Source of the DNA: Sphingopyxis sp. Root154
GTDB taxonomy: Bacteria; Pseudomonadota; Alphaproteobacteria; Sphingomonadales; Sphingomonadaceae
Assembly: GCF_001427105.1 (NCBI RefSeq)
Contig: NZ_LMGI01000003.1
Coordinates: 784,618 to 848,617 of the forward strand
Direction of reading: 5' to 3'
Length of the DNA: 64,000 nt
Shown: one piece after another, positions 1 to 64,000 of the stretch
How positions within the stretch are numbered: position 1 is the stretch's first letter
How the letters are laid out: every line of letters begins with the position of its first letter
The notes under the pieces: generated by a model
Told to the model about the DNA's origin: nothing
Seen by the model: the letters and a program-made list of their open reading frames with translations, nothing else
Database searches by the model: none
Translations under genes and position numbers: made by a program

Positions 1-38
1 GGATTTTCTCGGCGATCAACACTTACGCCGAACAATAA
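1..38 (+). CDS. 3' end of an upstream gene (partial)
   Basis: The first bases read in one frame as a C-terminus ending in the residues IFSAINTYAEQ and a TAA stop. The stop lies 19 bases before the start of the acyl-CoA dehydrogenase and is followed by a purine-rich ribosome-binding region (aggacaggaag). This fits the tail of an upstream operon partner, but only about 11 residues are visible and the family cannot be named. Confidence 0.4.
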   Translation, partial: IFSAINTYAEQ

Positions 39-57
39 ATCAAGGGACAGGAAGATA

Positions 58-1221
58 ATGAGCAACCCGGGAATGGACGCCGAAATTTATGACGCCTTCA
101 TCGAACAGCTGCAGCGCTACGTCCGCGAGCGCCTGATCCCCGCGGAAGACCAGCTCGAAGAACTCGGCCGCGTCCCTGACGATATCCTAACGGAAATGCG
201 CGACATGGGCCTGTTCGGGGTCACGATGCCCGAGGAATATGGCGGCGCGGGAATGAACGTCAGCCAATATGTCGGCTTTATCCGCGAGATCGCTTACGCC
301 TCCCCCGCCTATCGCTCGATCATCTCGATCAACATCGGCATGGTGTGCAAATCGCTCGTTGGCTTCGGCACTGCGCAGCAGAAGGAACATTGGCTGCCCA
401 AACTCGCGGCCGGCGAAATCGCGGCCTTCGGCCTCACCGAACCCGATAGCGGATCGGACAGCGCCGCGATGAAGACCCGCGCGGTGCGCGACGGCAACGG
501 CTATGTTCTCAACGGCACCAAGCGCTACATCACCAACGCCCCCTTCGCCGACGTCATCCTCGTCATGGCCCGCACTAATGCCGAGGCGCTGCCGAAGAAC
601 GCCCATGTCAGCGCCTTCATGGTTCCGCGCGATGCGCCGGGCGTGTCGATCGGCAAGCCCGACGGCAAGATGGGCCAGGCGGGGTCGCAGATCGCCGACG
701 TCATCCTCGAGGATGTCCATGTTGACGGCGACGCGCTGCTCGGCGGCGAGGAAGGCATCGGCTTCCGTGCGGCAATGCAAAGCCTCGACAACGGCCGCCT
801 GTCGGTCGCCGCAGCCAGCGTCGGTTATGCAAAGCGCATGCTCGACGCCGGCCTCAAATATGCGATGGAGCGCAAGGCATTTGGCGAGCGGATCGCCAAT
901 TTCCAGCTGATTCAGGCGATGCTCGCCGACAGCAAGGCCGAAATCTACGCCGCCGAATGCATGCTCGCCGACGCCTGCGCGCGCGCCGACCGTGGCGAAA
1001 AGATACTCGTCGAAGCAGCGGCGACAAAGATGTTCGCCAGCGAAATGTGCGGACGCGTCGCCGACCGCGTCGTCCAGATCCACGGCGGCGCAGGCTATCT
1101 CAAGGAATATCTGGCCGAACGCTTCTATCGCGACTGCCGAATTTATCGCATTTATGAAGGGACGACGCAGATCCAGCAGCTCGTCATCGCGAAGAACATG
1201 ATCCGCGATTTTGCGGGTTGA
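58..1221 (+). CDS. Acyl-CoA dehydrogenase
   Basis: A 387-residue flavoprotein of the acyl-CoA dehydrogenase family, which introduces the 2,3-double bond into acyl-CoA thioesters and passes electrons to ETF. The N-terminal helical domain carries the typical segment GLFGVTMPEEYGG. The middle beta domain has FGLTEPDSGSD, which contacts FAD. The C-terminal domain carries the FAD/dimer segment QIHGGAGYLKEY and ends with the usual YEGTTQIQ. Length is standard. The ATG follows a good ribosome-binding site. The substrate (short-chain, branched or aromatic acyl-CoA) cannot be decided from sequence; position after another probable catabolic gene suggests an amino-acid or fatty-acid breakdown operon. 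Confidence 0.93.
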   Translation: MSNPGMDAEIYDAFIEQLQRYVRERLIPAEDQLEELGRVPDDILTEMRDMGLFGVTMPEEYGGAGMNVSQYVGFIREIAYASPAYRSIISINIGMVCKSLVGFGTAQQKEHWLPKLAAGEIAAFGLTEPDSGSDSAAMKTRAVRDGNGYVLNGTKRYITNAPFADVILVMARTNAEALPKNAHVSAFMVPRDAPGVSIGKPDGKMGQAGSQIADVILEDVHVDGDALLGGEEGIGFRAAMQSLDNGRLSVAAASVGYAKRMLDAGLKYAMERKAFGERIANFQLIQAMLADSKAEIYAAECMLADACARADRGEKILVEAAATKMFASEMCGRVADRVVQIHGGAGYLKEYLAERFYRDCRIYRIYEGTTQIQQLVIAKNMIRDFAG

Positions 1222-1238
1222 TGTGTTGGAAGGGTCGC

Positions 1239-1314
1239 TGGTGGAGCCGAGGGGAATCGAACCCCTGACCTCTGCAGTGCGATTGCAGCGCTCTCCCATC
1301 TGAGCTACGGCCCC
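1239..1314 (-). tRNA. tRNA-Ala (anticodon CGC)
   Basis: Read on the minus strand, 76 bases fold as a complete cloverleaf. The acceptor stem is GGGGCCG paired with CGGCTCC, the D arm is GCTC...GAGC, and the anticodon stem is CTGCA/TGCAG around the loop ATCGCAC. The T arm is AGGGG-TTCGATT-CCCCT, and the CCA end is encoded. The anticodon is CGC, reading the GCG alanine codon that is frequent in this GC-rich genome. Confidence 0.95.
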
Positions 1315-1411
1315 GCGACGGGCAGGGTCTTAACGACGCTGATTGGCGGTGGCAACGGCTTTTCTGACGATTGCCGCCGTCACCGGAAAAATTGGGAATG
1401 GGGGGATTCCG

Positions 1412-2428
1412 ATGGCCAAGGCATGGCATTTGACCAGTCGTCCGCAGGGGCTGCCGACGATCGATAATTTCGCGTTGCGCGAGGTGCCCGACGCGCCGCT
1501 CCAAAAGGACCAGCTTCGTATCCGCAATCTCTGGCTGTCGGTCGATCCGTACATGCGCGGGCGGATGAACGACGCCAAAAGCTATGCCGCCAGCTTCCAG
1601 ATCGACCAGCCGATGACCGGCGGAGCGATCGGCGAGGTCATCGAAAGCACGATGGAAGGCTTTTCGCCGGGCGACCTGATCCTCCACATGGGCGGTTGGC
1701 GCGACGGCGGCGTCATCGGCCTCGACATGATGCCGAACAAGCTGCCTGCAGACATGCTGGCTGCGGGCCTGACCCCGCAAACCTTTCTGCACAATATGGG
1801 TCTGACCGGCGGAACTGCATGGATCGGCTTGCTCCGTGTCGCGGCGGCCAGGCCTGGAGATACGATATTCGTCTCGGCCGCCGCGGGTGCGGTCGGTTCG
1901 GCGGTCGTGCAGATCGCCAAGGCGCGCGAAATGACGGTGATCGGCTCTGCCGGCGGCCCGGACAAATGCGCTTGGGCCCTCGATCTCGGTGCAGACGCGG
2001 CGATCGACTACAAAGCCGGCCCGGTGCTCGCCCAACTCGCCGCCGCGCTCGAACGCCTCGGCAAACCGGGCATCGACGTCTATTTCGACAATGTGGGTGG
2101 CGAGCACCTCGACGCGGCCTTTGCGACGGCGAATGATTTTGCGCGCTTCGCGATCTGCGGCATGATCGATGTCTACAACGACGCGAGGCCGCAGGAGATG
2201 AAATATATCATCCGGGCCATTCCGGCGCGGATCCGCATGGAAGGCTTCATCTACACCGACCAGTTCATTGACTGCATGGAGGAGTTCTATGCCGACATGG
2301 GTGGTTTAATCGCCAGCGGGGCAGTGACGATGCGCGAAACCGTACACGATGGGCTGGCGTCGGCACCCGACGCCTTCCTCGGCCTGTTCTCCGGCGGGAA
2401 TATGGGAAAGATGCTGGTCAAGATCTGA
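1412..2428 (+). CDS. NADP-dependent oxidoreductase, MDR family (CurA/leukotriene B4 dehydrogenase-like)
   Basis: A 338-residue medium-chain dehydrogenase/reductase without the zinc ligands of alcohol dehydrogenases. It resembles the CurA / 2-alkenal (prostaglandin) reductase branch, which reduces the C=C bond of enones with NADPH. Features are WLSVDPYMRGRM near residue 50, the Rossmann glycine motif in VSAAAGAVGSAVVQIAK, and IDVYFDNVGGEHLD, all typical of this branch. An upstream in-frame TTG at 1343 is possible, but the ATG at 1412 (MAKAWHL) follows a GGGGG ribosome-binding stretch and matches the family N-terminus. It stands alone between a tRNA and a convergent helicase gene. The physiological substrate is unknown. 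Confidence 0.88.
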   Translation: MAKAWHLTSRPQGLPTIDNFALREVPDAPLQKDQLRIRNLWLSVDPYMRGRMNDAKSYAASFQIDQPMTGGAIGEVIESTMEGFSPGDLILHMGGWRDGGVIGLDMMPNKLPADMLAAGLTPQTFLHNMGLTGGTAWIGLLRVAAARPGDTIFVSAAAGAVGSAVVQIAKAREMTVIGSAGGPDKCAWALDLGADAAIDYKAGPVLAQLAAALERLGKPGIDVYFDNVGGEHLDAAFATANDFARFAICGMIDVYNDARPQEMKYIIRAIPARIRMEGFIYTDQFIDCMEEFYADMGGLIASGAVTMRETVHDGLASAPDAFLGLFSGGNMGKMLVKI

Positions 2429-2451
2429 CCAGCACGCCTTTCGGCCTGCGG

Positions 2452-3867
2452 TCAGGTATCGAAGCCGACTGACAGGAAGCCCGGCATCGGGCCGTTCCAG
2501 CCGTCGTCGGGGCCGTCCAGATCATCCTGCCTGGCGTGCGCCGGTTTGCGATCGTTACGCGGCCTCCGGTCATCACGTGGTTTCCGGTCTTCGTGCGGCT
2601 TGGCAGGCTGCGCTTCGGCGGCCTGTGCCGGACGCGCCGGCGCTTTCTCGGGCTTAGCAGCAGCTTTGCCGCGTCCACCGCGCGTCGAACGTCCGCGCCG
2701 CGGCTCGCCTTCTTCCTCATCGCGATCGGGCTTGGCGACATCCGCCACCGGCGCGCCGCCGCCATGAACAGGAATCTTGTAGCCGGTCAGCTTCTGGATA
2801 TTGTCGATCGCCTCATCGTCGGATGGCGTTACCAGCGTGAACGCGCGCCCCTGCGCACCTGCACGGCCGGTACGGCCGATGCGATGGACATAATCGTCGG
2901 GATGCCACGGTGCGTCGAAATTGAAGACATGGCTGACGCCCTTGACGTCTAGACCGCGCGCCGCGACGTCGGACGCGACCAAAATGTTGATCGTGCCGTT
3001 CTTGAACCGCTCGAGTTCGGCAGTGCGGCTCGACTGGTCCATGTCACCCTGGATCTCGCCCGCCTTATAGCCATAGCGTTGCAGGGATTTCGCCAGTTCG
3101 CGCACGGTCGTTTTGCGGTTGCAGAAGATGATCGCGGTGCCGACCTTCTCGGCCTCGATAAGGCTGCGGAGCGTGTCACGCTTGCTGCGTTCCGATGTCT
3201 TGACCAGGAACTGCTCGATATTCTCGTTCCGGCTTGCCGGACGTGCGACTTCGATCGTCTTCGGGTTCGACAGGAACTTATCGGCCAGCCGCTTGATGGG
3301 CGCCGGCATCGTCGCCGAGAAGAGCAAGGTCTGCCGAGTCGCCGGCAGCTTGGTGCAGATATTCTCGATGTCGGGGATGAAGCCCATGTCGAGCATCCGG
3401 TCGGCCTCGTCGATAACGAGCAGGTTGCAACCGGTCAGCAAAATCTTGCCGCGTTCGAACAGGTCCATCAGGCGGCCCGGGGTTGCAATCAGCACGTCAA
3501 CGCCCTTTTCGAGCGCCTTGACCTGATCGCCCATCTGGACGCCGCCGATCAGCAGCGCCATCGAAAGCTTGTGATACTTGCCGTATTTTTCAAAGTTTTC
3601 AGCGACCTGCGCCGCGAGTTCGCGCGTCGGCGCAAGGATCAGCGAGCGCGGCATCAGCGCGCGGGCGCGACCGTGGGCAAGGATGTCGATCATCGGCAGC
3701 ACGAACGACGCGGTCTTGCCGGTGCCCGTCTGGGCGATGCCGATGATGTCGCGCATCATCAATACCGACGGAATGACTCCCGCCTGGATCGGGGTCGCTT
3801 CGTTATACCCCGACTCGTCGATGGCGCGCAAAAGTTCGTCGGAAAGGCCGATGTCGGCAAATTTCAT
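2452..3867 (-). CDS. rhlE: DEAD-box ATP-dependent RNA helicase (RhlE type)
   Basis: A 471-residue DEAD-box helicase. The core motifs appear in order: AQTGTGKT (Walker A), PTRELA, the DEAD box in VIDEADRML, SAT in LLFSATMP, ARGLDV and HRIGRTGRAG. The Q motif lies near the N-terminus. The last ~100 residues are a disordered Arg/Lys/Pro/Ala-rich tail (RRGRSTRGGRGK onwards), usual for RhlE-type proteins that remodel rRNA or degradosome substrates. It ends convergently with the MDR oxidoreductase. The RhlE name is by resemblance; other DEAD-box paralogues cannot be excluded. Confidence 0.9.
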   Translation of the reverse strand: MKFADIGLSDELLRAIDESGYNEATPIQAGVIPSVLMMRDIIGIAQTGTGKTASFVLPMIDILAHGRARALMPRSLILAPTRELAAQVAENFEKYGKYHKLSMALLIGGVQMGDQVKALEKGVDVLIATPGRLMDLFERGKILLTGCNLLVIDEADRMLDMGFIPDIENICTKLPATRQTLLFSATMPAPIKRLADKFLSNPKTIEVARPASRNENIEQFLVKTSERSKRDTLRSLIEAEKVGTAIIFCNRKTTVRELAKSLQRYGYKAGEIQGDMDQSSRTAELERFKNGTINILVASDVAARGLDVKGVSHVFNFDAPWHPDDYVHRIGRTGRAGAQGRAFTLVTPSDDEAIDNIQKLTGYKIPVHGGGAPVADVAKPDRDEEEGEPRRGRSTRGGRGKAAAKPEKAPARPAQAAEAQPAKPHEDRKPRDDRRPRNDRKPAHARQDDLDGPDDGWNGPMPGFLSVGFDT

Positions 3868-3981
3868 AAGATCATCATGTCCGGAAAAGAGTTGGCGCCC
3901 AGCCTCCCACGCGGGCGGACGTTGCCGCGGCCAATGGGCAAATGGCTGGGAAAAGTCAAGGAAAGGCCGCGATAAACGCGA

Positions 3982-4506
3982 TTAATCGTCTTCGCGGACC
4001 GGAACCATCAGCTTGAACTTGTCGATCTCGCATTTTGCGCCGGTCCGGGCATGGATCTGATCGCGATCCTCGCACAGTTTTCCGTCCTTGCTGCCCTGCA
4101 TGTAGAAACCGGCGTAAAAATCGAGCGCACGGCAACCACGGTTGAGCTGCGCGCGCAGCCGCTGCTTCTGCCGCGTAATGATATCGATGCTATCGCGCTG
4201 GACCGCCTGCATGCCCAATATATTGCGCATCGATACGCATTTGGGCGCCTTTTTCTCTTTCCAGACAACGGGCAATTCGGTCGCGCGCCTGGAAGCCGAA
4301 GGACCCGCGGCAAAATTATTGAGCTGCGAACGCTGCGCCGGCACGCGAATGATGAGCTGTTGCTCGATCACCACCTGCCAAAAGGAAGAAGCCTGTTCGG
4401 GCGTCGGCGCGGAAATTGCGACAAGCGGTTCCGGCGCCGCAACGGGCACCGCCACATCCGCCGCTGGTGCAGCGGCCACGAACCACAGGAATGCCGCCGT
4501 CAGCAC
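3982..4506 (-). CDS. Exported conserved hypothetical protein
   Basis: A 174-residue protein starting at GTG, with an in-frame TAA just upstream and an AGGAG ribosome-binding stretch. The first ~16 residues are hydrophobic with an Ala-rich cleavage region (LWFVAAAPAADVA), so it is probably periplasmic. The rest contains several Cys (PKCVSMRN, RGCRAL, LCEDRD, KCEID) that could form disulfides. I do not recognise a named family; it looks like a sphingomonad-specific secreted protein. It lies behind the helicase gene on the same strand with a gap of about 110 bases. Confidence 0.7.
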   Translation of the reverse strand: MLTAAFLWFVAAAPAADVAVPVAAPEPLVAISAPTPEQASSFWQVVIEQQLIIRVPAQRSQLNNFAAGPSASRRATELPVVWKEKKAPKCVSMRNILGMQAVQRDSIDIITRQKQRLRAQLNRGCRALDFYAGFYMQGSKDGKLCEDRDQIHARTGAKCEIDKFKLMVPVREDD

Positions 4507-4695
4507 AGCGCCGCTGCCGCTCCTTTAGCGTCCTGACCGAAGATTTCGCTCACCTATGGCTCCCGCGTCCATGCCCGCTGGACGAAAAGATACTATTCGT
4601 CCATCGCTCCCTTTAACAAGGATGATTGAACATCAAATGAACTGCTGTCACCCCCTGCCCGCTTGCGGAGCAGGAAATTTCCGGAGTGGACCGGC

Positions 4696-6120
4696 ATGAC
4701 GCGCCCGCCATCTGCATCGCTGCTCGACGCATTCGCAAATTTGCTCGGCCCCAGAGGCTATAGCGCCGACCCCGATGCGATGGCGCCCTGGCTGACCGAC
4801 TGGCGCGGCAAATATCACGGCCGTGCCGCCGCGATGCTGTCGCCCGCGAGCACCGAAGAAGCCGCCGCCATCGTGCGCCTCTGCGCTGAGGCCGAGGTTG
4901 CGCTGGTCCCGCAGGGCGGCAACAGCGGCATGGTCGGCGGCGCGACCCCCGATGCCAGCGGCGACCAGTTGCTGCTCAGCCTGCGGCGCCTGAACCGGAT
5001 ACGCCATATCGACGAGGCGGCGCAGCTTGCCATCGCCGAAGCCGGCGTGATCCTGGAGAATTTCCACAACGCCGTCCTCGCGCACAGACTCCGCTTTCCG
5101 CTCACCTTGGGAGGCAAGGGGTCGGCAACGATCGGCGGGCTGGTGTCGACCAACGCGGGCGGCACCCAGGTGCTACGCCACGGATCGATGCGCGCGCTGA
5201 CCCTGGGGATCGAAGCGGTTCTGCCCGACGGCAGTATTTTCGACGGCCTGGCCCCGCTCAAGAAAGACAATCGCGGCTATGACCTGCGGCATCTGTTCTG
5301 CGGTGCCGAAGGAACGTTGGGGATCGTGACCGCTGCATCGGTTCATCTGGTCCCCGCTACGACAGCCCGGCGGACCGCGTGGATCGGGATCGATTCGCCC
5401 GAAAGCGCGCTGCTGCTGCTGCGCCAAGTCGATGCCGCGATCGGGCGCGAGCTCGAGGGGTTCGAATTGATCCCGCACGCCTGCCTCGACGCGGTGCTGC
5501 GCCATATTCCGCAGACGCGGGCACCGCTTGCGACCCCACAGCCATGGTATGTCCTCCTCGAACTCGCTGGCGAAAGCGATCAGGCCTTGGGTGAAGCCTT
5601 AGAACGGCAACTCGCAGTTGTACTCGACGCCGGGCTGATCCGCGATGTCGTGATCGCCAAGAGCGACCGTGAAAGCGAAGACTTCTGGCGCCTGCGTGAT
5701 TCCATCTCGGAAGCGGAACGGGCCGAGGGTCCGGCGTTACAGCATGACATCAGCGTGCCCGTCGATTTGATGCCTGCCTTCATCGCCGAGAATCCAGCCC
5801 GATTGACTTCGGCCTTTTCGGGCGCTCGCGCGCTATCTTTCGGGCATCTTGGTGACGGCAATGTCCACCATCATGTTCAGCCGCCCGCCGACGCCGATGG
5901 CGCGGCATGGCTCGCCGAGCATGGCGCAGCCGTCAGCCGGCTGGTCTATTCGCACGTCCTCGAACTCGGGGGGTCGATCTCGGCCGAACATGGCATCGGC
6001 CAGATGAAGCGCGAGATCCTGGCCGAACTGGACAGTCCGGCGCGCTTGTCCGCGCTGCGCGGGGTTAAGACCGGGCTCGATCCGACGGGCATTTTCAATC
6101 CCGGCAAACTGGTTGCCTGA
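4696..6120 (+). CDS. FAD-linked oxidoreductase (D-2-hydroxyacid / D-lactate dehydrogenase type, GlcD-like)
   Basis: A 474-residue flavoenzyme of the FAD-binding type 4 / VAO superfamily. The FAD-binding segment is visible around VALVPQGGNSGMVGG and GKGSATIGGLVSTNAGG. The C-terminal domain ends with the conserved GGSISAEHGIGQMKR and a FNPGKLV terminus, typical of D-lactate, glycolate and D-2-hydroxyglutarate dehydrogenases. It oxidises D-2-hydroxyacids and passes electrons to quinone, cytochrome or ETF. The ATG at 4696 (MTRPPSA) is preferred over an upstream in-frame start at 4663. It is monocistronic as far as can be seen. The exact substrate is open; D-2-hydroxyglutarate dehydrogenase is a good guess. 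Confidence 0.88.
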   Translation: MTRPPSASLLDAFANLLGPRGYSADPDAMAPWLTDWRGKYHGRAAAMLSPASTEEAAAIVRLCAEAEVALVPQGGNSGMVGGATPDASGDQLLLSLRRLNRIRHIDEAAQLAIAEAGVILENFHNAVLAHRLRFPLTLGGKGSATIGGLVSTNAGGTQVLRHGSMRALTLGIEAVLPDGSIFDGLAPLKKDNRGYDLRHLFCGAEGTLGIVTAASVHLVPATTARRTAWIGIDSPESALLLLRQVDAAIGRELEGFELIPHACLDAVLRHIPQTRAPLATPQPWYVLLELAGESDQALGEALERQLAVVLDAGLIRDVVIAKSDRESEDFWRLRDSISEAERAEGPALQHDISVPVDLMPAFIAENPARLTSAFSGARALSFGHLGDGNVHHHVQPPADADGAAWLAEHGAAVSRLVYSHVLELGGSISAEHGIGQMKREILAELDSPARLSALRGVKTGLDPTGIFNPGKLVA

Positions 6121-6252
6121 CTACCGCTCGGCCCCGCCGCGCCGCGCATATCGCGCGCCTGCATCATCGCCCTCTTGCGCCGCGCGGCGCGGGTCAATAA
6201 GGCGCTTTATCTTTTTCGTCCCGAGCTTCGGGACCTTTACCGGAGTTCAAAC

Positions 6253-7032
6253 ATGGCCACCGCGCCCGCACCTGCCAATCTGCCGCTATTCTACAAGGAC
6301 CTCGCCCCGCTTTCGAGCGTCGAGCATGCCGATTTCCACGCCCGTCCGCTCGACAGCGCCGAATTTCTGGTGGGCCAGCACGCCATCCCGCTGACCTCGG
6401 ACGAGTTCGTGTCAGCCTGTCGCTTTTTCCCGATCGTCTTTTCGGCCGGCGACAATCCGGTTCCGCTCGCGCTGATGGGCCTCAATGAAGGCATCAACAC
6501 CTTCGTCGACGACGAAGGCAAGCTGATCAATCCGGTCTATGTCCCGGCCTACGTCCGCCGCTACCCCTTCCTTCTCGCGCGGCTCCAGCCCGATTCCGAA
6601 GATTTGTCGCTGTGCTTCGACCCGACGTCGGGTGCGATCGGAAAATTCGACGAGGGCGATGCGCTGTTCGTCGACGGCCAGCCGTCGGAGCAGGTTCAGG
6701 CTGTGCTCGAATTCTGCAAGAATTTCGAAGAAGCCGGCCAGCGCACCGGCATGTTCATGGATGAACTGAAGAAGGCCGACCTCCTGATGGACGGCGAAGT
6801 CGCCATCCAGCAGGAAGGCAATGACAAGCCGTACGTCTATCGCGGCTTCCAGATGGTCGACGAGAACAAACTGCGCGAACTGCGCGGCGACGTGCTGCGC
6901 AAGCTGATGCAGAACGGCATTCTCGGCCTGATCTTCGCGCACCTCTTCTCGCTGCAGCTGATGCGCGAAGTGTTCGCTGAACAGGTCAAGAGCGGCAAGA
7001 TGCCCCTCAACACCGAACTTCCGGCTGTTTAA
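6253..7032 (+). CDS. SapC family protein
   Basis: A 259-residue protein of the SapC family, named after a gene near surface-layer proteins in Campylobacter and common in alphaproteobacteria. Typical features are the N-terminal LPLFYKDLAPLSS followed by HADFH, and the segment YVPAYVRRYPFLLA in the first half. No signal peptide or membrane segment is evident, so a cytoplasmic location is likely. Molecular function is unknown. The start at 6253 (MATAPAP) is preferred because the upstream in-frame extension is Arg-rich and atypical. A strong hairpin follows the stop. Confidence 0.85.
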   Translation: MATAPAPANLPLFYKDLAPLSSVEHADFHARPLDSAEFLVGQHAIPLTSDEFVSACRFFPIVFSAGDNPVPLALMGLNEGINTFVDDEGKLINPVYVPAYVRRYPFLLARLQPDSEDLSLCFDPTSGAIGKFDEGDALFVDGQPSEQVQAVLEFCKNFEEAGQRTGMFMDELKKADLLMDGEVAIQQEGNDKPYVYRGFQMVDENKLRELRGDVLRKLMQNGILGLIFAHLFSLQLMREVFAEQVKSGKMPLNTELPAV

Positions 7033-7045
7033 TCACGAAAAACTG

Positions 7046-7080
7046 TGGCCGCCCCTGTACTTAACAAGGGCGGCCATTTA
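7046..7080 (+). terminator. Rho-independent terminator after the SapC gene
   Basis: TGGCCGCCC and GGGCGGCCA form a perfect 9-bp stem around a 13-base loop, followed by TTTA and AT-rich sequence. It begins 13 bases after the SapC stop codon. Confidence 0.7.
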
Positions 7081-7127
7081 AATTCCGGCGCTGTCTCCAG
7101 ATTGTCGTCCGACCGCGGCGTCCCCGA

Positions 7128-7337
7128 TCAGAAGTCGACCGCGACCCCTTTCAATTCCCAGTCGCCGTAGCGCACAGGGTTGCGCCCGCCGGGTTGATCC
7201 TCGGCCTTATCCTCGCTGATGGGTTCGGGCGACGGCACCGCACTGTTCGTCCAGCCCGCGGGAGCCTTCACATGCGCTGGGCGCTTTACAGCGCGCGGCG
7301 TTCCGCCGATGGTTCCATTTTGGCTGCTGTCGGTCAT
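7128..7337 (-). CDS. Succinate dehydrogenase assembly factor 4 family protein (DUF1674)
   Basis: A 69-residue protein whose C-terminus GRNPVRYGDWELKGVAVDF is the signature of the DUF1674 / SdhAF4 family. Members in mitochondria and alphaproteobacteria help flavinate or protect the SdhA subunit of succinate dehydrogenase. The rest is low-complexity and probably disordered. The same frame stays open upstream, but the ATG at 7337 (MTDSSQN) gives the expected family length. It is divergently arranged with the rRNA methyltransferase gene, the two starts being 55 bases apart. No sdh genes are in the window. Confidence 0.82.
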   Translation of the reverse strand: MTDSSQNGTIGGTPRAVKRPAHVKAPAGWTNSAVPSPEPISEDKAEDQPGGRNPVRYGDWELKGVAVDF

Positions 7338-7392
7338 GATGCCCGCCCTATAGGATTTTTCATGCGTCACGCCAACCACGCCGTTACCCATC

Positions 7393-8694
7393 ATGGCTGA
7401 TCGCCGCCCGCCCCGGCGCCCGCGATCGTCCGGCGGCGCCGATCCCGCGGGCACGGCGACGCGCCGCGCCGCGCTGCGCCTGATCGATGCGATCCTGCGA
7501 CGCGGCGACCCGCTGGATGTCGCGATGCATGCCGCCACCCAGGGCCTAACGGCCACCGACCGCGCCTTCGCCGTGGCGATCGTGTCCGAAACGCTGCGCT
7601 GGATGGTCGACCTCGACGCGCTGATCGACGGTGCGACGGCGCAAATCCTCCCTGACGACGTCAAATCACGCGCGGCTTTGCGGATCGCGCTGGCGCAGCT
7701 GCTGGTCCTCAAAAGCCCCGGTCATGCGGTCGTATCGACCGCCCTGCCGCTCGTCGATGGCGGGCCGCGACGGCTGGTTCACGCAATCCTGTCGCGCGCG
7801 CAGCAGGAAGAATGGCAGTTGCCGGGTCGCGCCACGCTTCCCCTGCCCACCGCCGAACGCTGGGCCGAGCAATGGAGCCTGTCGATGGTCGAAGCCGCCG
7901 AAGCGGCCTGGAGTGCGCCGCCGCCGATTGACCTCAGCTTCGCCGCCGAACCGGGTGCGGAAGAATGGCCCGATGCCGTTTCACTCGCACCGCGGCACCG
8001 CCGCTTGCCCCGCGGCCAGGCAGTCGAAACGATGCCCGGCTATCGCGAAGGCGGCTGGTGGGTACAGGATCTGGCCGCAAGCATTCCCGCACGCCTGCTC
8101 GGCGCGGGCGAGGGCCGAACCGTGCTCGACCTCTGCGCCGCGCCCGGTGGCAAGACGATGCAACTCGCCGCGGCGGGGTGGAACGTTGTCGCGGTCGATT
8201 CCAGCGCGAAACGCCTCGAAAGGCTCCGCGCCAATATGGAACGCACGGGCCTGACAGCCGACATCGTCCAGGGCGATATCCGCTCGTGGGCGCCCGCGGA
8301 TCGGGCCGACGCGGTGCTCCTCGACGCGCCCTGCTCGGCCACCGGCATCTTCCGCCGTCATCCCGATGTGCTCCACCGCATCGAACCGCGGCAGATAGCG
8401 GAGATGGCCGAACTGCAGACCGAACTGCTGTCGCGCGCGGCGCGTTGGGTCAAGCCGGGTGGAACGCTGATCTATGCGACCTGCTCGCTCGAACAAGCCG
8501 AGGGGGAGGATCAGGTGTCGACCTTCCTCGATCACCATGCCGGATGGATCATCGATCCCGCGCGCGCCGAAGAACTGCCCGAGGCGGTTGTCGCCGACGA
8601 CCAGGGGCTGATCCGCACGCTCCCAGCCATGCTCGCCGACCAGGGCGGCCTCGATGGCTTTTTCGTCGCGCGGCTGCGCGCGCCGTCAGACTGA
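7393..8694 (+). CDS. rsmB: RsmB-family 16S rRNA (cytosine-5) methyltransferase
   Basis: A 433-residue SAM-dependent RNA m5C methyltransferase. The N-terminal ~130 residues form the NusB-like RNA-binding domain (AALRLIDAILRRGD... DRAFAVAIVSETLRW). The C-terminal catalytic domain has the SAM motif DLCAAPGGKTMQLA, the motif IV cysteine in LLDAPCSATGIFRRHPDV and the motif VI cysteine in LIYATCSLE. Both cysteines needed for catalysis and product release are present. It ends with a 9-base convergent overlap with the cyclase gene. RsmB (C967) is the likely identity; a related Rsm paralogue is possible. Confidence 0.9.
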   Translation: MADRRPPRRPRSSGGADPAGTATRRAALRLIDAILRRGDPLDVAMHAATQGLTATDRAFAVAIVSETLRWMVDLDALIDGATAQILPDDVKSRAALRIALAQLLVLKSPGHAVVSTALPLVDGGPRRLVHAILSRAQQEEWQLPGRATLPLPTAERWAEQWSLSMVEAAEAAWSAPPPIDLSFAAEPGAEEWPDAVSLAPRHRRLPRGQAVETMPGYREGGWWVQDLAASIPARLLGAGEGRTVLDLCAAPGGKTMQLAAAGWNVVAVDSSAKRLERLRANMERTGLTADIVQGDIRSWAPADRADAVLLDAPCSATGIFRRHPDVLHRIEPRQIAEMAELQTELLSRAARWVKPGGTLIYATCSLEQAEGEDQVSTFLDHHAGWIIDPARAEELPEAVVADDQGLIRTLPAMLADQGGLDGFFVARLRAPSD

Positions 8695-10467
8695 GCCGCG
8701 CGACAATCGATAGAGGGCGAGCTCGCCATAATCTTTGGCGAGCTGCACCTTGCCGACATAGTCGCAATCGAAATCCTGCGCGTTGCCAAGCGCCAGCATC
8801 GCGGCGAGTGGCTGCGTGCAATAGACCTGGCCGACCAATGTGACCGGCTCGATCCGCGCGGTGCGCGTCACTTCGGTGCCGTACCAGAGTTCGTTTCCGA
8901 CGACCGGATCGATCCCGCGATAGATCGGCCCAAAATGTATGCCGGTCCGCATACCGGCCTTTTGCCCTTCTAGCCCGAGACCCGGCGGCAGGATATCGAG
9001 CTGCTCCTGCATCGCGAGCGCGATCCGCGCCGCCGTAGCCGGGTCGCCGATGATCGCGTAGACGGCATCGCCCCAGGTATTTCGGAACAGCACCGCATCA
9101 CCGAAGTCGTCGAGAATGCGACCGATTCTGCCCATCACTTCGCTCGCAAAGATCGGCAATTCGGCTTCACCCAGTTTCGAAAAGCCCGCAAAGTCCGCGA
9201 ATAAGATAGCATAGAGACCTCGGCGCGTACCCTCGGGGGGCCTAGGCGCCGGCGGGAAATCGAGATTACGGTCGAGAGCGCCGACCGGGATCGTCACCGT
9301 CTCACCGCCGTGCCGCTGCCACAGCGCAACATCGGCATTCGTTCCGGCGATTGCGGCCGACGAACGTGCAGACATTTCAGGGTCGACCACAGCGAGCTGG
9401 ATTGCCGTCGTCTCCAATTCGCGCGCGCGCAGCTTGGCCAGGCCCATCATCGTGTGCGAACCGAGGACGAACTGACAATCGTCGCTGACATAGCGCGAGC
9501 CGCTGGCGAAATGCACCATCGCGGCCCGGTCGCGGCATGCGACATAGCGCGCCAGCCATGCCTCGCCGCCCGACAGCACCGATTGGGCGATAAAATCATC
9601 CTCGGCGAAGGGCAGCACGACAGTCAGGTCGATTCCGCGAGCGAGCGCTTCTTCGGCGAACAAAATGTCGGCGCCGCAAGCCAGCGGCCCGATCAGCGCC
9701 GAAAGCGGCTGCGCATCGAGCGCGGCAGCGATGGCGGCGTGGGCCTTTGCCTCGCCGAACCCGCCCGCGCGGAACATCCGCCCGCAATAGACCCCAACCG
9801 GGGGCGGGCAGAGCAGGTCGACGATCGCTCCGGTATGACGCGCATCGATCGCACCGCTCGCGGCAAGTCGCGACAGCTGGCGGCACGTCGAAGCGCGATC
9901 TCCGGCGCGATTTCCCGCCTGATTTTTGGCCGCTTGTGCGGGCCGCAGTGCTTCCTCGCCGCGGTTCAACAGCAACAGCGCCTCGACCAGCGTCACCAGG
10001 TCCCAATAATTGTCGGCGGCGCCATTTGCCGCGATCGGCCCCGCCAGCGCGGCGGCGCGCTCGCGCTCGCCGAGCAGCGCATAGAGGCTCGCAGCGTTGA
10101 TTGCCGGAAAGGAGGCGCCCGAAAGCGTCCATGCGTGATGATAGGCGGCCGCGGCCTGCCCCAGCAGCGCTGCGCGGCGGTCGCCGCTATTGTCGAAGGC
10201 GGCGTCTTTCCAGATCCGCCCCGCCAGCGCGAGACTGTCGACGTCGCCCGAGGCGGCAAGATCGAGTTGCTCATAGAGGTGCATCGCGCCCAGACTGTCG
10301 CCCGAAGCGGCGAGCGCCCGCACCATCAGATAGCGCAGGCGCGGGCTTTCAACGCCATCGCGCCGGGCCGCAGCGGCGCAATCGAACGCGCTCAGCGCAT
10401 CGCCCTCGGCCAGCCGGTGCGCGACCTCGGCTTCGGCGGCCGCAATCGGGTCCGCCGATCCTGTCAT
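8686..10467 (-). CDS. TPR / SLOG-like / class III adenylate or guanylate cyclase protein
   Basis: A 593-residue multidomain protein. Residues ~1-215 are Ala-rich helical pairs resembling TPR repeats. Residues ~220-365 (GVYCGRMF... PLACGADILFAEEAL... VVLPFAEDDF... GLAKLRAREL) look like a Rossmann-type SLOG nucleotide-sensing domain; this is my inference from pattern. Residues ~415-560 are a class III nucleotide cyclase domain: metal Asp425 in LFADFAGFSK, second Asp467 in NTWGDAVY and Arg538 in YGTEVTRTAR. The Asn normally found in the VNxAAR motif is Thr534 here, so activity needs testing. No membrane segment is seen. It starts within the stop of the upstream TIR gene (ATGA overlap), so the two are surely co-translated. 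The product could be cAMP, cGMP or another cyclic nucleotide. Confidence 0.85.
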   Translation of the reverse strand: MTGSADPIAAAEAEVAHRLAEGDALSAFDCAAAARRDGVESPRLRYLMVRALAASGDSLGAMHLYEQLDLAASGDVDSLALAGRIWKDAAFDNSGDRRAALLGQAAAAYHHAWTLSGASFPAINAASLYALLGERERAAALAGPIAANGAADNYWDLVTLVEALLLLNRGEEALRPAQAAKNQAGNRAGDRASTCRQLSRLAASGAIDARHTGAIVDLLCPPPVGVYCGRMFRAGGFGEAKAHAAIAAALDAQPLSALIGPLACGADILFAEEALARGIDLTVVLPFAEDDFIAQSVLSGGEAWLARYVACRDRAAMVHFASGSRYVSDDCQFVLGSHTMMGLAKLRARELETTAIQLAVVDPEMSARSSAAIAGTNADVALWQRHGGETVTIPVGALDRNLDFPPAPRPPEGTRRGLYAILFADFAGFSKLGEAELPIFASEVMGRIGRILDDFGDAVLFRNTWGDAVYAIIGDPATAARIALAMQEQLDILPPGLGLEGQKAGMRTGIHFGPIYRGIDPVVGNELWYGTEVTRTARIEPVTLVGQVYCTQPLAAMLALGNAQDFDCDYVGKVQLAKDYGELALYRLSRGSV

Positions 10468-11645
10468 CGTGCCGCTGTCTCGGCCGATTTGAGCAACGCG
10501 ATATTCGCTTTCTCGGTGGCGGACAGCTCGACCGTGTCGCTCGTCGGGCGATACCAGTCGAACTGGTTGAAATGCGCACGGAGCGAGGGATCGCTGAAGC
10601 GGAACCCGTTACGTGCGAAAATCTCGTTGCGCGCGATCCGGAGTTCGAGCGCGCTGTAATTGCCCAACTCGTCGGTCGAAAGCAGCCGCTCCGAGGAATC
10701 GGGAATGACGACACCGCTGCCACCGACGCCGGTCGGCGCGGCACCGGCGGGGATCGCCGGCGTGCGGCCTTCGACGAGCCGGATATATTTGCGGAACATG
10801 AAGCCCGTCGTGCCGTCGGCCTTGCGCACGCGCCACCACGTGCCGGACTGCTTGTAAGTCAGGAATTTCTCGCCATCGAGCACCTTGCCGATGATCTTGC
10901 TTTTTGCGCTGCGCTCCGAGCGGATATTGGTGAAGCCCTCGGGATCGTCGATGACCGCTGCGAGCGTGAAGGCTTCGGCCGGGCCATCACTTGCTATTCC
11001 GGGCGTTTCCGCGACTTTCTTTTCATCTGGCAGGATGGCAGCTTCGGTCGTTGAAGGAGCGGGTTCTGCGGGCGGTTGAAGCAGTTTCCACGCGAGCAAG
11101 GCTATCGCGATCGCGGCGAGCGCTACAAGCGCCCAGGCGAGTGTCAAAGCCAGAGAGGACTTCCGTTCCCGCGGGACGGCCTGCAAATCTCCCGGCGGCG
11201 GGGGCGGCGCAACGGGCGCTGGCGTCGGTCTCGACGGGGACGCCGCGACGGCCTCTCGGCCGCAAAGCTCCTCAAGGCTCATCAGGACCTTGCGCCAGGC
11301 TCCGTGCGCCGGATCGCCGTTCCAGTCGCGCAAATCGGCGAACTGGATCTGGTTGAATGGCAGCGGCGGCATCACATCATCGATCGCGGTCTGCACCAGC
11401 TTCTTCTGGTTTCGCGCGACGTCGGCTTCGGCACGCACCCATTCGGACTGCGCCGATGTGTGCGACCAGACGACGATCGCCGCCTTCGCGCTGCCGATCT
11501 TTTCGGTGATCACGTCGCCGTACGACCGGTGCGGCGGCAGTTCGGCATCCCACCAGACATCATAACCCGCCGCAGTGACCGCGGCCGCGATGTCGGCGAC
11601 GCGCGCCTTGTTGTCGCGCGAATAGGAAATGAACACGTCAACCAT
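10464..11645 (-). CDS. TIR domain protein with transmembrane segment, SH3 and YARHG domains
   Basis: A 393-residue protein. Residues 1-~130 form a TIR domain (DVFISYSRDNKARVADIA, YDVWWDAELPPHRSYGDVI). Glu73 in SEWVRAEAD occupies the place of the catalytic Glu of NAD-cleaving TIRs (pattern W-V-x-x-E). A Pro-rich linker precedes a single membrane helix at ~165-188. A bacterial SH3 domain follows at ~234-292 (FTNIRSERSAKSKIIGKV... WWRVRKADG), then a YARHG domain at ~318-388 (LRIARNEIFARNGFRF). With the TIR on the inside, SH3 and YARHG would face the periplasm, a topology suited to sensing the cell wall and signalling inward. Coupled by an ATGA overlap to the cyclase gene. Function is inferred, not known. 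Confidence 0.88.
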   Translation of the reverse strand: MVDVFISYSRDNKARVADIAAAVTAAGYDVWWDAELPPHRSYGDVITEKIGSAKAAIVVWSHTSAQSEWVRAEADVARNQKKLVQTAIDDVMPPLPFNQIQFADLRDWNGDPAHGAWRKVLMSLEELCGREAVAASPSRPTPAPVAPPPPPGDLQAVPRERKSSLALTLAWALVALAAIAIALLAWKLLQPPAEPAPSTTEAAILPDEKKVAETPGIASDGPAEAFTLAAVIDDPEGFTNIRSERSAKSKIIGKVLDGEKFLTYKQSGTWWRVRKADGTTGFMFRKYIRLVEGRTPAIPAGAAPTGVGGSGVVIPDSSERLLSTDELGNYSALELRIARNEIFARNGFRFSDPSLRAHFNQFDWYRPTSDTVELSATEKANIALLKSAETAAR

Positions 11646-11699
11646 CGGCTAGCCCCCTGTTTTGAAGAGGCTAGCCGCCGGCCGTTCGATTCGCCAGCC

Positions 11700-13421
11700 T
11701 CAGAAGACCGCCCTGGGCGTCGCTTCCTTCATCATCGCCGCGCGTACCATCGGGATCGGCGGGCCGCCGTACGACAGGAACTCGTCGTGGAATGCCTTCC
11801 ACTTCGTCTTGTCGCCCTTCGTCCAGTCCTCGCGCAGCTTGCGGATCATCAGCTTGCCCATCGTGTAATTGAGGTAGGCGGGATCATAGGTGCCGCGCGC
11901 CGCCTGCTGTCGCGCATTGCCTTCGTCCTGATAGCATTGTTCCTTGAACAGCTTTTCGCTGTCGGCGACGGTCATACCCTTGGTGTGCAGACCGATCGCC
12001 GACAGATAGCGGCAATCGCGGAGCAGCGCGTTCGACAGCTGGCCGATATGCGTCTCGGGATCGCCCTCGCCCAGCCCCGCATCCCACATCATTTCCTCGG
12101 TATAATGCGCCCAGCCCTCGGCGAAGGCATAGCCGACGAACAGCTTGCCGAAGATGCTTTCGGCGCGGTTCGAGTGGAGGAAATTCAGGAAGTGGCCCGG
12201 CCATACCTCGTGGACCGACGTAAACATCAGATCCTTACGCCCAGGTACGAAATCGGCCTGCGTCTGCTTGTCCCACGTCGGGTCGGGCGGCGAGATATAA
12301 TAGACCGACGGCAGGCCCTTCTCATACGGTCCGGGGATGTCGATATAGGCGCTGTTCTGCCGGTTGTACGGCGGTGATTCCTCGACCTGCGCCTGCTCGG
12401 TGCCGGGGATTGTCACAATGTCCTTTTCGATCAGGAAGGCGCGCAGCGTCGGCAACTGGCGCCGCGCCTCGGCCACCGGGCCGTCGGCGGGCTTGTCCGA
12501 GTTCATCTTCTTCATGCAGTCGGCGATCGTCATGCCCGCGGCGTAAGTCGCGCAAGCCGCCTTCAGCGCGTCCTGATTGCGCTTGAGGTCGGCCTGACCG
12601 ATGCGTTCGAGCTCGGCGATCGGCGTATCGACGCCTTCATTGGTCAGGATCATCTTCGCAAACTTGTCGGCGCCGAGCGCATAGCCGTCGGGCGTGCCCG
12701 GCTGCGATCCGACATATTTGGCAAGATCGGTCATCGCCGCGCCGGCCTTTGCTACGGCGTCGTCGAACTGCTTCTGCAGCGCCTCGTCCTTGACCGAGGC
12801 AAAGGCCGCCTTGGCATCGCCCTTATAATAATCGGCAAAGCCGCCAAAGCCCGCGGTTCCGTATTTGACGAAGGTCGCGGGTAGCGGAAGCTTAAGGTTC
12901 GCCTTGATCTGCGCGGCAGCGGCGGGGACTTTTTCGGCATAAGCGATGAATGCCTTCATCCGCGTCGTCGCATCTGCATAGGGGCGCGCGATATAGACGT
13001 TGGGATCGAGCGCGCCGGTGTAGAAGGACGGGTTCTTTTGCGCAAAATCGGTATCGCGAAGGAAGAAGAGCTGCCCCTGTGCAACATGGATCAGATAATC
13101 GCGCTCGAACTTTTCGGCATCGGTCATCTCGCCGTCGAAAGCCTTCGCGTCGGCGATCGCTTTTTCGAGATACGCGGCCTGCTTCTCGATACCCTCGGGC
13201 GACCAGTCTGGAAGTTGCCCGTCGAACTCATGCTTGCCCTGATAGACCGCGAAATTCGGATTGAGCGGGAAATAGCCCTTCAGGAAATTATCGCGAAATT
13301 CGGTCCAGTTCTTCGCACTCGACGCAGCCGCCGACTTGTTTTCCGACGCGTTGCATGCGGTCAGTACCAACAGCGTCGCTGCCATCGCCGCGCCGCCGAA
13401 GCGGGCAAATTTGCTTGTCAT
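11700..13421 (-). CDS. DUF885 family lipoprotein, probable metallopeptidase-like
   Basis: A 573-residue protein of the DUF885 family, thermolysin-like metallohydrolases. The N-terminus is a lipoprotein signal (MTSKFARFGG... LVLTACNAS), so it is probably anchored in the envelope with Cys as first mature residue. The family motif HEVWPGHFLNFLH supplies likely zinc ligands, and GWAHYTEEM follows with a conserved Glu. The start at 13421 is chosen because it begins the signal peptide; the longer upstream frame does not look coding. It is divergent from the MFS gene. The substrate is unknown. Confidence 0.87.
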   Translation of the reverse strand: MTSKFARFGGAAMAATLLVLTACNASENKSAAASSAKNWTEFRDNFLKGYFPLNPNFAVYQGKHEFDGQLPDWSPEGIEKQAAYLEKAIADAKAFDGEMTDAEKFERDYLIHVAQGQLFFLRDTDFAQKNPSFYTGALDPNVYIARPYADATTRMKAFIAYAEKVPAAAAQIKANLKLPLPATFVKYGTAGFGGFADYYKGDAKAAFASVKDEALQKQFDDAVAKAGAAMTDLAKYVGSQPGTPDGYALGADKFAKMILTNEGVDTPIAELERIGQADLKRNQDALKAACATYAAGMTIADCMKKMNSDKPADGPVAEARRQLPTLRAFLIEKDIVTIPGTEQAQVEESPPYNRQNSAYIDIPGPYEKGLPSVYYISPPDPTWDKQTQADFVPGRKDLMFTSVHEVWPGHFLNFLHSNRAESIFGKLFVGYAFAEGWAHYTEEMMWDAGLGEGDPETHIGQLSNALLRDCRYLSAIGLHTKGMTVADSEKLFKEQCYQDEGNARQQAARGTYDPAYLNYTMGKLMIRKLREDWTKGDKTKWKAFHDEFLSYGGPPIPMVRAAMMKEATPRAVF

Positions 13422-13548
13422 TCGATAGTCTCCCTCAATCGATCGCGGGTTTCTGCCACTGCGTCTGGCCGATGGCATCCCATAATCGACGAACGGCATA
13501 CACAAGGGTGACTGGACAGCGACGAAAAGCACGATAGGGCGGACGGCG

Positions 13549-14862
13549 ATGGCAACGATCCCCCCACCCGAAGGCGAAGAACCGGTGATGCCGGACGCAA
13601 CGCCCAAAGCCCCTTCCCCGCTCAGCTTTCCCGACTTTCGCTATTTCTGGCTCGCGCGCTTCACGGCGGTGATGGCGACGATCGCGATGGTCGTCGTGAT
13701 CGGCTATCAGCTCTACGACACCGCGCGCACCGACTATGGCATGTCGATCAAGGAAGCCTCGTTCCAGCTCGGACTGCTCGGCCTGTTCCAGTTCGTTCCG
13801 CTCGCTATCCTGACCCCCGTCGCGGGCTGGGCGGCCGACCGGTTCGAGCGGCGTAGCGTCGCGATCTTTTCGAACCTCATCGACCTCCTCATTGCCGCCA
13901 CCCTCGGCTGGTTCACCTGGCACGACCAGTTGACGCTGCCGTTGCTCTTCACCCTCGCCGCGCTCCACGGCGTCGCACGCGTCTTTTCGGGGCCAGCAAT
14001 GAGCGCCATTGCGCCCAATATCGTCCCGCCCGCGGTGCTCCCACGTGCCATCGCGATGAGCAGCATTGCCTGGCAGTCGGCGTCGGTGATCGGCCCGGCG
14101 GCGGGCGGCCTCATCTATGCCGCGCATCCGGGCGCGGTGTATGTTTTCTCTGCCATCCTCCTCGCCATATCGGCCTTCACCCTCAGCCGTGTGCGGCCGG
14201 TCCAGCCGCCGCCCGCGGAAGTGCGCCGCCACCCCCTACGCGAGATGGTCGACGGTTTGCGCTTCGTATGGGTCGAGCGCTTCCTGCTCGGGACGATCAC
14301 GCTCGACCTGTTCGCCGTTCTGCTGGCGGGCGCGACCGCGATGTTCCCGGTGTTCGCCCGCGATATATTGCACGCGGGGCCCGAAGGCGCAGGATTGATG
14401 CGTGCCGCCGTCGCCTTCGGATCGGTCGGCGTAGCCGTAGGTCTTGCCATCCGCCCGATCGAACGCAACGTCGGGGTGAAGATGCTGTGGGCGGTCGCCG
14501 CCTTCGGCGTAGGCACCGTGGTGTTTGGCCTCTCGACCAACCTGCTCCTGTCGCTCGCGGTCCTTGTCCTCATGGGCGCTGCCGACATGTTCTCGGTCTT
14601 CGTGCGCGGCACGCTGATCCAGCTCAACACCCCCGACCATATGCGCGGCCGCGTCAGCGCCGCGTCGGGGCTTGCCATTTCCGCCTCGAACGAGCTTGGC
14701 GAAATGCGTGCCGGGGCGATGGCTGCCGCGCTTGGCCCGGTCGGCGCTGTTGTCATAGGCGGCGCTGCGGCGGTCGGTGTGACCGCGCTCTGGGCCTGGA
14801 TATTTCCCGAGCTGCGACGTGCGCGCACATTCGAGCCGCAGTTCAGGCATACCGGCGGATAG
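13549..14862 (+). CDS. MFS transporter (EntS-like)
   Basis: A 437-residue major facilitator with about 12 hydrophobic helices, starting with the family-typical FPDFRYFWLARF. The loop between helices 2 and 3 is GWAADRFERRSVAI, the MFS A-like motif. It most resembles the enterobactin exporter-like branch (MFS_3) seen in many drug or siderophore exporters. No siderophore genes are nearby, so the cargo is unknown. The divergent DUF885 lipoprotein gene shares the upstream region (13422-13548). Confidence 0.85.
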   Translation: MATIPPPEGEEPVMPDATPKAPSPLSFPDFRYFWLARFTAVMATIAMVVVIGYQLYDTARTDYGMSIKEASFQLGLLGLFQFVPLAILTPVAGWAADRFERRSVAIFSNLIDLLIAATLGWFTWHDQLTLPLLFTLAALHGVARVFSGPAMSAIAPNIVPPAVLPRAIAMSSIAWQSASVIGPAAGGLIYAAHPGAVYVFSAILLAISAFTLSRVRPVQPPPAEVRRHPLREMVDGLRFVWVERFLLGTITLDLFAVLLAGATAMFPVFARDILHAGPEGAGLMRAAVAFGSVGVAVGLAIRPIERNVGVKMLWAVAAFGVGTVVFGLSTNLLLSLAVLVLMGAADMFSVFVRGTLIQLNTPDHMRGRVSAASGLAISASNELGEMRAGAMAAALGPVGAVVIGGAAAVGVTALWAWIFPELRRARTFEPQFRHTGG

Positions 14863-14987
14863 TATCAAACCATTCACCGTACCTCGCGCTCATTTCGTCA
14901 AAAGGCTATTGTCAATTTAATCAGTTGAGTTAAAAAGACGCACCCGTCACCGCGGTTCCCCCTCACTCCCCCGATGGAGCGACCGCC

Positions 14988-15656
14988 ATGCACAATTCGA
15001 ATATCCGCCACAAAATCCTGACCATTCCCGGGCTCTACAACAGCGGCCCGACCCATTGGCAAAGCCTGTGGGAGCGACGTTTCAACCGCTGCGAGCGAAT
15101 TGAGCTCGGCGGCTGGGACGAGCCGGTGAAGGACGAATGGGTCGAGAAGATCGCGACCGCGATCGACGCCGAACATGAACCCGTCCTCATTGCCGCTCAC
15201 AGCCTTGGCTGCCATGCCTTCGCCCATTGGTTCGCCGCCGCCAGCAGCGTCGCGCGCGACCGTATCGCCGGCGCGCTGCTCGTCGCACCGCCCGACCTGA
15301 CGCAGCTCCGGCGCGATACACGGGTCGAAAGCTTCACCGACTCGCCGGCGCTGTCGTCGCAGACGCCGATGATCGTCGTGGCCAGCGATGATGATCCTTA
15401 TGCCAAAACCTCCTATGTCTGGCGCCTGTCGCGGCACTGGGACGCTCGTTTCGTCAATGCCGGACCGTTCGGCCATATCAATGCGGACTCGGGCGTCGCC
15501 GACTGGCCTTATGGACAGTATCTGCTCGCATCGTTACAACCCGCGACCACGCCGGCGCTGGCGGACGAGGCACTCTGGCTGCGCGCCGGAGACTGGCCAA
15601 ATCGTGTCCGCCGCGACCCGCGATTCGAATTCAAGGAAAGAGCGCACCGATCATGA
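14988..15656 (+). CDS. Alpha/beta hydrolase, RBBP9/YdeN family
   Basis: A 222-residue hydrolase of the RBBP9/YdeN serine hydrolase family. Visible are the N-terminal [20 protein letters not shown], the nucleophile elbow [10 protein letters not shown], the Asp in VVASDDDPY and the His in FGHINADSG; together these complete the catalytic triad. The C-terminal ~40 residues are extra compared with short members. It overlaps cysK by four bases (ATGA), so the two are translationally coupled. The biological substrate is unknown. Confidence 0.87.
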
Positions 15657-16573
15657 AAGCCAATTCGATCCTCGAGACAATCGGCAACACGCCGCACATC
15701 CGTGTCGCCAAGCTGTTCCCCGACGCCGAAGTCTGGGTGAAGTCGGAACGCAGCAATCCCGGTGGATCGATCAAGGATCGAATCGGCCTCGCCATGATCG
15801 AAGCCGCCGAAAAGGACGGCAGCCTGAAAGCCGGCGGCACCATCGTCGAGCCGACGTCGGGTAACACCGGTATCGGCCTCGCGATGGCCGCCGCGGTCAA
15901 GGGCTACAAGCTCGTGCTCGTCATGCCCGAAAGCATGTCGGTCGAACGCCGCCGGCTGATGCTGGCCTATGGTGCAACCTTCGACCTGACGCCGCGCGAA
16001 AAGGGCATGAAGGGCGCAATCGAGCGCGCAATCGAACTCGTCGAGACGACCCCCGGCGCCTGGATGCCGCAGCAGTTCGAAAATGAAGCCAATATCGACG
16101 TCCATGTCCGCACCACCGGCCCCGAAATCCTCGCCGATTTCAAGGACACGCCGATCGACGCGCTGATCACCGGCGTCGGCACCGGCGGCCATATCACTGG
16201 GGTTGCGCAGTTTCTGAAAGGACATTGGCCGAACCTCAAAGTCTATGCGGTCGAACCCGAAGCCTCGCCGGTCATTTCCGGCGGCCAGCCTGCGCCGCAC
16301 CCGATCCAGGGCATCGGTGCCGGCTTCATCCCGCGCAACCTCCACACCGATCTGCTCGACGGCGTAATCAAAGTCGATGCCGCCGCCGCGAAGGATTTCG
16401 CGCGTCGCGCCGCGACCGAGGAAGGCATGCTGGTTGGCATCTCGTCGGGCGCCACCCTCGCCGCCATCGCACAGAAGCTCGCGGAGCTTCCCGCAGGCAG
16501 CCGCGTGCTCGGCTTCAACTATGACACCGGCGAGCGTTACCTGTCGGTTCCCGATTTCCTCCCGGAGATCTGA
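15653..16573 (+). CDS. cysK: Cysteine synthase A (O-acetylserine sulfhydrylase)
   Basis: A 306-residue PLP enzyme that makes cysteine from O-acetylserine and sulfide. The PLP lysine lies in [11 protein letters not shown], the substrate loop is [10 protein letters not shown], the phosphate-binding loop is [10 protein letters not shown], and the C-terminal [10 protein letters not shown] is present. Length matches CysK. It belongs functionally with the sulfate-activation genes further on (19.0-22.6 kb), though several unrelated genes lie between. Confidence 0.95.
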
Positions 16574-16581
16574 GGACGCTC

Positions 16582-17736
16582 GTGCCCCCCCAAGATGATC
16601 AAACGGCGTTGCCCTTGCGGCGCGACTGGACGGGCTGGCTGTTCGTCCTGATCGTGGCCGCGGCGGTGGTGGCGGTGCTCTTCGCGAGCCATTCGACCCG
16701 CACGGGAACGCATGTCGCGCATCGACAACCCATTGCGCCGCCAGCCAATATCGTACCCGAAGTCGCGCCGATGGAGCTGGCGCCAGTCACCGAAGACGAC
16801 GCGCGCGCGCAAAACGCTGAAGTCGCGCTGATCACGAAGGGCTTCATCGCGGCGCGGCCCTTCGTGTATGCAGGTGGCGGCGACGCGAAAGCCCGCGCGC
16901 GTGATTGCCTTGCCGCGGCGATGATTTACGAGGCGGGCGACGACGCGAAAGGGCAGCAGGCGGTCGGCCAGGTCGTAATCAACCGTGCCCGGCATCCCGC
17001 CTTCCCGAAATCGATCTGCGGCGTCGTATTCCAGGGGTCGGAACGCACAACGGGCTGCCAGTTTACCTTCACCTGCGACGGGGCATTGAACCGCCGCTAT
17101 TCGGACGCGGCGTGGCAGCGCGCACGCAACAATGCCGACATGATGCTGTCGGGCGGGACCTATCCGCCCGTTGGCCTCGCCACCCACTATCACACAGACT
17201 GGGTGCGTCCTTATTGGAGCGACAGCCTCGAGAAGATCGCGATCGTCGATACGCACCTGTTTTTCCGCTGGCCGGGCTATTGGGGCACGCCCGGCGCTTT
17301 CCGCGGCGCGGTATCGGGAAGCGATGGCCCGGTGGCGAAGCTCGCGGCGATATCGCCGCTGCATGCAATGGCGCTGGGGTTACCGACCGATCTGGCGACG
17401 GGTGTCGATGCCAATGCCGCCGTCGGCGAAGCGCGCGTCGTCGCCGGCGCGGGTGAGAGCGCGGGTCGCGACACCATCTACACCCAGCTCGACCGCAAGG
17501 CGGCCCCCGAAAGCTTCGTCACCACCGCGCTGCGGCTGTGCGGCGACAAGCCCTATTGCAAGTTCATGGGCTGGACCAACCCGGTGCTGAAACCCGACAG
17601 CGACGCGATGAGCGATACGCAGCGTGCGGCGATGACTTTTTCTTACCTTCGCGACGACAAGGCGGGGTTCGAAAAGGCCCTGTGGAATTGCAGCGAATAT
17701 AAGCGCGATGACGTCCGCCAGTGCATGAAGCGGTAA
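16582..17736 (+). CDS. Cell-wall hydrolase, SleB family
   Basis: A 384-residue protein starting at GTG. An N-terminal membrane anchor lies at ~18-36 (GWLFVLIVAAAVVAVLF). A hydrolase_2/SleB domain follows at ~105-235, with the likely catalytic Glu117 in AAAMIYEAGD, then NRARHPAFPKSICGVVFQGS, TGCQFTFTCDG and ATHYHTDWVRPYW. The family cleaves peptidoglycan glycan strands (lytic transglycosylase type). The C-terminal third carries paired Cys (CGDKPYCKF, CSEYKRDDVRQC). It follows cysK by eight bases. A paralogue is encoded at 62725-63735. Confidence 0.9.
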   Translation: MPPQDDQTALPLRRDWTGWLFVLIVAAAVVAVLFASHSTRTGTHVAHRQPIAPPANIVPEVAPMELAPVTEDDARAQNAEVALITKGFIAARPFVYAGGGDAKARARDCLAAAMIYEAGDDAKGQQAVGQVVINRARHPAFPKSICGVVFQGSERTTGCQFTFTCDGALNRRYSDAAWQRARNNADMMLSGGTYPPVGLATHYHTDWVRPYWSDSLEKIAIVDTHLFFRWPGYWGTPGAFRGAVSGSDGPVAKLAAISPLHAMALGLPTDLATGVDANAAVGEARVVAGAGESAGRDTIYTQLDRKAAPESFVTTALRLCGDKPYCKFMGWTNPVLKPDSDAMSDTQRAAMTFSYLRDDKAGFEKALWNCSEYKRDDVRQCMKR

Positions 17737-17744
17737 CGAGAAGC

Positions 17745-17822
17745 CGTCGCCCCCGCGAAGGCGGGGCCCGCTAGCAACCTTGCGCTAGGACGATAGCGGC
17801 TCCCGCCTTCGCGGGGGCGACG
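17745..17822. repeat. Palindromic intergenic repeat (REP-like) / bidirectional hairpin
   Basis: Two perfect 21-base inverted arms, 17745-17765 and 17802-17822 (first arm begins CGTCGCCCCCGCGAAGGCGG), flank an inner CCGCTA...TAGCGG pair. It fills the gap between two convergent genes. The arm resembles the 'CCCGCGAAGGCGGG' palindromes scattered through sphingomonad genomes. It may end transcription from both sides, although no T-tract follows. Confidence 0.7.
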
Positions 17823-17828
17823 CCATCC

Positions 17829-18968
17829 TTAGCCGTGCGGCTTGATCAGATATTTCTCGCCCGTGCGCTTCGCGTTGTACGCCTGCGCGGTGTCGACATT
17901 CAGGGCCTCGGTCAGCGAAATTTCGTGGCTGTAGTGGCTCTTGAAAGTGGTCGTCAGTTCATCGACGACGCGCTTCCGCATGCGGCCGACGGTTTCCATC
18001 CCCGCCTTCGCCATAAAGGGCGTCAGCAGGAAGCCGCCGAGCGCCCAGGTCAGGCCAAAGCTGCGCGCCGAAAAGGTCGTCGGCGACAGGTCGAGCGCGC
18101 CATAGATATAGACCTGCTTGAACGTGTCCGAACCATAGCGGCTGTAGGTCGTCATGCGCTTGACCGCAGCGGCTTCCATCGCGGTGAGCACCTGACCCGC
18201 GAGCTTGCCGCCACCGGTCGCATCGAAACCGAGCGTTGCGCCGGTCTCGACGATCGCGTCGATCAGTCGCTCCATGAAATCGTCGGCACTGCTGTTGACG
18301 ATATATTTCGCGCCGATGCCCTTCAGTATCTCGACCTGCGCGTCACTGCGCACGATGTTGACGAGCGGGATGCCGTCCTTCGCGCAAATCTTGACGAGCA
18401 TCTGGCCGAGGTTCGACGCCGCGGCAGTGTGGACGATGGCGCTGTGGTTCTCCATCCGCATCGTCTCGGTGAAAGCCAGCGAGGTCAGCGGATTGACGAA
18501 GCAGGAAGCGCCATCGGCGGGATCGGTGCCGTCGGGGAGTGGCATCACCATCTGTACCGGCAGGCACCGATATTCGGCGTACATCTCGCCGCCGAGCAGC
18601 GCGACGGTCTTGCCGAGCAGCGCCTGCGCCTCGGGCGTGTCGCCCGCCGCGACGACGGTGCCGCAGCCTTCGTTGCCGATCGCGAGCGCGTCGCCGATAC
18701 GGCCGCTCATCGCGCGCATGCCCGCCGGCGGCACGTCGGCTACGATCAGTGGCTGGCCGTCCCTGGTCGACGCGCGCGCGGTCGACATGTCGGCACCGCC
18801 GAACAGCAGGCCAAGGTCGGACGGGTTGATCGGCGCGGCGAGCACTTTCACCAGCACTTCGTGCGGCTTCGGCGTCGGCATCGGACGGCGCTCGAGCGAA
18901 ACTTCGAGCTGCCCTTCGGGCTTCACGAGTGTCAGCATGGTGAGGTTGGTTTCAGGCAGGTCGGTCAT
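17829..18968 (-). CDS. Zinc-binding-type dehydrogenase / quinone oxidoreductase (MDR family)
   Basis: A 379-residue medium-chain reductase. The GroES-like domain is at ~20-150 (KPHEVLVKVLAAPINPSDLGLLFG, GNEGCGTVVAAGD). The Rossmann domain follows, with VHTAAASNLGQMLVKI at the nucleotide-binding glycine site, where the usual GxxG is modified. Structural zinc cysteines are absent, so it is probably a zinc-independent enoyl or quinone reductase despite the family name. The ATG at 18968 (MTDLPETN) is preferred over upstream in-frame codons. Substrate unknown. It is the last gene of a minus-strand run behind cysQ. Confidence 0.85.
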   Translation of the reverse strand: MTDLPETNLTMLTLVKPEGQLEVSLERRPMPTPKPHEVLVKVLAAPINPSDLGLLFGGADMSTARASTRDGQPLIVADVPPAGMRAMSGRIGDALAIGNEGCGTVVAAGDTPEAQALLGKTVALLGGEMYAEYRCLPVQMVMPLPDGTDPADGASCFVNPLTSLAFTETMRMENHSAIVHTAAASNLGQMLVKICAKDGIPLVNIVRSDAQVEILKGIGAKYIVNSSADDFMERLIDAIVETGATLGFDATGGGKLAGQVLTAMEAAAVKRMTTYSRYGSDTFKQVYIYGALDLSPTTFSARSFGLTWALGGFLLTPFMAKAGMETVGRMRKRVVDELTTTFKSHYSHEISLTEALNVDTAQAYNAKRTGEKYLIKPHG

Positions 18969-19042
18969 GGCGCATCTCCCGTTTTCGGTTTTTCGATGCA
19001 ACGGATTAAGACGCAGCCGCGCCGCTGGCAATGCCCTGCCCG

Positions 19043-19792
19043 TCAGCCCGGTGAATATTGTGCGGCGAGGCGAAGCACCTCGGCGGCAAACTCTTTCCGG
19101 CAGATTAGCAGGTCGGGCAAATAGGTGTCGGGATTGTTGTAGCGGATCGGCGATCCATCGACGCGGCTGACATGCAGGCCTGCCGCCTGCGCCACCGCGA
19201 CCGGCGCGCAATTGTCCCATTCATATTGCCCGCCGGTGTGCAGATAGATGTCGGCCTCCCCTCGCACCACCGCCATCGCCTTGGCCCCCGCCGAACCCAT
19301 GGCGAGGAGTTCGGCGCCGAGCTTTCCGGCAACGAAGACCGCTTCGGCGGCGGGACGCGTGCGGCTGACGAGCATGCGGAGCGGCTCGTTTGCCGGCTGA
19401 AGCGAGAGCGGAGCGCCCGAGGTCAATGTAACATCAAGTCCGGGCAGCGCGACCGCGCCAACCGTAGCGACGCCATCGACCGCGAGCGCGACATGCACCG
19501 CCCAATCGTCCCTGCCTTCGCCATATTCGCGCGTGCCGTCGAGCGGATCGACGATCCAGACGCGCGACTGGCCGCAGCGGACAGGATTGTCCTTTTCCTC
19601 TTCGGAAAGAAGCGCGTCGTCTGGCCGCGCGGCGCGGATCTCGCGGCACAGCATGGCGTTGGCCTGCTTATCGCCCGCCTGACCCAGCGCCTTGCCTTCG
19701 AGATCGCCCCGTTCGCGCAGGTCGAGCAATATCGTTCCCGCTGCCGTTGCGAGCCGTTCGGCAAGCTGTTCGTCACTTTCCCCCGTAGTCAT
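19043..19792 (-). CDS. cysQ: 3'(2'),5'-bisphosphate nucleotidase CysQ
   Basis: A 249-residue inositol-monophosphatase-family enzyme. Metal-binding motifs are in order: LLSEEEKDN, VWIVDPLDGTREY and, near the C-terminus, YEWDNCAPVAVAQAAGL. CysQ removes the 3'-phosphate from PAP (and PAPS), the by-product of sulfate assimilation. The gene starts two bases after the stop of cysNC, so it belongs to the same operon and its role in PAP recycling follows from context. Confidence 0.93.
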   Translation of the reverse strand: MTTGESDEQLAERLATAAGTILLDLRERGDLEGKALGQAGDKQANAMLCREIRAARPDDALLSEEEKDNPVRCGQSRVWIVDPLDGTREYGEGRDDWAVHVALAVDGVATVGAVALPGLDVTLTSGAPLSLQPANEPLRMLVSRTRPAAEAVFVAGKLGAELLAMGSAGAKAMAVVRGEADIYLHTGGQYEWDNCAPVAVAQAAGLHVSRVDGSPIRYNNPDTYLPDLLICRKEFAAEVLRLAAQYSPG

Positions 19793-19794
19793 GT

Positions 19795-21696
19795 CTATCC
19801 CAACAAGCGATCGATGATCAGGTCCGCCGCCTCTTCAGGCGTCATCGCGGTCGTGTCGATACGAATTTCGGGATTCTCCGGCGCCTCATAAGGGCTGTCG
19901 ATGCCGGTGAAATTCTTGAGCTGACCCGCTCGCGCCTTTTTATAGAGGCCCTTGACGTCGCGCTTTTCGGCCTCGGCCAGCGGCGTATCGATGAAGACTT
20001 CGATGAACTCACCCTCGGGCAACATGCTGCGCACCATTTCGCGCTCGACGCGGAAGGGCGAAATGAAGGCGGTGATGACGATGAGGCCGGCGTCGCTCAT
20101 CAATTTCGCGACCTCGCCGACGCGGCGGATATTCTCGATCCGGTCGGCCTCGGTAAAGCCGAGGTCGCGATTGAGGCCGTGGCGGACATTGTCGCCGTCG
20201 AGCAGGAAGCTGTGGCGGTTCATCCGGTGCAGCTTTTTCTCGACGAGGTTTGCGATCGTTGATTTGCCCGACCCCGAAAGGCCGGTGAACCAGAGGAGCG
20301 CGGGACGCTGGTTCTTGAGGCTGGCGCGCATGTCGCGGTCGATGTCGGTCGCCTGCCAATGGACATTCTGCGCGCGGCGCAGGCTGAAGTGCAGCATGCC
20401 CGCCGCGACGGTCGCGTTGGTGAGCTTGTCGATCAGGATGAAGCCGCCGAGAGTGCGGTTGTCGCCATAGGTTTCAAACACTATCGGCTTGTCTGTCGAT
20501 AGTTCCACCACGCCGATGCCGTTGAGTTCGAGCGTCTTCGCCGCAAGATGGTCGAGCGTGTTGACGTTGATCTCATATTTAGGCTGCTGGATCGTCGCCG
20601 AGACGCTCTGCGTCGCGAGCTTGAGCCAATAAGCGCGGCCCGCGATCATCGCCTCGTCGGCCATCCACACAAGCGTCGCCTCGAACTGGTCGGCCGCTTC
20701 GGGCGGCGCGTCGGCGGCGGAGATGACGTCCCCGCGTGAGCAGTCGACCTCGTCGGCAAGGGTCAGTGTTACCGACTGGCCGGCCACCGCCTCATCGAGA
20801 TCGCCGTCGAGGGTGACGATGCGGTCGACGGTGGTCATCTTGCCGCTCGGCAGGATGCGCACAGCATCGCCGGGCTTGACCTTGCCGCTCGCAAGCTGGC
20901 CCGAGAAGCCGCGGAAATCGAGGTTCGGGCGGTTGACCCATTGCACCGGCAGGCGGAACGGCTTCGCCTCGTCGGCGGTGCTGCCGATCTCGACAGTTTC
21001 GAGATGTTCGATCAGCGCCGGCCCCTTGAACCAGGGCGTGTTGTCCGAGAGCGCGGTGATATTGTCGCCCTTGAAGCCCGAGATCGGGATCGCGGTGAAG
21101 TTGGTGATGCCGATCTCGCTCGCGAACGCCCGGTAGGCCAGCGCGATACGATCGAACACGGTCTTGTCGTAGCCGACAAGGTCCATCTTGTTCACCGCGA
21201 GCACAATATGCTTGATGCCGATCAGATGCGCGAGGAAGCTGTGGCGGCGCGTTTGCGTCAGCACGCCCTTGCGCGCGTCGATGAGGATGACGGCGAGGTC
21301 GGCGGTCGAGGCGCCCGTGACCATGTTGCGCGTGTACTGCTCATGGCCCGGGGTGTCGGCGACGATGAACTTGCGCTTCTCGGTCGTGAAAAAGCGGTAG
21401 GCGACGTCGATCGTGATCCCCTGCTCGCGCTCGGCGGCGAGGCCGTCGACGAGCAGCGCGAAGTCGATCTCCTGTCCCTGCGTGCCGACGCGCTTGCTGT
21501 CGGCTTCGAGCGCGGCCAGCTGGTCCTCGAAGATCATCTTCGAGTCATAGAGCAGTCGGCCGATCAGCGTCGACTTGCCGTCGTCGACCGATCCGCAAGT
21601 GATGAAGCGCAGCAGCGATTTTTGCTGATGCTGTTCGAGATAGGCGTCGATGTCCTCGGCGATGAGGGCGTCGGTGACGTAGATGGGGTCGGTCAT
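19795..21696 (-). CDS. cysNC: Bifunctional sulfate adenylyltransferase subunit 1 / adenylylsulfate kinase
   Basis: A 633-residue fusion. The N-terminal ~430 residues are CysN, the EF-Tu-like GTPase subunit of ATP sulfurylase: P-loop [15 protein letters not shown], switch [12 protein letters not shown] and NKMDLVGYD. The C-terminal ~180 residues are CysC, APS kinase, with P-loop [18 protein letters not shown] and [18 protein letters not shown]. Together with CysD it makes APS and then PAPS. Its start codon shares one base with the cysD stop (TGATG-type junction). Confidence 0.96.
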
Positions 21697-22625
21697 CAGA
21701 AATACCCCTCCTGTTTCTTCTTCTCCATACTGGCATCACCGCCATCCTTGTCGATGATGCGGCCCTGCCGTTCGCTGGTCGTGGTCAGCAGCATTTCCTG
21801 GATTACCTCGGACAGCGTGCTGGCCTCGCTCTCGACTGCACCCGTGAGCGGGTAGCAACCAAGGGTACGGAAGCGCACCGAACGTTCCACCGGCGTCTCA
21901 CCCGGCAGCAGCGGGAAGCGGTCGTCGTCGACCATCAGCAGCAGGCCATCGCGCTCGACGGTGGGACGCGGCGCGGCGAAATAGAGCGGCACGATGGGGA
22001 TATTTTCGCGCGCGATATATTGCCAGATGTCGAGCTCGGTCCAGTTCGAGATCGGGAAGACGCGGATACTTTCGCCCTTCGCCTTGCGGGCGTTATAGAG
22101 GTTCCAGAGCTCGGGCCGCTGCTTTTTCGGATCCCAGCCATGCGTCGCGGTGCGGAACGAGAAGATGCGCTCCTTCGCGCGGCTCTTTTCCTCGTCGCGG
22201 CGCGCACCGCCGAAGGCGACGTCGAAGCCGTGGAGGTCGAGCGCCTGCTTCAGCCCCTCGGTCTTCCACATATCGGTGTGCAGCGGACCATGATCGAACG
22301 GATTGATCCCGCGCTCTTTGGCCTCGGGATTCTGATAGACGATGAGGTCCATCCCACTCTCGGCCGCCATGCGGTCGCGCAACTCGTACATCGCCTGAAA
22401 TTTCCACGTCGTGTCGACGTGGAGCAGCGGGAACGGAGGCGGCGAGGGATAGAAGGCTTTGCGCGCGAGGTGCAGCATGACCGCGCTGTCCTTGCCCACG
22501 CTGTACAGCATCACGGGCTTGGCGGCGTCGGCCATCACTTCGCGCATGATATGGATGCTCTCGGCCTCGAGCCGGTCGAGATGGGTCAGCTCCAGTGATT
22601 TTGTCTGTAAATCAGACGACAACAA
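21696..22625 (-). CDS. cysD: Sulfate adenylyltransferase subunit 2
   Basis: The catalytic ATP-sulfurylase subunit, about 309 residues. It has [18 protein letters not shown] at the start, the PP-loop-like [14 protein letters not shown] and [16 protein letters not shown]. The start is uncertain. An ATG at 22676 in the same frame lacks a ribosome-binding site, whereas TTG codons at 22625 and 22622 follow a strong AGGAGG and give the usual family N-terminus, so TTG is preferred. It leads the cysD-cysNC-cysQ operon. A palindromic stretch upstream (22686-22714) may be an operator. Confidence 0.93.
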
Positions 22626-22685
22626 ACTCGCCTCCTCGCGCTTCCGCCACGGAGAGCGGAATAGGACATTTTTCATCTGGGCATA

Positions 22686-22714
22686 CGTCCAAATGGACGG
22701 GGTGAAGGACGTCC
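22686..22714. promoter_or_regulatory. Palindromic region upstream of cysD
   Basis: CGTCCA-AA-TGGACG is a perfect inverted repeat and is followed eight bases later by the self-complementary GGACGTCC. Both lie in the only non-coding stretch upstream of the cysD operon. They may be binding sites for a sulfur regulator; no regulator can be assigned. Confidence 0.3.
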
Positions 22715-22787
22715 CCGTACCGCTGCGTTATGTGAGCGAGCAAACGTTATGGCCTTTTGACGCTGCAAGCCAGGCTTGGGGTGCAGG

Positions 22788-23690
22788 TTATGCAGCGATG
22801 TCGACTTTCATCTGCCGCCACTCGGCTGCGATTGCGCCGATCGTTTCGAGCGCGTGCGCGAGCCGCGGCGCGATTTCGGGGAGCGTGCGCCACGCGGGGT
22901 CGGCGATCAGGCCGAGTTCACGGCGGAAATCATAGCCCGCGACCTTGAGCGGAACGATGCCGTCGATTGCGAGCGAGACGGGTGCTGTGGTGATCCCGAT
23001 CCCCGCCGCGACCATGCGCAGGCAGCGCTCGTCGCTCTCGCTGCGCAGCGCGAAGCGCGGGCGGACCCCGTGGCGCGTAAAGAAACGGCTCGTCGCGTCG
23101 AGAAATTCGCACGACCGGCGCGCGATCATCGTTTCGGCGGCGAGTTCCTCGGGCCCGACCTCGATCCGTCCGGCGAGCGGATGATCCGATGCGATGAACA
23201 TCACGAGCGGCTCTTCATAAAGCGGCATGACATGATCGCCGCGCTCGCCCGGCCGCAGCGGGACGAGCGCCATGTTGATGCGGCCGCTGCCGAGCGCGGC
23301 GCGGAGTTCGGAGTCGCTGTTCTCGACAAGTTCGATCGCGAAGCCCGGCCGCAGCGCGGCGGCGATCGCTTGCAGCAATTCTGCGGGCGCCGAGCGGATC
23401 ACGCCGAGCTTGAGTTCGCTCGACCGGCGGTCGCTCTCACGCTCGAAGCTGTCGGCGGCGCGAAAGCCGCGCTCGAGATCGCGCGCAATGGGCAGGAAAC
23501 GCCCACCCGCCTCGGTCAGCCGGATCTGGCGGCGGTTGCGGATGAACAGCGGCGTGCCGACCAGCTTTTCGAGTTCGGCGATGCCCGTCGACAGCGCCGG
23601 CTGGGTCACGCGGATGCGCAGCGCCGCCTGCGTGAAGCTGCCGGCGTCGACGACGGCGAGGAACTGGCGGATATGCGTGCGCTTTATCAT
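22788..23690 (-). CDS. LysR-family transcriptional regulator
   Basis: A 300-residue LysR regulator. The N-terminal winged HTH is at ~1-65 (IRQFLAVVDAGSFTQAALRIRVTQPALSTGIAELE), and the effector-binding domain follows. It is divergent from the isovaleryl-CoA dehydrogenase gene with only ~100 bases between starts, the classic arrangement for a LysR protein controlling its neighbour. It is not CysB-like in its N-terminus, so control of the downstream cys operon is less likely. A T-N11-A box overlaps its own start codon. The inducer is unknown. Confidence 0.92.
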   Translation of the reverse strand: MIKRTHIRQFLAVVDAGSFTQAALRIRVTQPALSTGIAELEKLVGTPLFIRNRRQIRLTEAGGRFLPIARDLERGFRAADSFERESDRRSSELKLGVIRSAPAELLQAIAAALRPGFAIELVENSDSELRAALGSGRINMALVPLRPGERGDHVMPLYEEPLVMFIASDHPLAGRIEVGPEELAAETMIARRSCEFLDATSRFFTRHGVRPRFALRSESDERCLRMVAAGIGITTAPVSLAIDGIVPLKVAGYDFRRELGLIADPAWRTLPEIAPRLAHALETIGAIAAEWRQMKVDIAA

Positions 23691-23703
23691 AAATTTTTCT
23701 TAT
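23689..23703. promoter_or_regulatory. Candidate LysR box (T-N11-A) between the LysR gene and ivd
   Basis: ATAAATTTTTCTTAT holds a T-N11-A core with partial dyad symmetry (ATAA...TTAT) and overlaps the ATG of the LysR gene. The intergenic stretch is markedly AT-rich against a GC-rich background. It would suit autorepression plus activation of the divergent ivd operon. Confidence 0.4.
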
Positions 23704-23792
23704 GCCAAATCTCACTTCATTTCAATTTCCCTATGGTGATATTTTGATGCACACTCGCGCGCAGTCCCGCCCCCTCGATCGATAGGTAATCC

Positions 23793-24962
23793 ATGCGCGC
23801 CACCCCCGATTTCGATTTCGCGCTCGGCGAAACCGCCGACATGATCCGCGACACCACCGCCCGCTTCGCCGACGAACAGATCGCTCCGCTCGCCGCGAAG
23901 GCCGACGCCGACGACTGGTTCCCGCGCGACGAGCTGTGGACGCAGATGGGCGACCTCGGGCTGCACGGCATCACCGTCGAGGAAGAGTTCGGCGGGCTCG
24001 GCCTCGGCTATCTCGAGCATGTCATCGCGGTCGAGGAAGTCAGCCGCGCATCGGGCGCCATCGGCCTCTCCTACGGCGCGCATTCGAACCTTTGCGTCAA
24101 CCAGATCCGCCGCTGGGGCAATGCCGAACAGAAGGCGAAATATCTGCCCAAGCTGATCAGCGGCGAGCATGTCGGCAGCCTGGCGATGTCCGAAGCCGGC
24201 GCCGGCAGTGACGTCGTGTCGATGAAGTTGAAGGCCGAGCGCAAGGGCAGCGGTTACGTTCTGAACGGCACCAAATTCTGGATCACCAATGCGACGCACG
24301 CCGACACGCTGGTCGTCTATGCCAAGACGAGCCCCGAAGCCGGGTCGCGCGGGATCACCGCCTTCCTGATCGAGAAGGACATGCCGGGGTTCAGCATCGG
24401 GCAGAAGATCGACAAGGTCGGCATGCGCGGCTCGCCGACCGCCGAACTGGTGTTCACCGATTGTGAAGTGTCTGAAGAGCAGGTCATGGGCCCCGAAAAT
24501 GGCGGCGTCGGCGTGCTGATGTCGGGACTCGACTATGAGCGCGTCGTGCTCGCCGGGCTCCAGCTCGGGATCATGCAGGCGTGCCTCGACACGGTCATTC
24601 CCTATGTCCGCGAACGCAAGCAGTTCGGCAAGCCGATCGGATCGTTCCAGCTGATGCAGGCGAAGGTCGCCGACATGTATGTCATGCTCCAATCGGCGCG
24701 CTCCTATGTCTATAACGTCGCCAAGGCGTGCGACGCTGGTCAGACGACCCGCTTCGACGCCGCGGGCTGTATCCTTCTCGCCAGTGAGAATGCGGTGAAG
24801 GTCGCGGGCGAAGCGATCCAGGCTTTGGGCGGCGCGGGCTATACGAAGGACTGGCCGGTCGAGCGTTACTGGCGCGACGCCAAGCTGCTCGACATCGGCG
24901 CGGGCACGAACGAAATCCGCCGCATGCTGATCGGCCGCGAACTGATCGGCGCCGGCGCGTGA
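23793..24962 (+). CDS. ivd: Isovaleryl-CoA dehydrogenase
   Basis: A 389-residue acyl-CoA dehydrogenase close to isovaleryl-CoA dehydrogenase: [14 protein letters not shown] at the start, [32 protein letters not shown] and the C-terminal [23 protein letters not shown]. The Glu in the segment around [10 protein letters not shown] corresponds to the unusual base position of IVDs (inference). It oxidises isovaleryl-CoA to 3-methylcrotonyl-CoA in leucine catabolism and feeds the MCC enzyme encoded downstream. It overlaps the next small gene by four bases. Confidence 0.92.
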
Positions 24963-25306
24963 TCTGGCTCTGGCTGTCGGCCGCCTTCATGGTGACGACG
25001 GCCGGGATTCATGGCTATCTGGGTGAGCGCAGGCTGATGGGTCCGCTGATGACGCTCGACCAAGGGGTGATGAGCATCGATCTCGCCCGCAAGGTGTTCC
25101 GTCTTGCATGGCATGCGCTTTCCCTGTTGATGCTCGTTTCGGCGGCGTCGGTCGTCTGGCCGGGAACGCCGCGCGGCCTGATCCTGCTGATCGGCGCGGC
25201 CTGGACTGCAACTGGATTGTTCGACGCGATCTATACGCGCGGACGCCATATCGGCTGGCCCTTTCTCTCCGCCTCGGGCGTCTTCGCGCTGCTGGGGGCG
25301 GCATGA
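24959..25306 (+). CDS. Small membrane protein, unknown function
   Basis: A 115-residue protein starting at GTG inside the end of ivd. It has about four hydrophobic segments ([60 protein letters not shown]). No named family is recognised; similar small membrane proteins occur beside acyl-CoA dehydrogenase genes. Tight coupling to ivd on one side and to a 19-codon frame on the other suggests membership in the operon. Confidence 0.75.
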
Positions 25307-25362
25307 GCGCGCGCGGGCTGAAGCCCGAATATGTGCATGGCGCGACGGCGAACGGGCGATGA
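25303..25362 (+). CDS. Possible 19-residue coupled peptide
   Basis: ATG at 25303 overlaps the preceding stop as ATGA, and its own TGA at 25360-25362 overlaps the ATG of the next gene, again as ATGA. The product would be [19 protein letters not shown]. It precisely fills the gap between two genes and would pass ribosomes from one to the other. The peptide itself has no recognisable motif; it may be only a translational bridge. Confidence 0.45.
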   Translation: MSARGLKPEYVHGATANGR

Positions 25363-25751
25363 GCGGGTTTCGTGTCTCCGGCTTCGACCATATCGTGCTG
25401 TGCGTGCGCGACGTCGCGGAGACGCGCGCCTTCTATGAACGCGTGCTCGGCATGACTGCACGCGAGGAGCGGCCGGGCAAATATTCGCTGCAGTTCGGCG
25501 TTCACAAGATCAGCCTGCAGGATGCCGCAACCAGCCCGAGCATCGCCCGCGACACGGTGCCGGGCAGCGGGAACTTTTGCCTGCTCAGCGATACGCCGGT
25601 TGCCGAATGGCGCACGCATCTGGAGGCACAGGACGTTGCGATCGTCGACGCGGGATTGCGCGATGGCGCTACGGGCACAATCAACTCGCTCTATTTCCAT
25701 GACCCCGACGGCAACCTCGTCGAAGTCAGCAACCTTATCGAACCGCGATGA
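25359..25751 (+). CDS. VOC family (glyoxalase-like) protein
   Basis: A 130-residue vicinal-oxygen-chelate protein. It starts with FDHIVLCVRDVAETRAFYERVLGM and has the second half-domain metal residue in LYFHDPDGNLVEVSNL. His, Glu and the paired beta-alpha-beta units suggest a metal-binding fold used by glyoxalases, dioxygenases or epimerases. The reaction is unknown. It is coupled to both neighbours by ATGA overlaps. Confidence 0.88.
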   Translation: MSGFRVSGFDHIVLCVRDVAETRAFYERVLGMTAREERPGKYSLQFGVHKISLQDAATSPSIARDTVPGSGNFCLLSDTPVAEWRTHLEAQDVAIVDAGLRDGATGTINSLYFHDPDGNLVEVSNLIEPR

Positions 25752-26035
25752 ACGACACTTTGCTCACCGTATTGCAATATTATGGTGCGGGCGCGGCAAC
25801 GCTCGCGGCGCTGGTCGTGTCGCTTAATCTCGGGCGACGCTGGACCGGCTGGGCGTTTGTCGTTTTCGTGACGAGCAGCATCGCGCTGATCGCCTGGGGT
25901 TTTCTCCAGCCCGACAGCGAAGGCATCGGGTGGCAGAATATCGCGCTGCTCGTCATCAACGCGATCGGCGTCTATCGCTACCTGATCCTGAAGGAAAAGC
26001 CCGGCGAGCCATCGGGCAAGGACGAGGCAAAGTAA
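25748..26035 (+). CDS. Small membrane protein, unknown function
   Basis: A 95-residue protein with about three hydrophobic helices (LQYYGAGAATLAALVVSL, WAFVVFVTSSIALIAWGF, NIALLVINAIGVYRYLIL) and a charged C-terminal tail. No named family. It overlaps the VOC gene by four bases and is the last gene of the ivd operon before the antisense peptidase gene. Confidence 0.75.
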   Translation: MNDTLLTVLQYYGAGAATLAALVVSLNLGRRWTGWAFVVFVTSSIALIAWGFLQPDSEGIGWQNIALLVINAIGVYRYLILKEKPGEPSGKDEAK

Positions 26036-26056
26036 TTGCCCCGCCCTCCCCTGACA

Positions 26057-28138
26057 TTATCCCCAGACGCGGACGCGCTTGTCGGGTGCGAGATACAGCT
26101 TGTCGGTCGGCTGGACGTTGAACGCCTTGTACCACGCGTCGAGGTTCCGCACCGTCAGCGCGCGGTACATGCCCGGCGCATGGCCGTCGGTCGCGACACG
26201 CGCGCGCAGCGCCTCGGCGCGCATCTTGGTCGCCCAGGTCTGCGCAAAGGCGATGAAGAAGCGCTGGTCGCCGGTGAAGCCGTCGATCACCGGCGCTTCC
26301 TTGCCGCCGAGCGAGGCGCGATAGGCGTCGTACGAAGCCTGAAGCCCCGCCACGTCGGCGATATTCTCACCCAGCGTCAGCTTGCCGTTGACCGCAAGGT
26401 CGGGGAACGGCTTGTAGGTGTCGAACTGCGCCGCGAGCGCGTCGCCCGCCGCGTTGAACTTCGCCAGATCCGCCGGGGTCCACCAGTTGCGCAGTGCCCC
26501 GGTGGAATCGAACGCCGCGCCATTATTGTCGAAGCTGTGGCTGATTTCATGCCCGATCACCGCACCGATCGCGCCATAGTTAAACGCGGGGTCAGCCTTG
26601 GCGTTGAAGAAGGGCGGCTGAAGGATCGCGGCGGGGAAGTTCAGCGCGTTCTGGACGGGCAGGTTCACCGCGTTGACGGTCTGCGGAACCATCCACCACT
26701 CGCCCTTGTCCATCGGCTTGCCGATCTTGGCGAGCTGGTGCGCATATTCGGCCTGCTGTCCCGCGACCTCGTTCGCATAGGGGTTGGCGCCGACGGTGTA
26801 GCTGCCATAATCGCGCCAGCTGTCGGGGTAGCCGACGCCGACCGCGATCGTTTCGACCTTCTTGATCGCTTCCTTCTTGGTCTCGGGCGCCATCCAGTCG
26901 ATCGTGTTCACGCGCGTCGCGAAGGCGGCCTTGATGTTCTTCACCATGTCGCCGACCTCTGCCTTGGCCGAGGCGGGGAAATATTTGTCGGCATAGGCTT
27001 TGCCCACCGCATCGCCGAGATAGGTGTCGAGTGCGTCGAGCGCGCGCTTGTCACGGCTGCGTTGCTGCGGCGTGCCCGCCATCGTCGTGCCGTAGAAGGC
27101 GAAGTGCGCGCCATCGATCGCGCTCGGCAGCACGTCGGCGTGGCTGTTGATCTGATGGAAGGCGAGCCAGTCCTTCCACGCATCGAGCGGCTCGGAGGCG
27201 ACGAGCGCCGACAGGCCGGTGATCGCGTTCGCGTGATAAGCGCCGAACTTGGCCGCGCTGTCGAGCTTCGCAGCGCTCATGAACGCCGGCCAGTCGATGC
27301 CGGGCGCCTTCTTGGCGAAATCGGCCTTCGCCCAGACGTCGGCCGATTTGGTGAAGTCCTCGCTCTGCTCGCGGGTCGCATGCGCCTTGGCGATCTTGAC
27401 CTCGAGGTCGTAGATGCGCTTCGCCTTCGCGGCGGCGTCGCTCTGGCCCGCGGCGGTCAGCAGCTTGGCGATATAGGCCTGATAGGCGGTGCGGATGCTC
27501 GCCATCTTGGGGTCGGCCGACAGATAATATTCGCGTTCGGGCATACCGAGCCCGCCCTGCAGCAGATAGGGAATGACGTCGCCCGGGGTCGCGAGCCCCT
27601 GCGTCACGAAGACGCCGAAGAGATTCTCGGTGCCGAAATCGGTCGCGTTCAAGGGGTCGACGTCGGCGCGGAGCTGTTCGCCGAGGACCTTCGACAGCGC
27701 AGCCTTGTCGGCGATCGCGGCAAAGCGCTCGAGGTCGGCGGCGACGGGCTTCATGCCCGCGGCATCGATCGCTTTGGTGTCTGTGTAAGCTTTATAGAAA
27801 GCGGCGATGCGGCCCTCGTTCGTGCCGGCGGCGGCATCGCCCTTGACGATCGCATCGACGAGTTCGCGATTGCGCTTTTCGGTTTCGAGCTGCGCGACGT
27901 AAAAACCACCGATCGACGAGCGGTCGGCGGGGATTTCGGTCGTCTTGTCCCAATTGCCATTGGCGTAGGCGTAGAAGTCATCGCCGGGCTTTGCGGCGGT
28001 GTCCATCGCGGCCTTGCTGATCCCGATTTCAGTGCCGACGGTGTAGGCGGCGGAGCTGTCCTTGCCGCTGCTACAAGCGACGGGGCCCGCGAGAACCGCG
28101 GCGGTAGACAGAAGAACGGCAAAGACAGCTTTTTTCAT
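26057..28138 (-). CDS. M13 family zinc metallopeptidase (neprilysin/PepO-like), exported
   Basis: A 693-residue endopeptidase. The N-terminus is a signal sequence with a Cys (VLAGPVACSSGK) that may be lipidated. Catalytic motifs are typical: HEISH in GAVIGHEISHSFDNNG, the third ligand in LGENIADVAGL, and NAFYNP-like substrate residues replaced by LPVQNALNFPAAI. The family cleaves short peptides in the periplasm. It lies antisense between the two halves of the leucine locus and has no visible functional link to it. Confidence 0.93.
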   Translation of the reverse strand: MKKAVFAVLLSTAAVLAGPVACSSGKDSSAAYTVGTEIGISKAAMDTAAKPGDDFYAYANGNWDKTTEIPADRSSIGGFYVAQLETEKRNRELVDAIVKGDAAAGTNEGRIAAFYKAYTDTKAIDAAGMKPVAADLERFAAIADKAALSKVLGEQLRADVDPLNATDFGTENLFGVFVTQGLATPGDVIPYLLQGGLGMPEREYYLSADPKMASIRTAYQAYIAKLLTAAGQSDAAAKAKRIYDLEVKIAKAHATREQSEDFTKSADVWAKADFAKKAPGIDWPAFMSAAKLDSAAKFGAYHANAITGLSALVASEPLDAWKDWLAFHQINSHADVLPSAIDGAHFAFYGTTMAGTPQQRSRDKRALDALDTYLGDAVGKAYADKYFPASAKAEVGDMVKNIKAAFATRVNTIDWMAPETKKEAIKKVETIAVGVGYPDSWRDYGSYTVGANPYANEVAGQQAEYAHQLAKIGKPMDKGEWWMVPQTVNAVNLPVQNALNFPAAILQPPFFNAKADPAFNYGAIGAVIGHEISHSFDNNGAAFDSTGALRNWWTPADLAKFNAAGDALAAQFDTYKPFPDLAVNGKLTLGENIADVAGLQASYDAYRASLGGKEAPVIDGFTGDQRFFIAFAQTWATKMRAEALRARVATDGHAPGMYRALTVRNLDAWYKAFNVQPTDKLYLAPDKRVRVWG

Positions 28139-28284
28139 GGAAATGACCTTGTTTTGTCACGGATAGGCAGGCGGCCGACGCGTGCGAAAAACTGGTTTCA
28201 ACGCCAACCATTTTCGGCCTGCTGCGCTTTTCAATCGACGAGCGACGGGTTAGTTCCGAACCGATTTCAGGGAGAGACTGTACA

Positions 28285-29883
28285 GTGAGCGCACCGGTTC
28301 TAGGCACCAGCATCAACGCGGACAGCGACGAATATCGCACCCGCAGCGCGCATAACCGTGCGCTGACCGACGCGCTGCGCTCGGCGGTCGCCGAAGCGGC
28401 GCTCGGCGGCAACGAAAAGTCGCGCGACCGGCACACGAGCCGCGGCAAATTGCTGCCGCGCGAGCGCGTCGAACGGCTGCTCGACCCGGGCGCGCCCTTC
28501 CTCGAAATCGGCCAGCTCGCCGCGAACGACCTCTATAACGGTGAAGTGCCGGGCGCGGGGCTGATCTGCGGGATCGGGCAGGTGTCGGGGCGCCAGTGCA
28601 TGATCGTGTGCAACGATGCGACGGTGAAGGGTGGCACCTATTACCCGATGACTGTGAAGAAGCACCTCCGCGCGCAGGAGATTGCCGAGGCGAACCGCCT
28701 GCCGTGCATCTATCTCGTCGACAGCGGCGGCGCAAACCTGCCGCATCAGGATCAGGTTTTTCCTGACCGCGACCATTTCGGGCGCATCTTCTTCAATCAG
28801 GCGAATATGTCGGCGAAGCGCATCCCGCAGATTGCCTGCGTAATGGGAAGCTGCACCGCGGGCGGCGCTTATGTCCCCGCGATGTCAGATGAGACGGTGA
28901 TCGTGCGCAATCAGGGCACGATCTTCCTCGCCGGCCCGCCGCTGGTGAAAGCCGCGACGGGCGAGGAGATCAGCGCAGAGGACCTTGGCGGCGGCGATCT
29001 GCATGCGAAGAAGTCGGGTGTCGTCGACCATCTCGCCGAGAATGACGAACATGCGCTGACGATCGTCCGCGACATCGTCAGCCATCTTGGCGAAAACACG
29101 GGCTTCCAAGTTCCGTTAAAAGCCCCGCGCCCGCCCAAATATGCCGGCGAAGAGCTGTACGGCGTCGTCCCCGACGACGTCCGTGCGCCCTATGACGTCC
29201 ATGAAGTGATCGCGCGCATCATCGACGGCAGCGAGTTTCACGAGTTCAAGGCGAATTACGGCAGCACGCTCGTGTGCGGCTTTGCGCATATCTGGGGCAT
29301 TCCGGTCGCAATCCTTGCCAACAACGGCGTGCTGTTCAGCGAAAGCGCGGTCAAAGGCGCGCATTTCATCGAGCTGGCGCAGCAGCGGCGCATCCCCCTG
29401 CTCTTCCTCCAGAACATCAGCGGCTTCATGGTCGGCGGCAAATATGAGGCCGAAGGCATCGCCAAGCATGGCGCCAAGCTGGTGACCGCGGTGGCAACCG
29501 CGACAGTGCCGAAGATCACCGTGCTGATCGGCGGCAGCTTCGGCGCCGGCAACTACGGCATGTGCGGCCGCGCCTATTCTCCGCGTTTCCTGTTCAGCTG
29601 GCCCAACAGCCGGATCAGCGTGATGGGCGGCGAGCAGGCGGCGAGCGTGCTTGCAACCGTCCACCGCGACGCCGAAAAATGGACGCCCGAGGAGGCCGAG
29701 GCTTTCAAGGCGCCGATCCGCCAGAAATATGAGGATGAAGGCAATCCCTATCACGCCACGGCGCGCCTGTGGGACGATGGCATCATCGACCCGGCGCAGA
29801 CGCGCGATGTGCTCGGGCTCGCCTTCGCCGCGACGTTGAACGCCCCGGTCGAGGAACGCGGCTTCGGCGTGTTCCGGATGTGA
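28285..29883 (+). CDS. mccB: Methylcrotonyl-CoA carboxylase, carboxyltransferase subunit
   Basis: A 532-residue carboxyltransferase of the acyl-CoA carboxylase family, starting at GTG (MSAPVLGTS). Characteristic segments are [63 protein letters not shown] and [28 protein letters not shown]. This pattern is specific to the 3-methylcrotonyl-CoA enzyme rather than propionyl-CoA carboxylase. It transfers CO2 from the biotin subunit (gene at 31254) to 3-methylcrotonyl-CoA, giving 3-methylglutaconyl-CoA. Confidence 0.94.
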
Positions 29884-29885
29884 CG

Positions 29886-30608
29886 ATGCCCGATGCGGTC
29901 GTTTTCATAATCGCCGTCGTGGCGATGCTGGTGGCGGCAGGCTTTGCGCTGGGCCTAGCCAATCGCGGCGGATTTTCGCCGCGCTGGCTGTTTGTCGCGG
30001 CGGGACTGGCCGTGATCAACGACGCGCTGCTGACCAATTTCTATGGCGCCCTGCCCGACCTGTTCGGCGCGAGCGACTGGAATTGGCAGGGCAAGCTGCT
30101 CGCGCTGGCGGCGACGCTGGCGATCGCATCGCACCCGGCTTTCGGCTGGCGGCGCTCAGGATTGACGCTCAAGCAGAACGCGGGCTCGCTACGTGCGGCG
30201 GTGCCGGTCGCGGTCCTCTATTGCCTTTTCTTTCTGGCGCTCGCCTTGTCGTTTCCGAACGAGCCCGCCTCCGGCGAAACCTTGGCGTTCCAGCTCACCC
30301 TGCCGGGGCTGGAGGAAGAACCCTTCTATCGCGGCATACTTCTTTTGGCGCTGAACGAAGCGTTCCGGGGCCGGATCAGGCTGCTCGGCATCGATTGGGG
30401 CTGGGGCGCCGTGCTGTCGTGCGCCTTGTTCGGTCTGGCGCATGCTTTGAGCTATTCCGCCGGCGATGGGTTTCAGTTCGACGTCATCACGATGGCGCTC
30501 ACCGCCATTCCATCCTTTCTGGCGGTCTGGCTCCGCGAACGCACCGGCAGCCTGCTTCTTCCCGTTGCGGTGCACAATTTCGGCAACGCGATCATGTTGG
30601 TGGTGTGA
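29886..30608 (+). CDS. CPBP family intramembrane metalloprotease
   Basis: A 240-residue multi-spanning membrane protein with the CPBP/Abi (Rce1-like) motif EEPFYRG in the EExxxR position and later FGLAHAL and VAVHNFGNA carrying the His/Asn residues of motifs 2 and 3. Such proteases process membrane or prenylated proteins; targets here are unknown. The start is taken at the ATG at 29886, two bases after the mccB stop. Its place between the two carboxylase subunit genes is unusual. Confidence 0.87.
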   Translation: MPDAVVFIIAVVAMLVAAGFALGLANRGGFSPRWLFVAAGLAVINDALLTNFYGALPDLFGASDWNWQGKLLALAATLAIASHPAFGWRRSGLTLKQNAGSLRAAVPVAVLYCLFFLALALSFPNEPASGETLAFQLTLPGLEEEPFYRGILLLALNEAFRGRIRLLGIDWGWGAVLSCALFGLAHALSYSAGDGFQFDVITMALTAIPSFLAVWLRERTGSLLLPVAVHNFGNAIMLVV

Positions 30609-30610
30609 TC

Positions 30611-30955
30611 ATGAACGACCGTCTTTATCTCCTCGATCCGCTGTTCGAAGACCCCGCGCTGCCCGGACGGAATTTCTATTGCCGCGATTGCATCGCCATC
30701 GACGGGTTGCTGGCGAACTATCCCGAGCAGGCCGCAAAGATCGAGGTCATCCGCATCGCCTTTCCGCGCCCGCGCAATGCAGTGATCGCCGCGGTTGGCG
30801 AGGCGAACCAGAATCTGCCGGTTCTGGTGCTTGGCGACGATGCACCGGCCGAGCTTGCCGACGGCGAGCATCAAGGCACGCGCTTTGTGGGCGACTTCAA
30901 GCGACTGCTCCACGCGCTGCATGTCCGGCACGGCTTTCCGGAGGCGCATCCATGA
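30611..30955 (+). CDS. DUF3088 family protein
   Basis: A 114-residue protein. YLLDPLFEDPALPGRNFYCRDCIAIDGLL contains a C-x2-C motif like the redox-active site of thioredoxin-fold proteins, and the rest (KIEVIRIAFPRPR, NLPVLVLGDDAP) fits a small thioredoxin-like fold. The family is of unknown function. It starts two bases after the CPBP stop and overlaps the next gene by four bases. Confidence 0.8.
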   Translation: MNDRLYLLDPLFEDPALPGRNFYCRDCIAIDGLLANYPEQAAKIEVIRIAFPRPRNAVIAAVGEANQNLPVLVLGDDAPAELADGEHQGTRFVGDFKRLLHALHVRHGFPEAHP

Positions 30956-31257
30956 TCGCGCGGCGATGGCACGGGATCGTCCCCAAGGACAAGGCAGAGG
31001 CCTATCTCAAGCTGATGCTCGAGGTCGCCATTCCCGACTACCGGTCGGTCGCGGGCAATCGCGGTGCGTGGTGCCTGCAGCGCCCCGACGGCGATGTCGT
31101 TCATTTCGAGATGCTGACCTTCTGGGACAATCTCGACGTGATCGAGGGCTTTGCCGGCACGCCGGTCGACGTCGCCAAATATTATGATTTCGACGATGAC
31201 TTCCTGATCGAAAAGGAAGCGCATGTCCTGCATTTCGAAGTGAACGGAACCCTATGA
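30952..31257 (+). CDS. Antibiotic-biosynthesis-monooxygenase-like (dimeric ferredoxin-like) protein
   Basis: A 101-residue protein with a one-domain ferredoxin-like alpha/beta pattern (RRWHGIVPKDKAEAYLKLMLEVAIPDYRS, GDVVHFEMLTFWDNLDVIEGFAG), as in the ABM superfamily. No catalytic residues can be assigned. It is coupled by ATGA overlaps to DUF3088 and to mccA, so it is expressed with the carboxylase. Function unknown. Confidence 0.72.
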   Translation: MIARRWHGIVPKDKAEAYLKLMLEVAIPDYRSVAGNRGAWCLQRPDGDVVHFEMLTFWDNLDVIEGFAGTPVDVAKYYDFDDDFLIEKEAHVLHFEVNGTL

Positions 31258-33092
31258 TCCAGTCCCTGCTTATCGCCAATCGCGGCGAAATCGCCTGCCG
31301 CATCATCCGCACCGCGCGCGAGATGGGTATCCGCACAATTGCGGTCTATTCGGACGCCGACGCCAAAGCGCTGCATGTGCGCGAGGCCGACGAGGCCGTG
31401 CATATCGGGCCGTCGCCGGCGCGCGAATCCTATCTGATCGGCGAGAAGATCATCGCCGCCGCGAAGGCGACTGGCGCCGAGGCGATCCACCCGGGATACG
31501 GCTTCCTGTCGGAAAATGCCGAATTCGCGCAGGCGGTGGCCGATGCCGGGCTCGTGTGGGTCGGGCCGAGGCCCGCATCCATCACTGCGATGGGGTTGAA
31601 AGACGCAGCGAAGAAGCTGATGGCCGCTGCCAGTGTGCCAGTGACGCCGGGCTATATGGGCGAGAACCAAAACCCGGCGTTCCTTGCCGAACAGGCAGGC
31701 GAAATCGGCTATCCGGTGCTGATCAAGGCCGTCGCCGGCGGCGGCGGCAAGGGGATGCGCAAGGTCGATGCCGCAGGCGATTTCATCGACGCGCTGGCGT
31801 CGTGCCAGCGCGAGGCGGCGGCGTCGTTCGGCAACGACCATGTGCTGATCGAGAAATATATCCTGACCCCGCGCCATATCGAGGTGCAGGTGTTCGGCGA
31901 TACGCACGGCAATGTCGTCCACCTGTTCGAGCGCGACTGCTCGCTGCAGCGCCGCCACCAGAAGGTGATCGAAGAGGCCCCGGCCCCCGGCATGGACGAA
32001 GCGACGCGCGCCGATCTCTGCGCCGCTGCCGTCCGCGCAGCGAAGGCGGTCGACTATGTCGGCGCCGGCACGATCGAGTTCATCGCCGACGCATCGGAGG
32101 GCCTCCGCGCCGATCGCATCTGGTTCATGGAAATGAACACGCGCCTGCAGGTCGAGCATCCGGTGACCGAAGAGATCACCGGCGTCGACCTGGTCGAATG
32201 GCAGCTCCGCGTCGCGTCGGGCGAGCCGATCCCGCTCGCTCAGGACGAACTAGCGATCAACGGCTGGGCGATGGAAGCGCGGCTCTATGCCGAGGATCCG
32301 GCGAAGGGCTTTCTGCCCTCGATCGGTACGCTCGAACTGTTCCAGCTTCCCGAACATATCGGCCGTGTCGATACCGGCGTCTATGAAGGCGCCGAAGTCT
32401 CGCCCTTCTATGACCCGATGATCGCCAAGGTCATCGCCTGGGGCGAGGACCGCGAGGAAGCACGCGAATTGCTGTCCGAGATGCTGGAGGACAGCGCGAT
32501 CTGGCCGGTGAAGACCAACTCGGCCTTCCTCATCAACGCGCTCGATCATCCCGATTTTGTGGCGGGTACCGTCGATACCGGGCTGATCGGCCGCGACGGT
32601 GATGCGATGACCGAAGAACCTGTGCCGACCGTGCAGGCGCTGACCAACGCCGCGATGGCGATGGTTCCGCGGTCGCTGCAATCGGGCTTCCGCTTGAACG
32701 CGCCAGATGTGCGGAACGCGCCCTTCCTGCTCGACGGCAAGCGCGTCGAAGTCGAACTGCACGGTCCTGGCGCCGAGGAGCCGTCTCCCGCGATGCTCGT
32801 TGCCGAGGGTGGTTCGGTTTGGCAATTGACGCCCTGGCGTGCCGAAGGCAGCGCTGGCGCAGCCGCGGGCGACGGCGCGATCCTCTCGCCAATGCCGGGC
32901 AAGGTCATCGCGGTCGAGGTCGCCGCGGGCGACAAGGTGACCAAGGGACAGAAATTGCTGACGCTCGAAGCGATGAAGATGGAGCATAGCCTGACCGCGC
33001 CGTTCGACGGCGTCGTCGCCGAACTCAACGCGACGGCGGGCGCGCAAGTTCAGGTCGAGGCGCTGCTCGCGCGGATCGAGGCGGCGGAGTGA
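31254..33092 (+). CDS. mccA: Methylcrotonyl-CoA carboxylase, biotin-carboxylase/biotin-carrier subunit
   Basis: A 612-residue protein with biotin carboxylase at ~1-445 (LLIANRGEIACRII, GYGFLSENAEFA, AGGGGKGMRKV, MNTRLQVEHPVTE) and a C-terminal biotinyl domain with the lysine in TLEAMKMEHSL. ATP-dependent carboxylation of its biotin feeds MccB. Length and the close position of mccB support the 3-methylcrotonyl-CoA enzyme. It overlaps both neighbours by four bases. Confidence 0.94.
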   Translation: MIQSLLIANRGEIACRIIRTAREMGIRTIAVYSDADAKALHVREADEAVHIGPSPARESYLIGEKIIAAAKATGAEAIHPGYGFLSENAEFAQAVADAGLVWVGPRPASITAMGLKDAAKKLMAAASVPVTPGYMGENQNPAFLAEQAGEIGYPVLIKAVAGGGGKGMRKVDAAGDFIDALASCQREAAASFGNDHVLIEKYILTPRHIEVQVFGDTHGNVVHLFERDCSLQRRHQKVIEEAPAPGMDEATRADLCAAAVRAAKAVDYVGAGTIEFIADASEGLRADRIWFMEMNTRLQVEHPVTEEITGVDLVEWQLRVASGEPIPLAQDELAINGWAMEARLYAEDPAKGFLPSIGTLELFQLPEHIGRVDTGVYEGAEVSPFYDPMIAKVIAWGEDREEARELLSEMLEDSAIWPVKTNSAFLINALDHPDFVAGTVDTGLIGRDGDAMTEEPVPTVQALTNAAMAMVPRSLQSGFRLNAPDVRNAPFLLDGKRVEVELHGPGAEEPSPAMLVAEGGSVWQLTPWRAEGSAGAAAGDGAILSPMPGKVIAVEVAAGDKVTKGQKLLTLEAMKMEHSLTAPFDGVVAELNATAGAQVQVEALLARIEAAE

Positions 33093-33547
33093 GCGAACTC
33101 GTCCTTCGCGACGCGACGGTGGCGGACCTTCCCGCCATCCTCGCGATGCTCGCGGAGGAGACGATCCCGCCGGGGCGTGAAGCCGATCCGTCGGACCCGC
33201 GCTACCTTGCCGCCTTCGAGGCGATCGACACCGACCCGAACCAGCATCTGATCGCCGCAGAACTCGACGGGCGCATCGTCGGGACGATGCAATTGAGCTT
33301 CCTTCCCGGGCTGTCCTTCATCGGCAGCTGGCGCGGGCTGATCGAAGCGGTCCGCATCGTGGCCGACCTGCGCGGGCAGAAGCTCGGCGAACACATGATC
33401 CTGTGGGCCGTCGAGCAATGCCGCGCGCGCGATTGCAAGCTCGTCCAGCTCACATCGTCGGCGGCCCGCACCGACGCGCACCGCTTTTACGCCCGGCTCG
33501 GCTTTGTCCAAAGCCATGTCGGCATGAAACTCCATTTAAGGGACTGA
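33089..33547 (+). CDS. GNAT family N-acetyltransferase
   Basis: A 152-residue GCN5-related acetyltransferase: [21 protein letters not shown] at the start, [10 protein letters not shown] in the central strands, and the acetyl-CoA loop [20 protein letters not shown]. The C-terminal strand [13 protein letters not shown] is typical. The acceptor is unknown. It is translationally coupled to mccA; such acetyltransferases occur in leucine operons of other alphaproteobacteria, possibly for enzyme control (inference). Confidence 0.88.
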
Positions 33548-33549
33548 AC

Positions 33550-34002
33550 ATGGCAGGACGCTTTTTCGACGAATGGGCCATCGGCGATACGCTGACCCAC
33601 GACATCCGCCGCACGGTGACCGAGACCGACAATCTGCTGTTCACCGTGATGACGCACAATCCGCAGCCGCTCCACCTCGACATCGAGGCAGCGAAGGCGT
33701 CGGAGTTCGGCCAGATCCTCGTCAACGGCACCTTCACTTTCAGCCTGATGGTCGGGCTGTCGGTTGGCGACACAACGCTCGGCACTCTCGTCGCCAACCT
33801 CGGTTACGACAAGCTCGTCATGCCGAAACCGGTGTTTATCGGCGACACGCTTCGGGCCGAGAGCGAAATCATTGGCCTCAAGGAATCGAAATCGCGGCCG
33901 AATGCCGGGATCGTCACCTTCCTCCACCGCGCGATCAACCAGCGCGATGAACTTGTTTGCCAGTGCGAGCGTTCTGCCCTTGTCCAGCGGAAGGCCAGCT
34001 AA
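33550..34002 (+). CDS. MaoC family dehydratase (R-specific enoyl-CoA hydratase-like)
   Basis: A 150-residue hotdog-fold hydratase. The catalytic region is [28 protein letters not shown], carrying the Asn/His positions of MaoC hydratases. Position beside MCC and a CitE-like lyase, with no crotonase-type methylglutaconyl-CoA hydratase in the window, suggests that it hydrates 3-methylglutaconyl-CoA to (R)-HMG-CoA. A homologue-containing cluster in Mycobacterium tuberculosis (Rv2499c) has that role as I recall. The start ATG is two bases after the GNAT stop. Confidence 0.85.
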
Positions 34003-34853
34003 TGCGACTACGTTCCCTCCTCTTCGTTCCCGGCGACCGCCCCGAGCGTTTCGCCAAGGCCGCGGCGTCGGGCGCCGATGCGATCATCCTCGATCTCGAG
34101 GATTCGGTATCGCTCGCGAACAAGGATGCGGCGCGTCACGCGATCGCCGACTATCTGGCGGGAACCCGCGAAGTTGTGACGCTGGTGCGCGTCAATCCGC
34201 TCGACGGGCATCTGACCGCCGCCGACGTCGCCGCAATCCTTGGCGCCGGGCCCGACGCGATCATGCTGCCCAAAGCCGAAGGCGCACCGAGCATCGCGCA
34301 GCTCGACACGATCCTGCGCAGCGAAGCTGCACGCGATGCCTCGCTGCCACCGATCCTGCCGATCGCCACCGAAACCCCCGCGGCGATCTTCACGCTCGGC
34401 AGCTATCGCGAGGCGAAAGACCGCCTGCTGGGCCTGACGTGGGGCGCCGAGGATCTGCCAGCCGCGATTGGCGCGACGACGAGCCGCGAAGCCGATGGCA
34501 GCTATACCTCGCCCTATGAGGTCGCGCGCGCGATGACGCTGTTCGCGGCCCATGCTGCGGGCGCCGCCGCAATCGATACGGTATTTCCGGCGATCAAGAA
34601 TGAAACGGGTCTCGCCGCCTATGCCGCCCGCGCGCGGCGCGACGGCTTTACCGGCATGATGGCGATCCATCCGTCGCAGGTCGAACCGATCAACGCCGCC
34701 TTCACCCCCAGCGCGGACGAAACCGCGCGCGCGCAGGCGATCGTCGATGCCTTTGCCGCCAATCCCGGCGTTGGCGTGTTGCAGGTCGACGGCAAGATGG
34801 TCGACGCGCCGCACCTCAAACAGGCGAAGCACATCCTTTCGCTCGCGGACTGA
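34002..34853 (+). CDS. HpcH/HpaI aldolase / CitE-like beta-hydroxyacyl-CoA lyase
   Basis: A 283-residue TIM-barrel lyase of the CitE/CLYBL type: RSLLFVPGDRPERFAKAA, DAIILDLEDSV, the acidic metal ligand in LTWGAEDLPAAIG, and GMMAIHPSQVEPINAAF near the end. There are no citrate-lyase alpha or gamma genes, so it is not citrate lyase. By context it probably cleaves (R)-3-hydroxy-3-methylglutaryl-CoA to acetyl-CoA and acetoacetate. Malyl-CoA or citramalyl-CoA lyase/thioesterase are alternatives. Its ATG overlaps the MaoC stop by one base. Confidence 0.88.
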   Translation: MRLRSLLFVPGDRPERFAKAAASGADAIILDLEDSVSLANKDAARHAIADYLAGTREVVTLVRVNPLDGHLTAADVAAILGAGPDAIMLPKAEGAPSIAQLDTILRSEAARDASLPPILPIATETPAAIFTLGSYREAKDRLLGLTWGAEDLPAAIGATTSREADGSYTSPYEVARAMTLFAAHAAGAAAIDTVFPAIKNETGLAAYAARARRDGFTGMMAIHPSQVEPINAAFTPSADETARAQAIVDAFAANPGVGVLQVDGKMVDAPHLKQAKHILSLAD

Positions 34854-35888
34854 TCAACTGCAGGCAGGACCGCGCAGCCAGCGTTGCGTTTCATGGCTGC
34901 GGAACCGCACCATGCCCTGGCTCGATTGCATGGTGACGAGATTGTCGAACTCCATGCTGGTGCGTGTGTAGGTGCCCCGCATCGTTATCTGCAAATTGGC
35001 GTTCGGGTCTTCGCCCGCGGGCTTGCAGTTGAGGTAGCCGCTGATCCGGCCGCCGTTCATCTTGAACGCGCCGATCGTGCATTTGGCTTCATGGTCCGGA
35101 TCGAACAGCAGCACGCCGGGTTTCGCCGCAACTTTCGGTGCAATGCAATCTTCGGGATCGGGGTCGGTTTCCAGCACTTGTTTGAATTGCGCGACGAATT
35201 CGGGCGCCATTTCGGGGAAGAGAATTTCGACGACCTCGCGCTTGGTGGTCCAGATACCGGCTTCGATCGGATTGTCGGCGACCGCCGCGCCCGGATCGCC
35301 CGCCGTCGGGGTACGGCTTTGCCACCAGATGCCGCCCCCGATCAGCCCGACGAGCGCAACGCCCGCCGCAATGACCATCCATAACCGCTTACGCCGCGGC
35401 GCGAGCGGTGCGGACATTTGCCGCGCGGTCGTGCCGGGCGACACCGCAGGCGCTGTGCCCGGGCTCATCGCGGCGACGATCCGCTCGACCGCCTGCTCCT
35501 CACCCGCGAACCAGTCGATCCACTGATAATCCTTTAGCCAGTATGCGAGCCCCTGCGCGCGCACATCCTCCAGCCGCACCGGCAGGATGATCTTGTTGCT
35601 GTCCTCGCCCAACATCAGTTCACGCTTCACATGGCGCGACTGGTCAGACTGGGGGCAGAAGAGCAGCACGATCGCGTCCGATCGGTCGATCTGGTCGACA
35701 ATCGACTGGTCGAAGGCAGTGCCGGCGGCGATGTCGTCAGGCGCGAGCCAGCCATCGATCCCACGCACCGCGAGCAGGCGTTTTAATCGCCGAGCGGTCT
35801 CAACCTGCGAGCTGTGATGGCTGATGAAAGCGGAAAGCCGCTTTGGCTTGATCGGCGGTGGTCCGGCGTCGGTCATTGCGGCCATCAT
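34854..35888 (-). CDS. TIR domain protein with transmembrane segment and DUF3617-like domain
   Basis: A 344-residue protein. The TIR domain is at ~16-140 (RLSAFISHHSSQVETARRLKRLL, GWLAPDDIAAGTAFDQSI, DAIVLLFCPQSDQSRHVKRELML). Glu90 lies in the catalytic-Glu position of NADase TIRs but is preceded by H-V instead of W-V. A single membrane helix follows at ~169-189 (LWMVIAAGVALVGLIGGGIW). A DUF3617-like periplasmic domain fills ~209-344, with Cys in DPEDCIAPK, EAKCTIGAF and YLNCKPAG. Topology puts the TIR inside the cell and the Cys-rich sensor outside. Its stop codon directly abuts the stop of the CitE-like gene. Confidence 0.86.
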   Translation of the reverse strand: MMAAMTDAGPPPIKPKRLSAFISHHSSQVETARRLKRLLAVRGIDGWLAPDDIAAGTAFDQSIVDQIDRSDAIVLLFCPQSDQSRHVKRELMLGEDSNKIILPVRLEDVRAQGLAYWLKDYQWIDWFAGEEQAVERIVAAMSPGTAPAVSPGTTARQMSAPLAPRRKRLWMVIAAGVALVGLIGGGIWWQSRTPTAGDPGAAVADNPIEAGIWTTKREVVEILFPEMAPEFVAQFKQVLETDPDPEDCIAPKVAAKPGVLLFDPDHEAKCTIGAFKMNGGRISGYLNCKPAGEDPNANLQITMRGTYTRTSMEFDNLVTMQSSQGMVRFRSHETQRWLRGPACS

Positions 35889-35932
35889 ATGAGCATGACC
35901 CGCGACCGCAAGTGACTAAGCGCACAGGGCAA

Positions 35933-37432
35933 TCAGGATGTTTTGCGCCGAAATGGCCGGTGGCGCCCCATCCAGCTGCGCCCGCGGTGCCAGCTCTTCT
36001 TGAGGCCGCGTTCGGTGAAGCCTTCAAACATGGCATCGGGACTGGTCGGATCGAGCACCTCATTCTCGGCGATGAATTCGTCCATCGGACCCGGCGGAAC
36101 GAGATCGAGCAGTTCCAGCGAACGCCCCTTGCCGCGTAGCGCCTCGATCGTGTCGATCAGCGAGCCGGTGCGCTTGAATGCGGCCGCAACCTCATCTTCC
36201 TTCACATCGAGATGCTCGGCGATCAGCGATGTGCGCAGCCGCACGATCGCGGGTTTGACGCCTTTGTTCGCGGGCAGCGCGGCATCGATCGTCACGTCGC
36301 ATTCGCTGTCGAGCCCCATTGAGCGGTTGTTCATGTTCGCCGAGCCGACGCGGATCATGCGGTCGTCGACGATGGCAGTCTTCGCATGGACATAGATCGG
36401 CTCGCCACGCCTGGTGCGCGGATAATAGACCTTCAGCCGGTCGCCATGCTTCGACTTGGCAATTTCGCGGACCAGTTGCACGCGCGCGGCGTCCATCGCC
36501 ATCTGCTCGAGCCAGCCATCGGCGGTCTTCGGCATCACCATCACGAATTCGGGCGCATCATCCTCGTTCAGCCGCTCGGCGATCGCGGCGGCGATCTTGC
36601 CGCAGGTGAAATATTGATTTTCGAAATAGATGAAGCGGTCGGCCGCGGCGATCATGTCGAGGTAGAGCTGTTCGATTTCGCGGATTTCCTCGCAACCGTC
36701 ATATTCGGCGCGGGTGCGCGAAATGGCGACATCCACGCCCTCGAAATCGGGTTCGAGGTCGTCGGGCCAATTCTCGCCCTGGCCTTCCAGATCGCGCAGC
36801 GGTTTTTTGGTCGCCCGCTGCCAGCGTTCGTTGCCGAGATCGGCGAGCGCGTTGCCGACGGGGCCGGCCAGGATCATCGTGCTATCGTGCCACGGCATAT
36901 AGGCCTTGCCATCGGGTGCGGTGCGGTGCGGATCGTCGTCCTTGTGATCGCGCGTATCCCAGCGGCGCGATCCGACATCGATCCCCCCGCACACCGCGAG
37001 ATGGTCGTCGAATACGGCAACCTTCTGATGATGGCTGCACCCGACCGGATGCGCACTATCGAGGCGGAAGCTGATCGAGCGCGTGAGTTTCCAGCGCGCG
37101 ACCATCGACAGGATGCGCGGCATTGCGAACTGCTTCAGCGCGCCGAAATTCCAGCGCAATATATCGATGTCGCGATCGGGTTTTTCCTTCGCGAGCCGCA
37201 GCAGGTAATTGCCGAGCGGTTCGCCCTTGCCATCCTTGTCGGGCTTGAGCGCGATGCGCGGGTCGAAGTCCCAGCCGATGAGCAAAATGCGCTGCTTCGC
37301 TTCTGCCATCAGCCGCTCGAGCAGCGCATAATAGTCGGCGGCGTCGACGATCATCCGCGCCTTCTCGGCGCGCTCGATGCGCCAGCAATTGCGGCCCTCG
37401 ACGACGATCGGTTTCAGGTCCCCTTTGCTCAT
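35933..37432 (-). CDS. Phospholipase D-like protein (two HKD motifs)
   Basis: A 499-residue PLD-superfamily enzyme with both catalytic motifs, HHQKVAVFDD and VHAKTAIVDDRMIRVGSANMNNRSM, each followed by the conserved Gly/Asn residues. It most resembles bacterial phospholipase D or cardiolipin-synthase-like proteins, but no N-terminal membrane helices are seen, so phospholipase or phosphatidyltransferase in the cytoplasm is likely. The ATG at 37432 (MSKGDLKP) is chosen over an in-frame TTG at 37468. It is 45 bases behind the acyl-CoA dehydrogenase gene on the same strand. Confidence 0.88.
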   Translation of the reverse strand: MSKGDLKPIVVEGRNCWRIERAEKARMIVDAADYYALLERLMAEAKQRILLIGWDFDPRIALKPDKDGKGEPLGNYLLRLAKEKPDRDIDILRWNFGALKQFAMPRILSMVARWKLTRSISFRLDSAHPVGCSHHQKVAVFDDHLAVCGGIDVGSRRWDTRDHKDDDPHRTAPDGKAYMPWHDSTMILAGPVGNALADLGNERWQRATKKPLRDLEGQGENWPDDLEPDFEGVDVAISRTRAEYDGCEEIREIEQLYLDMIAAADRFIYFENQYFTCGKIAAAIAERLNEDDAPEFVMVMPKTADGWLEQMAMDAARVQLVREIAKSKHGDRLKVYYPRTRRGEPIYVHAKTAIVDDRMIRVGSANMNNRSMGLDSECDVTIDAALPANKGVKPAIVRLRTSLIAEHLDVKEDEVAAAFKRTGSLIDTIEALRGKGRSLELLDLVPPGPMDEFIAENEVLDPTSPDAMFEGFTERGLKKSWHRGRSWMGRHRPFRRKTS

Positions 37433-37477
37433 CGCCGCCGACACGCATGACAGCGGCGATGGTTGCAAGGGCGCGGG

Positions 37478-39280
37478 TCAGGCGGCGACGAACTGCTCGG
37501 GCGTCAGCGCCATCATCGCCTCGCTGCCCGCCTCGATCTTGCGGCGCAGCGAGCCCGCGTCGGGCAGGAAGCGTTCGGAGAAATAGCGCGCGGTGACGAG
37601 CTTGGCCTCGAGGAACGCCTTGTTGCCGCGGCCTTCGGCGAGCGCCTTCTGCGCCGCTTCGGCCATCATCAGCCACATCGAGCCGAGCGCGACGATCCCC
37701 AAGATGTGCATATAATGGTGCGCGCCGGCGCCGACATTGTTCGGGTTCGCCATGCCATTCTGCATGAACCACATCGTCGCGGCCTTGAGTTCGCCATTCG
37801 CCTTTTCGAGGCGCGTCGCGAAATCGGCGAGCGCTTCGTCGCCCTTAGCGCGCCCGCATTCCTCGTCGACGATCGCGAAAAAGGCCTGAATCGCGCGCCC
37901 GCCATTCTGTGCGAGCTTGCGACCGACAAGGTCCATGGCCTGCACGCCGTTCGCGCCTTCATAGATCATCGTGATGCGCGCATCGCGGACATATTGCGAC
38001 ATGCCCTGTTCTTCGATGTAGCCGTGGCCGCCGAACACCTGCTGCGCGTTGGTCGCGACGTCATAGCCTTTGTCAGTGCCGAAGCCCTTGATCACCGGCG
38101 TCAGCAGGCTCACGAGGTCGTCGGCGCGCTGGCGCTCCTCCTCGCTCTCGGCAACATGCGCAAGATCGACTTGCAGCGCCCCCCAGGTGCAGAGCGCGCG
38201 CAGCCCTTCGACCGTCGCCTTGCCGTCCATCAGCATGCGGCGGACATCGGGATGAACGAACAGGGGATCGGCTTTTTCCTGCGGATCCTTGGGCCCGGTG
38301 AGCGCGCGGCCCTGACGGCGGTCCTGCGCATATTGAACCGCATTCTGGTACGCGACATCGGCCTGCCCGAGCCCCTGGATGCCGACGCCGAGGCGCGCGG
38401 CGTTCATCATCACGAACATCGCGGCGAGGCCCTTATTCTCCTCGCCGACCATCCAGCCCTTGGCACCGTCGTAATTCATCACACAGGTCGAATTGGCGTG
38501 GATACCCATCTTGTGCTCGATCGACCCGCACGACAGCGTGTTACGGTCGCCGAGCGAGCCGTCGTCGTTGACGATGAACTTGGGCACGATGAAGAGTGAG
38601 ATACCCTTGACGCTGTCGGGGGCGTCGGGGGTCTTTGCCAGCACGAGGTGGATGATGTTGTCGGTCAGGTCGTGCTCGCCCGACGAGATGAAGATTTTCG
38701 TACCCGTAATGGCATAGCTGCCGTCGCCGTTCGGCACCGCGCGGGTGCGGATGAGGCCAAGGTCGGTGCCGCAATGCGGCTCGGTCAGGTTCATCGTCCC
38801 ACCCCATTCGCCCGCGATCATCCGGGGGACATAGGTCGCTTTCTGCTCGTCCGAACCCTTGACGAGGATCGCCGCGGTCGCGCCCTGCGTCAGCCCGGGA
38901 TACATGGCGAACGCCTGATTGGCGGCGTTGCGATATTCCTCTACCGGGAAACCGATGACGTGCGGCAGTCCCTGCCCGCCGAATTCCTCGGGCGCGGTGA
39001 GAAGGCCCCAGCCGGCTTCGGAATAGGCCTTATACGCTTCCTTGAAGCCCTTTGGCGTCGTCACCGACCCGTCTTCGTGGCGTGTGCAGCCTTCGAGATC
39101 GCCCGACTGGTTGATCGGGAACAGCACTTCCTCGCAGAATTTGCCGGCCTCGGTCAGCACCGCTTCGACCATGTCGGGAGTCGCGCTCGCGAAACCGGGC
39201 AGGTTCGAATAACGTTCGATCCCAAGCACATCGTTGAGAAGAAAGAGCGTGTCCTGCACGGGAGCGCGATAGACGGGCAT
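37478..39280 (-). CDS. Acyl-CoA dehydrogenase with C-terminal extension (FadE-type)
   Basis: A 600-residue acyl-CoA dehydrogenase of the long type with an additional helical C-terminal domain: [58 protein letters not shown] and [24 protein letters not shown]. The N-terminal extension ([19 protein letters not shown]) is characteristic. Such enzymes handle medium to long-chain acyl-CoAs in beta-oxidation. It is preceded by its probable MerR regulator with a 63-base gap. Confidence 0.92.
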
Positions 39281-39343
39281 GGGGTATCCTTCTGAAAAGC
39301 AGCTAACAATGTCAAACTTGCCTGGGGAGAGGCTCAGGTCGGC

Positions 39344-39766
39344 TTATTGGCCGGCGTCGACTTTCTTCACCATGTCGATGAAACGTGACAGCTCATCTAC
39401 AGCACTGTCAATATCGTCGCGCTGGCGTTGCAGCAGGCCGATGCGCTGCTCGCATTTCTCGATCGTCACCTGACGCTGCAGCTTTCGACCATCGCCGACG
39501 TCGTAAAGGTCGATCATCTCGCGAATGTCGGCGAGGCTGAAGCCCGTGCGCTTGGCGCGAAGTATCCAAGCCAGCCGCGCGCGGTCGCGTTTCGAATAGA
39601 TGCGCGACAATCCCTTGCGCGACGGGCTGATCAGCCCTTCATCCTCGTAAAAACGCAGCGCGCGGGCAGTGACCCCGAACTCGGTCGACAAGTCGGTGAT
39701 ACTGAATTGTTCGCGCCCCAGATGGTCGGGCGTATCGATATGGGCGTGGCCATATTGTTCGGTCAT
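39344..39766 (-). CDS. MerR family transcriptional regulator (LiuR-like)
   Basis: A 140-residue MerR regulator: HTH at ~19-60 (FSITDLSTEFGVTARALRFYEDEGLISPSRKGLSRIY), then the coiled dimer helix (IEKCEQRIGLLQRQRDDIDSAVDELSRF). There is no metal-binding cysteine cluster. This branch includes regulators of fatty-acid and branched-chain amino-acid degradation. It precedes an acyl-CoA dehydrogenase on the same strand. The ATG at 39766 is preferred over an in-frame TTG at 39811 because two palindromes lie between them. No ribosome-binding site is visible; the transcript may be leaderless. Confidence 0.88.
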   Translation of the reverse strand: MTEQYGHAHIDTPDHLGREQFSITDLSTEFGVTARALRFYEDEGLISPSRKGLSRIYSKRDRARLAWILRAKRTGFSLADIREMIDLYDVGDGRKLQRQVTIEKCEQRIGLLQRQRDDIDSAVDELSRFIDMVKKVDAGQ

Positions 39767-39802
39767 GCCGGTGAAACTAGTTTCCGTTGACGTGAACGTC
39801 AA
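39767..39802 (-). promoter_or_regulatory. MerR gene promoter with two palindromes
   Basis: GAAACTAGTTTC (39773-39784) is a perfect 12-base palindrome, and TTGACGTGAACGTCAA (39787-39802) is a 7-bp inverted repeat around two bases. On the minus strand the latter supplies a -35-like TTGACG, with TAGTTT as a weak -10 after 17 bases, placing the transcription start very near the ATG. The ACGT-rich palindrome resembles sites of LiuR-type MerR proteins (from memory). Confidence 0.5.
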
Positions 39803-39832
39803 GCCCGGCAAAGCGGGTCAATTCGGGGCAGT

Positions 39833-40369
39833 TCAGCCCCCGCACGGATGCTGCATATTGCCGCCTCGATCGGCGATCCGCAAGCCCCCCGCGTCGCTCG
39901 CCGACCAGCTCGCGCGCGGCAGACTGAGCCCCGCAAGCGAGGCGCGGCCGGGACACAGGCTGCGGCATTGTGGTGGCAGCTTTCCGGGCAAGCGGAGCTC
40001 ATCCTCTTCCTCATGCACAAGGGCTTCGCAACCATCCGCGCCGGCGAAGCGCATCCGCCAGCCGCCGCCCTCGCGAACCATCGTTCCGTTGGCGGCGCAC
40101 GAGAGGCCGGGGCCAAAGGCGGCAGTGACGGCGAAGCGCCATTTTCCGGCGCCATCGGGAACGACGCACATTGCATCGCGGCCGAGATCGTGCGCGCGCT
40201 CGAACACGCCGACCGGGCTTGCGGCTTCGGGGTGGACGACGCCGCGCTCGCGTGCCGCCACTTCCAGCGGGTTGCTGGAGTCGATCCCTTTCGCGCGCTC
40301 ATCCGGCGCGGGTCGCCCGCACCCGGCGAGCAGCAGAACCGCGAGCGCGGCGGCGTCAACCCTGCGCAT
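39833..40369 (-). CDS. Putative lipoprotein, unknown function
   Basis: A 178-residue protein with a clear lipoprotein signal ([16 protein letters not shown]). The mature part has several Cys ([27 protein letters not shown]) and a low-complexity C-terminus. No family is recognised. Its start lies 14 bases inside the end of hisI, so it is coupled to it. No functional link to histidine synthesis is evident. Confidence 0.75.
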
Positions 40370-40736
40370 CGTCCGCCAGAAAGATCAGGCCGCCATCGGC
40401 CTCGACACGGCGATAAAAGCAGGACCGACGCCCGGTATGACATGCCGGCCCCGCGGGCTTGACGCGGAGCAGCAGCGCGTCCTGGTCGCAATCGACCCGC
40501 ATCTCCACGACGGTCAGGCCGTTGCCCGACGTCTCGCCCTTGCGCCACAACGCAGCCCGCGACCGCGACCAGAAATGCGCCTGTCCCGTCGCGCGAGTCT
40601 GCTCGATCGCCTCGGCATTCATATGCGCTACCATCAGCAGGATATGCGTATCGGCGTCGGTGACGATTGCGGTTACCAGTCCGGCGGCGTCGAAACGCGG
40701 AGAAAATCGGTCGGTCGTGTCGCGCTGATCATCCAT
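40356..40736 (-). CDS. hisI: Phosphoribosyl-AMP cyclohydrolase
   Basis: A 126-residue zinc enzyme that opens the adenine ring of PR-AMP, the third step of histidine synthesis. Conserved segments are [35 protein letters not shown], the DCDQDALLL metal site, and the zinc cysteines in [12 protein letters not shown]. There is no fused HisE domain. The other his genes are not in this window. Confidence 0.94.
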
Positions 40737-40879
40737 AAAGTGCGCTTTAGAGCAGGTTTGGAGCCACTGTCACGCCGTTGTTCACGCGCACTATGACAAA
40801 TCGGTGATTAGGGGGGCGACATTTGCGATTGCCGTCCCTATATGCGCCCCAGTCACTGCCCCCCTGCCCCTGGAATGAC

Positions 40880-42337
40880 ATGCTGACGACCCACCCTTTT
40901 GATGACGACAAGCTCCGCGAGGAGTGCGGCGTATTTGGTATTCATGGCGCCGATAGCGCCGCCGCGGTAGTCGCGCTGGGGCTTCACGCTCTGCAGCACC
41001 GTGGACAGGAAGCCGCGGGCATCACTGCCTTCGACGGCAAGGAGTTCCACACCCACCGCGCGATGGGCCATGTCGCGGGCAATTTCGACCGCGACGACAT
41101 CATGCGCCAGCTGCAAGGCGGATCGTCGGTCGGCCATGTCCGCTATTCGACCACCGGCGAAACCGCGCTCCGCAACGTCCAGCCCCTGTTCGCCGACCTG
41201 TCGACGGGCGGGTTCGCGGTCGCGCATAACGGCAATATTTCCAACGCGACGGCGCTCAAGAAGGTGCTCGTCCGCCGCGGTTCGATCTTTCAGTCGACCA
41301 GCGATACCGAGGTGATCATCCACCTCGTCGCGACGTCGGCATACCGCTCGCTGCTCGACCGGTTCATCGACGCATTGAAGCAGGTCGAGGGCGCCTATTC
41401 GCTGATCTGCCTGACCGCAGAAGGCATGATCGGCTGCCGCGATCCGCTCGGCATTCGCCCGCTCGTGATCGGCAAGCTCGGCGATGCGCATATCCTCGCG
41501 TCGGAAACCGTCGCGCTCGATGTCGTCGGCGCCGAATTCGTGCGTTCGGTCGAGCCGGGCGAGCTTGTCATCATCCGTGACGGCCAGCTCACCTCGCACC
41601 GCCCCTTCGCCGAACAGTCGGCGCGGCCGTGCATTTTCGAATATGTCTATTTCTCGCGCCCCGATTCGATCGTCGACGGAACGAGCGTCTATTCGGTGCG
41701 CAAGGCGATCGGCGCCGAACTGGCGCGCGAAAATCCGGTCGATGCCGACCTGGTCATCCCGGTTCCCGATTCAGGTACGCCCGCGGCGATCGGCTATGCG
41801 CAGGAATCGGGCATTCCGTTCGAACTCGGCATCATTCGCTCGCACTATGTCGGACGTACCTTCATCCAGCCGGGCGACAAGGTCCGCCACCTCGGCGTGA
41901 AATTGAAGCATAACGCCAACCGCGCGCTGATCGCGGGCAAGCGCATCGTGCTGATCGACGATTCGATCGTGCGCGGCACCACCAGCCTGAAAATCGTGCA
42001 GATGATGCGCGATGCAGGTGCGACCGAGGTGCATATGCGCATCGCGAGTCCGCCGACGCAGCACAGCTGCTTCTATGGCGTCGACACCCCCGAACGCGCC
42101 AAATTGCTCGCGGCGCAGATGAGCGTTGGCCAGATGGCGAATTTCATCAACGCCGACAGCCTGTCCTTCATCTCGATCGACGGCCTCTATCGCGCACTGG
42201 GTGAAGAGAAGCGCAGCAACGACGCGCCGAAATATTGCGACGCCTGCTTCACCGGCGACTATCCGACCACGCTGACCGATTTCGACGAGCATGGACTGGA
42301 AGATCAATTTTCGCTGCTTGCCGAACGGGTTGTCTGA
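40880..42337 (+). CDS. purF: Amidophosphoribosyltransferase
   Basis: A 485-residue glutamine amidotransferase/PRTase that makes phosphoribosylamine, the first committed purine step. A short N-terminal propeptide ends before the catalytic Cys in EECGVFGI. The Ntn glutaminase domain (ALQHRGQEAAGI) is followed by the PRTase motif RIVLIDDSIVRGTT and the C-terminal Cys residues expected in iron-sulfur-containing purF. The ATG at 40880 (MLTTHPF) gives the right length. The SDR gene begins five bases after the stop. Confidence 0.96.
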   Translation: MLTTHPFDDDKLREECGVFGIHGADSAAAVVALGLHALQHRGQEAAGITAFDGKEFHTHRAMGHVAGNFDRDDIMRQLQGGSSVGHVRYSTTGETALRNVQPLFADLSTGGFAVAHNGNISNATALKKVLVRRGSIFQSTSDTEVIIHLVATSAYRSLLDRFIDALKQVEGAYSLICLTAEGMIGCRDPLGIRPLVIGKLGDAHILASETVALDVVGAEFVRSVEPGELVIIRDGQLTSHRPFAEQSARPCIFEYVYFSRPDSIVDGTSVYSVRKAIGAELARENPVDADLVIPVPDSGTPAAIGYAQESGIPFELGIIRSHYVGRTFIQPGDKVRHLGVKLKHNANRALIAGKRIVLIDDSIVRGTTSLKIVQMMRDAGATEVHMRIASPPTQHSCFYGVDTPERAKLLAAQMSVGQMANFINADSLSFISIDGLYRALGEEKRSNDAPKYCDACFTGDYPTTLTDFDEHGLEDQFSLLAERVV

Positions 42338-42341
42338 CGCA

Positions 42342-43076
42342 ATGAATACGACGTCTAAAGAACTGGCGGGCCAAGTCGCGCTCGTCACGGGGGCGAGCCG
42401 TGGGATCGGCGAAGCGATCGCCGAATCGCTGGCTGCACGCGGCGCGCATGTCGTGATCACCGCGCGCACCGCGGGCGGGCTCGAGGACCTCGAAGACCGA
42501 ATCCACGAAGCCGGCGGCAGCGCCACGATCGCCCCGCTCGACCTGACCGATGGCGACAGCATCGCGCGCCTCGCAAGCGCGATCGCCGAACGCTGGCAGC
42601 AGCTCGACATGCTCGTGCTCAACGCCGCTATGCTCGGCACGCTGACTCCGGTTGCGGCAATCGACGGCAAGGAGTTCAACAAGCTGCTGACGCTGAACCT
42701 GATCGCGCAGCAGGCGTTGATCGCCAATTTCGATCCGCTGCTGCGCCGCGCCGCAAACGGCCGGCTGGTCGCATTGTCGAGCGGCGTCGCGCGCGAGCCG
42801 CGCGCCTATTGGGGCGCCTATGCGGCATCGAAGGCGGCGTTCGAAACGCTCGTCACCAGCTATGGCGCCGAAATGCGCAATATCTCGACCGTGCGCACGG
42901 CGATCCTCGATCCCGGCGGCACGCGGACGCAGATGCGCGCGCGCGCCTATCCGGGTGAAGACCCACAGAGCATCAAGGATCCGGCGGCGGTCGGCGAGTT
43001 TGTCGCCAAGCTGATGGTCGAAGGTTTCGATAGCACCGCCTTTCACGCGCTGCCCAAGGTCATGGAAAAAGCTTAA
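42342..43076 (+). CDS. SDR family NAD(P)-dependent oxidoreductase
   Basis: A 244-residue short-chain dehydrogenase: cofactor motif VALVTGASRGIGEAIAE, NAAMLGTL, and the active site with Ser in LVALSSGVA and YAASK. Length is typical. Many alphaproteobacteria carry such an SDR directly behind purF. The substrate is unknown. Confidence 0.9.
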   Translation: MNTTSKELAGQVALVTGASRGIGEAIAESLAARGAHVVITARTAGGLEDLEDRIHEAGGSATIAPLDLTDGDSIARLASAIAERWQQLDMLVLNAAMLGTLTPVAAIDGKEFNKLLTLNLIAQQALIANFDPLLRRAANGRLVALSSGVAREPRAYWGAYAASKAAFETLVTSYGAEMRNISTVRTAILDPGGTRTQMRARAYPGEDPQSIKDPAAVGEFVAKLMVEGFDSTAFHALPKVMEKA

Positions 43077-43136
43077 CGCCATCTTTGTTTTCCTGCGCTA
43101 AGACGCTCGCATAAGAGGGTTTGCAAGGGCGCGGGA

Positions 43137-43523
43137 ATGACCAAGGATATTTTGCGAACGGCAATTGCCGCGGTGATCGGTATTGTCGTCGCGTTCGGGC
43201 TGATCTGGCTCGCGCAATATGCCGGCAGCGAGATTTCGCCCGACGTTTACGACCCGAACAGCGGCGAAGTCCTGATCCCGATCGGATCGACGATCGCGCT
43301 GATTGTCGGCTGGTTCATCGGCACCTTTGGCGGCGGCTGGTTCGCGATGCGCATTTCGGCGGGCACCGGCGCAGGCTGGATCGTCGCCGGCGCGGTGATC
43401 GGCGCGGCGCTGTACCGCGCCGTCACGCTGGCCGACACCTGGTGGATCATGGGGCTGGGCGTAGCCGTCCCGCTTGTCGCGGTGTGGCTGGCCCAGCGAG
43501 CAACGGCAACTGCCGTCGACTGA
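43137..43523 (+). CDS. Membrane protein, unknown function
   Basis: A 128-residue protein with about four hydrophobic segments (AIAAVIGIVVAFGLIWLAQ, IGSTIALIVGWFIGTFGGGWFAM, GWIVAGAVIGAALY, WWIMGLGVAVPLVAVWLA). Glycine-rich helices suggest a small integral membrane protein. No named family is recognised. It stands 60 bases behind the SDR gene and converges on the serine hydrolase. Confidence 0.75.
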   Translation: MTKDILRTAIAAVIGIVVAFGLIWLAQYAGSEISPDVYDPNSGEVLIPIGSTIALIVGWFIGTFGGGWFAMRISAGTGAGWIVAGAVIGAALYRAVTLADTWWIMGLGVAVPLVAVWLAQRATATAVD

Positions 43524-43536
43524 CCGGAAACGGGGC

Positions 43537-44709
43537 TTAGCGCCTCGCTTCCTTGTCCACAGCGACCTGCACACTCTTGTAGAACGCCTCGCGCGCCGCT
43601 CCGACACCTTCCGGATCGGTCGCGGTCGGCCAGTTGCCGTTCGAGGCGATCACCAGCTTGCGCTTGGGATCAATGAAGATGCCCTGCCCGAAAATGCCCT
43701 GTGCAGCGAAGCTGCTATCGTCGTTCGTCCACCATTGATAGCCATAGCCGCGGCCCGGCAGGTCGATGCCCGCCTGCTTCGTCGTCGCCGCGGGCAACCA
43801 GTCGTCGGGTAGCACCTTCTTGCCGCCCGCGACCCCGCCGTTCAGGATGAATTGGCCGAAGCGTGCATAATCCCTGAGGCTTGCCGACATGCAGCAGCCG
43901 CTGATCTCATGCCCCGTCGCGCCGAGCATCCACACCGCGTCCTGCTCCATGCCGAAGGGTTTCCAGATCTTTTCGGACAGATATTGCGATAGAGTCTTGC
44001 CCGTCGCGCTTGACACGAGCACGCCGATCAAATTGGTCTCGCCGGTCTTGTAGACCCACTTCGACCCCGCGGGCGCTTCGCGCAGCAAGGTTTTCATATA
44101 GCTGACCGTTATGTCTTCGCCGGCAACCGGCTTTTGCATATTGAACAGCGCGACGTCGGACTTGGGATCGGTATAATCCTCGTTCCATTTGACGCCCGAG
44201 GTCATGGTGAGCAACTGCTTCACCGACACATCGTCATAGGCCGAGCCCTTGAGGCCAGGGATATAGACGGTGACCTTATCGTCGAGGCTCTTGATATAGC
44301 CGTCCTTCACCGCGGCGCCGACAAGCGTCGAGGTGAAGCTTTTCGCAACAGAGAAGCTCGTCCAGCGCCCCGCGGCGCCATAGCCGAGTGCATATTTTTC
44401 GAGGCGGATCTTGCCGTCCTGAACGATGATCAGCCCCGCGTTGCGCTGCTTCGCCATATGAGCGTCGACATCGCCAAGGTCGATCGGCTTGCCCTGCGGC
44501 AGCGGATAGACGGTGCCGCCGGCCGCGACCGTGTTGACCACGACCTTGGGGACCGTCTCCATCGTGCGGAAGGCAGCGTCGCGTTGATCCTGGGTCCAGA
44601 ACAGCACATTCAGATCCTTTGGCAGTTTATCGGCGGTCTCGGTGGGTGCGGGCGCGCTGCACCCCGCCGCCGCGGTGCACAGCAGCACCGCCGCCAATAA
44701 TCTTCGCAT
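43537..44709 (-). CDS. Serine hydrolase, beta-lactamase class C-like lipoprotein
   Basis: A 390-residue protein with a lipoprotein signal (LLAAVLLCTAAAGCSAP) and a class C beta-lactamase/esterase fold. The nucleophile Ser-x-x-Lys is in FSVAKSFTSTLVG, and YGYQWWTNDD lies toward the C-terminus. Usually an esterase or D-peptidase rather than a resistance enzyme. It starts 19 bases after the cfa stop, so it is in the same transcript. Confidence 0.9.
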   Translation of the reverse strand: MRRLLAAVLLCTAAAGCSAPAPTETADKLPKDLNVLFWTQDQRDAAFRTMETVPKVVVNTVAAGGTVYPLPQGKPIDLGDVDAHMAKQRNAGLIIVQDGKIRLEKYALGYGAAGRWTSFSVAKSFTSTLVGAAVKDGYIKSLDDKVTVYIPGLKGSAYDDVSVKQLLTMTSGVKWNEDYTDPKSDVALFNMQKPVAGEDITVSYMKTLLREAPAGSKWVYKTGETNLIGVLVSSATGKTLSQYLSEKIWKPFGMEQDAVWMLGATGHEISGCCMSASLRDYARFGQFILNGGVAGGKKVLPDDWLPAATTKQAGIDLPGRGYGYQWWTNDDSSFAAQGIFGQGIFIDPKRKLVIASNGNWPTATDPEGVGAAREAFYKSVQVAVDKEARR

Positions 44710-44728
44710 GCCTCTCTCCCCCCTGTTT

Positions 44729-46015
44729 TCAGGCTGTCTTTTCAAGCGTGACTTGCGCGACGTCGATGCCGCCGCCGCGAAAGCCCCCCTCGCAATATTG
44801 CAGATAATAACGCCAGAGCCGCACGAACCGCGCGTCGAACCCCGGCGGCAGTTGATCGGCCGCGACCGCCGCGTCGAAGCTTTCGCGCCACCGGCGGAGC
44901 GTTTCGGCATAGTCGCCGCCGAACCGATGCACATCGCGCCACGCGAGGCCGCGTGCTTCGGCCAGCACGCGGAAGCGGCTTTCCGAGATCAGGCAGCCGC
45001 CCGGGAAGATATAGGCCTGGATGAAATCGCTGCTCGCCGCATAGCGTTCGAACAGCGCGTCGTTGATCAATATATACTGGATCGCCGCCTTGCCGCCGGG
45101 ACGCAGCAGCCGCGCGATCGCGTCGAGATAGGTGGGCCAATAAGCCTCGCCGACTGCCTCCACCATTTCGACGCTGGCGATGGCGTCATACGGTCCCTGC
45201 GCGTCACGATAATCGCAGATTTCGATGCGCGAGCGATCCGACAGATCGACCGCAGCGAGCCGCGCATCGGCGATTTCGGCCTGCGCGGGCGACAAAGTGA
45301 TGCCAGTATAGAGCACGTCGTGGCGTTCGACCGCACGCTCAGCGAGCGCCCCCCAGCCGCAGCCGATCTCAAGCAGCCGGCTTCCTGAACGCAGGTCTAG
45401 CCGATCGAGGATCGCATCGACCTTTGCCGCCTGCGCCTCCTCGAGGGACTGGCCGGGATCGGTGAATAAGGCGCTCGAATAGTTCATGCTCGGATCGAGC
45501 CACAACCGGTAGAAATCATTGCCCAAATCATAGTGGGCATGGATGTTCCGCTTCGCACCACGCCGATCGTTGTGATGGAGCGCGTGGATCGCCTTGTTCA
45601 GCCAGCGCCACGGACCATGCGCGCGCGCGACACTGCCCAGGGCTTCACCATTGCGCATGAACAGGTCGAACAAAGGCACCGGATCGGGCGACGACCATTC
45701 GTCGGCTTCCCAAGCGCGATACCAGCCCACCGAACCCGACAGCGCCAGCCTCGCGAGCGAGGCCCAGCTGTGGAGATGGACGACCGCGACCGGCCCCTTG
45801 CCGCGCCCGCCTAGCAGACGCACGCTGCCGTCAGGCAAATGGCTCTCGATCGTTCCCTGGGCGAGCCCGGCGTCGATCCGGTCGAGCATGCGGTGAAAGA
45901 GGCTCGCGGGCGCCAGCGCGATCAGCCGCGCCATGCCGCCGCCCGAGCGATAGGCACGGTCGGCGCGGAGCAGTTCCTTACCGCGGCGCGGGCTGACATG
46001 CGTGTTCATTGACAT
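44729..46015 (-). CDS. cfa: Cyclopropane-fatty-acyl-phospholipid synthase family protein
   Basis: A 428-residue SAM methyltransferase. Diagnostic segments are AHYDLGNDFYRLWLDPSMNYSSALF and the SAM loop LLEIGCGWGALAERAVE, followed by GITLSPAQAEIADARL and YIFPGGCLIS. It adds a methylene group to unsaturated phospholipid acyl chains at the membrane. The N-terminal domain is present, as in full-length Cfa. It heads a two-gene unit with the serine hydrolase. Confidence 0.92.
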   Translation of the reverse strand: MSMNTHVSPRRGKELLRADRAYRSGGGMARLIALAPASLFHRMLDRIDAGLAQGTIESHLPDGSVRLLGGRGKGPVAVVHLHSWASLARLALSGSVGWYRAWEADEWSSPDPVPLFDLFMRNGEALGSVARAHGPWRWLNKAIHALHHNDRRGAKRNIHAHYDLGNDFYRLWLDPSMNYSSALFTDPGQSLEEAQAAKVDAILDRLDLRSGSRLLEIGCGWGALAERAVERHDVLYTGITLSPAQAEIADARLAAVDLSDRSRIEICDYRDAQGPYDAIASVEMVEAVGEAYWPTYLDAIARLLRPGGKAAIQYILINDALFERYAASSDFIQAYIFPGGCLISESRFRVLAEARGLAWRDVHRFGGDYAETLRRWRESFDAAVAADQLPPGFDARFVRLWRYYLQYCEGGFRGGGIDVAQVTLEKTA

Positions 46016-46086
46016 CTTCCTGCCTCAAACGCATCGCGCTGACAATCGGTTGAAACACGCGGCGCCATGACGTCGCGCGGACCCGC

Positions 46087-47040
46087 TCATTCGGGATGGC
46101 TGGCGGTGTCGGGCGCGGTCAGGCGGACCTGGAACCGGTCGCGCGCGAGCGGGTGCATGAAACGCTGGTCGCGCAGCAGGATCGCATCGCCATCCCTTTG
46201 CGCCACGGGCATTCGCGACCAGAACAGGAAAGCGCGCGCCGCGGGATCGGCCTTGACCCACGTCGCGAGGCGCGGATCGTCCATGCCGGTCGGTGCACCG
46301 GTCAGATCGACTTCGCCGCCGGCGCCCGGAACGAAGCTTGCGGTGCCGTAGCGGTCGGCGGTCCGCCAGAAGATATCGCGTTTCCAGAAGGCGAACGGCG
46401 GCGGGCTCGCGACGACGAGCGCATCCTTCTGACCACCCGCCTCAAGCGCGCGCGACGCCATGCGCTCGGCAGCGCCGGTGATGAGGCCATTGGCGAAGAT
46501 ATAGGCGCATACGGCGGTGAATCCGATCCATGCCGGGCGCCGCCAGTTCGCCGCTGCGCGCCGTTCGCCGCGCAGCGACAGCCAGACCGACATAGCGAGT
46601 GCGATCCAAATCCACAGGTCGATGATGAAGATGCTGTCGCCATAGAACCAGCGGTGACTGAACGGTTCGAGCAGCCGGATGCCGTAATTGTTGAGCCAGT
46701 CGAGCGCGGGGTGGCTGAAGCAACCGACATAGGCGAGCGCGAGCAGCCAGCCCTTGTCGACCGGAAGCCGCTCCGCCGGTCTTTTGCCGCGCCGGCCCTG
46801 CCAGTGGTCGAAGGTGAGCATCAGCCCCCACAGGATGATCGGCAGCACCAGCAGCGCGATCGGCCCGTGGGTGATCCCGCGCCGCATCGATAGCGATTCG
46901 ATGCCATAGATCGCGCAGGCCGCGTCGATATCGGGCAGGTTCGCCGCGATGATCAGCGTCGGCATTGCCAGGCCGGTCTTTTTCTTGAGCCCCATCTGGC
47001 CAAGAACCGCCCCGACGAAGCTGTGCGTCAGATTGTCCAT
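46087..47040 (-). CDS. Membrane-bound metal-dependent hydrolase (DUF457/YdjM-like)
   Basis: A 317-residue membrane protein beginning MDNLTHSFVGAVLGQMGL, the signature of the YdjM-like family, with conserved acidic/His residues in ANLPDIDAAC, RGITHGPIALLVL and GCFSHPALDWLNNYG. About four to five transmembrane helices follow. The family is predicted to be a zinc-dependent membrane hydrolase, perhaps acting on lipids; no substrate is established. Confidence 0.85.
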   Translation of the reverse strand: MDNLTHSFVGAVLGQMGLKKKTGLAMPTLIIAANLPDIDAACAIYGIESLSMRRGITHGPIALLVLPIILWGLMLTFDHWQGRRGKRPAERLPVDKGWLLALAYVGCFSHPALDWLNNYGIRLLEPFSHRWFYGDSIFIIDLWIWIALAMSVWLSLRGERRAAANWRRPAWIGFTAVCAYIFANGLITGAAERMASRALEAGGQKDALVVASPPPFAFWKRDIFWRTADRYGTASFVPGAGGEVDLTGAPTGMDDPRLATWVKADPAARAFLFWSRMPVAQRDGDAILLRDQRFMHPLARDRFQVRLTAPDTASHPE

Positions 47041-47078
47041 GCCGAGCTATAGGTCCGACGCGCGGTGCCGCGGCAAGA

Positions 47079-48116
47079 TCAGAGTTCGGGCCCGCCCTCG
47101 GTGACCGTCCAGGTCTGCCCTTTCTTGAGCAGGCTCTGGAGATCGGCCGTCTTGCCTTCAGCCGCCGCCTTGTTCTGGCGAACGACATCGGCCTCAAAAG
47201 TCGGGCGCGGGTCGTCGTAGAGGACGCCGAGCGCCATCGGGAATTCGCCGAAGCGCATCTCAACGAGCATGTGCGCTACGCTGCGGTTGGTGACGTCGTG
47301 GACAATCACACCCGCAGCCTGCCAGTCGCCATCGACGACATCGACGGTCTTGAGATGCAGCGCCTCGGCGTCGAGCGCTATGCCCTTGGTCCCCTTGGCG
47401 TAGATCATCGGCTCGCCCTGCTTGAGCCAGAGCTGGCGATCCTCGGCACCCTTTGGTGCCGCGAAATCCTCGAACACGTCTTTGTTATAGACGATACAAT
47501 TCTGAAAAATCTCGATAAAAGCTGCCCCCTTATGGGCGTGTGCTGCCTTCAGCACGTTCGGGAGCTCCTTCGACACGTCGAAGCCGCGTGCAACAAAGCG
47601 CGCCCCGGCGCCGAGCGCGAAAGCCGCGGGCTGCGCGGGGCGGTCGACCGAACCATAAGGCGTCGACGGGCTCGTCGTCCCGACGCGGCTGGTCGGAGAA
47701 TATTGCCCTTTGGTCAGGCCGTAAATCTCGTTGTTGAACAGCATGATCTGGCAATCGAGATTGCGGCGGATCAGGTGCATCGTGTGGTTGCCGCCGATCG
47801 ACAGCCCGTCGCCGTCGCCGGTAACGATCCACACATCGAGGTTCGGATTGGCGAGCTTCAGCCCCGTCGCGAACGCCGGCGCGCGGCCGTGGATCGTGTG
47901 GAAGCCATACGTTTCCATATAATAGGGGAAGCGTGACGAGCAGCCGATGCCGCTGATAAACACGGTATTCTCGGGCGCAGTGCCGATTTCGGGCATCGTG
48001 CGCTGCACCGCCTTCAGGATCGCATAGTCGCCGCAACCGGGACACCAGCGGACTTCCTGATCGGTTTCCCAATCCTTGAGCGTCGTCGTCCGCGCGATGG
48101 TTGTCATCTCGTTCAC
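47079..48116 (-). CDS. korB: 2-oxoacid:ferredoxin oxidoreductase, beta subunit
   Basis: A 345-residue thiamine-diphosphate subunit: VRWCPGCGDYAILKAVQ, GIGCSSRFPYYMETYGFHTIHGR, and the TPP/Mg loop GDGDGLSIGGNHTMHLIRRN followed by NNEIYGLTKGQYSPTS. This is the two-subunit KorAB type used by aerobes for reversible 2-oxoglutarate oxidation with ferredoxin. It overlaps korA by four bases. Confidence 0.93.
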   Translation of the reverse strand: MNEMTTIARTTTLKDWETDQEVRWCPGCGDYAILKAVQRTMPEIGTAPENTVFISGIGCSSRFPYYMETYGFHTIHGRAPAFATGLKLANPNLDVWIVTGDGDGLSIGGNHTMHLIRRNLDCQIMLFNNEIYGLTKGQYSPTSRVGTTSPSTPYGSVDRPAQPAAFALGAGARFVARGFDVSKELPNVLKAAHAHKGAAFIEIFQNCIVYNKDVFEDFAAPKGAEDRQLWLKQGEPMIYAKGTKGIALDAEALHLKTVDVVDGDWQAAGVIVHDVTNRSVAHMLVEMRFGEFPMALGVLYDDPRPTFEADVVRQNKAAAEGKTADLQSLLKKGQTWTVTEGGPEL

Positions 48117-49975
48117 TTGAGTGCCTCCTCGATGGCGGCTTCGATTTCGGCGATGGTGAAGGGCTGGCCCGACACCTTGTTCACCGGCTTGGCGTCGACC
48201 AGATACTGGTCGCGCAGCACGGTCTTGAGCTGGCCGGTGTTCATCTCGGGTACGATCACGCGGTCATAGCTTTTCAGCAGCTCACCAAGATTGGCGGGCA
48301 GCGGCCAGATATGGCGGATATGGATGTGGCTGACGTCCAAACCCTCGGCGCGCTTGCGGCGCACCGCCTGATGGATCGGGCCAAAGGTCGAGCCCCAGCC
48401 GACGACCGCGAGCTTGCCGCCCTCGGCGCCGAGTTCGACGACCTGGTCGGGCACCTTGATGCCGTCGATCTTGTCCTTGCGGATATCGGTCATCGCCTGA
48501 TGATTTTCGGGGGCATAGTTGATGTGCCCGGTGTCGAGTTCCTTCTCGATCCCGCCGATGCGGTGCAGGAGCCCCGGCGTACCGGGCTTCACCCAGGGAC
48601 GTTTGAGATTTTCGTCGCGGCCATAGGGTTTGAACCCGCCTTCGGGCGCTTCGGTGAGGAATTCGACCGGGAAGGCATCATAAGTCGTGAGATCCGGCAC
48701 GGCCCAGGGCTCGGCGGCGTTCGCGATATAGCCGTCGGTCAGCAGCATCACCGGGGTCATATATTGCACCGCGATGCGCACCGCCTCGATCGCGCATTCG
48801 AACGCGTCGCCGGGCGAGCGCGCGGCGACGACGGGCATCGGCGCGTCGCCGTTGCGGCCGTAAACCGCCTGATACAGATCGGACTGCTCGGTCTTCGTCG
48901 GCAGGCCGGTCGAGGGGCCGCCGCGCTGCGAGTTGACGATGACGAGCGGCAGCTCGGTCATGATCGCAAGGCCCATCGCCTCGCCCTTCAGGGCGATCCC
49001 GGGGCCCGACGAGCTGGTGACGCCGAGCGATCCCGCATAGCTGGCGCCGATCGCCGAGCAGATGGCAGCGATTTCGTCCTCGGCCTGGAAGGTCGTGACG
49101 TCATATTCCTTGAGCCGCGACAGGTGATGCAAGATCGCCGAGGCGGGCGTGATCGGATAGCCGCCGAAGAACATCGGCAGCCTGGCAAGCTGCGCGCCCG
49201 CAACGAGCCCGAACGCAATGCCTTCTGCACCGGTCAGCGTGCGATAGAGACCGGGTGCCACCGGTGCGGGGTCGACATGATGCTGCTTGAGCGGACCCGC
49301 GAGTTCGGCGGTCTCGCCATAGGCATGGCCCGCATTGAGCGCGGCGACGTTCGCGGCGGCGAGGTCGGGCGCCTTGGCGAATTTCGCATTGAGCCAGTCG
49401 ATCAGCGGCTGGCGGTCTCGGTCGAACATCCAGAGCGAGAGCCCCAGCGTCCACATATTCTTGCAGCGCAAGGCTTCCTTGTTGCCGAGCCCGAAGGGCT
49501 TGACCGCGTCCATCGTCAGCTGGCTGATGTTGAGCTTGAGGAGCTGCCATTTGGCGAGGCTGCCGTCGTCGAGCGGGTTTGCGTCATATTTCGCCTTGGC
49601 GAGGTTGCGGTCGTTGAACTCGCCCTCGTCGGCGATGATCAGGCCGCCCTGCTTCAATTGCGGCACGTTGGTCTTGAGCGCCGCGGGGTTCATCGCGACG
49701 AGCACGTCAGGCGCGTCGCCCGCGGTGTCGATCGCCGACGATCCGAAATTGATCTGGAACGCCGATACCCCGAACAGCGTGCCCTGCGGCGCGCGGATTT
49801 CGGCGGGGAAATCGGGGAAGGTCGCAAAGTCGTTGCCGGCAAGCGCCGACGAAAGGGTAAACTGACCGCCGGTCAGTTGCATCCCGTCGCCACTGTCCCC
49901 GGCAAATCGCACCACTACCGCATCCGAAAGGGGGGACTGCCGTTTGTCGGCCTGGTCCACTACCGCTGTCGCCAT
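48113..49975 (-). CDS. korA: 2-oxoacid:ferredoxin oxidoreductase, alpha (fused gamma-alpha) subunit
   Basis: A 620-residue fusion. The N-terminal gamma domain is at ~1-200 (VVRFAGDSGDGMQLTGGQFTLSSAL, RAPQGTLFGVSAFQINFGS). The alpha domain follows (GYPITPASAILHHLSRLKEYDVTTFQAEDEIAAI, VTSSSGPGIALKGEAMGLAI, NSQRGGPSTGLPTKTEQSDLYQA). It binds the CoA and oxoacid parts of the reaction. The ATG at 49975 (MATAVVDQ) is preferred; the same frame stays open upstream to 50182 but overlaps the divergent esterase promoter and start. Confidence 0.93.
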   Translation of the reverse strand: MATAVVDQADKRQSPLSDAVVVRFAGDSGDGMQLTGGQFTLSSALAGNDFATFPDFPAEIRAPQGTLFGVSAFQINFGSSAIDTAGDAPDVLVAMNPAALKTNVPQLKQGGLIIADEGEFNDRNLAKAKYDANPLDDGSLAKWQLLKLNISQLTMDAVKPFGLGNKEALRCKNMWTLGLSLWMFDRDRQPLIDWLNAKFAKAPDLAAANVAALNAGHAYGETAELAGPLKQHHVDPAPVAPGLYRTLTGAEGIAFGLVAGAQLARLPMFFGGYPITPASAILHHLSRLKEYDVTTFQAEDEIAAICSAIGASYAGSLGVTSSSGPGIALKGEAMGLAIMTELPLVIVNSQRGGPSTGLPTKTEQSDLYQAVYGRNGDAPMPVVAARSPGDAFECAIEAVRIAVQYMTPVMLLTDGYIANAAEPWAVPDLTTYDAFPVEFLTEAPEGGFKPYGRDENLKRPWVKPGTPGLLHRIGGIEKELDTGHINYAPENHQAMTDIRKDKIDGIKVPDQVVELGAEGGKLAVVGWGSTFGPIHQAVRRKRAEGLDVSHIHIRHIWPLPANLGELLKSYDRVIVPEMNTGQLKTVLRDQYLVDAKPVNKVSGQPFTIAEIEAAIEEALK

Positions 49976-50160
49976 TTTCTCTTCTGCCTCAAATCTTGCG
50001 AACCTGTGACATCGGCCTAGGCCCGTGCGCGCCAAGCCGCAATTGAGAAAAAATTGTGCGCTGCAAAGGGTGATGCACAGGGTGAGTTTCATTTCGGGAT
50101 TGAATTTGCCCCGCCGATACCGAATAGCGTGGTGAAAACAGCGATCAGGGAGAGACGCAG

Positions 50161-51108
50161 ATGACCGACGGCACCACCGCATATACGCGCCCCGACGTGG
50201 CGGCTTTCCTTGCCTTCCTGAACGCCCAGGAAGGACCGAAAATGGAGGAGATGCCGCCCGAGGGCGCGCGCGCGATGTTCCGCGTAATGGGCCAGCTTGC
50301 CGATGTGCCGCGCGGCGAGATCGCGAAGGTCGAGGATCGGACCATCCCCGGCCCCGCCGGTGAGATCGCCATCCGCATCTATGACGACCGCCCGGCTCGC
50401 GAAACCGGACCGGTGATGGTCTTCTATCATGGCGGCGGCTGGGTGATCGGCGACCTCGACACGCATGATGCCTATTGCGCCGAGGCGGCGCGACTGCTCG
50501 ACATGCCCGTGATCGCGGTCGACTACCGCCTCGCCCCCGAACACCCCTTCCCCGCCGCGCCGATCGATTGCGAGGCCGCGACGCGCTGGGTCGCCGACAA
50601 TATCCCCTGCACCGGGCTGGTCCTGTCCGGCGAAAGCGCCGGGGGCAATTTGACGATCGCCACCGCGCTCACCTTGCGCGACAAGCCGGCGTCGAAACCG
50701 GTGATCGCGATCCATCCGATTTATCCCGCCGTGACGACGCACGACGACTGGCAAAGCTATCGCGATTTCGGCGAAGGCCATCTGCTGACGCAGGGCAGCA
50801 TGACCTGGTTCGGCAATCATTACGCCGCCGACCCCGCCGACTACCGCGCCTCGCCGCTCGATTTCCCGGCCGGGGGCCTGCCCCCGACGCTGCTCATCAC
50901 CGCCGGGCTCGACCCGCTGCGCGACCAGGGCCGCGCTTATGCGGCGAAGCTGATCGAGGCCGGGGTGCCCACCACCTATCGCGAGGCGACGGGCACGATC
51001 CACGGCTATATCAACCTGGCGCAGGGCATCCCCAGCGCCAAAGAAGATATTCGCGGGGCATTGACCGTATTGAAAGCGATCGTCGCCGAAGCTACCGGGG
51101 CGGCATGA
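50161..51108 (+). CDS. Alpha/beta hydrolase (HSL/arylacetamide deacetylase-type esterase)
   Basis: A 315-residue esterase of the hormone-sensitive-lipase family: oxyanion-hole motif HGGGW in FYHGGGWVIGDLDTHD, nucleophile GESAGG, Asp in ITAGLDPLRDQG and His in GTIHGYINLAQ. It hydrolyses short acyl esters; the natural substrate is unknown. It is divergent from korA and overlaps rppH by four bases. Confidence 0.9.
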   Translation: MTDGTTAYTRPDVAAFLAFLNAQEGPKMEEMPPEGARAMFRVMGQLADVPRGEIAKVEDRTIPGPAGEIAIRIYDDRPARETGPVMVFYHGGGWVIGDLDTHDAYCAEAARLLDMPVIAVDYRLAPEHPFPAAPIDCEAATRWVADNIPCTGLVLSGESAGGNLTIATALTLRDKPASKPVIAIHPIYPAVTTHDDWQSYRDFGEGHLLTQGSMTWFGNHYAADPADYRASPLDFPAGGLPPTLLITAGLDPLRDQGRAYAAKLIEAGVPTTYREATGTIHGYINLAQGIPSAKEDIRGALTVLKAIVAEATGAA

Positions 51109-51581
51109 TCGACCACAGCACCCTTCCCTATCGCCCCTGCGCGGGCGTGATGCTCGCCAACCGCGACGGCCGCGTCTTCGTCGGCCAGCGGCTCGATACA
51201 TCGAGCGAGGCCTGGCAGATGCCGCAGGGCGGGATCGACGATGGTGAGGATGCCGAGGAAGCGGCGATCCGCGAACTCGGCGAGGAAACGGGAATCCATG
51301 GCGGTTTGGTCGAGATTATCGCGCGCAGCCGCGAGGAATATTTCTATGACCTGCCCGACCATCTGATCGGCAAGTTGTGGGGTGGCAAATATCGCGGCCA
51401 GCGCCAGCACTGGTTCCTGATGCGCTTCATGGGTGAGGATAGCGATGTCAACATCCACACCAAGCATCAGGAATTCCGCGCGTGGAAATGGGCCGAGCTG
51501 AACAAGATCGAGAAATTGATCGTCCCGTTCAAGCGCGCGCTCTACCGTGGACTCGTCGAGGAATTCGGCCCGCTCGTCTGA
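51105..51581 (+). CDS. rppH: RNA pyrophosphohydrolase
   Basis: A 158-residue Nudix hydrolase: YRPCAGVMLANRDGRVFVGQR, the Nudix box GGIDDGEDAEEAAIRELGEETGI, and KLWGGKYRGQRQHWFLMRFMG, typical of RppH/IalA. It removes pyrophosphate from the 5' end of triphosphorylated mRNA to trigger decay. Its last 40 bases overlap the convergent uracil-DNA glycosylase gene. Confidence 0.92.
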   Translation: MIDHSTLPYRPCAGVMLANRDGRVFVGQRLDTSSEAWQMPQGGIDDGEDAEEAAIRELGEETGIHGGLVEIIARSREEYFYDLPDHLIGKLWGGKYRGQRQHWFLMRFMGEDSDVNIHTKHQEFRAWKWAELNKIEKLIVPFKRALYRGLVEEFGPLV

Positions 51582-52231
51582 TCGCGGAGCGCGATCGCGG
51601 TACGGAAGACATCGGCGAACATTTCCGGCGTCAGCCGCCCCGTGTTCGTGTTGTAGCGCGAGCAGTGATAGCTATCGACGAGATGGCGCCCGTCCGGCAG
51701 CATATGGATGGCACCGTGTGCAAAGGGGTGTGCAGCAAGCCGCTCGCCGAAAGCCCGTAAAGCCGCGTCATGCGCGATCCGGCCGAGCGCGATAATCACG
51801 CGAACCTTTGGCAAGGCCGCCAGTTGCGCCTCGAAAAACGGTCGACAATTCGTAATTTCGGCGGGCGAAGGCTTGTTCTGCGGCGGCAGGCATTTGACGC
51901 TGTTGACGATAATCGCGCCGTCGAGCGTCAGCCCGTCGTCGATCCGCGCATTGTATCGGCCTTTGCTGAGGCCGAACTCCGACAGCGTCGCGAATAACAG
52001 ATCACCCGCATAATCCCCGGTGAACGGGCGCCCCGTCCGGTTCGCGCCATGCTTGCCCGGCGCGAGACCCGCAAAAGCGAGCCACGCATCGGGATCACCG
52101 AACGCATGGACTGGTGCATTCCACCAGTCGGGATGCTCGGCCTGGCATTCGCGGCGAAACGCGACGAGCCGCGGGCAGCGCGGGCAATCGCGCGGCGGCT
52201 CGGTTCCGGGCAGTGGGCTGTCAATCTCCAC
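51542..52231 (-). CDS. Uracil-DNA glycosylase, family 5 (UDGb) type
   Basis: A 229-residue glycosylase. GLAPGKHGANRTGRPFTGDYAGD is the family 5 active-site segment, and the iron-sulfur cysteines are seen in RDCPRCPRL and NSVKCLPPQNK with ITNCRPF. The second motif HPFAHG and YHCSRYNTNTGRL are also present. It removes uracil and other deaminated bases from DNA. The start is uncertain: GTG at 52231 keeps it clear of folK; a TTG at 52267 would overlap folK. Confidence 0.9.
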   Translation of the reverse strand: MEIDSPLPGTEPPRDCPRCPRLVAFRRECQAEHPDWWNAPVHAFGDPDAWLAFAGLAPGKHGANRTGRPFTGDYAGDLLFATLSEFGLSKGRYNARIDDGLTLDGAIIVNSVKCLPPQNKPSPAEITNCRPFFEAQLAALPKVRVIIALGRIAHDAALRAFGERLAAHPFAHGAIHMLPDGRHLVDSYHCSRYNTNTGRLTPEMFADVFRTAIALRDQTSGPNSSTSPR

Positions 52232-52254
52232 GCAACTGCGATAGGCGCTGCGCG

Positions 52255-52776
52255 ATGAGCAACGCAATGCCGCTTCCCCTCTATGCCATCGGCCTCGGAT
52301 CGAACCGGCGCCATGCGCGGTTCGGCGACCCGCGCGCGGTGTTGCTCGCCGCGCTCGCGGCGCTCGAGAGCGACGACATCGAAGCCGTCGACGCCAGCCC
52401 GATCATCGCGAGCGATCCGCTCGGCCCGTCGCGCCGCCGCTATGCCAACGCGGTCGCGCTTGTCGCCTCGCCGCTCAGCCCGCCCGAAATGCTCGCACGG
52501 CTGCAGGCGATCGAGGCGAGCTTCGGCCGCCGCACCGGCCAGCGCTGGAGCGCGCGAACGCTCGACCTCGATATCCTGCTCTGGTCGGGCGGGACATGGT
52601 CCGACGCTGCGCTGACGATCCCGCACCCGGCCATCGAAAGGCGCGCCTTCGTCCTCGGTCCGCTGCGCGCGATCATCCCCGAATGGCAGCATCCCCTGCA
52701 CGGCCGCAGCGTCCGCCAACTCGCCGCGCGCCTTTCGCGTCCAAAGCCGGTTGACCGCACCGCATCGGCGCACTAG
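52255..52776 (+). CDS. folK: 2-amino-4-hydroxy-6-hydroxymethyldihydropteridine diphosphokinase
   Basis: A 173-residue HPPK. LYAIGLGSNRRHARFGDPR is the start of the fold, SDPLGPSRRRYANAVALV lies in the centre, and RTLDLDILLW carries the magnesium-binding Asp pair. It transfers pyrophosphate to the pterin in folate synthesis. It is divergent from the glycosylase gene and followed by tRNA-Lys. Confidence 0.92.
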   Translation: MSNAMPLPLYAIGLGSNRRHARFGDPRAVLLAALAALESDDIEAVDASPIIASDPLGPSRRRYANAVALVASPLSPPEMLARLQAIEASFGRRTGQRWSARTLDLDILLWSGGTWSDAALTIPHPAIERRAFVLGPLRAIIPEWQHPLHGRSVRQLAARLSRPKPVDRTASAH

Positions 52777-52819
52777 GGCGGCGGCTCACTTCGCAAGCCC
52801 GCTTCGGCGGCGCCGCGAT

Positions 52820-52895
52820 GGGCCCTTAGCTCAGTCGGTAGAGCAACTGACTTTTAATCAGTAGGTCGCTGGTTCGAACCCAGCAGGGCTCACCA
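52820..52895 (+). tRNA. tRNA-Lys (anticodon TTT)
   Basis: A 76-base cloverleaf: acceptor stem GGGCCCT with AGGGCTC, D arm GCTC-AGTCGGTA-GAGC, anticodon stem ACTGA/TCAGT around CTTTTAA, T arm CTGGTTCGAACCCAG, encoded CCA. The anticodon is TTT. The DNA downstream changes in composition and content, so this gene may be the attachment site of a genomic island. Confidence 0.96.
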
Positions 52896-53189
52896 TTTTT
52901 CAATGACTTAGCTGACACGGCCTAATCCAGAGATGCTCTAGGTAACACTCTAGGTAACAACTCGGGTGTTATGACCGCGATCCGACCGCCGCTGCTGCGC
53001 CCCAGATCATCATAAAAGACCGGTTTTTTTTGGGCTCATCCAGCCGCAATAATTCCATAGGTCTTTCGCGCGAATTTACTTTTGCCCCCCATGAGCAGAG
53101 AACGCGGCCGATCCACGATCCACGATCCGCCTTCGCTGACGAGCTCGCGCAGGTCGAAATAGGCCGCTGCAACAAGAGGGGGACAAGAG
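52896..53189. other. Intergenic junction between tRNA-Lys and the accessory region
   Basis: About 290 bases with no convincing gene on either strand. It holds the 12-base tandem repeat at 52936-52959, a run of eight T's at 53023-53031, and a GATCCAC repeated tandemly near 53110. No integrase fragment was recognised. Confidence 0.6.
52936..52959. repeat. 12-base tandem direct repeat next to tRNA-Lys
   Basis: CTCTAGGTAACA occurs twice back to back, 41 bases after the tRNA CCA end. It could be a leftover of integration or a protein-binding site; no partner copy was noticed elsewhere in the window. Confidence 0.7.
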
Positions 53190-54191
53190 TTGACTACGCT
53201 AATCACTGGTGCCGCTGGCTTCATTGGCATGCATATTGCTGCAGCTTTGCTGGATCGCGGTGAGCGCGTGGTCGGCATCGACAATTTCACGCCATATTAT
53301 TCGCTCGACCTCAAGCGCGCACGAATAGCTCGGCTTGAGGCACTCCACGGCGAATCCTTTTCATTTTTGGACGTCGATTTTGGTGACGCGAACGCGCTCT
53401 CTCGTGCGCTTTCGACAACGACCTTCGACCGGATCATTCATCTTGGCGCTCAACCTGGCGTGCGCTACTCGCTCGAGAATCCTGCCGCCTACATCCACTC
53501 GAACGTTTCAGGACACGTCAACATTCTGGAACTAGCACGCCATAGGGCTATTTCGCACCTGGTGTACGCCTCGTCTTCGTCGGTCTACGGGATGCGTTCA
53601 GACGCGCCTTTTCGAGTCTCCGATCGCGCGGACACGCCGATTTCGCTCTATGCAGCCACAAAACGCGCCGATGAACTCATGAGCGAAACCTACGCCCATC
53701 TCTTCCGGATACCGATGACGGGCCTGCGCTTCTTTACCGTATATGGGCCATGGGGCCGACCCGATATGGCAGTATGGAAGTTCACCGAGGCAGTCCTGCA
53801 GGGCCGTCCAATCGACGTTTACAATTACGGCGACATGCGTCGTGACTTTACCTTTATCGATGATATCGTCGACGGCGTAATCTTGGCACTTGATCACCCC
53901 CCTGTAGATGATAATCGAGAAAAACCCGGCGGCTTCAAAACTCCTCATCGGCTGTACAACATTGGCAATAACAGTCCAGAGCGGCTCATCGACTTAATTA
54001 AAAAAATCGAAAAGGCTTGTGGCCGGAAAGCCAAAATCAATCTGTTACCAATGCAGGATGGCGATGTTCATCAAACATTCGCGGACATTGAAGACATTAG
54101 TCGCGATCTTGGTTTTCGCCCTAAAACTCCAATTTCCTGGGGAATACCGGCTTTCGTAAATTGGTATGTGGGACAATGGATGAAGAACTGA
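53190..54191 (+). CDS. NAD-dependent epimerase/dehydratase (UDP-glucuronate 4-epimerase-like)
   Basis: A 333-residue extended SDR starting at TTG behind an AGAGGGGGA ribosome-binding site. NAD motif TGAAGFIGMHIA, HLGAQPGVRYSLENP, catalytic Ser region YASSSSVYG and Tyr-x3-Lys in SLYAATKRADE, then GLRFFTVYGPWGRPDMA. This set is typical of UDP-glucuronate 4-epimerases, making UDP-galacturonate for polysaccharides. Codon use is less GC-rich than in the first 50 kb, consistent with transfer. It stands alone. Confidence 0.9.
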   Translation: MTTLITGAAGFIGMHIAAALLDRGERVVGIDNFTPYYSLDLKRARIARLEALHGESFSFLDVDFGDANALSRALSTTTFDRIIHLGAQPGVRYSLENPAAYIHSNVSGHVNILELARHRAISHLVYASSSSVYGMRSDAPFRVSDRADTPISLYAATKRADELMSETYAHLFRIPMTGLRFFTVYGPWGRPDMAVWKFTEAVLQGRPIDVYNYGDMRRDFTFIDDIVDGVILALDHPPVDDNREKPGGFKTPHRLYNIGNNSPERLIDLIKKIEKACGRKAKINLLPMQDGDVHQTFADIEDISRDLGFRPKTPISWGIPAFVNWYVGQWMKN

Positions 54192-55247
54192 GCCGACAGC
54201 TTATTTAATGCGGCATTGCCACAACAACGCTAAAGTGAGCGATGATATCGACAGGTCGGCTGGGTCAAACTATCCGCTGGCCTCGGGATACATCGAGATG
54301 GAAATATTGCCCCACGCGTGGCGAGCCTCTTGAGACGCCGAACCGCGCTAGTTTCATTTCTTGGACTCGTCCTAGCCCTCCTCGAGCCTTGGCGCCGCCG
54401 TACGGGCGCACCCCGCCGCGAACAGCGCGGAGCAGACCAGCCGGCTCCGGCGAGACGTTGTTGACGCCGGTCCCCAAGGGGACAGATCACCGTCGATCTC
54501 GAGCCTTCCGAATTGAACTCAAGCTTCGACCGGAGCACGAACATCGCCCCACCCATGTGCCCCCTAACGCCTGAAGCCTATCGCCCCTCTCCTCGCCATG
54601 GCCGCGAGCAGCGTTGAGCGGCGGCGAGATTGCTGCGGTCTCGTGCGATTCATTCTAGCCCGCACGACGGCGTGTGGTCCAGTGGGTAGCCGCTCTCGGT
54701 GCCATCAGACTATATGGTCGTGTGCCGCGCTCAAATTTTGCTTCGACGAACTGCGCACCCTAGCTGATGCCTCGCTCGAGCGCTTGTACCTATACCATCG
54801 CACAGCAAGGCGACGTACCGGTGCCGCAGCCCCCGTGCTCTCTCAACTCCCGGGCATCGGCGTGGGCGGTATTAGAGACACGGCATTTGACCAAAAAGCC
54901 GCCGGGTATTTTCCCGGCGCCGCAGGCTTGAACCGTCGTCATTCGGGGCCTGCAGCGCTGACTGTCGCGGTCGGTTTGCGATCCGTCTTCGGCGAACAAA
55001 TGAACGCATGTCGCTCCATTTAACCTGCCTCCAACGTAGCTCACTGCCTCGCCTCAGGATTGGATCTCGCTGTCTATGAAGCATGTGAAATCCCAGTGAT
55101 GGGCCCCGCGGCGCAGTCAATAGATAATGTCCCATAGCGGGACTGCCGATCGAGCGGGTGACTCGACTCGAAGTTACGCTTTGTGTTAAAGCCTGCCTAC
55201 AAACTTACAAAGCGGGTCGCATCGTTTTTGTTACAGGGAGCGTGACC
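54192..55247. other. 1-kb stretch without a convincing gene
   Basis: Several open frames occur but none shows family features, good starts or consistent codon use. A frame at about 54318 (GTG) begins with a signal-like LLRRRTALVSFLGLVLALL and then turns into Arg-rich noise, which may be a decayed exported-protein gene. A hairpin CGCCGGG-tatttt-CCCGGCG lies at 54900-54919. The promoter of the PEP-CTERM gene must lie near 55200. Confidence 0.5.
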
Positions 55248-55883
55248 ATGCGCAAAATTGCATTTCTAATTGCTTCAGCCGCGTTGTTCAGCGCCGCTGC
55301 TCCGGCTTCGGCCGCTGTTACGATTTGCCTGGGGGGCGGCTGTTCCGCCCAGCCTGATTCAAATGTCCTCATAAACAGTGGCGCTCCGGGAACATCGGTA
55401 ACGGGAACTTTGAATAACGCTCCTGGCACTGTAACTTTCTCATCGACCGAACAGCTGATCGGACTTGCAAATGGGCAAGCGAGAGTTGCGGCCGTCGACG
55501 GCGTGCTGAACAATCCGCTAACATTTGCTATTGATAGCGGACTTATCAGCGCGCTCGAATTTAACATCGACGCTCTGTCGAACGGAAATGTATTTTTCAC
55601 GTTCGCTGGCGGCGACAGCGACGGCGTGGTGACGTCGCCGTTTGCGCTCGATAAGAACGGAAGCAATTTTTACAATGCTTTCAACGGTACATTCTCCAGC
55701 GTTACGATGTCATTTGGCAATGGCGCTACGGTGTCCGATGTTTCGCAGTTCCGGCTAAACGCCTCCCCCGCAGTTGCTGCCGTTCCTGAACCGGCGACGT
55801 GGGCGATGATGATGTTTGGCTTCGCTGGTGCGGGCTTCGCAATGCGCCGCCGGAAAAAAGATACTCGTCTCTCGATTGCTTAA
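55248..55883 (+). CDS. PEP-CTERM sorting domain protein
   Basis: A 211-residue secreted protein. The signal peptide is ~1-22 (FLIASAALFSAAAPASA). The mature part is Asn/Ser/Gly-rich and beta-like, as in many adhesin or matrix proteins. The C-terminal sorting signal begins with VPEPATW (~179-185), then a hydrophobic helix (AMMMFGFAGAGFAM) and RRRKK. Exosortase cleaves such signals and attaches the protein to the exopolysaccharide or envelope. No exosortase is in the window. A strong terminator follows. Confidence 0.88.
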   Translation: MRKIAFLIASAALFSAAAPASAAVTICLGGGCSAQPDSNVLINSGAPGTSVTGTLNNAPGTVTFSSTEQLIGLANGQARVAAVDGVLNNPLTFAIDSGLISALEFNIDALSNGNVFFTFAGGDSDGVVTSPFALDKNGSNFYNAFNGTFSSVTMSFGNGATVSDVSQFRLNASPAVAAVPEPATWAMMMFGFAGAGFAMRRRKKDTRLSIA

Positions 55884-55903
55884 CCGAAAGAACGATCTCT
55901 GAT

Positions 55904-55936
55904 AAAGAGGCCGCGCTTCACTGGCGCGGCCTCTTT
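55904..55936 (+). terminator. Rho-independent terminator after the PEP-CTERM gene
   Basis: AAAGAGGCCGCGC and GCGCGGCCTCTTT form a perfect 13-bp stem with a seven-base loop, beginning 20 bases after the stop and ending in TTT. It would act in both directions. Confidence 0.8.
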
Positions 55937-56810
55937 GCATTCAGCTCGCGCACCACCAAACCAAATGGTCGAGATGCCCGACGGGCATCAGATGTCTTCG
56001 CAAGAAGTTACCATGTCGTCTTCAAAATAGCTCAAAAGCCCATCCGCGATGCCTTGACGGCTTCCGCATGGAGACGGAGCGTGCGGGATGCGGCGAAACG
56101 ATGAAACGTCTATCGCAACCTTTTCCTCGAGATTTTGCGAGGATCGATAGCACGAATTAGGCCGCCATCTCATCCTCGGAAACGTGCGCATCTCGCACGT
56201 CTCACTTCGCCCGATAATCCGCCGCGTCGCAACTCAATTCCTTCCGGCATGGGAGCTGTCCGAAAATAGCATCTCACTGTTCAGCCATGACGATCTTTGG
56301 GATGGGGATGATCCTAGCCATTTTGCTGAGGTTCTGGACTGCGGCCGCGAGGTAGATGTCGTCGCAGGCGCCAGTGGGGCCGCGCAATCGAGCTCGGCGA
56401 ACCGAACAATCCGTTTTACCGGCTCGATGGCTGCCGCCATTAATCTATTGCCCTAATTTCGCGTAACACCGAAGCCTGCCGAAAAGCCCGCTCAGCTGCC
56501 GCGATCCAATGTTCGGGTCGTTACGTCAGTTAGCGCGGACGCAAGGTTCATCGGCTTCTGTCGATTCCATTTTCCAATATGGAACACTTTGGTAGCACCT
56601 AAAGGCGAATTAGAGTTCGGCGGGGCCTTAACGCGAGATGCGCATCCTGTTATACTTTGACATCATCCGGATGCGTAAAAAGGGAGCGGATCCCGCGCCG
56701 ATGAAATATCAACATACACACAGCATTTCCACCACACGGCTCTCACATAAATGCCACGGTGATAGAGCACTGCGTTTCAAAGCGGAGTCAACGCTCGTAG
56801 ATGGGGCATC
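55937..56810. other. Non-coding stretch with a transposase remnant
   Basis: About 870 bases without an intact gene. The only recognisable piece is a minus-strand transposase C-terminus (56274-56418). TTCCAATATGGAA (56572-56584) is a short inverted repeat, and ATCCGGAT at about 56667 is another. The last ~100 bases should hold the promoter of the first PilZ-XRE gene. Confidence 0.6.
56274..56418 (-). pseudogene. Transposase remnant (IS1182/IS5-like C-terminus)
   Basis: On the minus strand a frame reads RLRGPTGACDDIYLAAAVQN, then LSKMARIIP, ending at a stop at 56274. This matches the common transposase ending 'LRGxTGAxDE..LAA.AQNL..LAK'. Upstream the frame loses similarity and meets a TAG at 56445. 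No intact transposase or terminal repeats are present. It is evidence of past mobile DNA here. Confidence 0.6.
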
Positions 56811-57461
56811 ATGACCGTCATTGCCTATATTGAAAGAGTCGCTGAACCTAGCAGAGAGCGCTGCGAGACCCGCATGCGTTTTCCAGGTACAAAAGCTAAG
56901 GACGGTGAGATTGAAGTCACCGTACATAATATCTCTGAATGGGGTCTCGTGCTGGAGGGCGACGCGCCATTTGAACTAGGAAATCCTGTTGACGTTAAAC
57001 TTCCACATAGCGGCGCCGCGAGAGCCCATGTCGCCTGGGTCAGCGGCCGTTTAGCGGGATTTGATTTCGCAATCCCGATATCCCGGATTTCATTAGGTGC
57101 AGCACGCCTGCAAGCTGCTGTGGCAGTGGGACCGGGCGCTGCCGCCGCAACAGCGCGACATAGGGAAAGTTTCGGTCTTCGCGTGCAGCGACTTCGCCTG
57201 GCTAAAACCATGACCCAGAGAGAGCTAGCCAGACTGATGGGTGTTAGCGACGCCGCAGTTTGCGGTTGGGAGTTGAACAGGACACGCCCTAAACCGCTAC
57301 GTATGACTGCGCTGGCGCACCTCTTGGATGTCAGCCTAGCCGAATTGCTGGGTCGGCCCGAAGAGAATAATTTGCTCGCCCAGATCGCGAACGCTCGCGA
57401 AATCATCGCCAACACTGCTCGCGTCAGCGAAAGTCGCGTCAGAATTCAAATCGACCACTGA
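56811..57461 (+). CDS. PilZ domain - XRE helix-turn-helix hybrid regulator
   Basis: A 216-residue protein. Residues ~15-105 form a PilZ-like domain with the c-di-GMP signature RxxxR (Arg17...Arg21) and NxSxxG (NISEWG, 40-45), followed by LPHSGAARAHVAWVSGRLAGFDF. Residues ~120-182 are an XRE HTH (FGLRVQRLRLAKTMTQRELARLM... VCGWELNRTRPKPLRM). The C-terminal ~30 residues (ANAREIIANTARVSESRVRIQI) match the same region of the paralogue at 59599. A DNA-binding protein directly gated by c-di-GMP is an attractive inference; such fusions are rarely described. Confidence 0.86.
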   Translation: MTVIAYIERVAEPSRERCETRMRFPGTKAKDGEIEVTVHNISEWGLVLEGDAPFELGNPVDVKLPHSGAARAHVAWVSGRLAGFDFAIPISRISLGAARLQAAVAVGPGAAAATARHRESFGLRVQRLRLAKTMTQRELARLMGVSDAAVCGWELNRTRPKPLRMTALAHLLDVSLAELLGRPEENNLLAQIANAREIIANTARVSESRVRIQIDH

Positions 57462-57713
57462 TATCGGGTTTAGAAGACTGTGTTGTTCGCGCGAGACTGC
57501 ACTCTGAAGCACCTATGAGGATTCTAGCCATTTTACCCCTAGGCAATCAAATAGAACTGCCTTTTAATGCGACGATCCGCTGTGGACCGTTAGAGAGTAG
57601 CTCCGGTCGCCCTTCGATTAAGCGCCAGCTTGCACACTTTCGATATTCAATATAAGTATCACCATGTAAATACTTTAATATTCTTCAGAAAATGCAACAG
57701 GACAAGTTCACCG

Positions 57714-57911
57714 ATGAGTCCGTTTATACTTAGCCTGATTTCGGGAATCTTCCTCGCCTCTATTTATAGAATGGCGAGACACAAAGATATTTTTCCAAAG
57801 GCATCTTCTGAAAACGTCTACGCCGCGTGGTTAAAAATGGTCATCGTCATATCTGTCCCCATAGCGATCATTTGGATAGCCGAGCGCGCCGTACAGTCGT
57901 TTCCAGACTAA
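57714..57911 (+). CDS. Small membrane protein (hypothetical)
   Basis: A possible 65-residue protein starting ATG at 57714 with two hydrophobic segments (FILSLISGIFLASIY and MVIVISVPIAIIWIA) separated by a charged loop. Codon use is AT-rich compared with the neighbours. No family is recognised and the ribosome-binding site is poor, so it may not be real. A perfect inverted repeat follows within 20 bases. Confidence 0.4.
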   Translation: MSPFILSLISGIFLASIYRMARHKDIFPKASSENVYAAWLKMVIVISVPIAIIWIAERAVQSFPD

Positions 57912-57919
57912 ATTTTCTT

Positions 57920-57950
57920 CACACGTACTCCTCGCCGCGGAGTACGTGTG
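57920..57950. repeat. Perfect 12-bp inverted repeat
   Basis: CACACGTACTCC and GGAGTACGTGTG flank the seven-base loop TCGCCGC. No T-tract follows on either strand, so terminator function is doubtful though possible for the upstream small gene. Confidence 0.65.
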
Positions 57951-58053
57951 ACGCTCCACCAACGATAGCGCTTCCGGAGCCAGGAGCAAGCCGGTGCCGC
58001 CGGAGCGGCTGAAGCGCCGCAGGGGATTCCGGACGAAGCTCGCATGCGCCCTG

Positions 58054-58085
58054 CCGCCAACCCGCCAACCCGCCAACCCGCCAAC
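58054..58085. repeat. 8-base tandem repeat, four copies
   Basis: CCGCCAAC is repeated four times without mismatch. It lies outside any supported gene and would be prone to slippage. Confidence 0.8.
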
Positions 58086-58232
58086 CACGATTTAGCGGGC
58101 ATAACCGTCCATGACTAAGGCCAGATAAACGAAGCCTGCATATGTCGCGACAGTGATAATGACCTGCCGGAGCACGTTGGACGCCGGCGATAAGGCGTTT
58201 GGTTGCTCCGGGTGCCGCTAAGGCGCGATCAT

Positions 58233-59351
58233 CTACCGCGGAACTAGGCCGGGATCCGTAGCGTTTCTCGCTTGGGTCGTCAGTCGCTTCGCCATGATGT
58301 TCCAATACCTCTCGTAGCGAAAAGTGGAGAGATGAGCGAAAGCCACTGTAGCGGCAAAAAGTAGCGGGCGCTTGGCATATTTGATCAGAGCGTCGCCCGA
58401 GCCGAGCCAGGTATTTGCGAATATCCCGTGGAACACGTACAGCGCGTAAGACGTCTGAGCCGTGTAAACAACGGCGCGCCATTGACAAATCTGCCGCAGC
58501 CACAACGGCGCGTTGTACAAAGATGCTCCGATCATCAGGGCTGAGATATAAGGTCTCAAAAAAGGGAGGAAGCCCGTTCGCAGGTCGGCACTGGCAAACA
58601 GAAGCGGTGCCAATAAAAACAAATTGAAATGGGCAACAAATTTTCGAGCGCGGTCCCCAAACCAACCTTCATAAATGAGCGCTAGCGTCGCACCGGCAAG
58701 TATCTCGTCGGCGCGAAACCAGCTCACAATGGACATGGGCTCATGCCAGTATAGCCGTGCACAGGTGATTGCGACACAGGCTAGCGGGATAGCAAATAGT
58801 GCGCGTTTGCCGCCGATCGCGACCAGCATGGCGATCGACAGATAGAATTGCACCTCCAGACAAAGGCTCCAAAAATGGCTGCCTGGACCGACGAGAAAGA
58901 ACGGAGGCAGATTTGCATAGAATAGAAGATTTCCAGCAATTTTTTCGAGGCTCGCGTCGCCAGCCACAAGAAATGCGAGAAACATGCCAAGCCAGCCCAG
59001 GGGCACAATTCGCATTAGCCTGCGCACGAGGAAGCGTCGAATATCTCCGTCCTCGATCAGGAAACGCGTTATCAGGAAACCTGACAGTGTGAAGAACATC
59101 ACCATACCAGTGGCCGCCGTGGGAGCGTTGAAGGCCCACTGACTAGGGCCGACTGGAAGAAGATGCCCGACCAGCACAAGCGTAATGCTGAGCGCTCTCC
59201 ATCCATCCAGCAGTGGTAAGTGCCTTAGTGGCGCAACGTTCTGGGTCGACTGCATCGACACGACGCTAAGCCGTTTTAGAACTATGTCTAGCAGCTTAAG
59301 CGCCGCTCCGGAACGCGCGCCCAGCTCCGCGGAATTAGCCTGCTGTCTCAT
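58233..59351 (-). CDS. Acyltransferase family 3 membrane protein (OafA/ExoZ-like)
   Basis: A 372-residue membrane O-acyltransferase. The characteristic start is HLPLLDGWRALSITLVLVGHLLPV with the catalytic His, followed by MVMFFTLSGFLITRFL and RRLMRIVPLGWLGMF, then about eight to ten membrane helices. It transfers acetyl or other acyl groups to sugars of exopolysaccharide, lipopolysaccharide or peptidoglycan. The ATG at 59351 is preferred over a GTG at 59369; an internal ATG at 59255 is possible. It lies between the two PilZ-XRE genes. Confidence 0.9.
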   Translation of the reverse strand: MRQQANSAELGARSGAALKLLDIVLKRLSVVSMQSTQNVAPLRHLPLLDGWRALSITLVLVGHLLPVGPSQWAFNAPTAATGMVMFFTLSGFLITRFLIEDGDIRRFLVRRLMRIVPLGWLGMFLAFLVAGDASLEKIAGNLLFYANLPPFFLVGPGSHFWSLCLEVQFYLSIAMLVAIGGKRALFAIPLACVAITCARLYWHEPMSIVSWFRADEILAGATLALIYEGWFGDRARKFVAHFNLFLLAPLLFASADLRTGFLPFLRPYISALMIGASLYNAPLWLRQICQWRAVVYTAQTSYALYVFHGIFANTWLGSGDALIKYAKRPLLFAATVAFAHLSTFRYERYWNIMAKRLTTQARNATDPGLVPR

Positions 59352-59598
59352 ATCTCTTTGTCCCGTCACAGCGCGAGCGCGCGGAGGGGGCCGACAAATG
59401 TGCGCCGATCAAATTGGAGGCGACACGATCAGTGCAGGGAGCTCCCGCCAATCCCCGCAGACAACTTTCCAACCATTGCGCATCCACTCCCGCGCAATTT
59501 TGTCTCACAAATCGGTTCTGTGGGCTCCGGCGCACATGTTGACCCCATATCGCTGCGCATTCTCGTAGTGGCGACGATTTCGCCCCGGCATTGAGCCA

Positions 59599-60279
59599 TC
59601 AAACCTCGATGAAAATCCGGATCTTGTTTGGGCTGGCGCCCGTCGCGCGCGCGATTTTTTCACGTCCTTGGCTTATCAATTCCTCGGACGGATCCGTAGA
59701 GAGGTCTACGAGAAGTTGAGCCACCGGAACTCCGAGCAAAGCCGCGAGAGATGTAAGCCGGTCATGCTTCGGCCGTGCCCGCCCAGACTCCCAGCCTGAA
59801 ATCGATGGACCACTTACCCCCAAATCGGCTGCGACCCGAGCCTGGCTTAGCCCTTTCGCAATTCGCAACCGCTTCAGGTTCGCTCCAAAACGGGCGTCAG
59901 AGGAAACAACGCCAATTCCCTCCGGACCCGCTAAACCTAGGTCGGGATCGTCGCCGACCGCCGCGCTCTGCAACTGAGCCGCACTCAGCGCTGCCGATGA
60001 AATCGGCGCTTCGAACTGACAGCCGAACAGCTTGCCGCTTGTCCAGACAATGTTCGTCGCGACTGCACCCGCATGCGGAAGTTCGACTTCGATTCGATCA
60101 TCAACGGCAAGCTCAGCATCACACTCGATGAGCATGCCGCTCATTGAAATATTATGGATGAGCACTTTGATATCGGCGCCCTTTGAGCGGGCGCCTTGGG
60201 CGTTGAGATGAAGTCTCCGCCGTGCAGTGCGTCGTTTGCGACCGTTTGCCAGCGCATCCAGATATGCCGAAATAGCCAT
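59599..60279 (-). CDS. PilZ domain - XRE helix-turn-helix hybrid regulator (paralogue)
   Basis: A 226-residue paralogue of the protein at 56811. The PilZ-like part is at ~15-105 with RxxxR (Arg17...Arg21) and NISMSG (43-48), then LPHAGAVATNIVWTSGKLFGCQF. The XRE HTH is at ~131-192 (FGANLKRLRIAKGLSQARVAADLGVSGPSISGWESGRARPKHDRL). The C-terminal tail is GREKIARATGASPNKIRIFIEV. The paired arrangement around an acyltransferase suggests control of surface polysaccharide by c-di-GMP (inference). Confidence 0.88.
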   Translation of the reverse strand: MAISAYLDALANGRKRRTARRRLHLNAQGARSKGADIKVLIHNISMSGMLIECDAELAVDDRIEVELPHAGAVATNIVWTSGKLFGCQFEAPISSAALSAAQLQSAAVGDDPDLGLAGPEGIGVVSSDARFGANLKRLRIAKGLSQARVAADLGVSGPSISGWESGRARPKHDRLTSLAALLGVPVAQLLVDLSTDPSEELISQGREKIARATGASPNKIRIFIEV

Positions 60280-60741
60280 ATTCCGCTTAGTCGGACCTTA
60301 CGGTTAAAAAAACCTTACCCAGAACGAGTTTGCGCTCCCGATTGATCCGCCGATCTCGCGCCCCGACTCGAGCCACTCTGCCGTGGAACCGTGGCCGCCA
60401 CTCCGTTTTCTCGATGCAGATTCAGTTCTACAAATTAACACATTATAACATCGATCCACCTTCCAGGCGGCTCAGCTGAGATTACGTTGGAGGGCCCCAT
60501 CCTCTCCGGCCCAATGGGCGATGCAGGCCGATCCGGCTTTTCCCTGCCAATCGCCTACAATTTTGCACCGTTTCTCTAGCATTTTTCGGGTTCCATATCT
60601 TGATGGCATCGCCGACGAGAGACGCTATCGGAGCCGTACTGCTCGGATGGTCCACTAAGGCTGTGCCTGATCGGGACGCACAGATCGTCACCTCGAAACA
60701 AAAATCTTCACTCGTTGTAATATATCGGCTAACCAACTGTC
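60280..60741. other. 460-base intergenic stretch
   Basis: It separates the divergent PilZ-XRE and PEP-CTERM genes. It holds direct repeats at 60295-60318 and AT-rich patches near 60430. Open frames here show no family features. Confidence 0.55.
60295..60318. promoter_or_regulatory. Direct repeats upstream of the PilZ-XRE gene
   Basis: ACCTTAC occurs at 60295-60301 and 60312-60318, 17 bases apart, with GGTT-AACC symmetry around an A-run between them. They lie 16-39 bases before the start codon at 60279 and may be an autoregulatory site. Confidence 0.35.
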
Positions 60742-61422
60742 ATGGCAGCGATTACGACATTCCTGGGCTCGAGACTTCGCGTGGGCGCTATGGCTATCGC
60801 CTTGCTCCTACTTGCAATCATGTCGATCACGATCCCTGCGTTCGGTGGCGACGGTGGAGCTCTGCTCGCTCAAACCACGGATGTGCTGAACCGCTTTGTC
60901 GATCGCTCGCCCGGCGAGCGTGATGAAACGAACCTGCTCAAAGGCAAGGAACGCAAAGAGAAATCGCTCGCGGACCGGCTCTTCGGCCGCCGTGTCAATG
61001 ACGGCGAACCCGATCAACGCGCGCTTGGCAAAATATTCGATACCCCGCCCGAAGATTCGATCAAGGAGCTCCTCCCCGATCCGCCAGGCCCGCTCGCGTT
61101 AGGCGAGCCCGTGCCATCCGGCCTTTTGCCTGTTGGCGATATCGGCGCTCCCGGCGGCGGAACTCCTTCTGGCTTTCCTGGCGGAATTAGCACGGTCGCG
61201 CCTTCCGGACCGGGAGGAATTCCGGGCGGACCTAACCCGGGCAATCCCACGCCTGGCGGCCCGACAGACCCCGGGGGAGAGCCGCCCGTAGCGGCTGTTC
61301 CTGAGCCGGGAACATGGGCCCTGATGTTGATCGGTTTTGGTTTCTGCGGTGCCGTTCTTCGGCGGCGTAGGAAGCCCGTTCCTGCGGGATCGCCGAGCAA
61401 CCCGCTATGCGAACTAGCCTGA
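60742..61422 (+). CDS. PEP-CTERM sorting domain protein, Pro/Gly-rich
   Basis: A 226-residue exported protein. The N-terminal hydrophobic segment ~14-33 (VGAMAIALLLLAIMSITIPAF) is a signal. A charged region (KGKERKEKSLADRLFGRR) is followed by a long Pro/Gly-rich linker. The C-terminal signal is VPEPGTWALMLIGFGFCGAV then LRRRRK (~186-211). It is probably sorted by an exosortase. Its last 16 bases overlap the L,D-transpeptidase gene. Confidence 0.85.
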   Translation: MAAITTFLGSRLRVGAMAIALLLLAIMSITIPAFGGDGGALLAQTTDVLNRFVDRSPGERDETNLLKGKERKEKSLADRLFGRRVNDGEPDQRALGKIFDTPPEDSIKELLPDPPGPLALGEPVPSGLLPVGDIGAPGGGTPSGFPGGISTVAPSGPGGIPGGPNPGNPTPGGPTDPGGEPPVAAVPEPGTWALMLIGFGFCGAVLRRRRKPVPAGSPSNPLCELA

Positions 61423-62084
61423 TCGTCGCATTTCTAATCGTGCCTGCTGCAATTGCAGGTGCGTTTGTTGGAAATGACGTCTCGACTCCTGGGCTGATTG
61501 CCCCCTCGGTGACAGTCGGCAAGGAGCGAATCCCTTCCTCAGCGCCGTCGCTGCAACTAGGCCGAGAAACGCTCTCGCCCGCGGAGCTGAACATGGCAGT
61601 AAGGGCCGGCTTGCTTCCGCTTGGGACCAAGTCGCTGCTGAAGACGGAAGGGGCCATGCGACACGGTGAATTCAAATGGAATGAAGATGGCGTCCCGGCC
61701 GGCGAGCTGAAGGTCTGGGTGGATCTTCGGACCCAGATGATTTCCGTCTTTCGTGGCGGCCATGAAATCGGGACGGCAGTAGTCGTCTATGGTGCTGAGA
61801 GCATGGAATCCCCGACTGGGAGGTTTCCAATTCTTACAAAAAGTCGCGACTATCATTCGCGCGCCTATGATGCCCCGATGCCCTACTCGATGTTTATAAA
61901 CAACACAGGCGTCGCCTTGCATGGAAGCCCGATGTCGAGCCGACGAGCCACTCACGGGTGCGTCGGTTTGCCGGTCGAATTCGCTCGCCTCCTTTTCAGC
62001 GCTGCCAAGATCGGCGACGTCGTTCAGATCGTTCGATCTGACGCCACTTCTACGCCGGCGAGCCGGCCCACCGTCAAATCCTAA
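61407..62084 (+). CDS. L,D-transpeptidase (YkuD domain)
   Basis: A 225-residue exported enzyme. The N-terminal signal is LIVAFLIVPAAIAGAFV. The YkuD domain is at ~100-215 (KVWVDLRTQMISVFRGGHEIGTAVVVYG, ESPTGRFPILTK), with active-site His172 and Cys185 in ALHGSPMSS...ATHGCVGLP. It forms or exchanges 3-3 peptidoglycan crosslinks or attaches proteins to the wall. It is coupled to the upstream PEP-CTERM gene by a 16-base overlap. Confidence 0.9.
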   Translation: MRTSLIVAFLIVPAAIAGAFVGNDVSTPGLIAPSVTVGKERIPSSAPSLQLGRETLSPAELNMAVRAGLLPLGTKSLLKTEGAMRHGEFKWNEDGVPAGELKVWVDLRTQMISVFRGGHEIGTAVVVYGAESMESPTGRFPILTKSRDYHSRAYDAPMPYSMFINNTGVALHGSPMSSRRATHGCVGLPVEFARLLFSAAKIGDVVQIVRSDATSTPASRPTVKS

Positions 62085-62161
62085 TAGCGCTTTAACCATA
62101 TTACACCACTCCGCCTTAGTGCTTCCGAAGTTACCATTCCTCTGCATCTTGGGGAATTGGT

Positions 62162-62992
62162 ATGCAACGGCTCAACAAAACGGCGAGGAAACTCGCTTTT
62201 CTTGCAGTCGCGATGGCGCTGCTTAGTGGAGCTCAGCCAAGGCTGGGCGGTCTTAATGATCGGCTACTCGACAGTCATAACCGCGAACGCGCCAGCGTAG
62301 GGGTTCCCGCGCTGAGCTGGAGCCCGGACTTGGCGCAGCGGGCGCAGGCTTGGGCGGACCATCTCTCGGAAACAGGAAAATTTGAGCATTCCCCGAACAT
62401 TCCCGGTCGTCCATTGGAGGGCGAGAATATCTGGGGCGGCACACCGGGCGCTTTTCGACCAGAAACCATGGTTGACCTCTGGATCTCGGAAAAGAAGCAT
62501 TTTGTTCGCGGCGTTTTTCCGGCGAACAGCCAGACTGGACGACCACAGGACGTTTCTCATTATACTCAGCTCATATGGGCTCGCTCAGGCGCGGTCGGTT
62601 GCGGCTTAAGTGATAAGGGCGGCGAGGAGATCCTTGTCTGTCGATACAGCGAGCCGGGAAATGTGAGAGGCCGTGACCCGTTCGGGCAGGACTTGCAGAA
62701 GTCACTCGCCATCGCCCGGACCGGTCAGTCGAGCCTCAGGCTGCCCTTAGCGGTATCGGCGGCAGGTTTTGCGGGCGCCGCATCGGCCCTGATCGAGGGC
62801 AATGGCCCAGGTGCCGGAAGGACCGGTTTATCGCCATCGGCCAGCGCGCCAGCCGCTTCGTCCGCAGCGATCCGCGATTTTGACGGCAGCACGCCCGTCA
62901 GAGGTTCAGGCATCACTGGGTTCATTTCGAAATCCTCGGTTCCGACGATCTGCGGCTGGTCGTCCAGCAATTGTTCCTGGCTCACTGACTGA
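62162..62992 (+). CDS. CAP (SCP/PR-1) domain protein with extended C-terminus
   Basis: A 276-residue frame. A signal segment ~11-24 (LAFLAVAMALLSGA) precedes a CAP domain at ~33-170: LLDSHNRERASVGVPALSW, FEHSPN, GENIWGG, SHYTQLIWARSGAVGCG and CRYSEPGNVRGRDPFG. CAP domains of this kind normally stop about here. Residues ~188-276 instead read through DNA that is antisense to the SleB gene and look like noise (Ser/Ala/Gly-rich). The original stop was probably lost, or the gene is newly extended. The CAP part itself appears intact. Confidence 0.82.
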   Translation: MQRLNKTARKLAFLAVAMALLSGAQPRLGGLNDRLLDSHNRERASVGVPALSWSPDLAQRAQAWADHLSETGKFEHSPNIPGRPLEGENIWGGTPGAFRPETMVDLWISEKKHFVRGVFPANSQTGRPQDVSHYTQLIWARSGAVGCGLSDKGGEEILVCRYSEPGNVRGRDPFGQDLQKSLAIARTGQSSLRLPLAVSAAGFAGAASALIEGNGPGAGRTGLSPSASAPAASSAAIRDFDGSTPVRGSGITGFISKSSVPTICGWSSSNCSWLTD

Positions 62993-63735
62993 TTGAAAGC
63001 GGCGCGTCGCCCCCATCCTCCGGACCACCGATAAAAAATATGATGGTCGACTTGCGCAATTTTTGCAAGTGACGGGGCCCAGTACGGTACGACATAATCC
63101 GCGTGATAGTGGGTTGCCATTCCGACGCTGCGCTCGACATATCCCGACAGTGCCGCAAGGGCGATACGCCTTGCAGCATCCCACCCTGCGCGCGACGGCT
63201 TCCGCGCGAGGCTTCCGTCACAGGTGAAAGTGAACTGGCATCCTGTTCGCCGTTCCGAGCCTTGATAGACCACCCCACAAATGCTGTCTGGAAAGGCGGG
63301 ATGGCGCGCTCGATTCAAAATTACTTGGGCGACGCTACGCTTGCCCGTCTCGGACTCTTGCGCCGCCTCATAGTAAATTGCCGCAGTCAGGCAGTCCATC
63401 GCCGACCGGCGCTCCGCGAAGGCAGACGCATTGAGCGGCACCACGAGCGGCGGCGCACTCTCGATCGGCGCCATCGAGAAAGGCAATGAAGCGTTTTCGG
63501 CAACTGCGGCGTCGGGCGAAAGCGGCTTATAGTCTTGGGGCGCCACAGTCGGCGGCACTTGTTTAGCTGCCTCCGCCCGCTTGCGAATGTCCGCCGGCGT
63601 CAATCTCCCGTGCCCGGCACCCTCCGCAAGCAGCCACCAGAAGGCAAACACAAGCCCGAGCGCCGCGACGGAAACCGCCAGGACGCCCAAAGCTTGGCGA
63701 CGGTCCCGCCGTTTTTGGTTTGCTGTATGGTCCAT
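62725..63735 (-). CDS. Cell-wall hydrolase, SleB family (second copy)
   Basis: A 336-residue paralogue of the protein at 16582. A membrane anchor lies at ~15-36 (ALGVLAVSVAALGLVFAFWWLL). The hydrolase domain carries the likely catalytic Glu in CLTAAIYYEAAQES, then NRARHPAFPDSICGVVYQGS, TGCQFTFTCDG and ATHYHADYVVPYW. The C-terminal ~80 residues are Pro/Ala-rich. The ATG at 63735 (MDHTANQ) is preferred over a GTG at 63759. Its 3' end overlaps the convergent CAP gene by 268 bases. Confidence 0.9.
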   Translation of the reverse strand: MDHTANQKRRDRRQALGVLAVSVAALGLVFAFWWLLAEGAGHGRLTPADIRKRAEAAKQVPPTVAPQDYKPLSPDAAVAENASLPFSMAPIESAPPLVVPLNASAFAERRSAMDCLTAAIYYEAAQESETGKRSVAQVILNRARHPAFPDSICGVVYQGSERRTGCQFTFTCDGSLARKPSRAGWDAARRIALAALSGYVERSVGMATHYHADYVVPYWAPSLAKIAQVDHHIFYRWSGGWGRRAAFNQSVSQEQLLDDQPQIVGTEDFEMNPVMPEPLTGVLPSKSRIAADEAAGALADGDKPVLPAPGPLPSIRADAAPAKPAADTAKGSLRLD

Positions 63736-63919
63736 CTTATCCGGGGCTGTTCCAAACACGGAAAAAAACGCTGCTATGCCAAAGCAAGTCCGCGGTCCAT
63801 AGTCGCTCGACGGCCCGGCATAATTGTCCCGCCGTGAAACGTTTTACAACATCAGCGACATTGGCATGAAGACCAGTTTCGTCTATTCGGACTTACATTC
63901 TTCAATAATCGAGTAGTTA

Positions 63920-64000
63920 ATGGCCACTGCCGCCGACGCCAAGATCATGTCAGACATGCCGGGGCCCGCCTCCCGAGCGATTCCGCTCGGATCGATCGCG
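63920..64000 (+). CDS. 5' end of a gene cut by the window edge
   Basis: An open frame from ATG at 63920 (MATAADAKIMSDMPGPASRA...) runs to the window end. A weak GAG ribosome-binding element lies before it. Only 27 residues are visible, with no recognisable domain. Given the surroundings it may start an exopolysaccharide or exosortase gene, but this is a guess. Confidence 0.4.
   Translation, partial: MATAADAKIMSDMPGPASRAIPLGSIA

Follow-up and report, generated by a model that had tools for sequence, protein, structure and literature searches.

Two overlapping genes on the reverse strand of the window (the whole 64,000-nucleotide stretch of Sphingopyxis sp. Root154 DNA that was analyzed) encode a TIR protein with a predicted membrane helix, P0002, and a protein with TPR-S, SLOG-like and class III nucleotide cyclase domains, P0001, and the results support the conclusion that both are inherited as one unit. 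An envelope-driven messenger relay from the TIR protein to the cyclase is in our judgment the best reading of the pair, which we hold tentatively and at slightly less than an even chance. The features of P0002 are:

10464..11645, reverse strand: P0002, TIR - membrane helix - SH3_3 - YARHG protein of 393 aa (open frame, Pfam and hydropathy)
11313..11636, reverse strand: TIR domain, residues 4-111 (Pfam TIR_2, E 2.6e-20)
11427..11429, reverse strand: Glu73 codon (residue reading and alignment with TIR structure 3h16)
11070..11162, reverse strand: predicted membrane helix, residues 162-192 (hydropathy)
10782..10931, reverse strand: SH3_3 domain, residues 239-288, predicted periplasmic (Pfam, E 1.6e-9)
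10479..10715, reverse strand: YARHG domain, residues 311-389, predicted periplasmic (Pfam, E 1.2e-20)

Pfam and hydropathy confirm the domain order that had been read from the sequence alone for P0002 (TIR, membrane helix, SH3 and YARHG, with Glu73 present), and the TIR_2 match scores 73.6 bits against a gathering cut-off of 28. As basic residues lie just ahead of the single hydrophobic stretch at about residues 162-192, the positive-inside rule predicts that the TIR domain is inside and the SH3 and YARHG domains are outside. Glu73, which we take to be the TIR catalytic position, aligns with a Glu of TIR structure 3h16 and is invariant in P0002 and 16 relatives (17/17); the Glu at this position is also kept in all 53 TIR stretches from the 86 regions read, a count in which one contig appears twice and the window's other, unlinked TIR is included. 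By its family and its catalytic Glu, P0002 is a putative TIR NADase. In PADLOC the TIR part alone matches several TIR models, the best being SAVED_TIR (E 6.4e-9); ThsB also matches this part only (E 1.4e-5, 22.6 bits), and Pfam ThsB_TIR falls below its cut-off. A Pfam search of P0002 up to E 1 did not find the cNMP-binding domain PF00027. In Gram-negative bacteria the YARHG motif is conserved to a lesser degree and may bind other ligands or none (PMC3355149).

The features of P0001 are:

8686..10467, reverse strand: P0001, TPR-S - SLOG-like - class III cyclase protein of 593 aa (open frame and Pfam)
10084..10383, reverse strand: TPR-S domain, residues 29-128 (Pfam PF20308, E 1.1e-11)
9295..9822, reverse strand: SLOG-like domain, residues about 216-391 (profile match to LOG)
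8737..9210, reverse strand: class III nucleotide cyclase domain, residues 420-577 (Pfam Guanylate_cyc PF00211, E 8.8e-8)
9193-9195, 9079-9081, 9067-9069 and 8854-8856, reverse strand: codons of cyclase residues D425, N463, D467 and R538, respectively

The sequence-only reading of P0001 as a TPR-like, SLOG-like and cyclase protein stands for the cyclase by Pfam and for the SLOG part by the LOG profile, while its TPR part is refined to TPR-S (45.7 bits against a gathering cut-off of 27.6, which makes P0001 a family member) and is absent from nine loci. Among solved structures, positions 55-180 of the family profile match human ASK1 (5ulm, E 0.0022); engineered generic TPR proteins outscored ASK1 in the same comparison, so that the ASK1 match is weak evidence. 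The SLOG-like domain, in which G229, G265, D267, E272, P286, W304, R307 and G342 are near-invariant, has no match in Pfam up to E 10. With hhalign it matches LOG, represented by 19 proteins chosen by their PGGxGTxxE motif, at E 2e-5, a probability of 77% and a score of 38.1, against at most 28.4 in 60 shuffles; the match to the DprA profile reaches only E 0.038 and the YAcAr (PF10686) profile gives no signal, and in the same comparison LOG and DprA, both known SLOG families, match each other at only 7%. Against solved structures, LOG (5zbk, E 0.6) comes behind HMG-CoA lyase (E 0.46-0.47). The profile comparisons support a predicted homology of the middle domain of P0001 to the SLOG superfamily. 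PGGxGTxxE, presumably the LOG catalytic motif, occurs in 0/85 SLOG-like stretches, which are thus not assigned to the LOG-type phosphoribohydrolases.

P0001 has all three of D425, D467 and R538, which we take to be the two metal-binding Asp and the transition-state Arg of class III cyclases, and they occur together in 69 of 79 rows (one contig, L038 and L070, is included twice, L191 is a split gene, and one row each in L178 and L186 is another protein). At position 463, P0001 and 63 of these 69 rows carry Asn, where the alignment shows Lys for the adenylyl-type chain and Glu for the guanylyl-type chain. With the unusual Asn463 in place of either canonical base-reading residue, P0001 is a predicted class III cyclase that is classed as neither adenylyl nor guanylyl. 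PADLOC returned zero matches for P0001, and neither Pfam nor PADLOC found a SIR2 domain, in whose place the cyclase stands. Comparison set A1 draws on 25 of 33 named loci for P0001, and set A2 on 16 of 18 for the P0002 type, leaving out L055 and the broken L058.

The two genes overlap and are flanked as follows:

10464..10467, reverse strand: ATGA, the P0002 stop overlapping the P0001 start (sequence)
7393..8694, forward strand: flanking gene, fixed neighbor at the empty site, presumably an rsmB-like rRNA methyltransferase (empty-site comparison)
11700..13424, reverse strand: DUF885 protein, the other neighbor (empty-site comparison)

The overlap pointed out in the sequence-only reading recurs as ATGA or GTGA at the stop of the TIR gene in 28/28 same-genus genomes and in 32/34 loci examined, and is therefore not chance. 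That reading had also staked its proposal on linkage of the two genes in other genomes, and linkage is what was found: the same 28 of 80 same-genus genomes carry P0001 and P0002 side by side and 52 carry neither, and 27 of 34 family loci have a TIR gene close to the sensor. A full-length single gene without its partner was never found among the 80 genomes. P0001 has a weak match of 74 bits in one of the 52 negatives (G449); among its other matches, the one in G470 is limited to residues 3-395 and the one in G481 contains a stop. The flanking genes adjoin each other in 8 of the 10 empty sites read from the 52 negative genomes. On a 37-row rsmB tree of 27 of the 28 positive genomes (G470 was dropped, having no rsmB in its stretch) and ten hand-picked negative ones, presence and absence require six changes, at least four of them forced by supported branches. 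Shuffled labels give a mean of 9.0 changes; the label is thus clustered on the tree, and shared descent inflates the co-occurrence pattern in the genus. Together, the empty sites and the six changes indicate that the pair comes and goes together. Plasmids gave seven weak P0001 matches and three weak P0002 matches, none covering 80%. A defence-island reading was set aside, as the site of the pair is fixed, with the same chromosomal genes on either side. The suggestion of phage defence has little support: this site is fixed and P0001 matches nothing in phage records or PADLOC, although P0002 does match PADLOC TIR models with its TIR part alone.

For those 27 of 34 loci of the taxonomic family, the sensor gene and a TIR gene are within 1.5 kb of each other, and in 24 of the 27 they are on the same strand within 900 bp. 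TIR was found in 0/50 control regions (940,010 bases), a comparison in which the TIR profile was trained on the family regions and so favors them, and in which the family regions are 4 to 17 kb long, some cut at contig ends, and the controls 14 to 20 kb. The other seven family loci, one of which (L051) has a cyclase match only, showed no TIR near the sensor, and neither did 22 of 29 non-family loci in the same search. The TIR proteins that pair with this one sensor family are quite different from each other. Nine sphingomonad loci (L039, L040 and L070-L076, L038 being the same contig as L070) lack TPR-S and keep SLOG and cyclase, so these two domains are the core of the sensor protein. The TIR neighbor is kept in five of the nine and absent in four; three of the four genomes have a TIR elsewhere, and in one of the TPR-less genomes, Qipengyuania G149 (locus L071), P0002 finds matches of only 34-36% identity. 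The proposed pairing of TIR and sensor thus stands as a unit in the genus that recurs in the family, but not as a fixed coupling.

The genome holds 12 PF00027 matches, none adjoining the pair, and a profile search for a Crp-like partner of P0001 and P0002 found none in the window. Among relatives with an intact cyclase, Crp-like regulators lie at 2.6 kb in L048 and abut in L179-L181, and a P450 with two cNMP-binding domains lies nearby in L190, which fits a cNMP output. However, Crp-like genes occur in 15/17 family loci with a non-intact cyclase and in 1/17 with an intact one, a misfit to cNMP output in the family. The cyclase is degenerate or missing in all six loci with pNTSase1 and in 15 of the 16 with Crp. 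In some relatives the cyclase has decayed and has a small partner gene and a Crp-like regulator for neighbors.

We infer the activities, messengers, direction of flow and stimulus of the relay as follows. P0002 would be a single-pass membrane receptor whose SH3 and YARHG domains are periplasmic and perhaps touch peptidoglycan; an envelope signal would cluster the cytoplasmic TIR domains, which would convert NAD+ to an ADP-ribose-type messenger; on the model of type I Thoeris, P0001 would bind this messenger with its SLOG domain; and binding would switch the cyclase to form a cyclic mononucleotide that may be read by cNMP-binding proteins elsewhere in the genome. TPR-S, where present, may be a scaffold or a second sensor. 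The TIR is placed as input and not as effector because the sensory half sits on the TIR chain. The fuller version, a two-messenger envelope relay from an NAD+-derived messenger to a cNMP, perhaps with a non-canonical base, in a physiological, non-suicidal TIR pathway parallel to animal TIR-1/ASK1, is possible but doubtful.

The same pairing could arise with no TIR messenger if clustered TIR recruited P0001 through contacts with TPR-S or SLOG and so activated the cyclase, since direct contact would also yield conserved pairing. Passages of PMC8920508, citing earlier work, describe how C. elegans TIR-1 recruits and activates NSY-1 by physical interaction. Like TIR-1/SARM1 in that account, P0002 would stand upstream of an ASK1-type TPR region, if the weak ASK1 match is followed, although the pair has a cyclase, not a kinase, as its output. 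This explanation is nevertheless unlikely: the TIR neighbor persists in five of the nine TPR-less loci, quite different TIR proteins stand beside the same sensor family, and a catalytic Glu kept in 53/53 stretches is more than a pure adaptor needs. We give a very low probability to an enzymatic SLOG domain that would process or remove the TIR product, with P0001 resetting the signal rather than receiving it; the LOG motif is missing throughout, and a fixed fusion to the cyclase fits a sensor better.

PycTIR carries a cNMP-binding domain. The flow could be reversed in a Pycsar-like manner, P0001 sensing a threat and making cNMP, and P0002 serving as the effector that destroys NAD+ with its TIR. 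The juxtaposition of a class III cyclase gene and a TIR gene does resemble on paper the Pycsar pairing of a pyrimidine cyclase, with a cCMP or cUMP product, and a TIR or membrane effector (for Pycsar messengers, passages of PMC12948488), and the TIR part matches PADLOC models; this is still distinctly improbable, as P0002 has SH3 and YARHG in place of a cNMP-binding domain, both partners carry sensor domains, and the fixed site and the lack of PADLOC and phage-record matches for P0001 also count against it. Least probable of all, at a slight chance, is a neutral cassette in which two uncoupled genes hitch-hike in one lineage: patchy presence at one site could reflect a single acquired segment, and four of the nine TPR-less loci have no TIR neighbor, but at least four tree changes, never one full gene alone, the conserved overlap, the kept catalytic residues and several kinds of TIR neighbor argue otherwise.

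In type I Thoeris, as outlined in passages of PMC12948488 and PMC9503650, the TIR protein ThsB is paired with the SIR2-SLOG protein ThsA, whose SLOG domain reads the TIR product. The pair likewise has two genes, for a TIR protein and a SLOG-domain partner, but its output is a class III cyclase instead of SIR2, TPR-S is added, and its TIR is membrane-bound with a periplasmic sensor. By analogy, the pair may work like Thoeris, yet with a cyclase and no SIR2 it is no member. Conflict systems of TPR-S, pNTSase1 and TIR were reportedly predicted by Burroughs and Aravind in 2020; P0001 exceeds the TPR-S cut-off, and relatives with pNTSase1 (PF20301) and TIR occur in the same taxonomic family, whereas the pair has no pNTSase1 or Crp neighbor and keeps its cyclase residues. 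No description of this architecture was found in the literature searched, outside which likely sources lie, and we make no claim that it is unpublished.

Bacterial TIR signaling is known mostly from abortive phage defence. As a chromosomally fixed TIR receptor with a SLOG-cyclase, the pair would be a candidate for reversible TIR signaling, in which one nucleotide messenger would be turned into another, and among bacteria it would be a minimal equivalent of the TIR-1/ASK1 pairing. The variants in the family, whether TPR-less, without a neighboring TIR, or with a decayed cyclase and its Crp-like and small partner neighbors, are natural experiments.

Two overlapping genes in the window, for which a TIR-SH3-YARHG protein and a TPR/SLOG-like/cyclase protein had been claimed from the sequence alone, are both real, lie on the minus strand, overlap by ATGA and encode domains recognized by Pfam:

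10464-11645, minus strand: P0002, with a TIR domain, proline-rich linker, hydrophobic helix, SH3_3 and YARHG
8686-10467, minus strand: P0001, with TPR-S, a domain without Pfam match and a class III cyclase

Among named records, those nearest to P0001 (92-93% identity) are one from Sphingopyxis and one from an unclassified member of the Sphingomonadaceae; the host appears from sequence to be a Sphingopyxis-like sphingomonad. P0002 possesses a single hydrophobic helix (residues about 162-192). Its TIR Glu73 is aligned with a Glu in the TIR structure 3h16 and is kept in P0002 and 16 relatives (17/17) as well as in 53/53 TIR stretches of the regions read. In the cyclase, D425, D467 and R538 (D/D/R), the two metal-binding Asp and the transition-state Arg, are all retained in 69 of 79 aligned rows. 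Asn463, at the base-reading position, is aligned with Lys in an adenylyl-type chain (3mr7) and Glu in a guanylyl-type chain (3et6); Asn recurs here in 63 of the 69 rows with D/D/R, and the product base is therefore not predictable. Two further TIR proteins are encoded in the same genome, one at 34857-35888 of the window (minus strand; N-terminal TIR_2, C-terminal DUF3617) and one at G000:C2:1055613.

The middle domain of P0001 matched no Pfam family at E up to 10, and scanning all 32 members yielded six families, one member matched by each, with a best E of 0.03. Against solved structures, its profile found LOG at E 0.6, outranked by HMG-CoA lyase matches. When compared profile to profile with 19 LOG proteins from related genomes, the domain aligned at E 2e-5 (probability 77%, score 38.1) over 70 columns in its N-terminal half. 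Scores from 60 column shuffles averaged 13.2 and never exceeded 28.4, and reversed, shuffled and unrelated profiles all scored <26. The SLOG-like domain of the sequence-only reading is backed by the LOG match; in the same kind of comparison DprA scored E 0.038 and YAcAr gave no signal. SLOG homology is likely, not proven. Eight positions (G229, G265, D267, E272, P286, W304, R307 and G342) are near-invariant, each in 80 to 84 of 85 SLOG-like stretches. The LOG catalytic motif is found in none of these 85, which argues that a binding role would be likelier than LOG-type hydrolysis.

Within the genus, P0001 was matched at ≥600 bits in 28 of 80 genomes, with a weak 29th match of 74 bits in G449, and P0002 in the identical 28, adjacent and on one contig; a stop/start-like codon overlap is retained in all 28 pairs. 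Incomplete pairs include a TIR gene cut by a contig end (G476), a broken TIR gene (G498), a P0001 homologue with a stop (G481) and a P0001 match covering residues 3-395 only (G470). Occasional decay among relatives is suggested by a broken TIR gene (L058) and in-frame stops in P0001 homologues (L067, L218). The empty site, examined in 10 of the 52 pair-less genomes, has rsmB next to the DUF885 gene in six and next to an MFS gene in two, with 47-362 bp between matched stretches at these adjoining sites; in the remaining two, a glycosyltransferase-like gene, named by eye, lies between rsmB and DUF885 (L232:5845-7006, L240:5568-6764). In a tree built from rsmB for 37 of the 80 genomes, pair presence is clustered, requiring 6 changes, of which supported branches force at least 4, versus a shuffled mean of 9.0, a rough count because rsmB may itself have moved along with the pair.

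Linkage of TIR and sensor genes was also found in other genomes. P0001 relatives (E threshold 1e-20) occur in 34 of 149 genomes of the taxonomic family, own genome counted, and a TIR gene of any kind lies within 1.5 kb of the sensor in 27 of these 34 loci (same strand and <900 bp away in 24) versus none in 50 control regions (40 with hand-chosen coordinates from 20 of the same genomes and 10 genus rsmB regions), the TIR profile having been trained on the test regions and hence biased toward those over controls. The same profile also picked up TIR away from the sensor, at window position 34857 and in G135. P0002 relatives at ≥190 bits occupy 7 places, spread over 6 genomes; six adjoin a SLOG-cyclase and one is isolated. 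Directly downstream of one TIR and SLOG-cyclase pair, an SH3_3 protein is encoded (L040:2360-3082, plus strand).

Of 29 loci outside the family, 7 have TIR near the sensor and four (L179-L181, L190) have cNMP-binding genes as immediate neighbours. In the alphaproteobacterial L190, a cytochrome P450 with two cNMP-binding domains fused to it (5355-7709, minus strand) is divergent from the TPR-S/SLOG/cyclase frame, 79 bp apart. L179, L180 and L181, which share another genus, each have a gene for a Crp-like regulator (Pfam-checked for L179 only) abutting the TPR-S/SLOG/cyclase gene, and no TIR was found nearby. Two distant relatives have large STAND-type proteins beside them, DUF4062-NACHT-TPR (L080:9787-14205, plus strand) and nSTAND1-TPR (L083:10021-13404, plus strand).

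Cyclase D/D/R is intact in 17 of the 34 family loci, including L051 (cyclase only), and the window pair belongs to this kind. TIR, Crp-like and pNTSase1 genes accompany 11, 1 and 0 of the intact loci, and 16, 15 and 6 of the 17 non-intact ones. In many non-intact loci a small gene separates TIR from sensor; among four small proteins scanned with Pfam, pNTSase1 was found in L053 and L050 and no match for L052 and L049, while many small-gene products share an IDPDxxNPG-like C-terminal end. A second sphingomonad layout (L053, L141, L142, L144, L146-L149, L151, L152 and others) comprises a TIR-TPR type protein, a small gene and a TPR-S/SLOG protein whose cyclase has decayed or been lost, in most loci also with a divergent Crp-like regulator. 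On one reading, the cyclase is the output in intact loci and is replaced in the others, which does not account for Crp beside decayed cyclases.

The predicted periplasmic half of P0002 makes its TIR more likely an input than an effector. In PMC3355149, YARHG is proposed to bind peptidoglycan, occurs together with kinases and SH3, and is less conserved in Gram-negative bacteria. In type I Thoeris, SIR2 is switched when a SLOG domain is bound by the TIR product (PMC12948488, PMC9503650). By analogy, the product of the P0002 TIR would bind the SLOG-like domain of P0001, which, once bound, would switch the cyclase standing where Thoeris has SIR2. The pair is not Thoeris: the signalling logic is alike, but the output is a cyclase. 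We tentatively favor such a Thoeris-like relay, with the pair as a signalling unit, at close to even chances. The interpretation offered by the sequence-only reading is thus refined and finds partial support, from the domains, the linkage and the SLOG profile match. Against a fixed coupling, TIR is absent beside four of nine sphingomonad SLOG-cyclase loci without TPR-S (L038 and L070 being one) and adjacent in the other five; the four are of Erythrobacter and Qipengyuania, and three of their genomes have a 58-63% identical TIR elsewhere.

The main rival, that direct TIR contact activates the partner with no relay, seems rather unlikely to us, and is in line with the contact of TIR-1 and NSY-1/ASK1 in C. 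elegans stated in PMC8920508. Pycsar-like reverse flow, from cyclase to a TIR effector, is more improbable still, because P0002 has no cNMP-binding domain by Pfam; in this the pair differs from Pycsar and, on the features tested, is not one.

The TPR region of P0001 exceeds the Pfam cut-off of TPR-S ("Tetratricopeptide Repeats-Sensor") and also resembles the MAP3K TRAF-binding region, below threshold. Positions 55-180 of a 26-member family profile matched human ASK1 (5ulm) with E 0.0022, a match weak when taken alone because engineered generic TPR proteins outscore ASK1. Burroughs and Aravind reportedly proposed in 2020 that TPR-S senses NAD+-derived signals and gave rise to the ASK region. 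For the view that parts of the ASK signalosome came from bacteria, PMC8195603 cites Burroughs and Aravind 2020. The pair belongs to the TPR-S family. As TIR/TPR-S systems have already been predicted, it represents a variant within a known kind.
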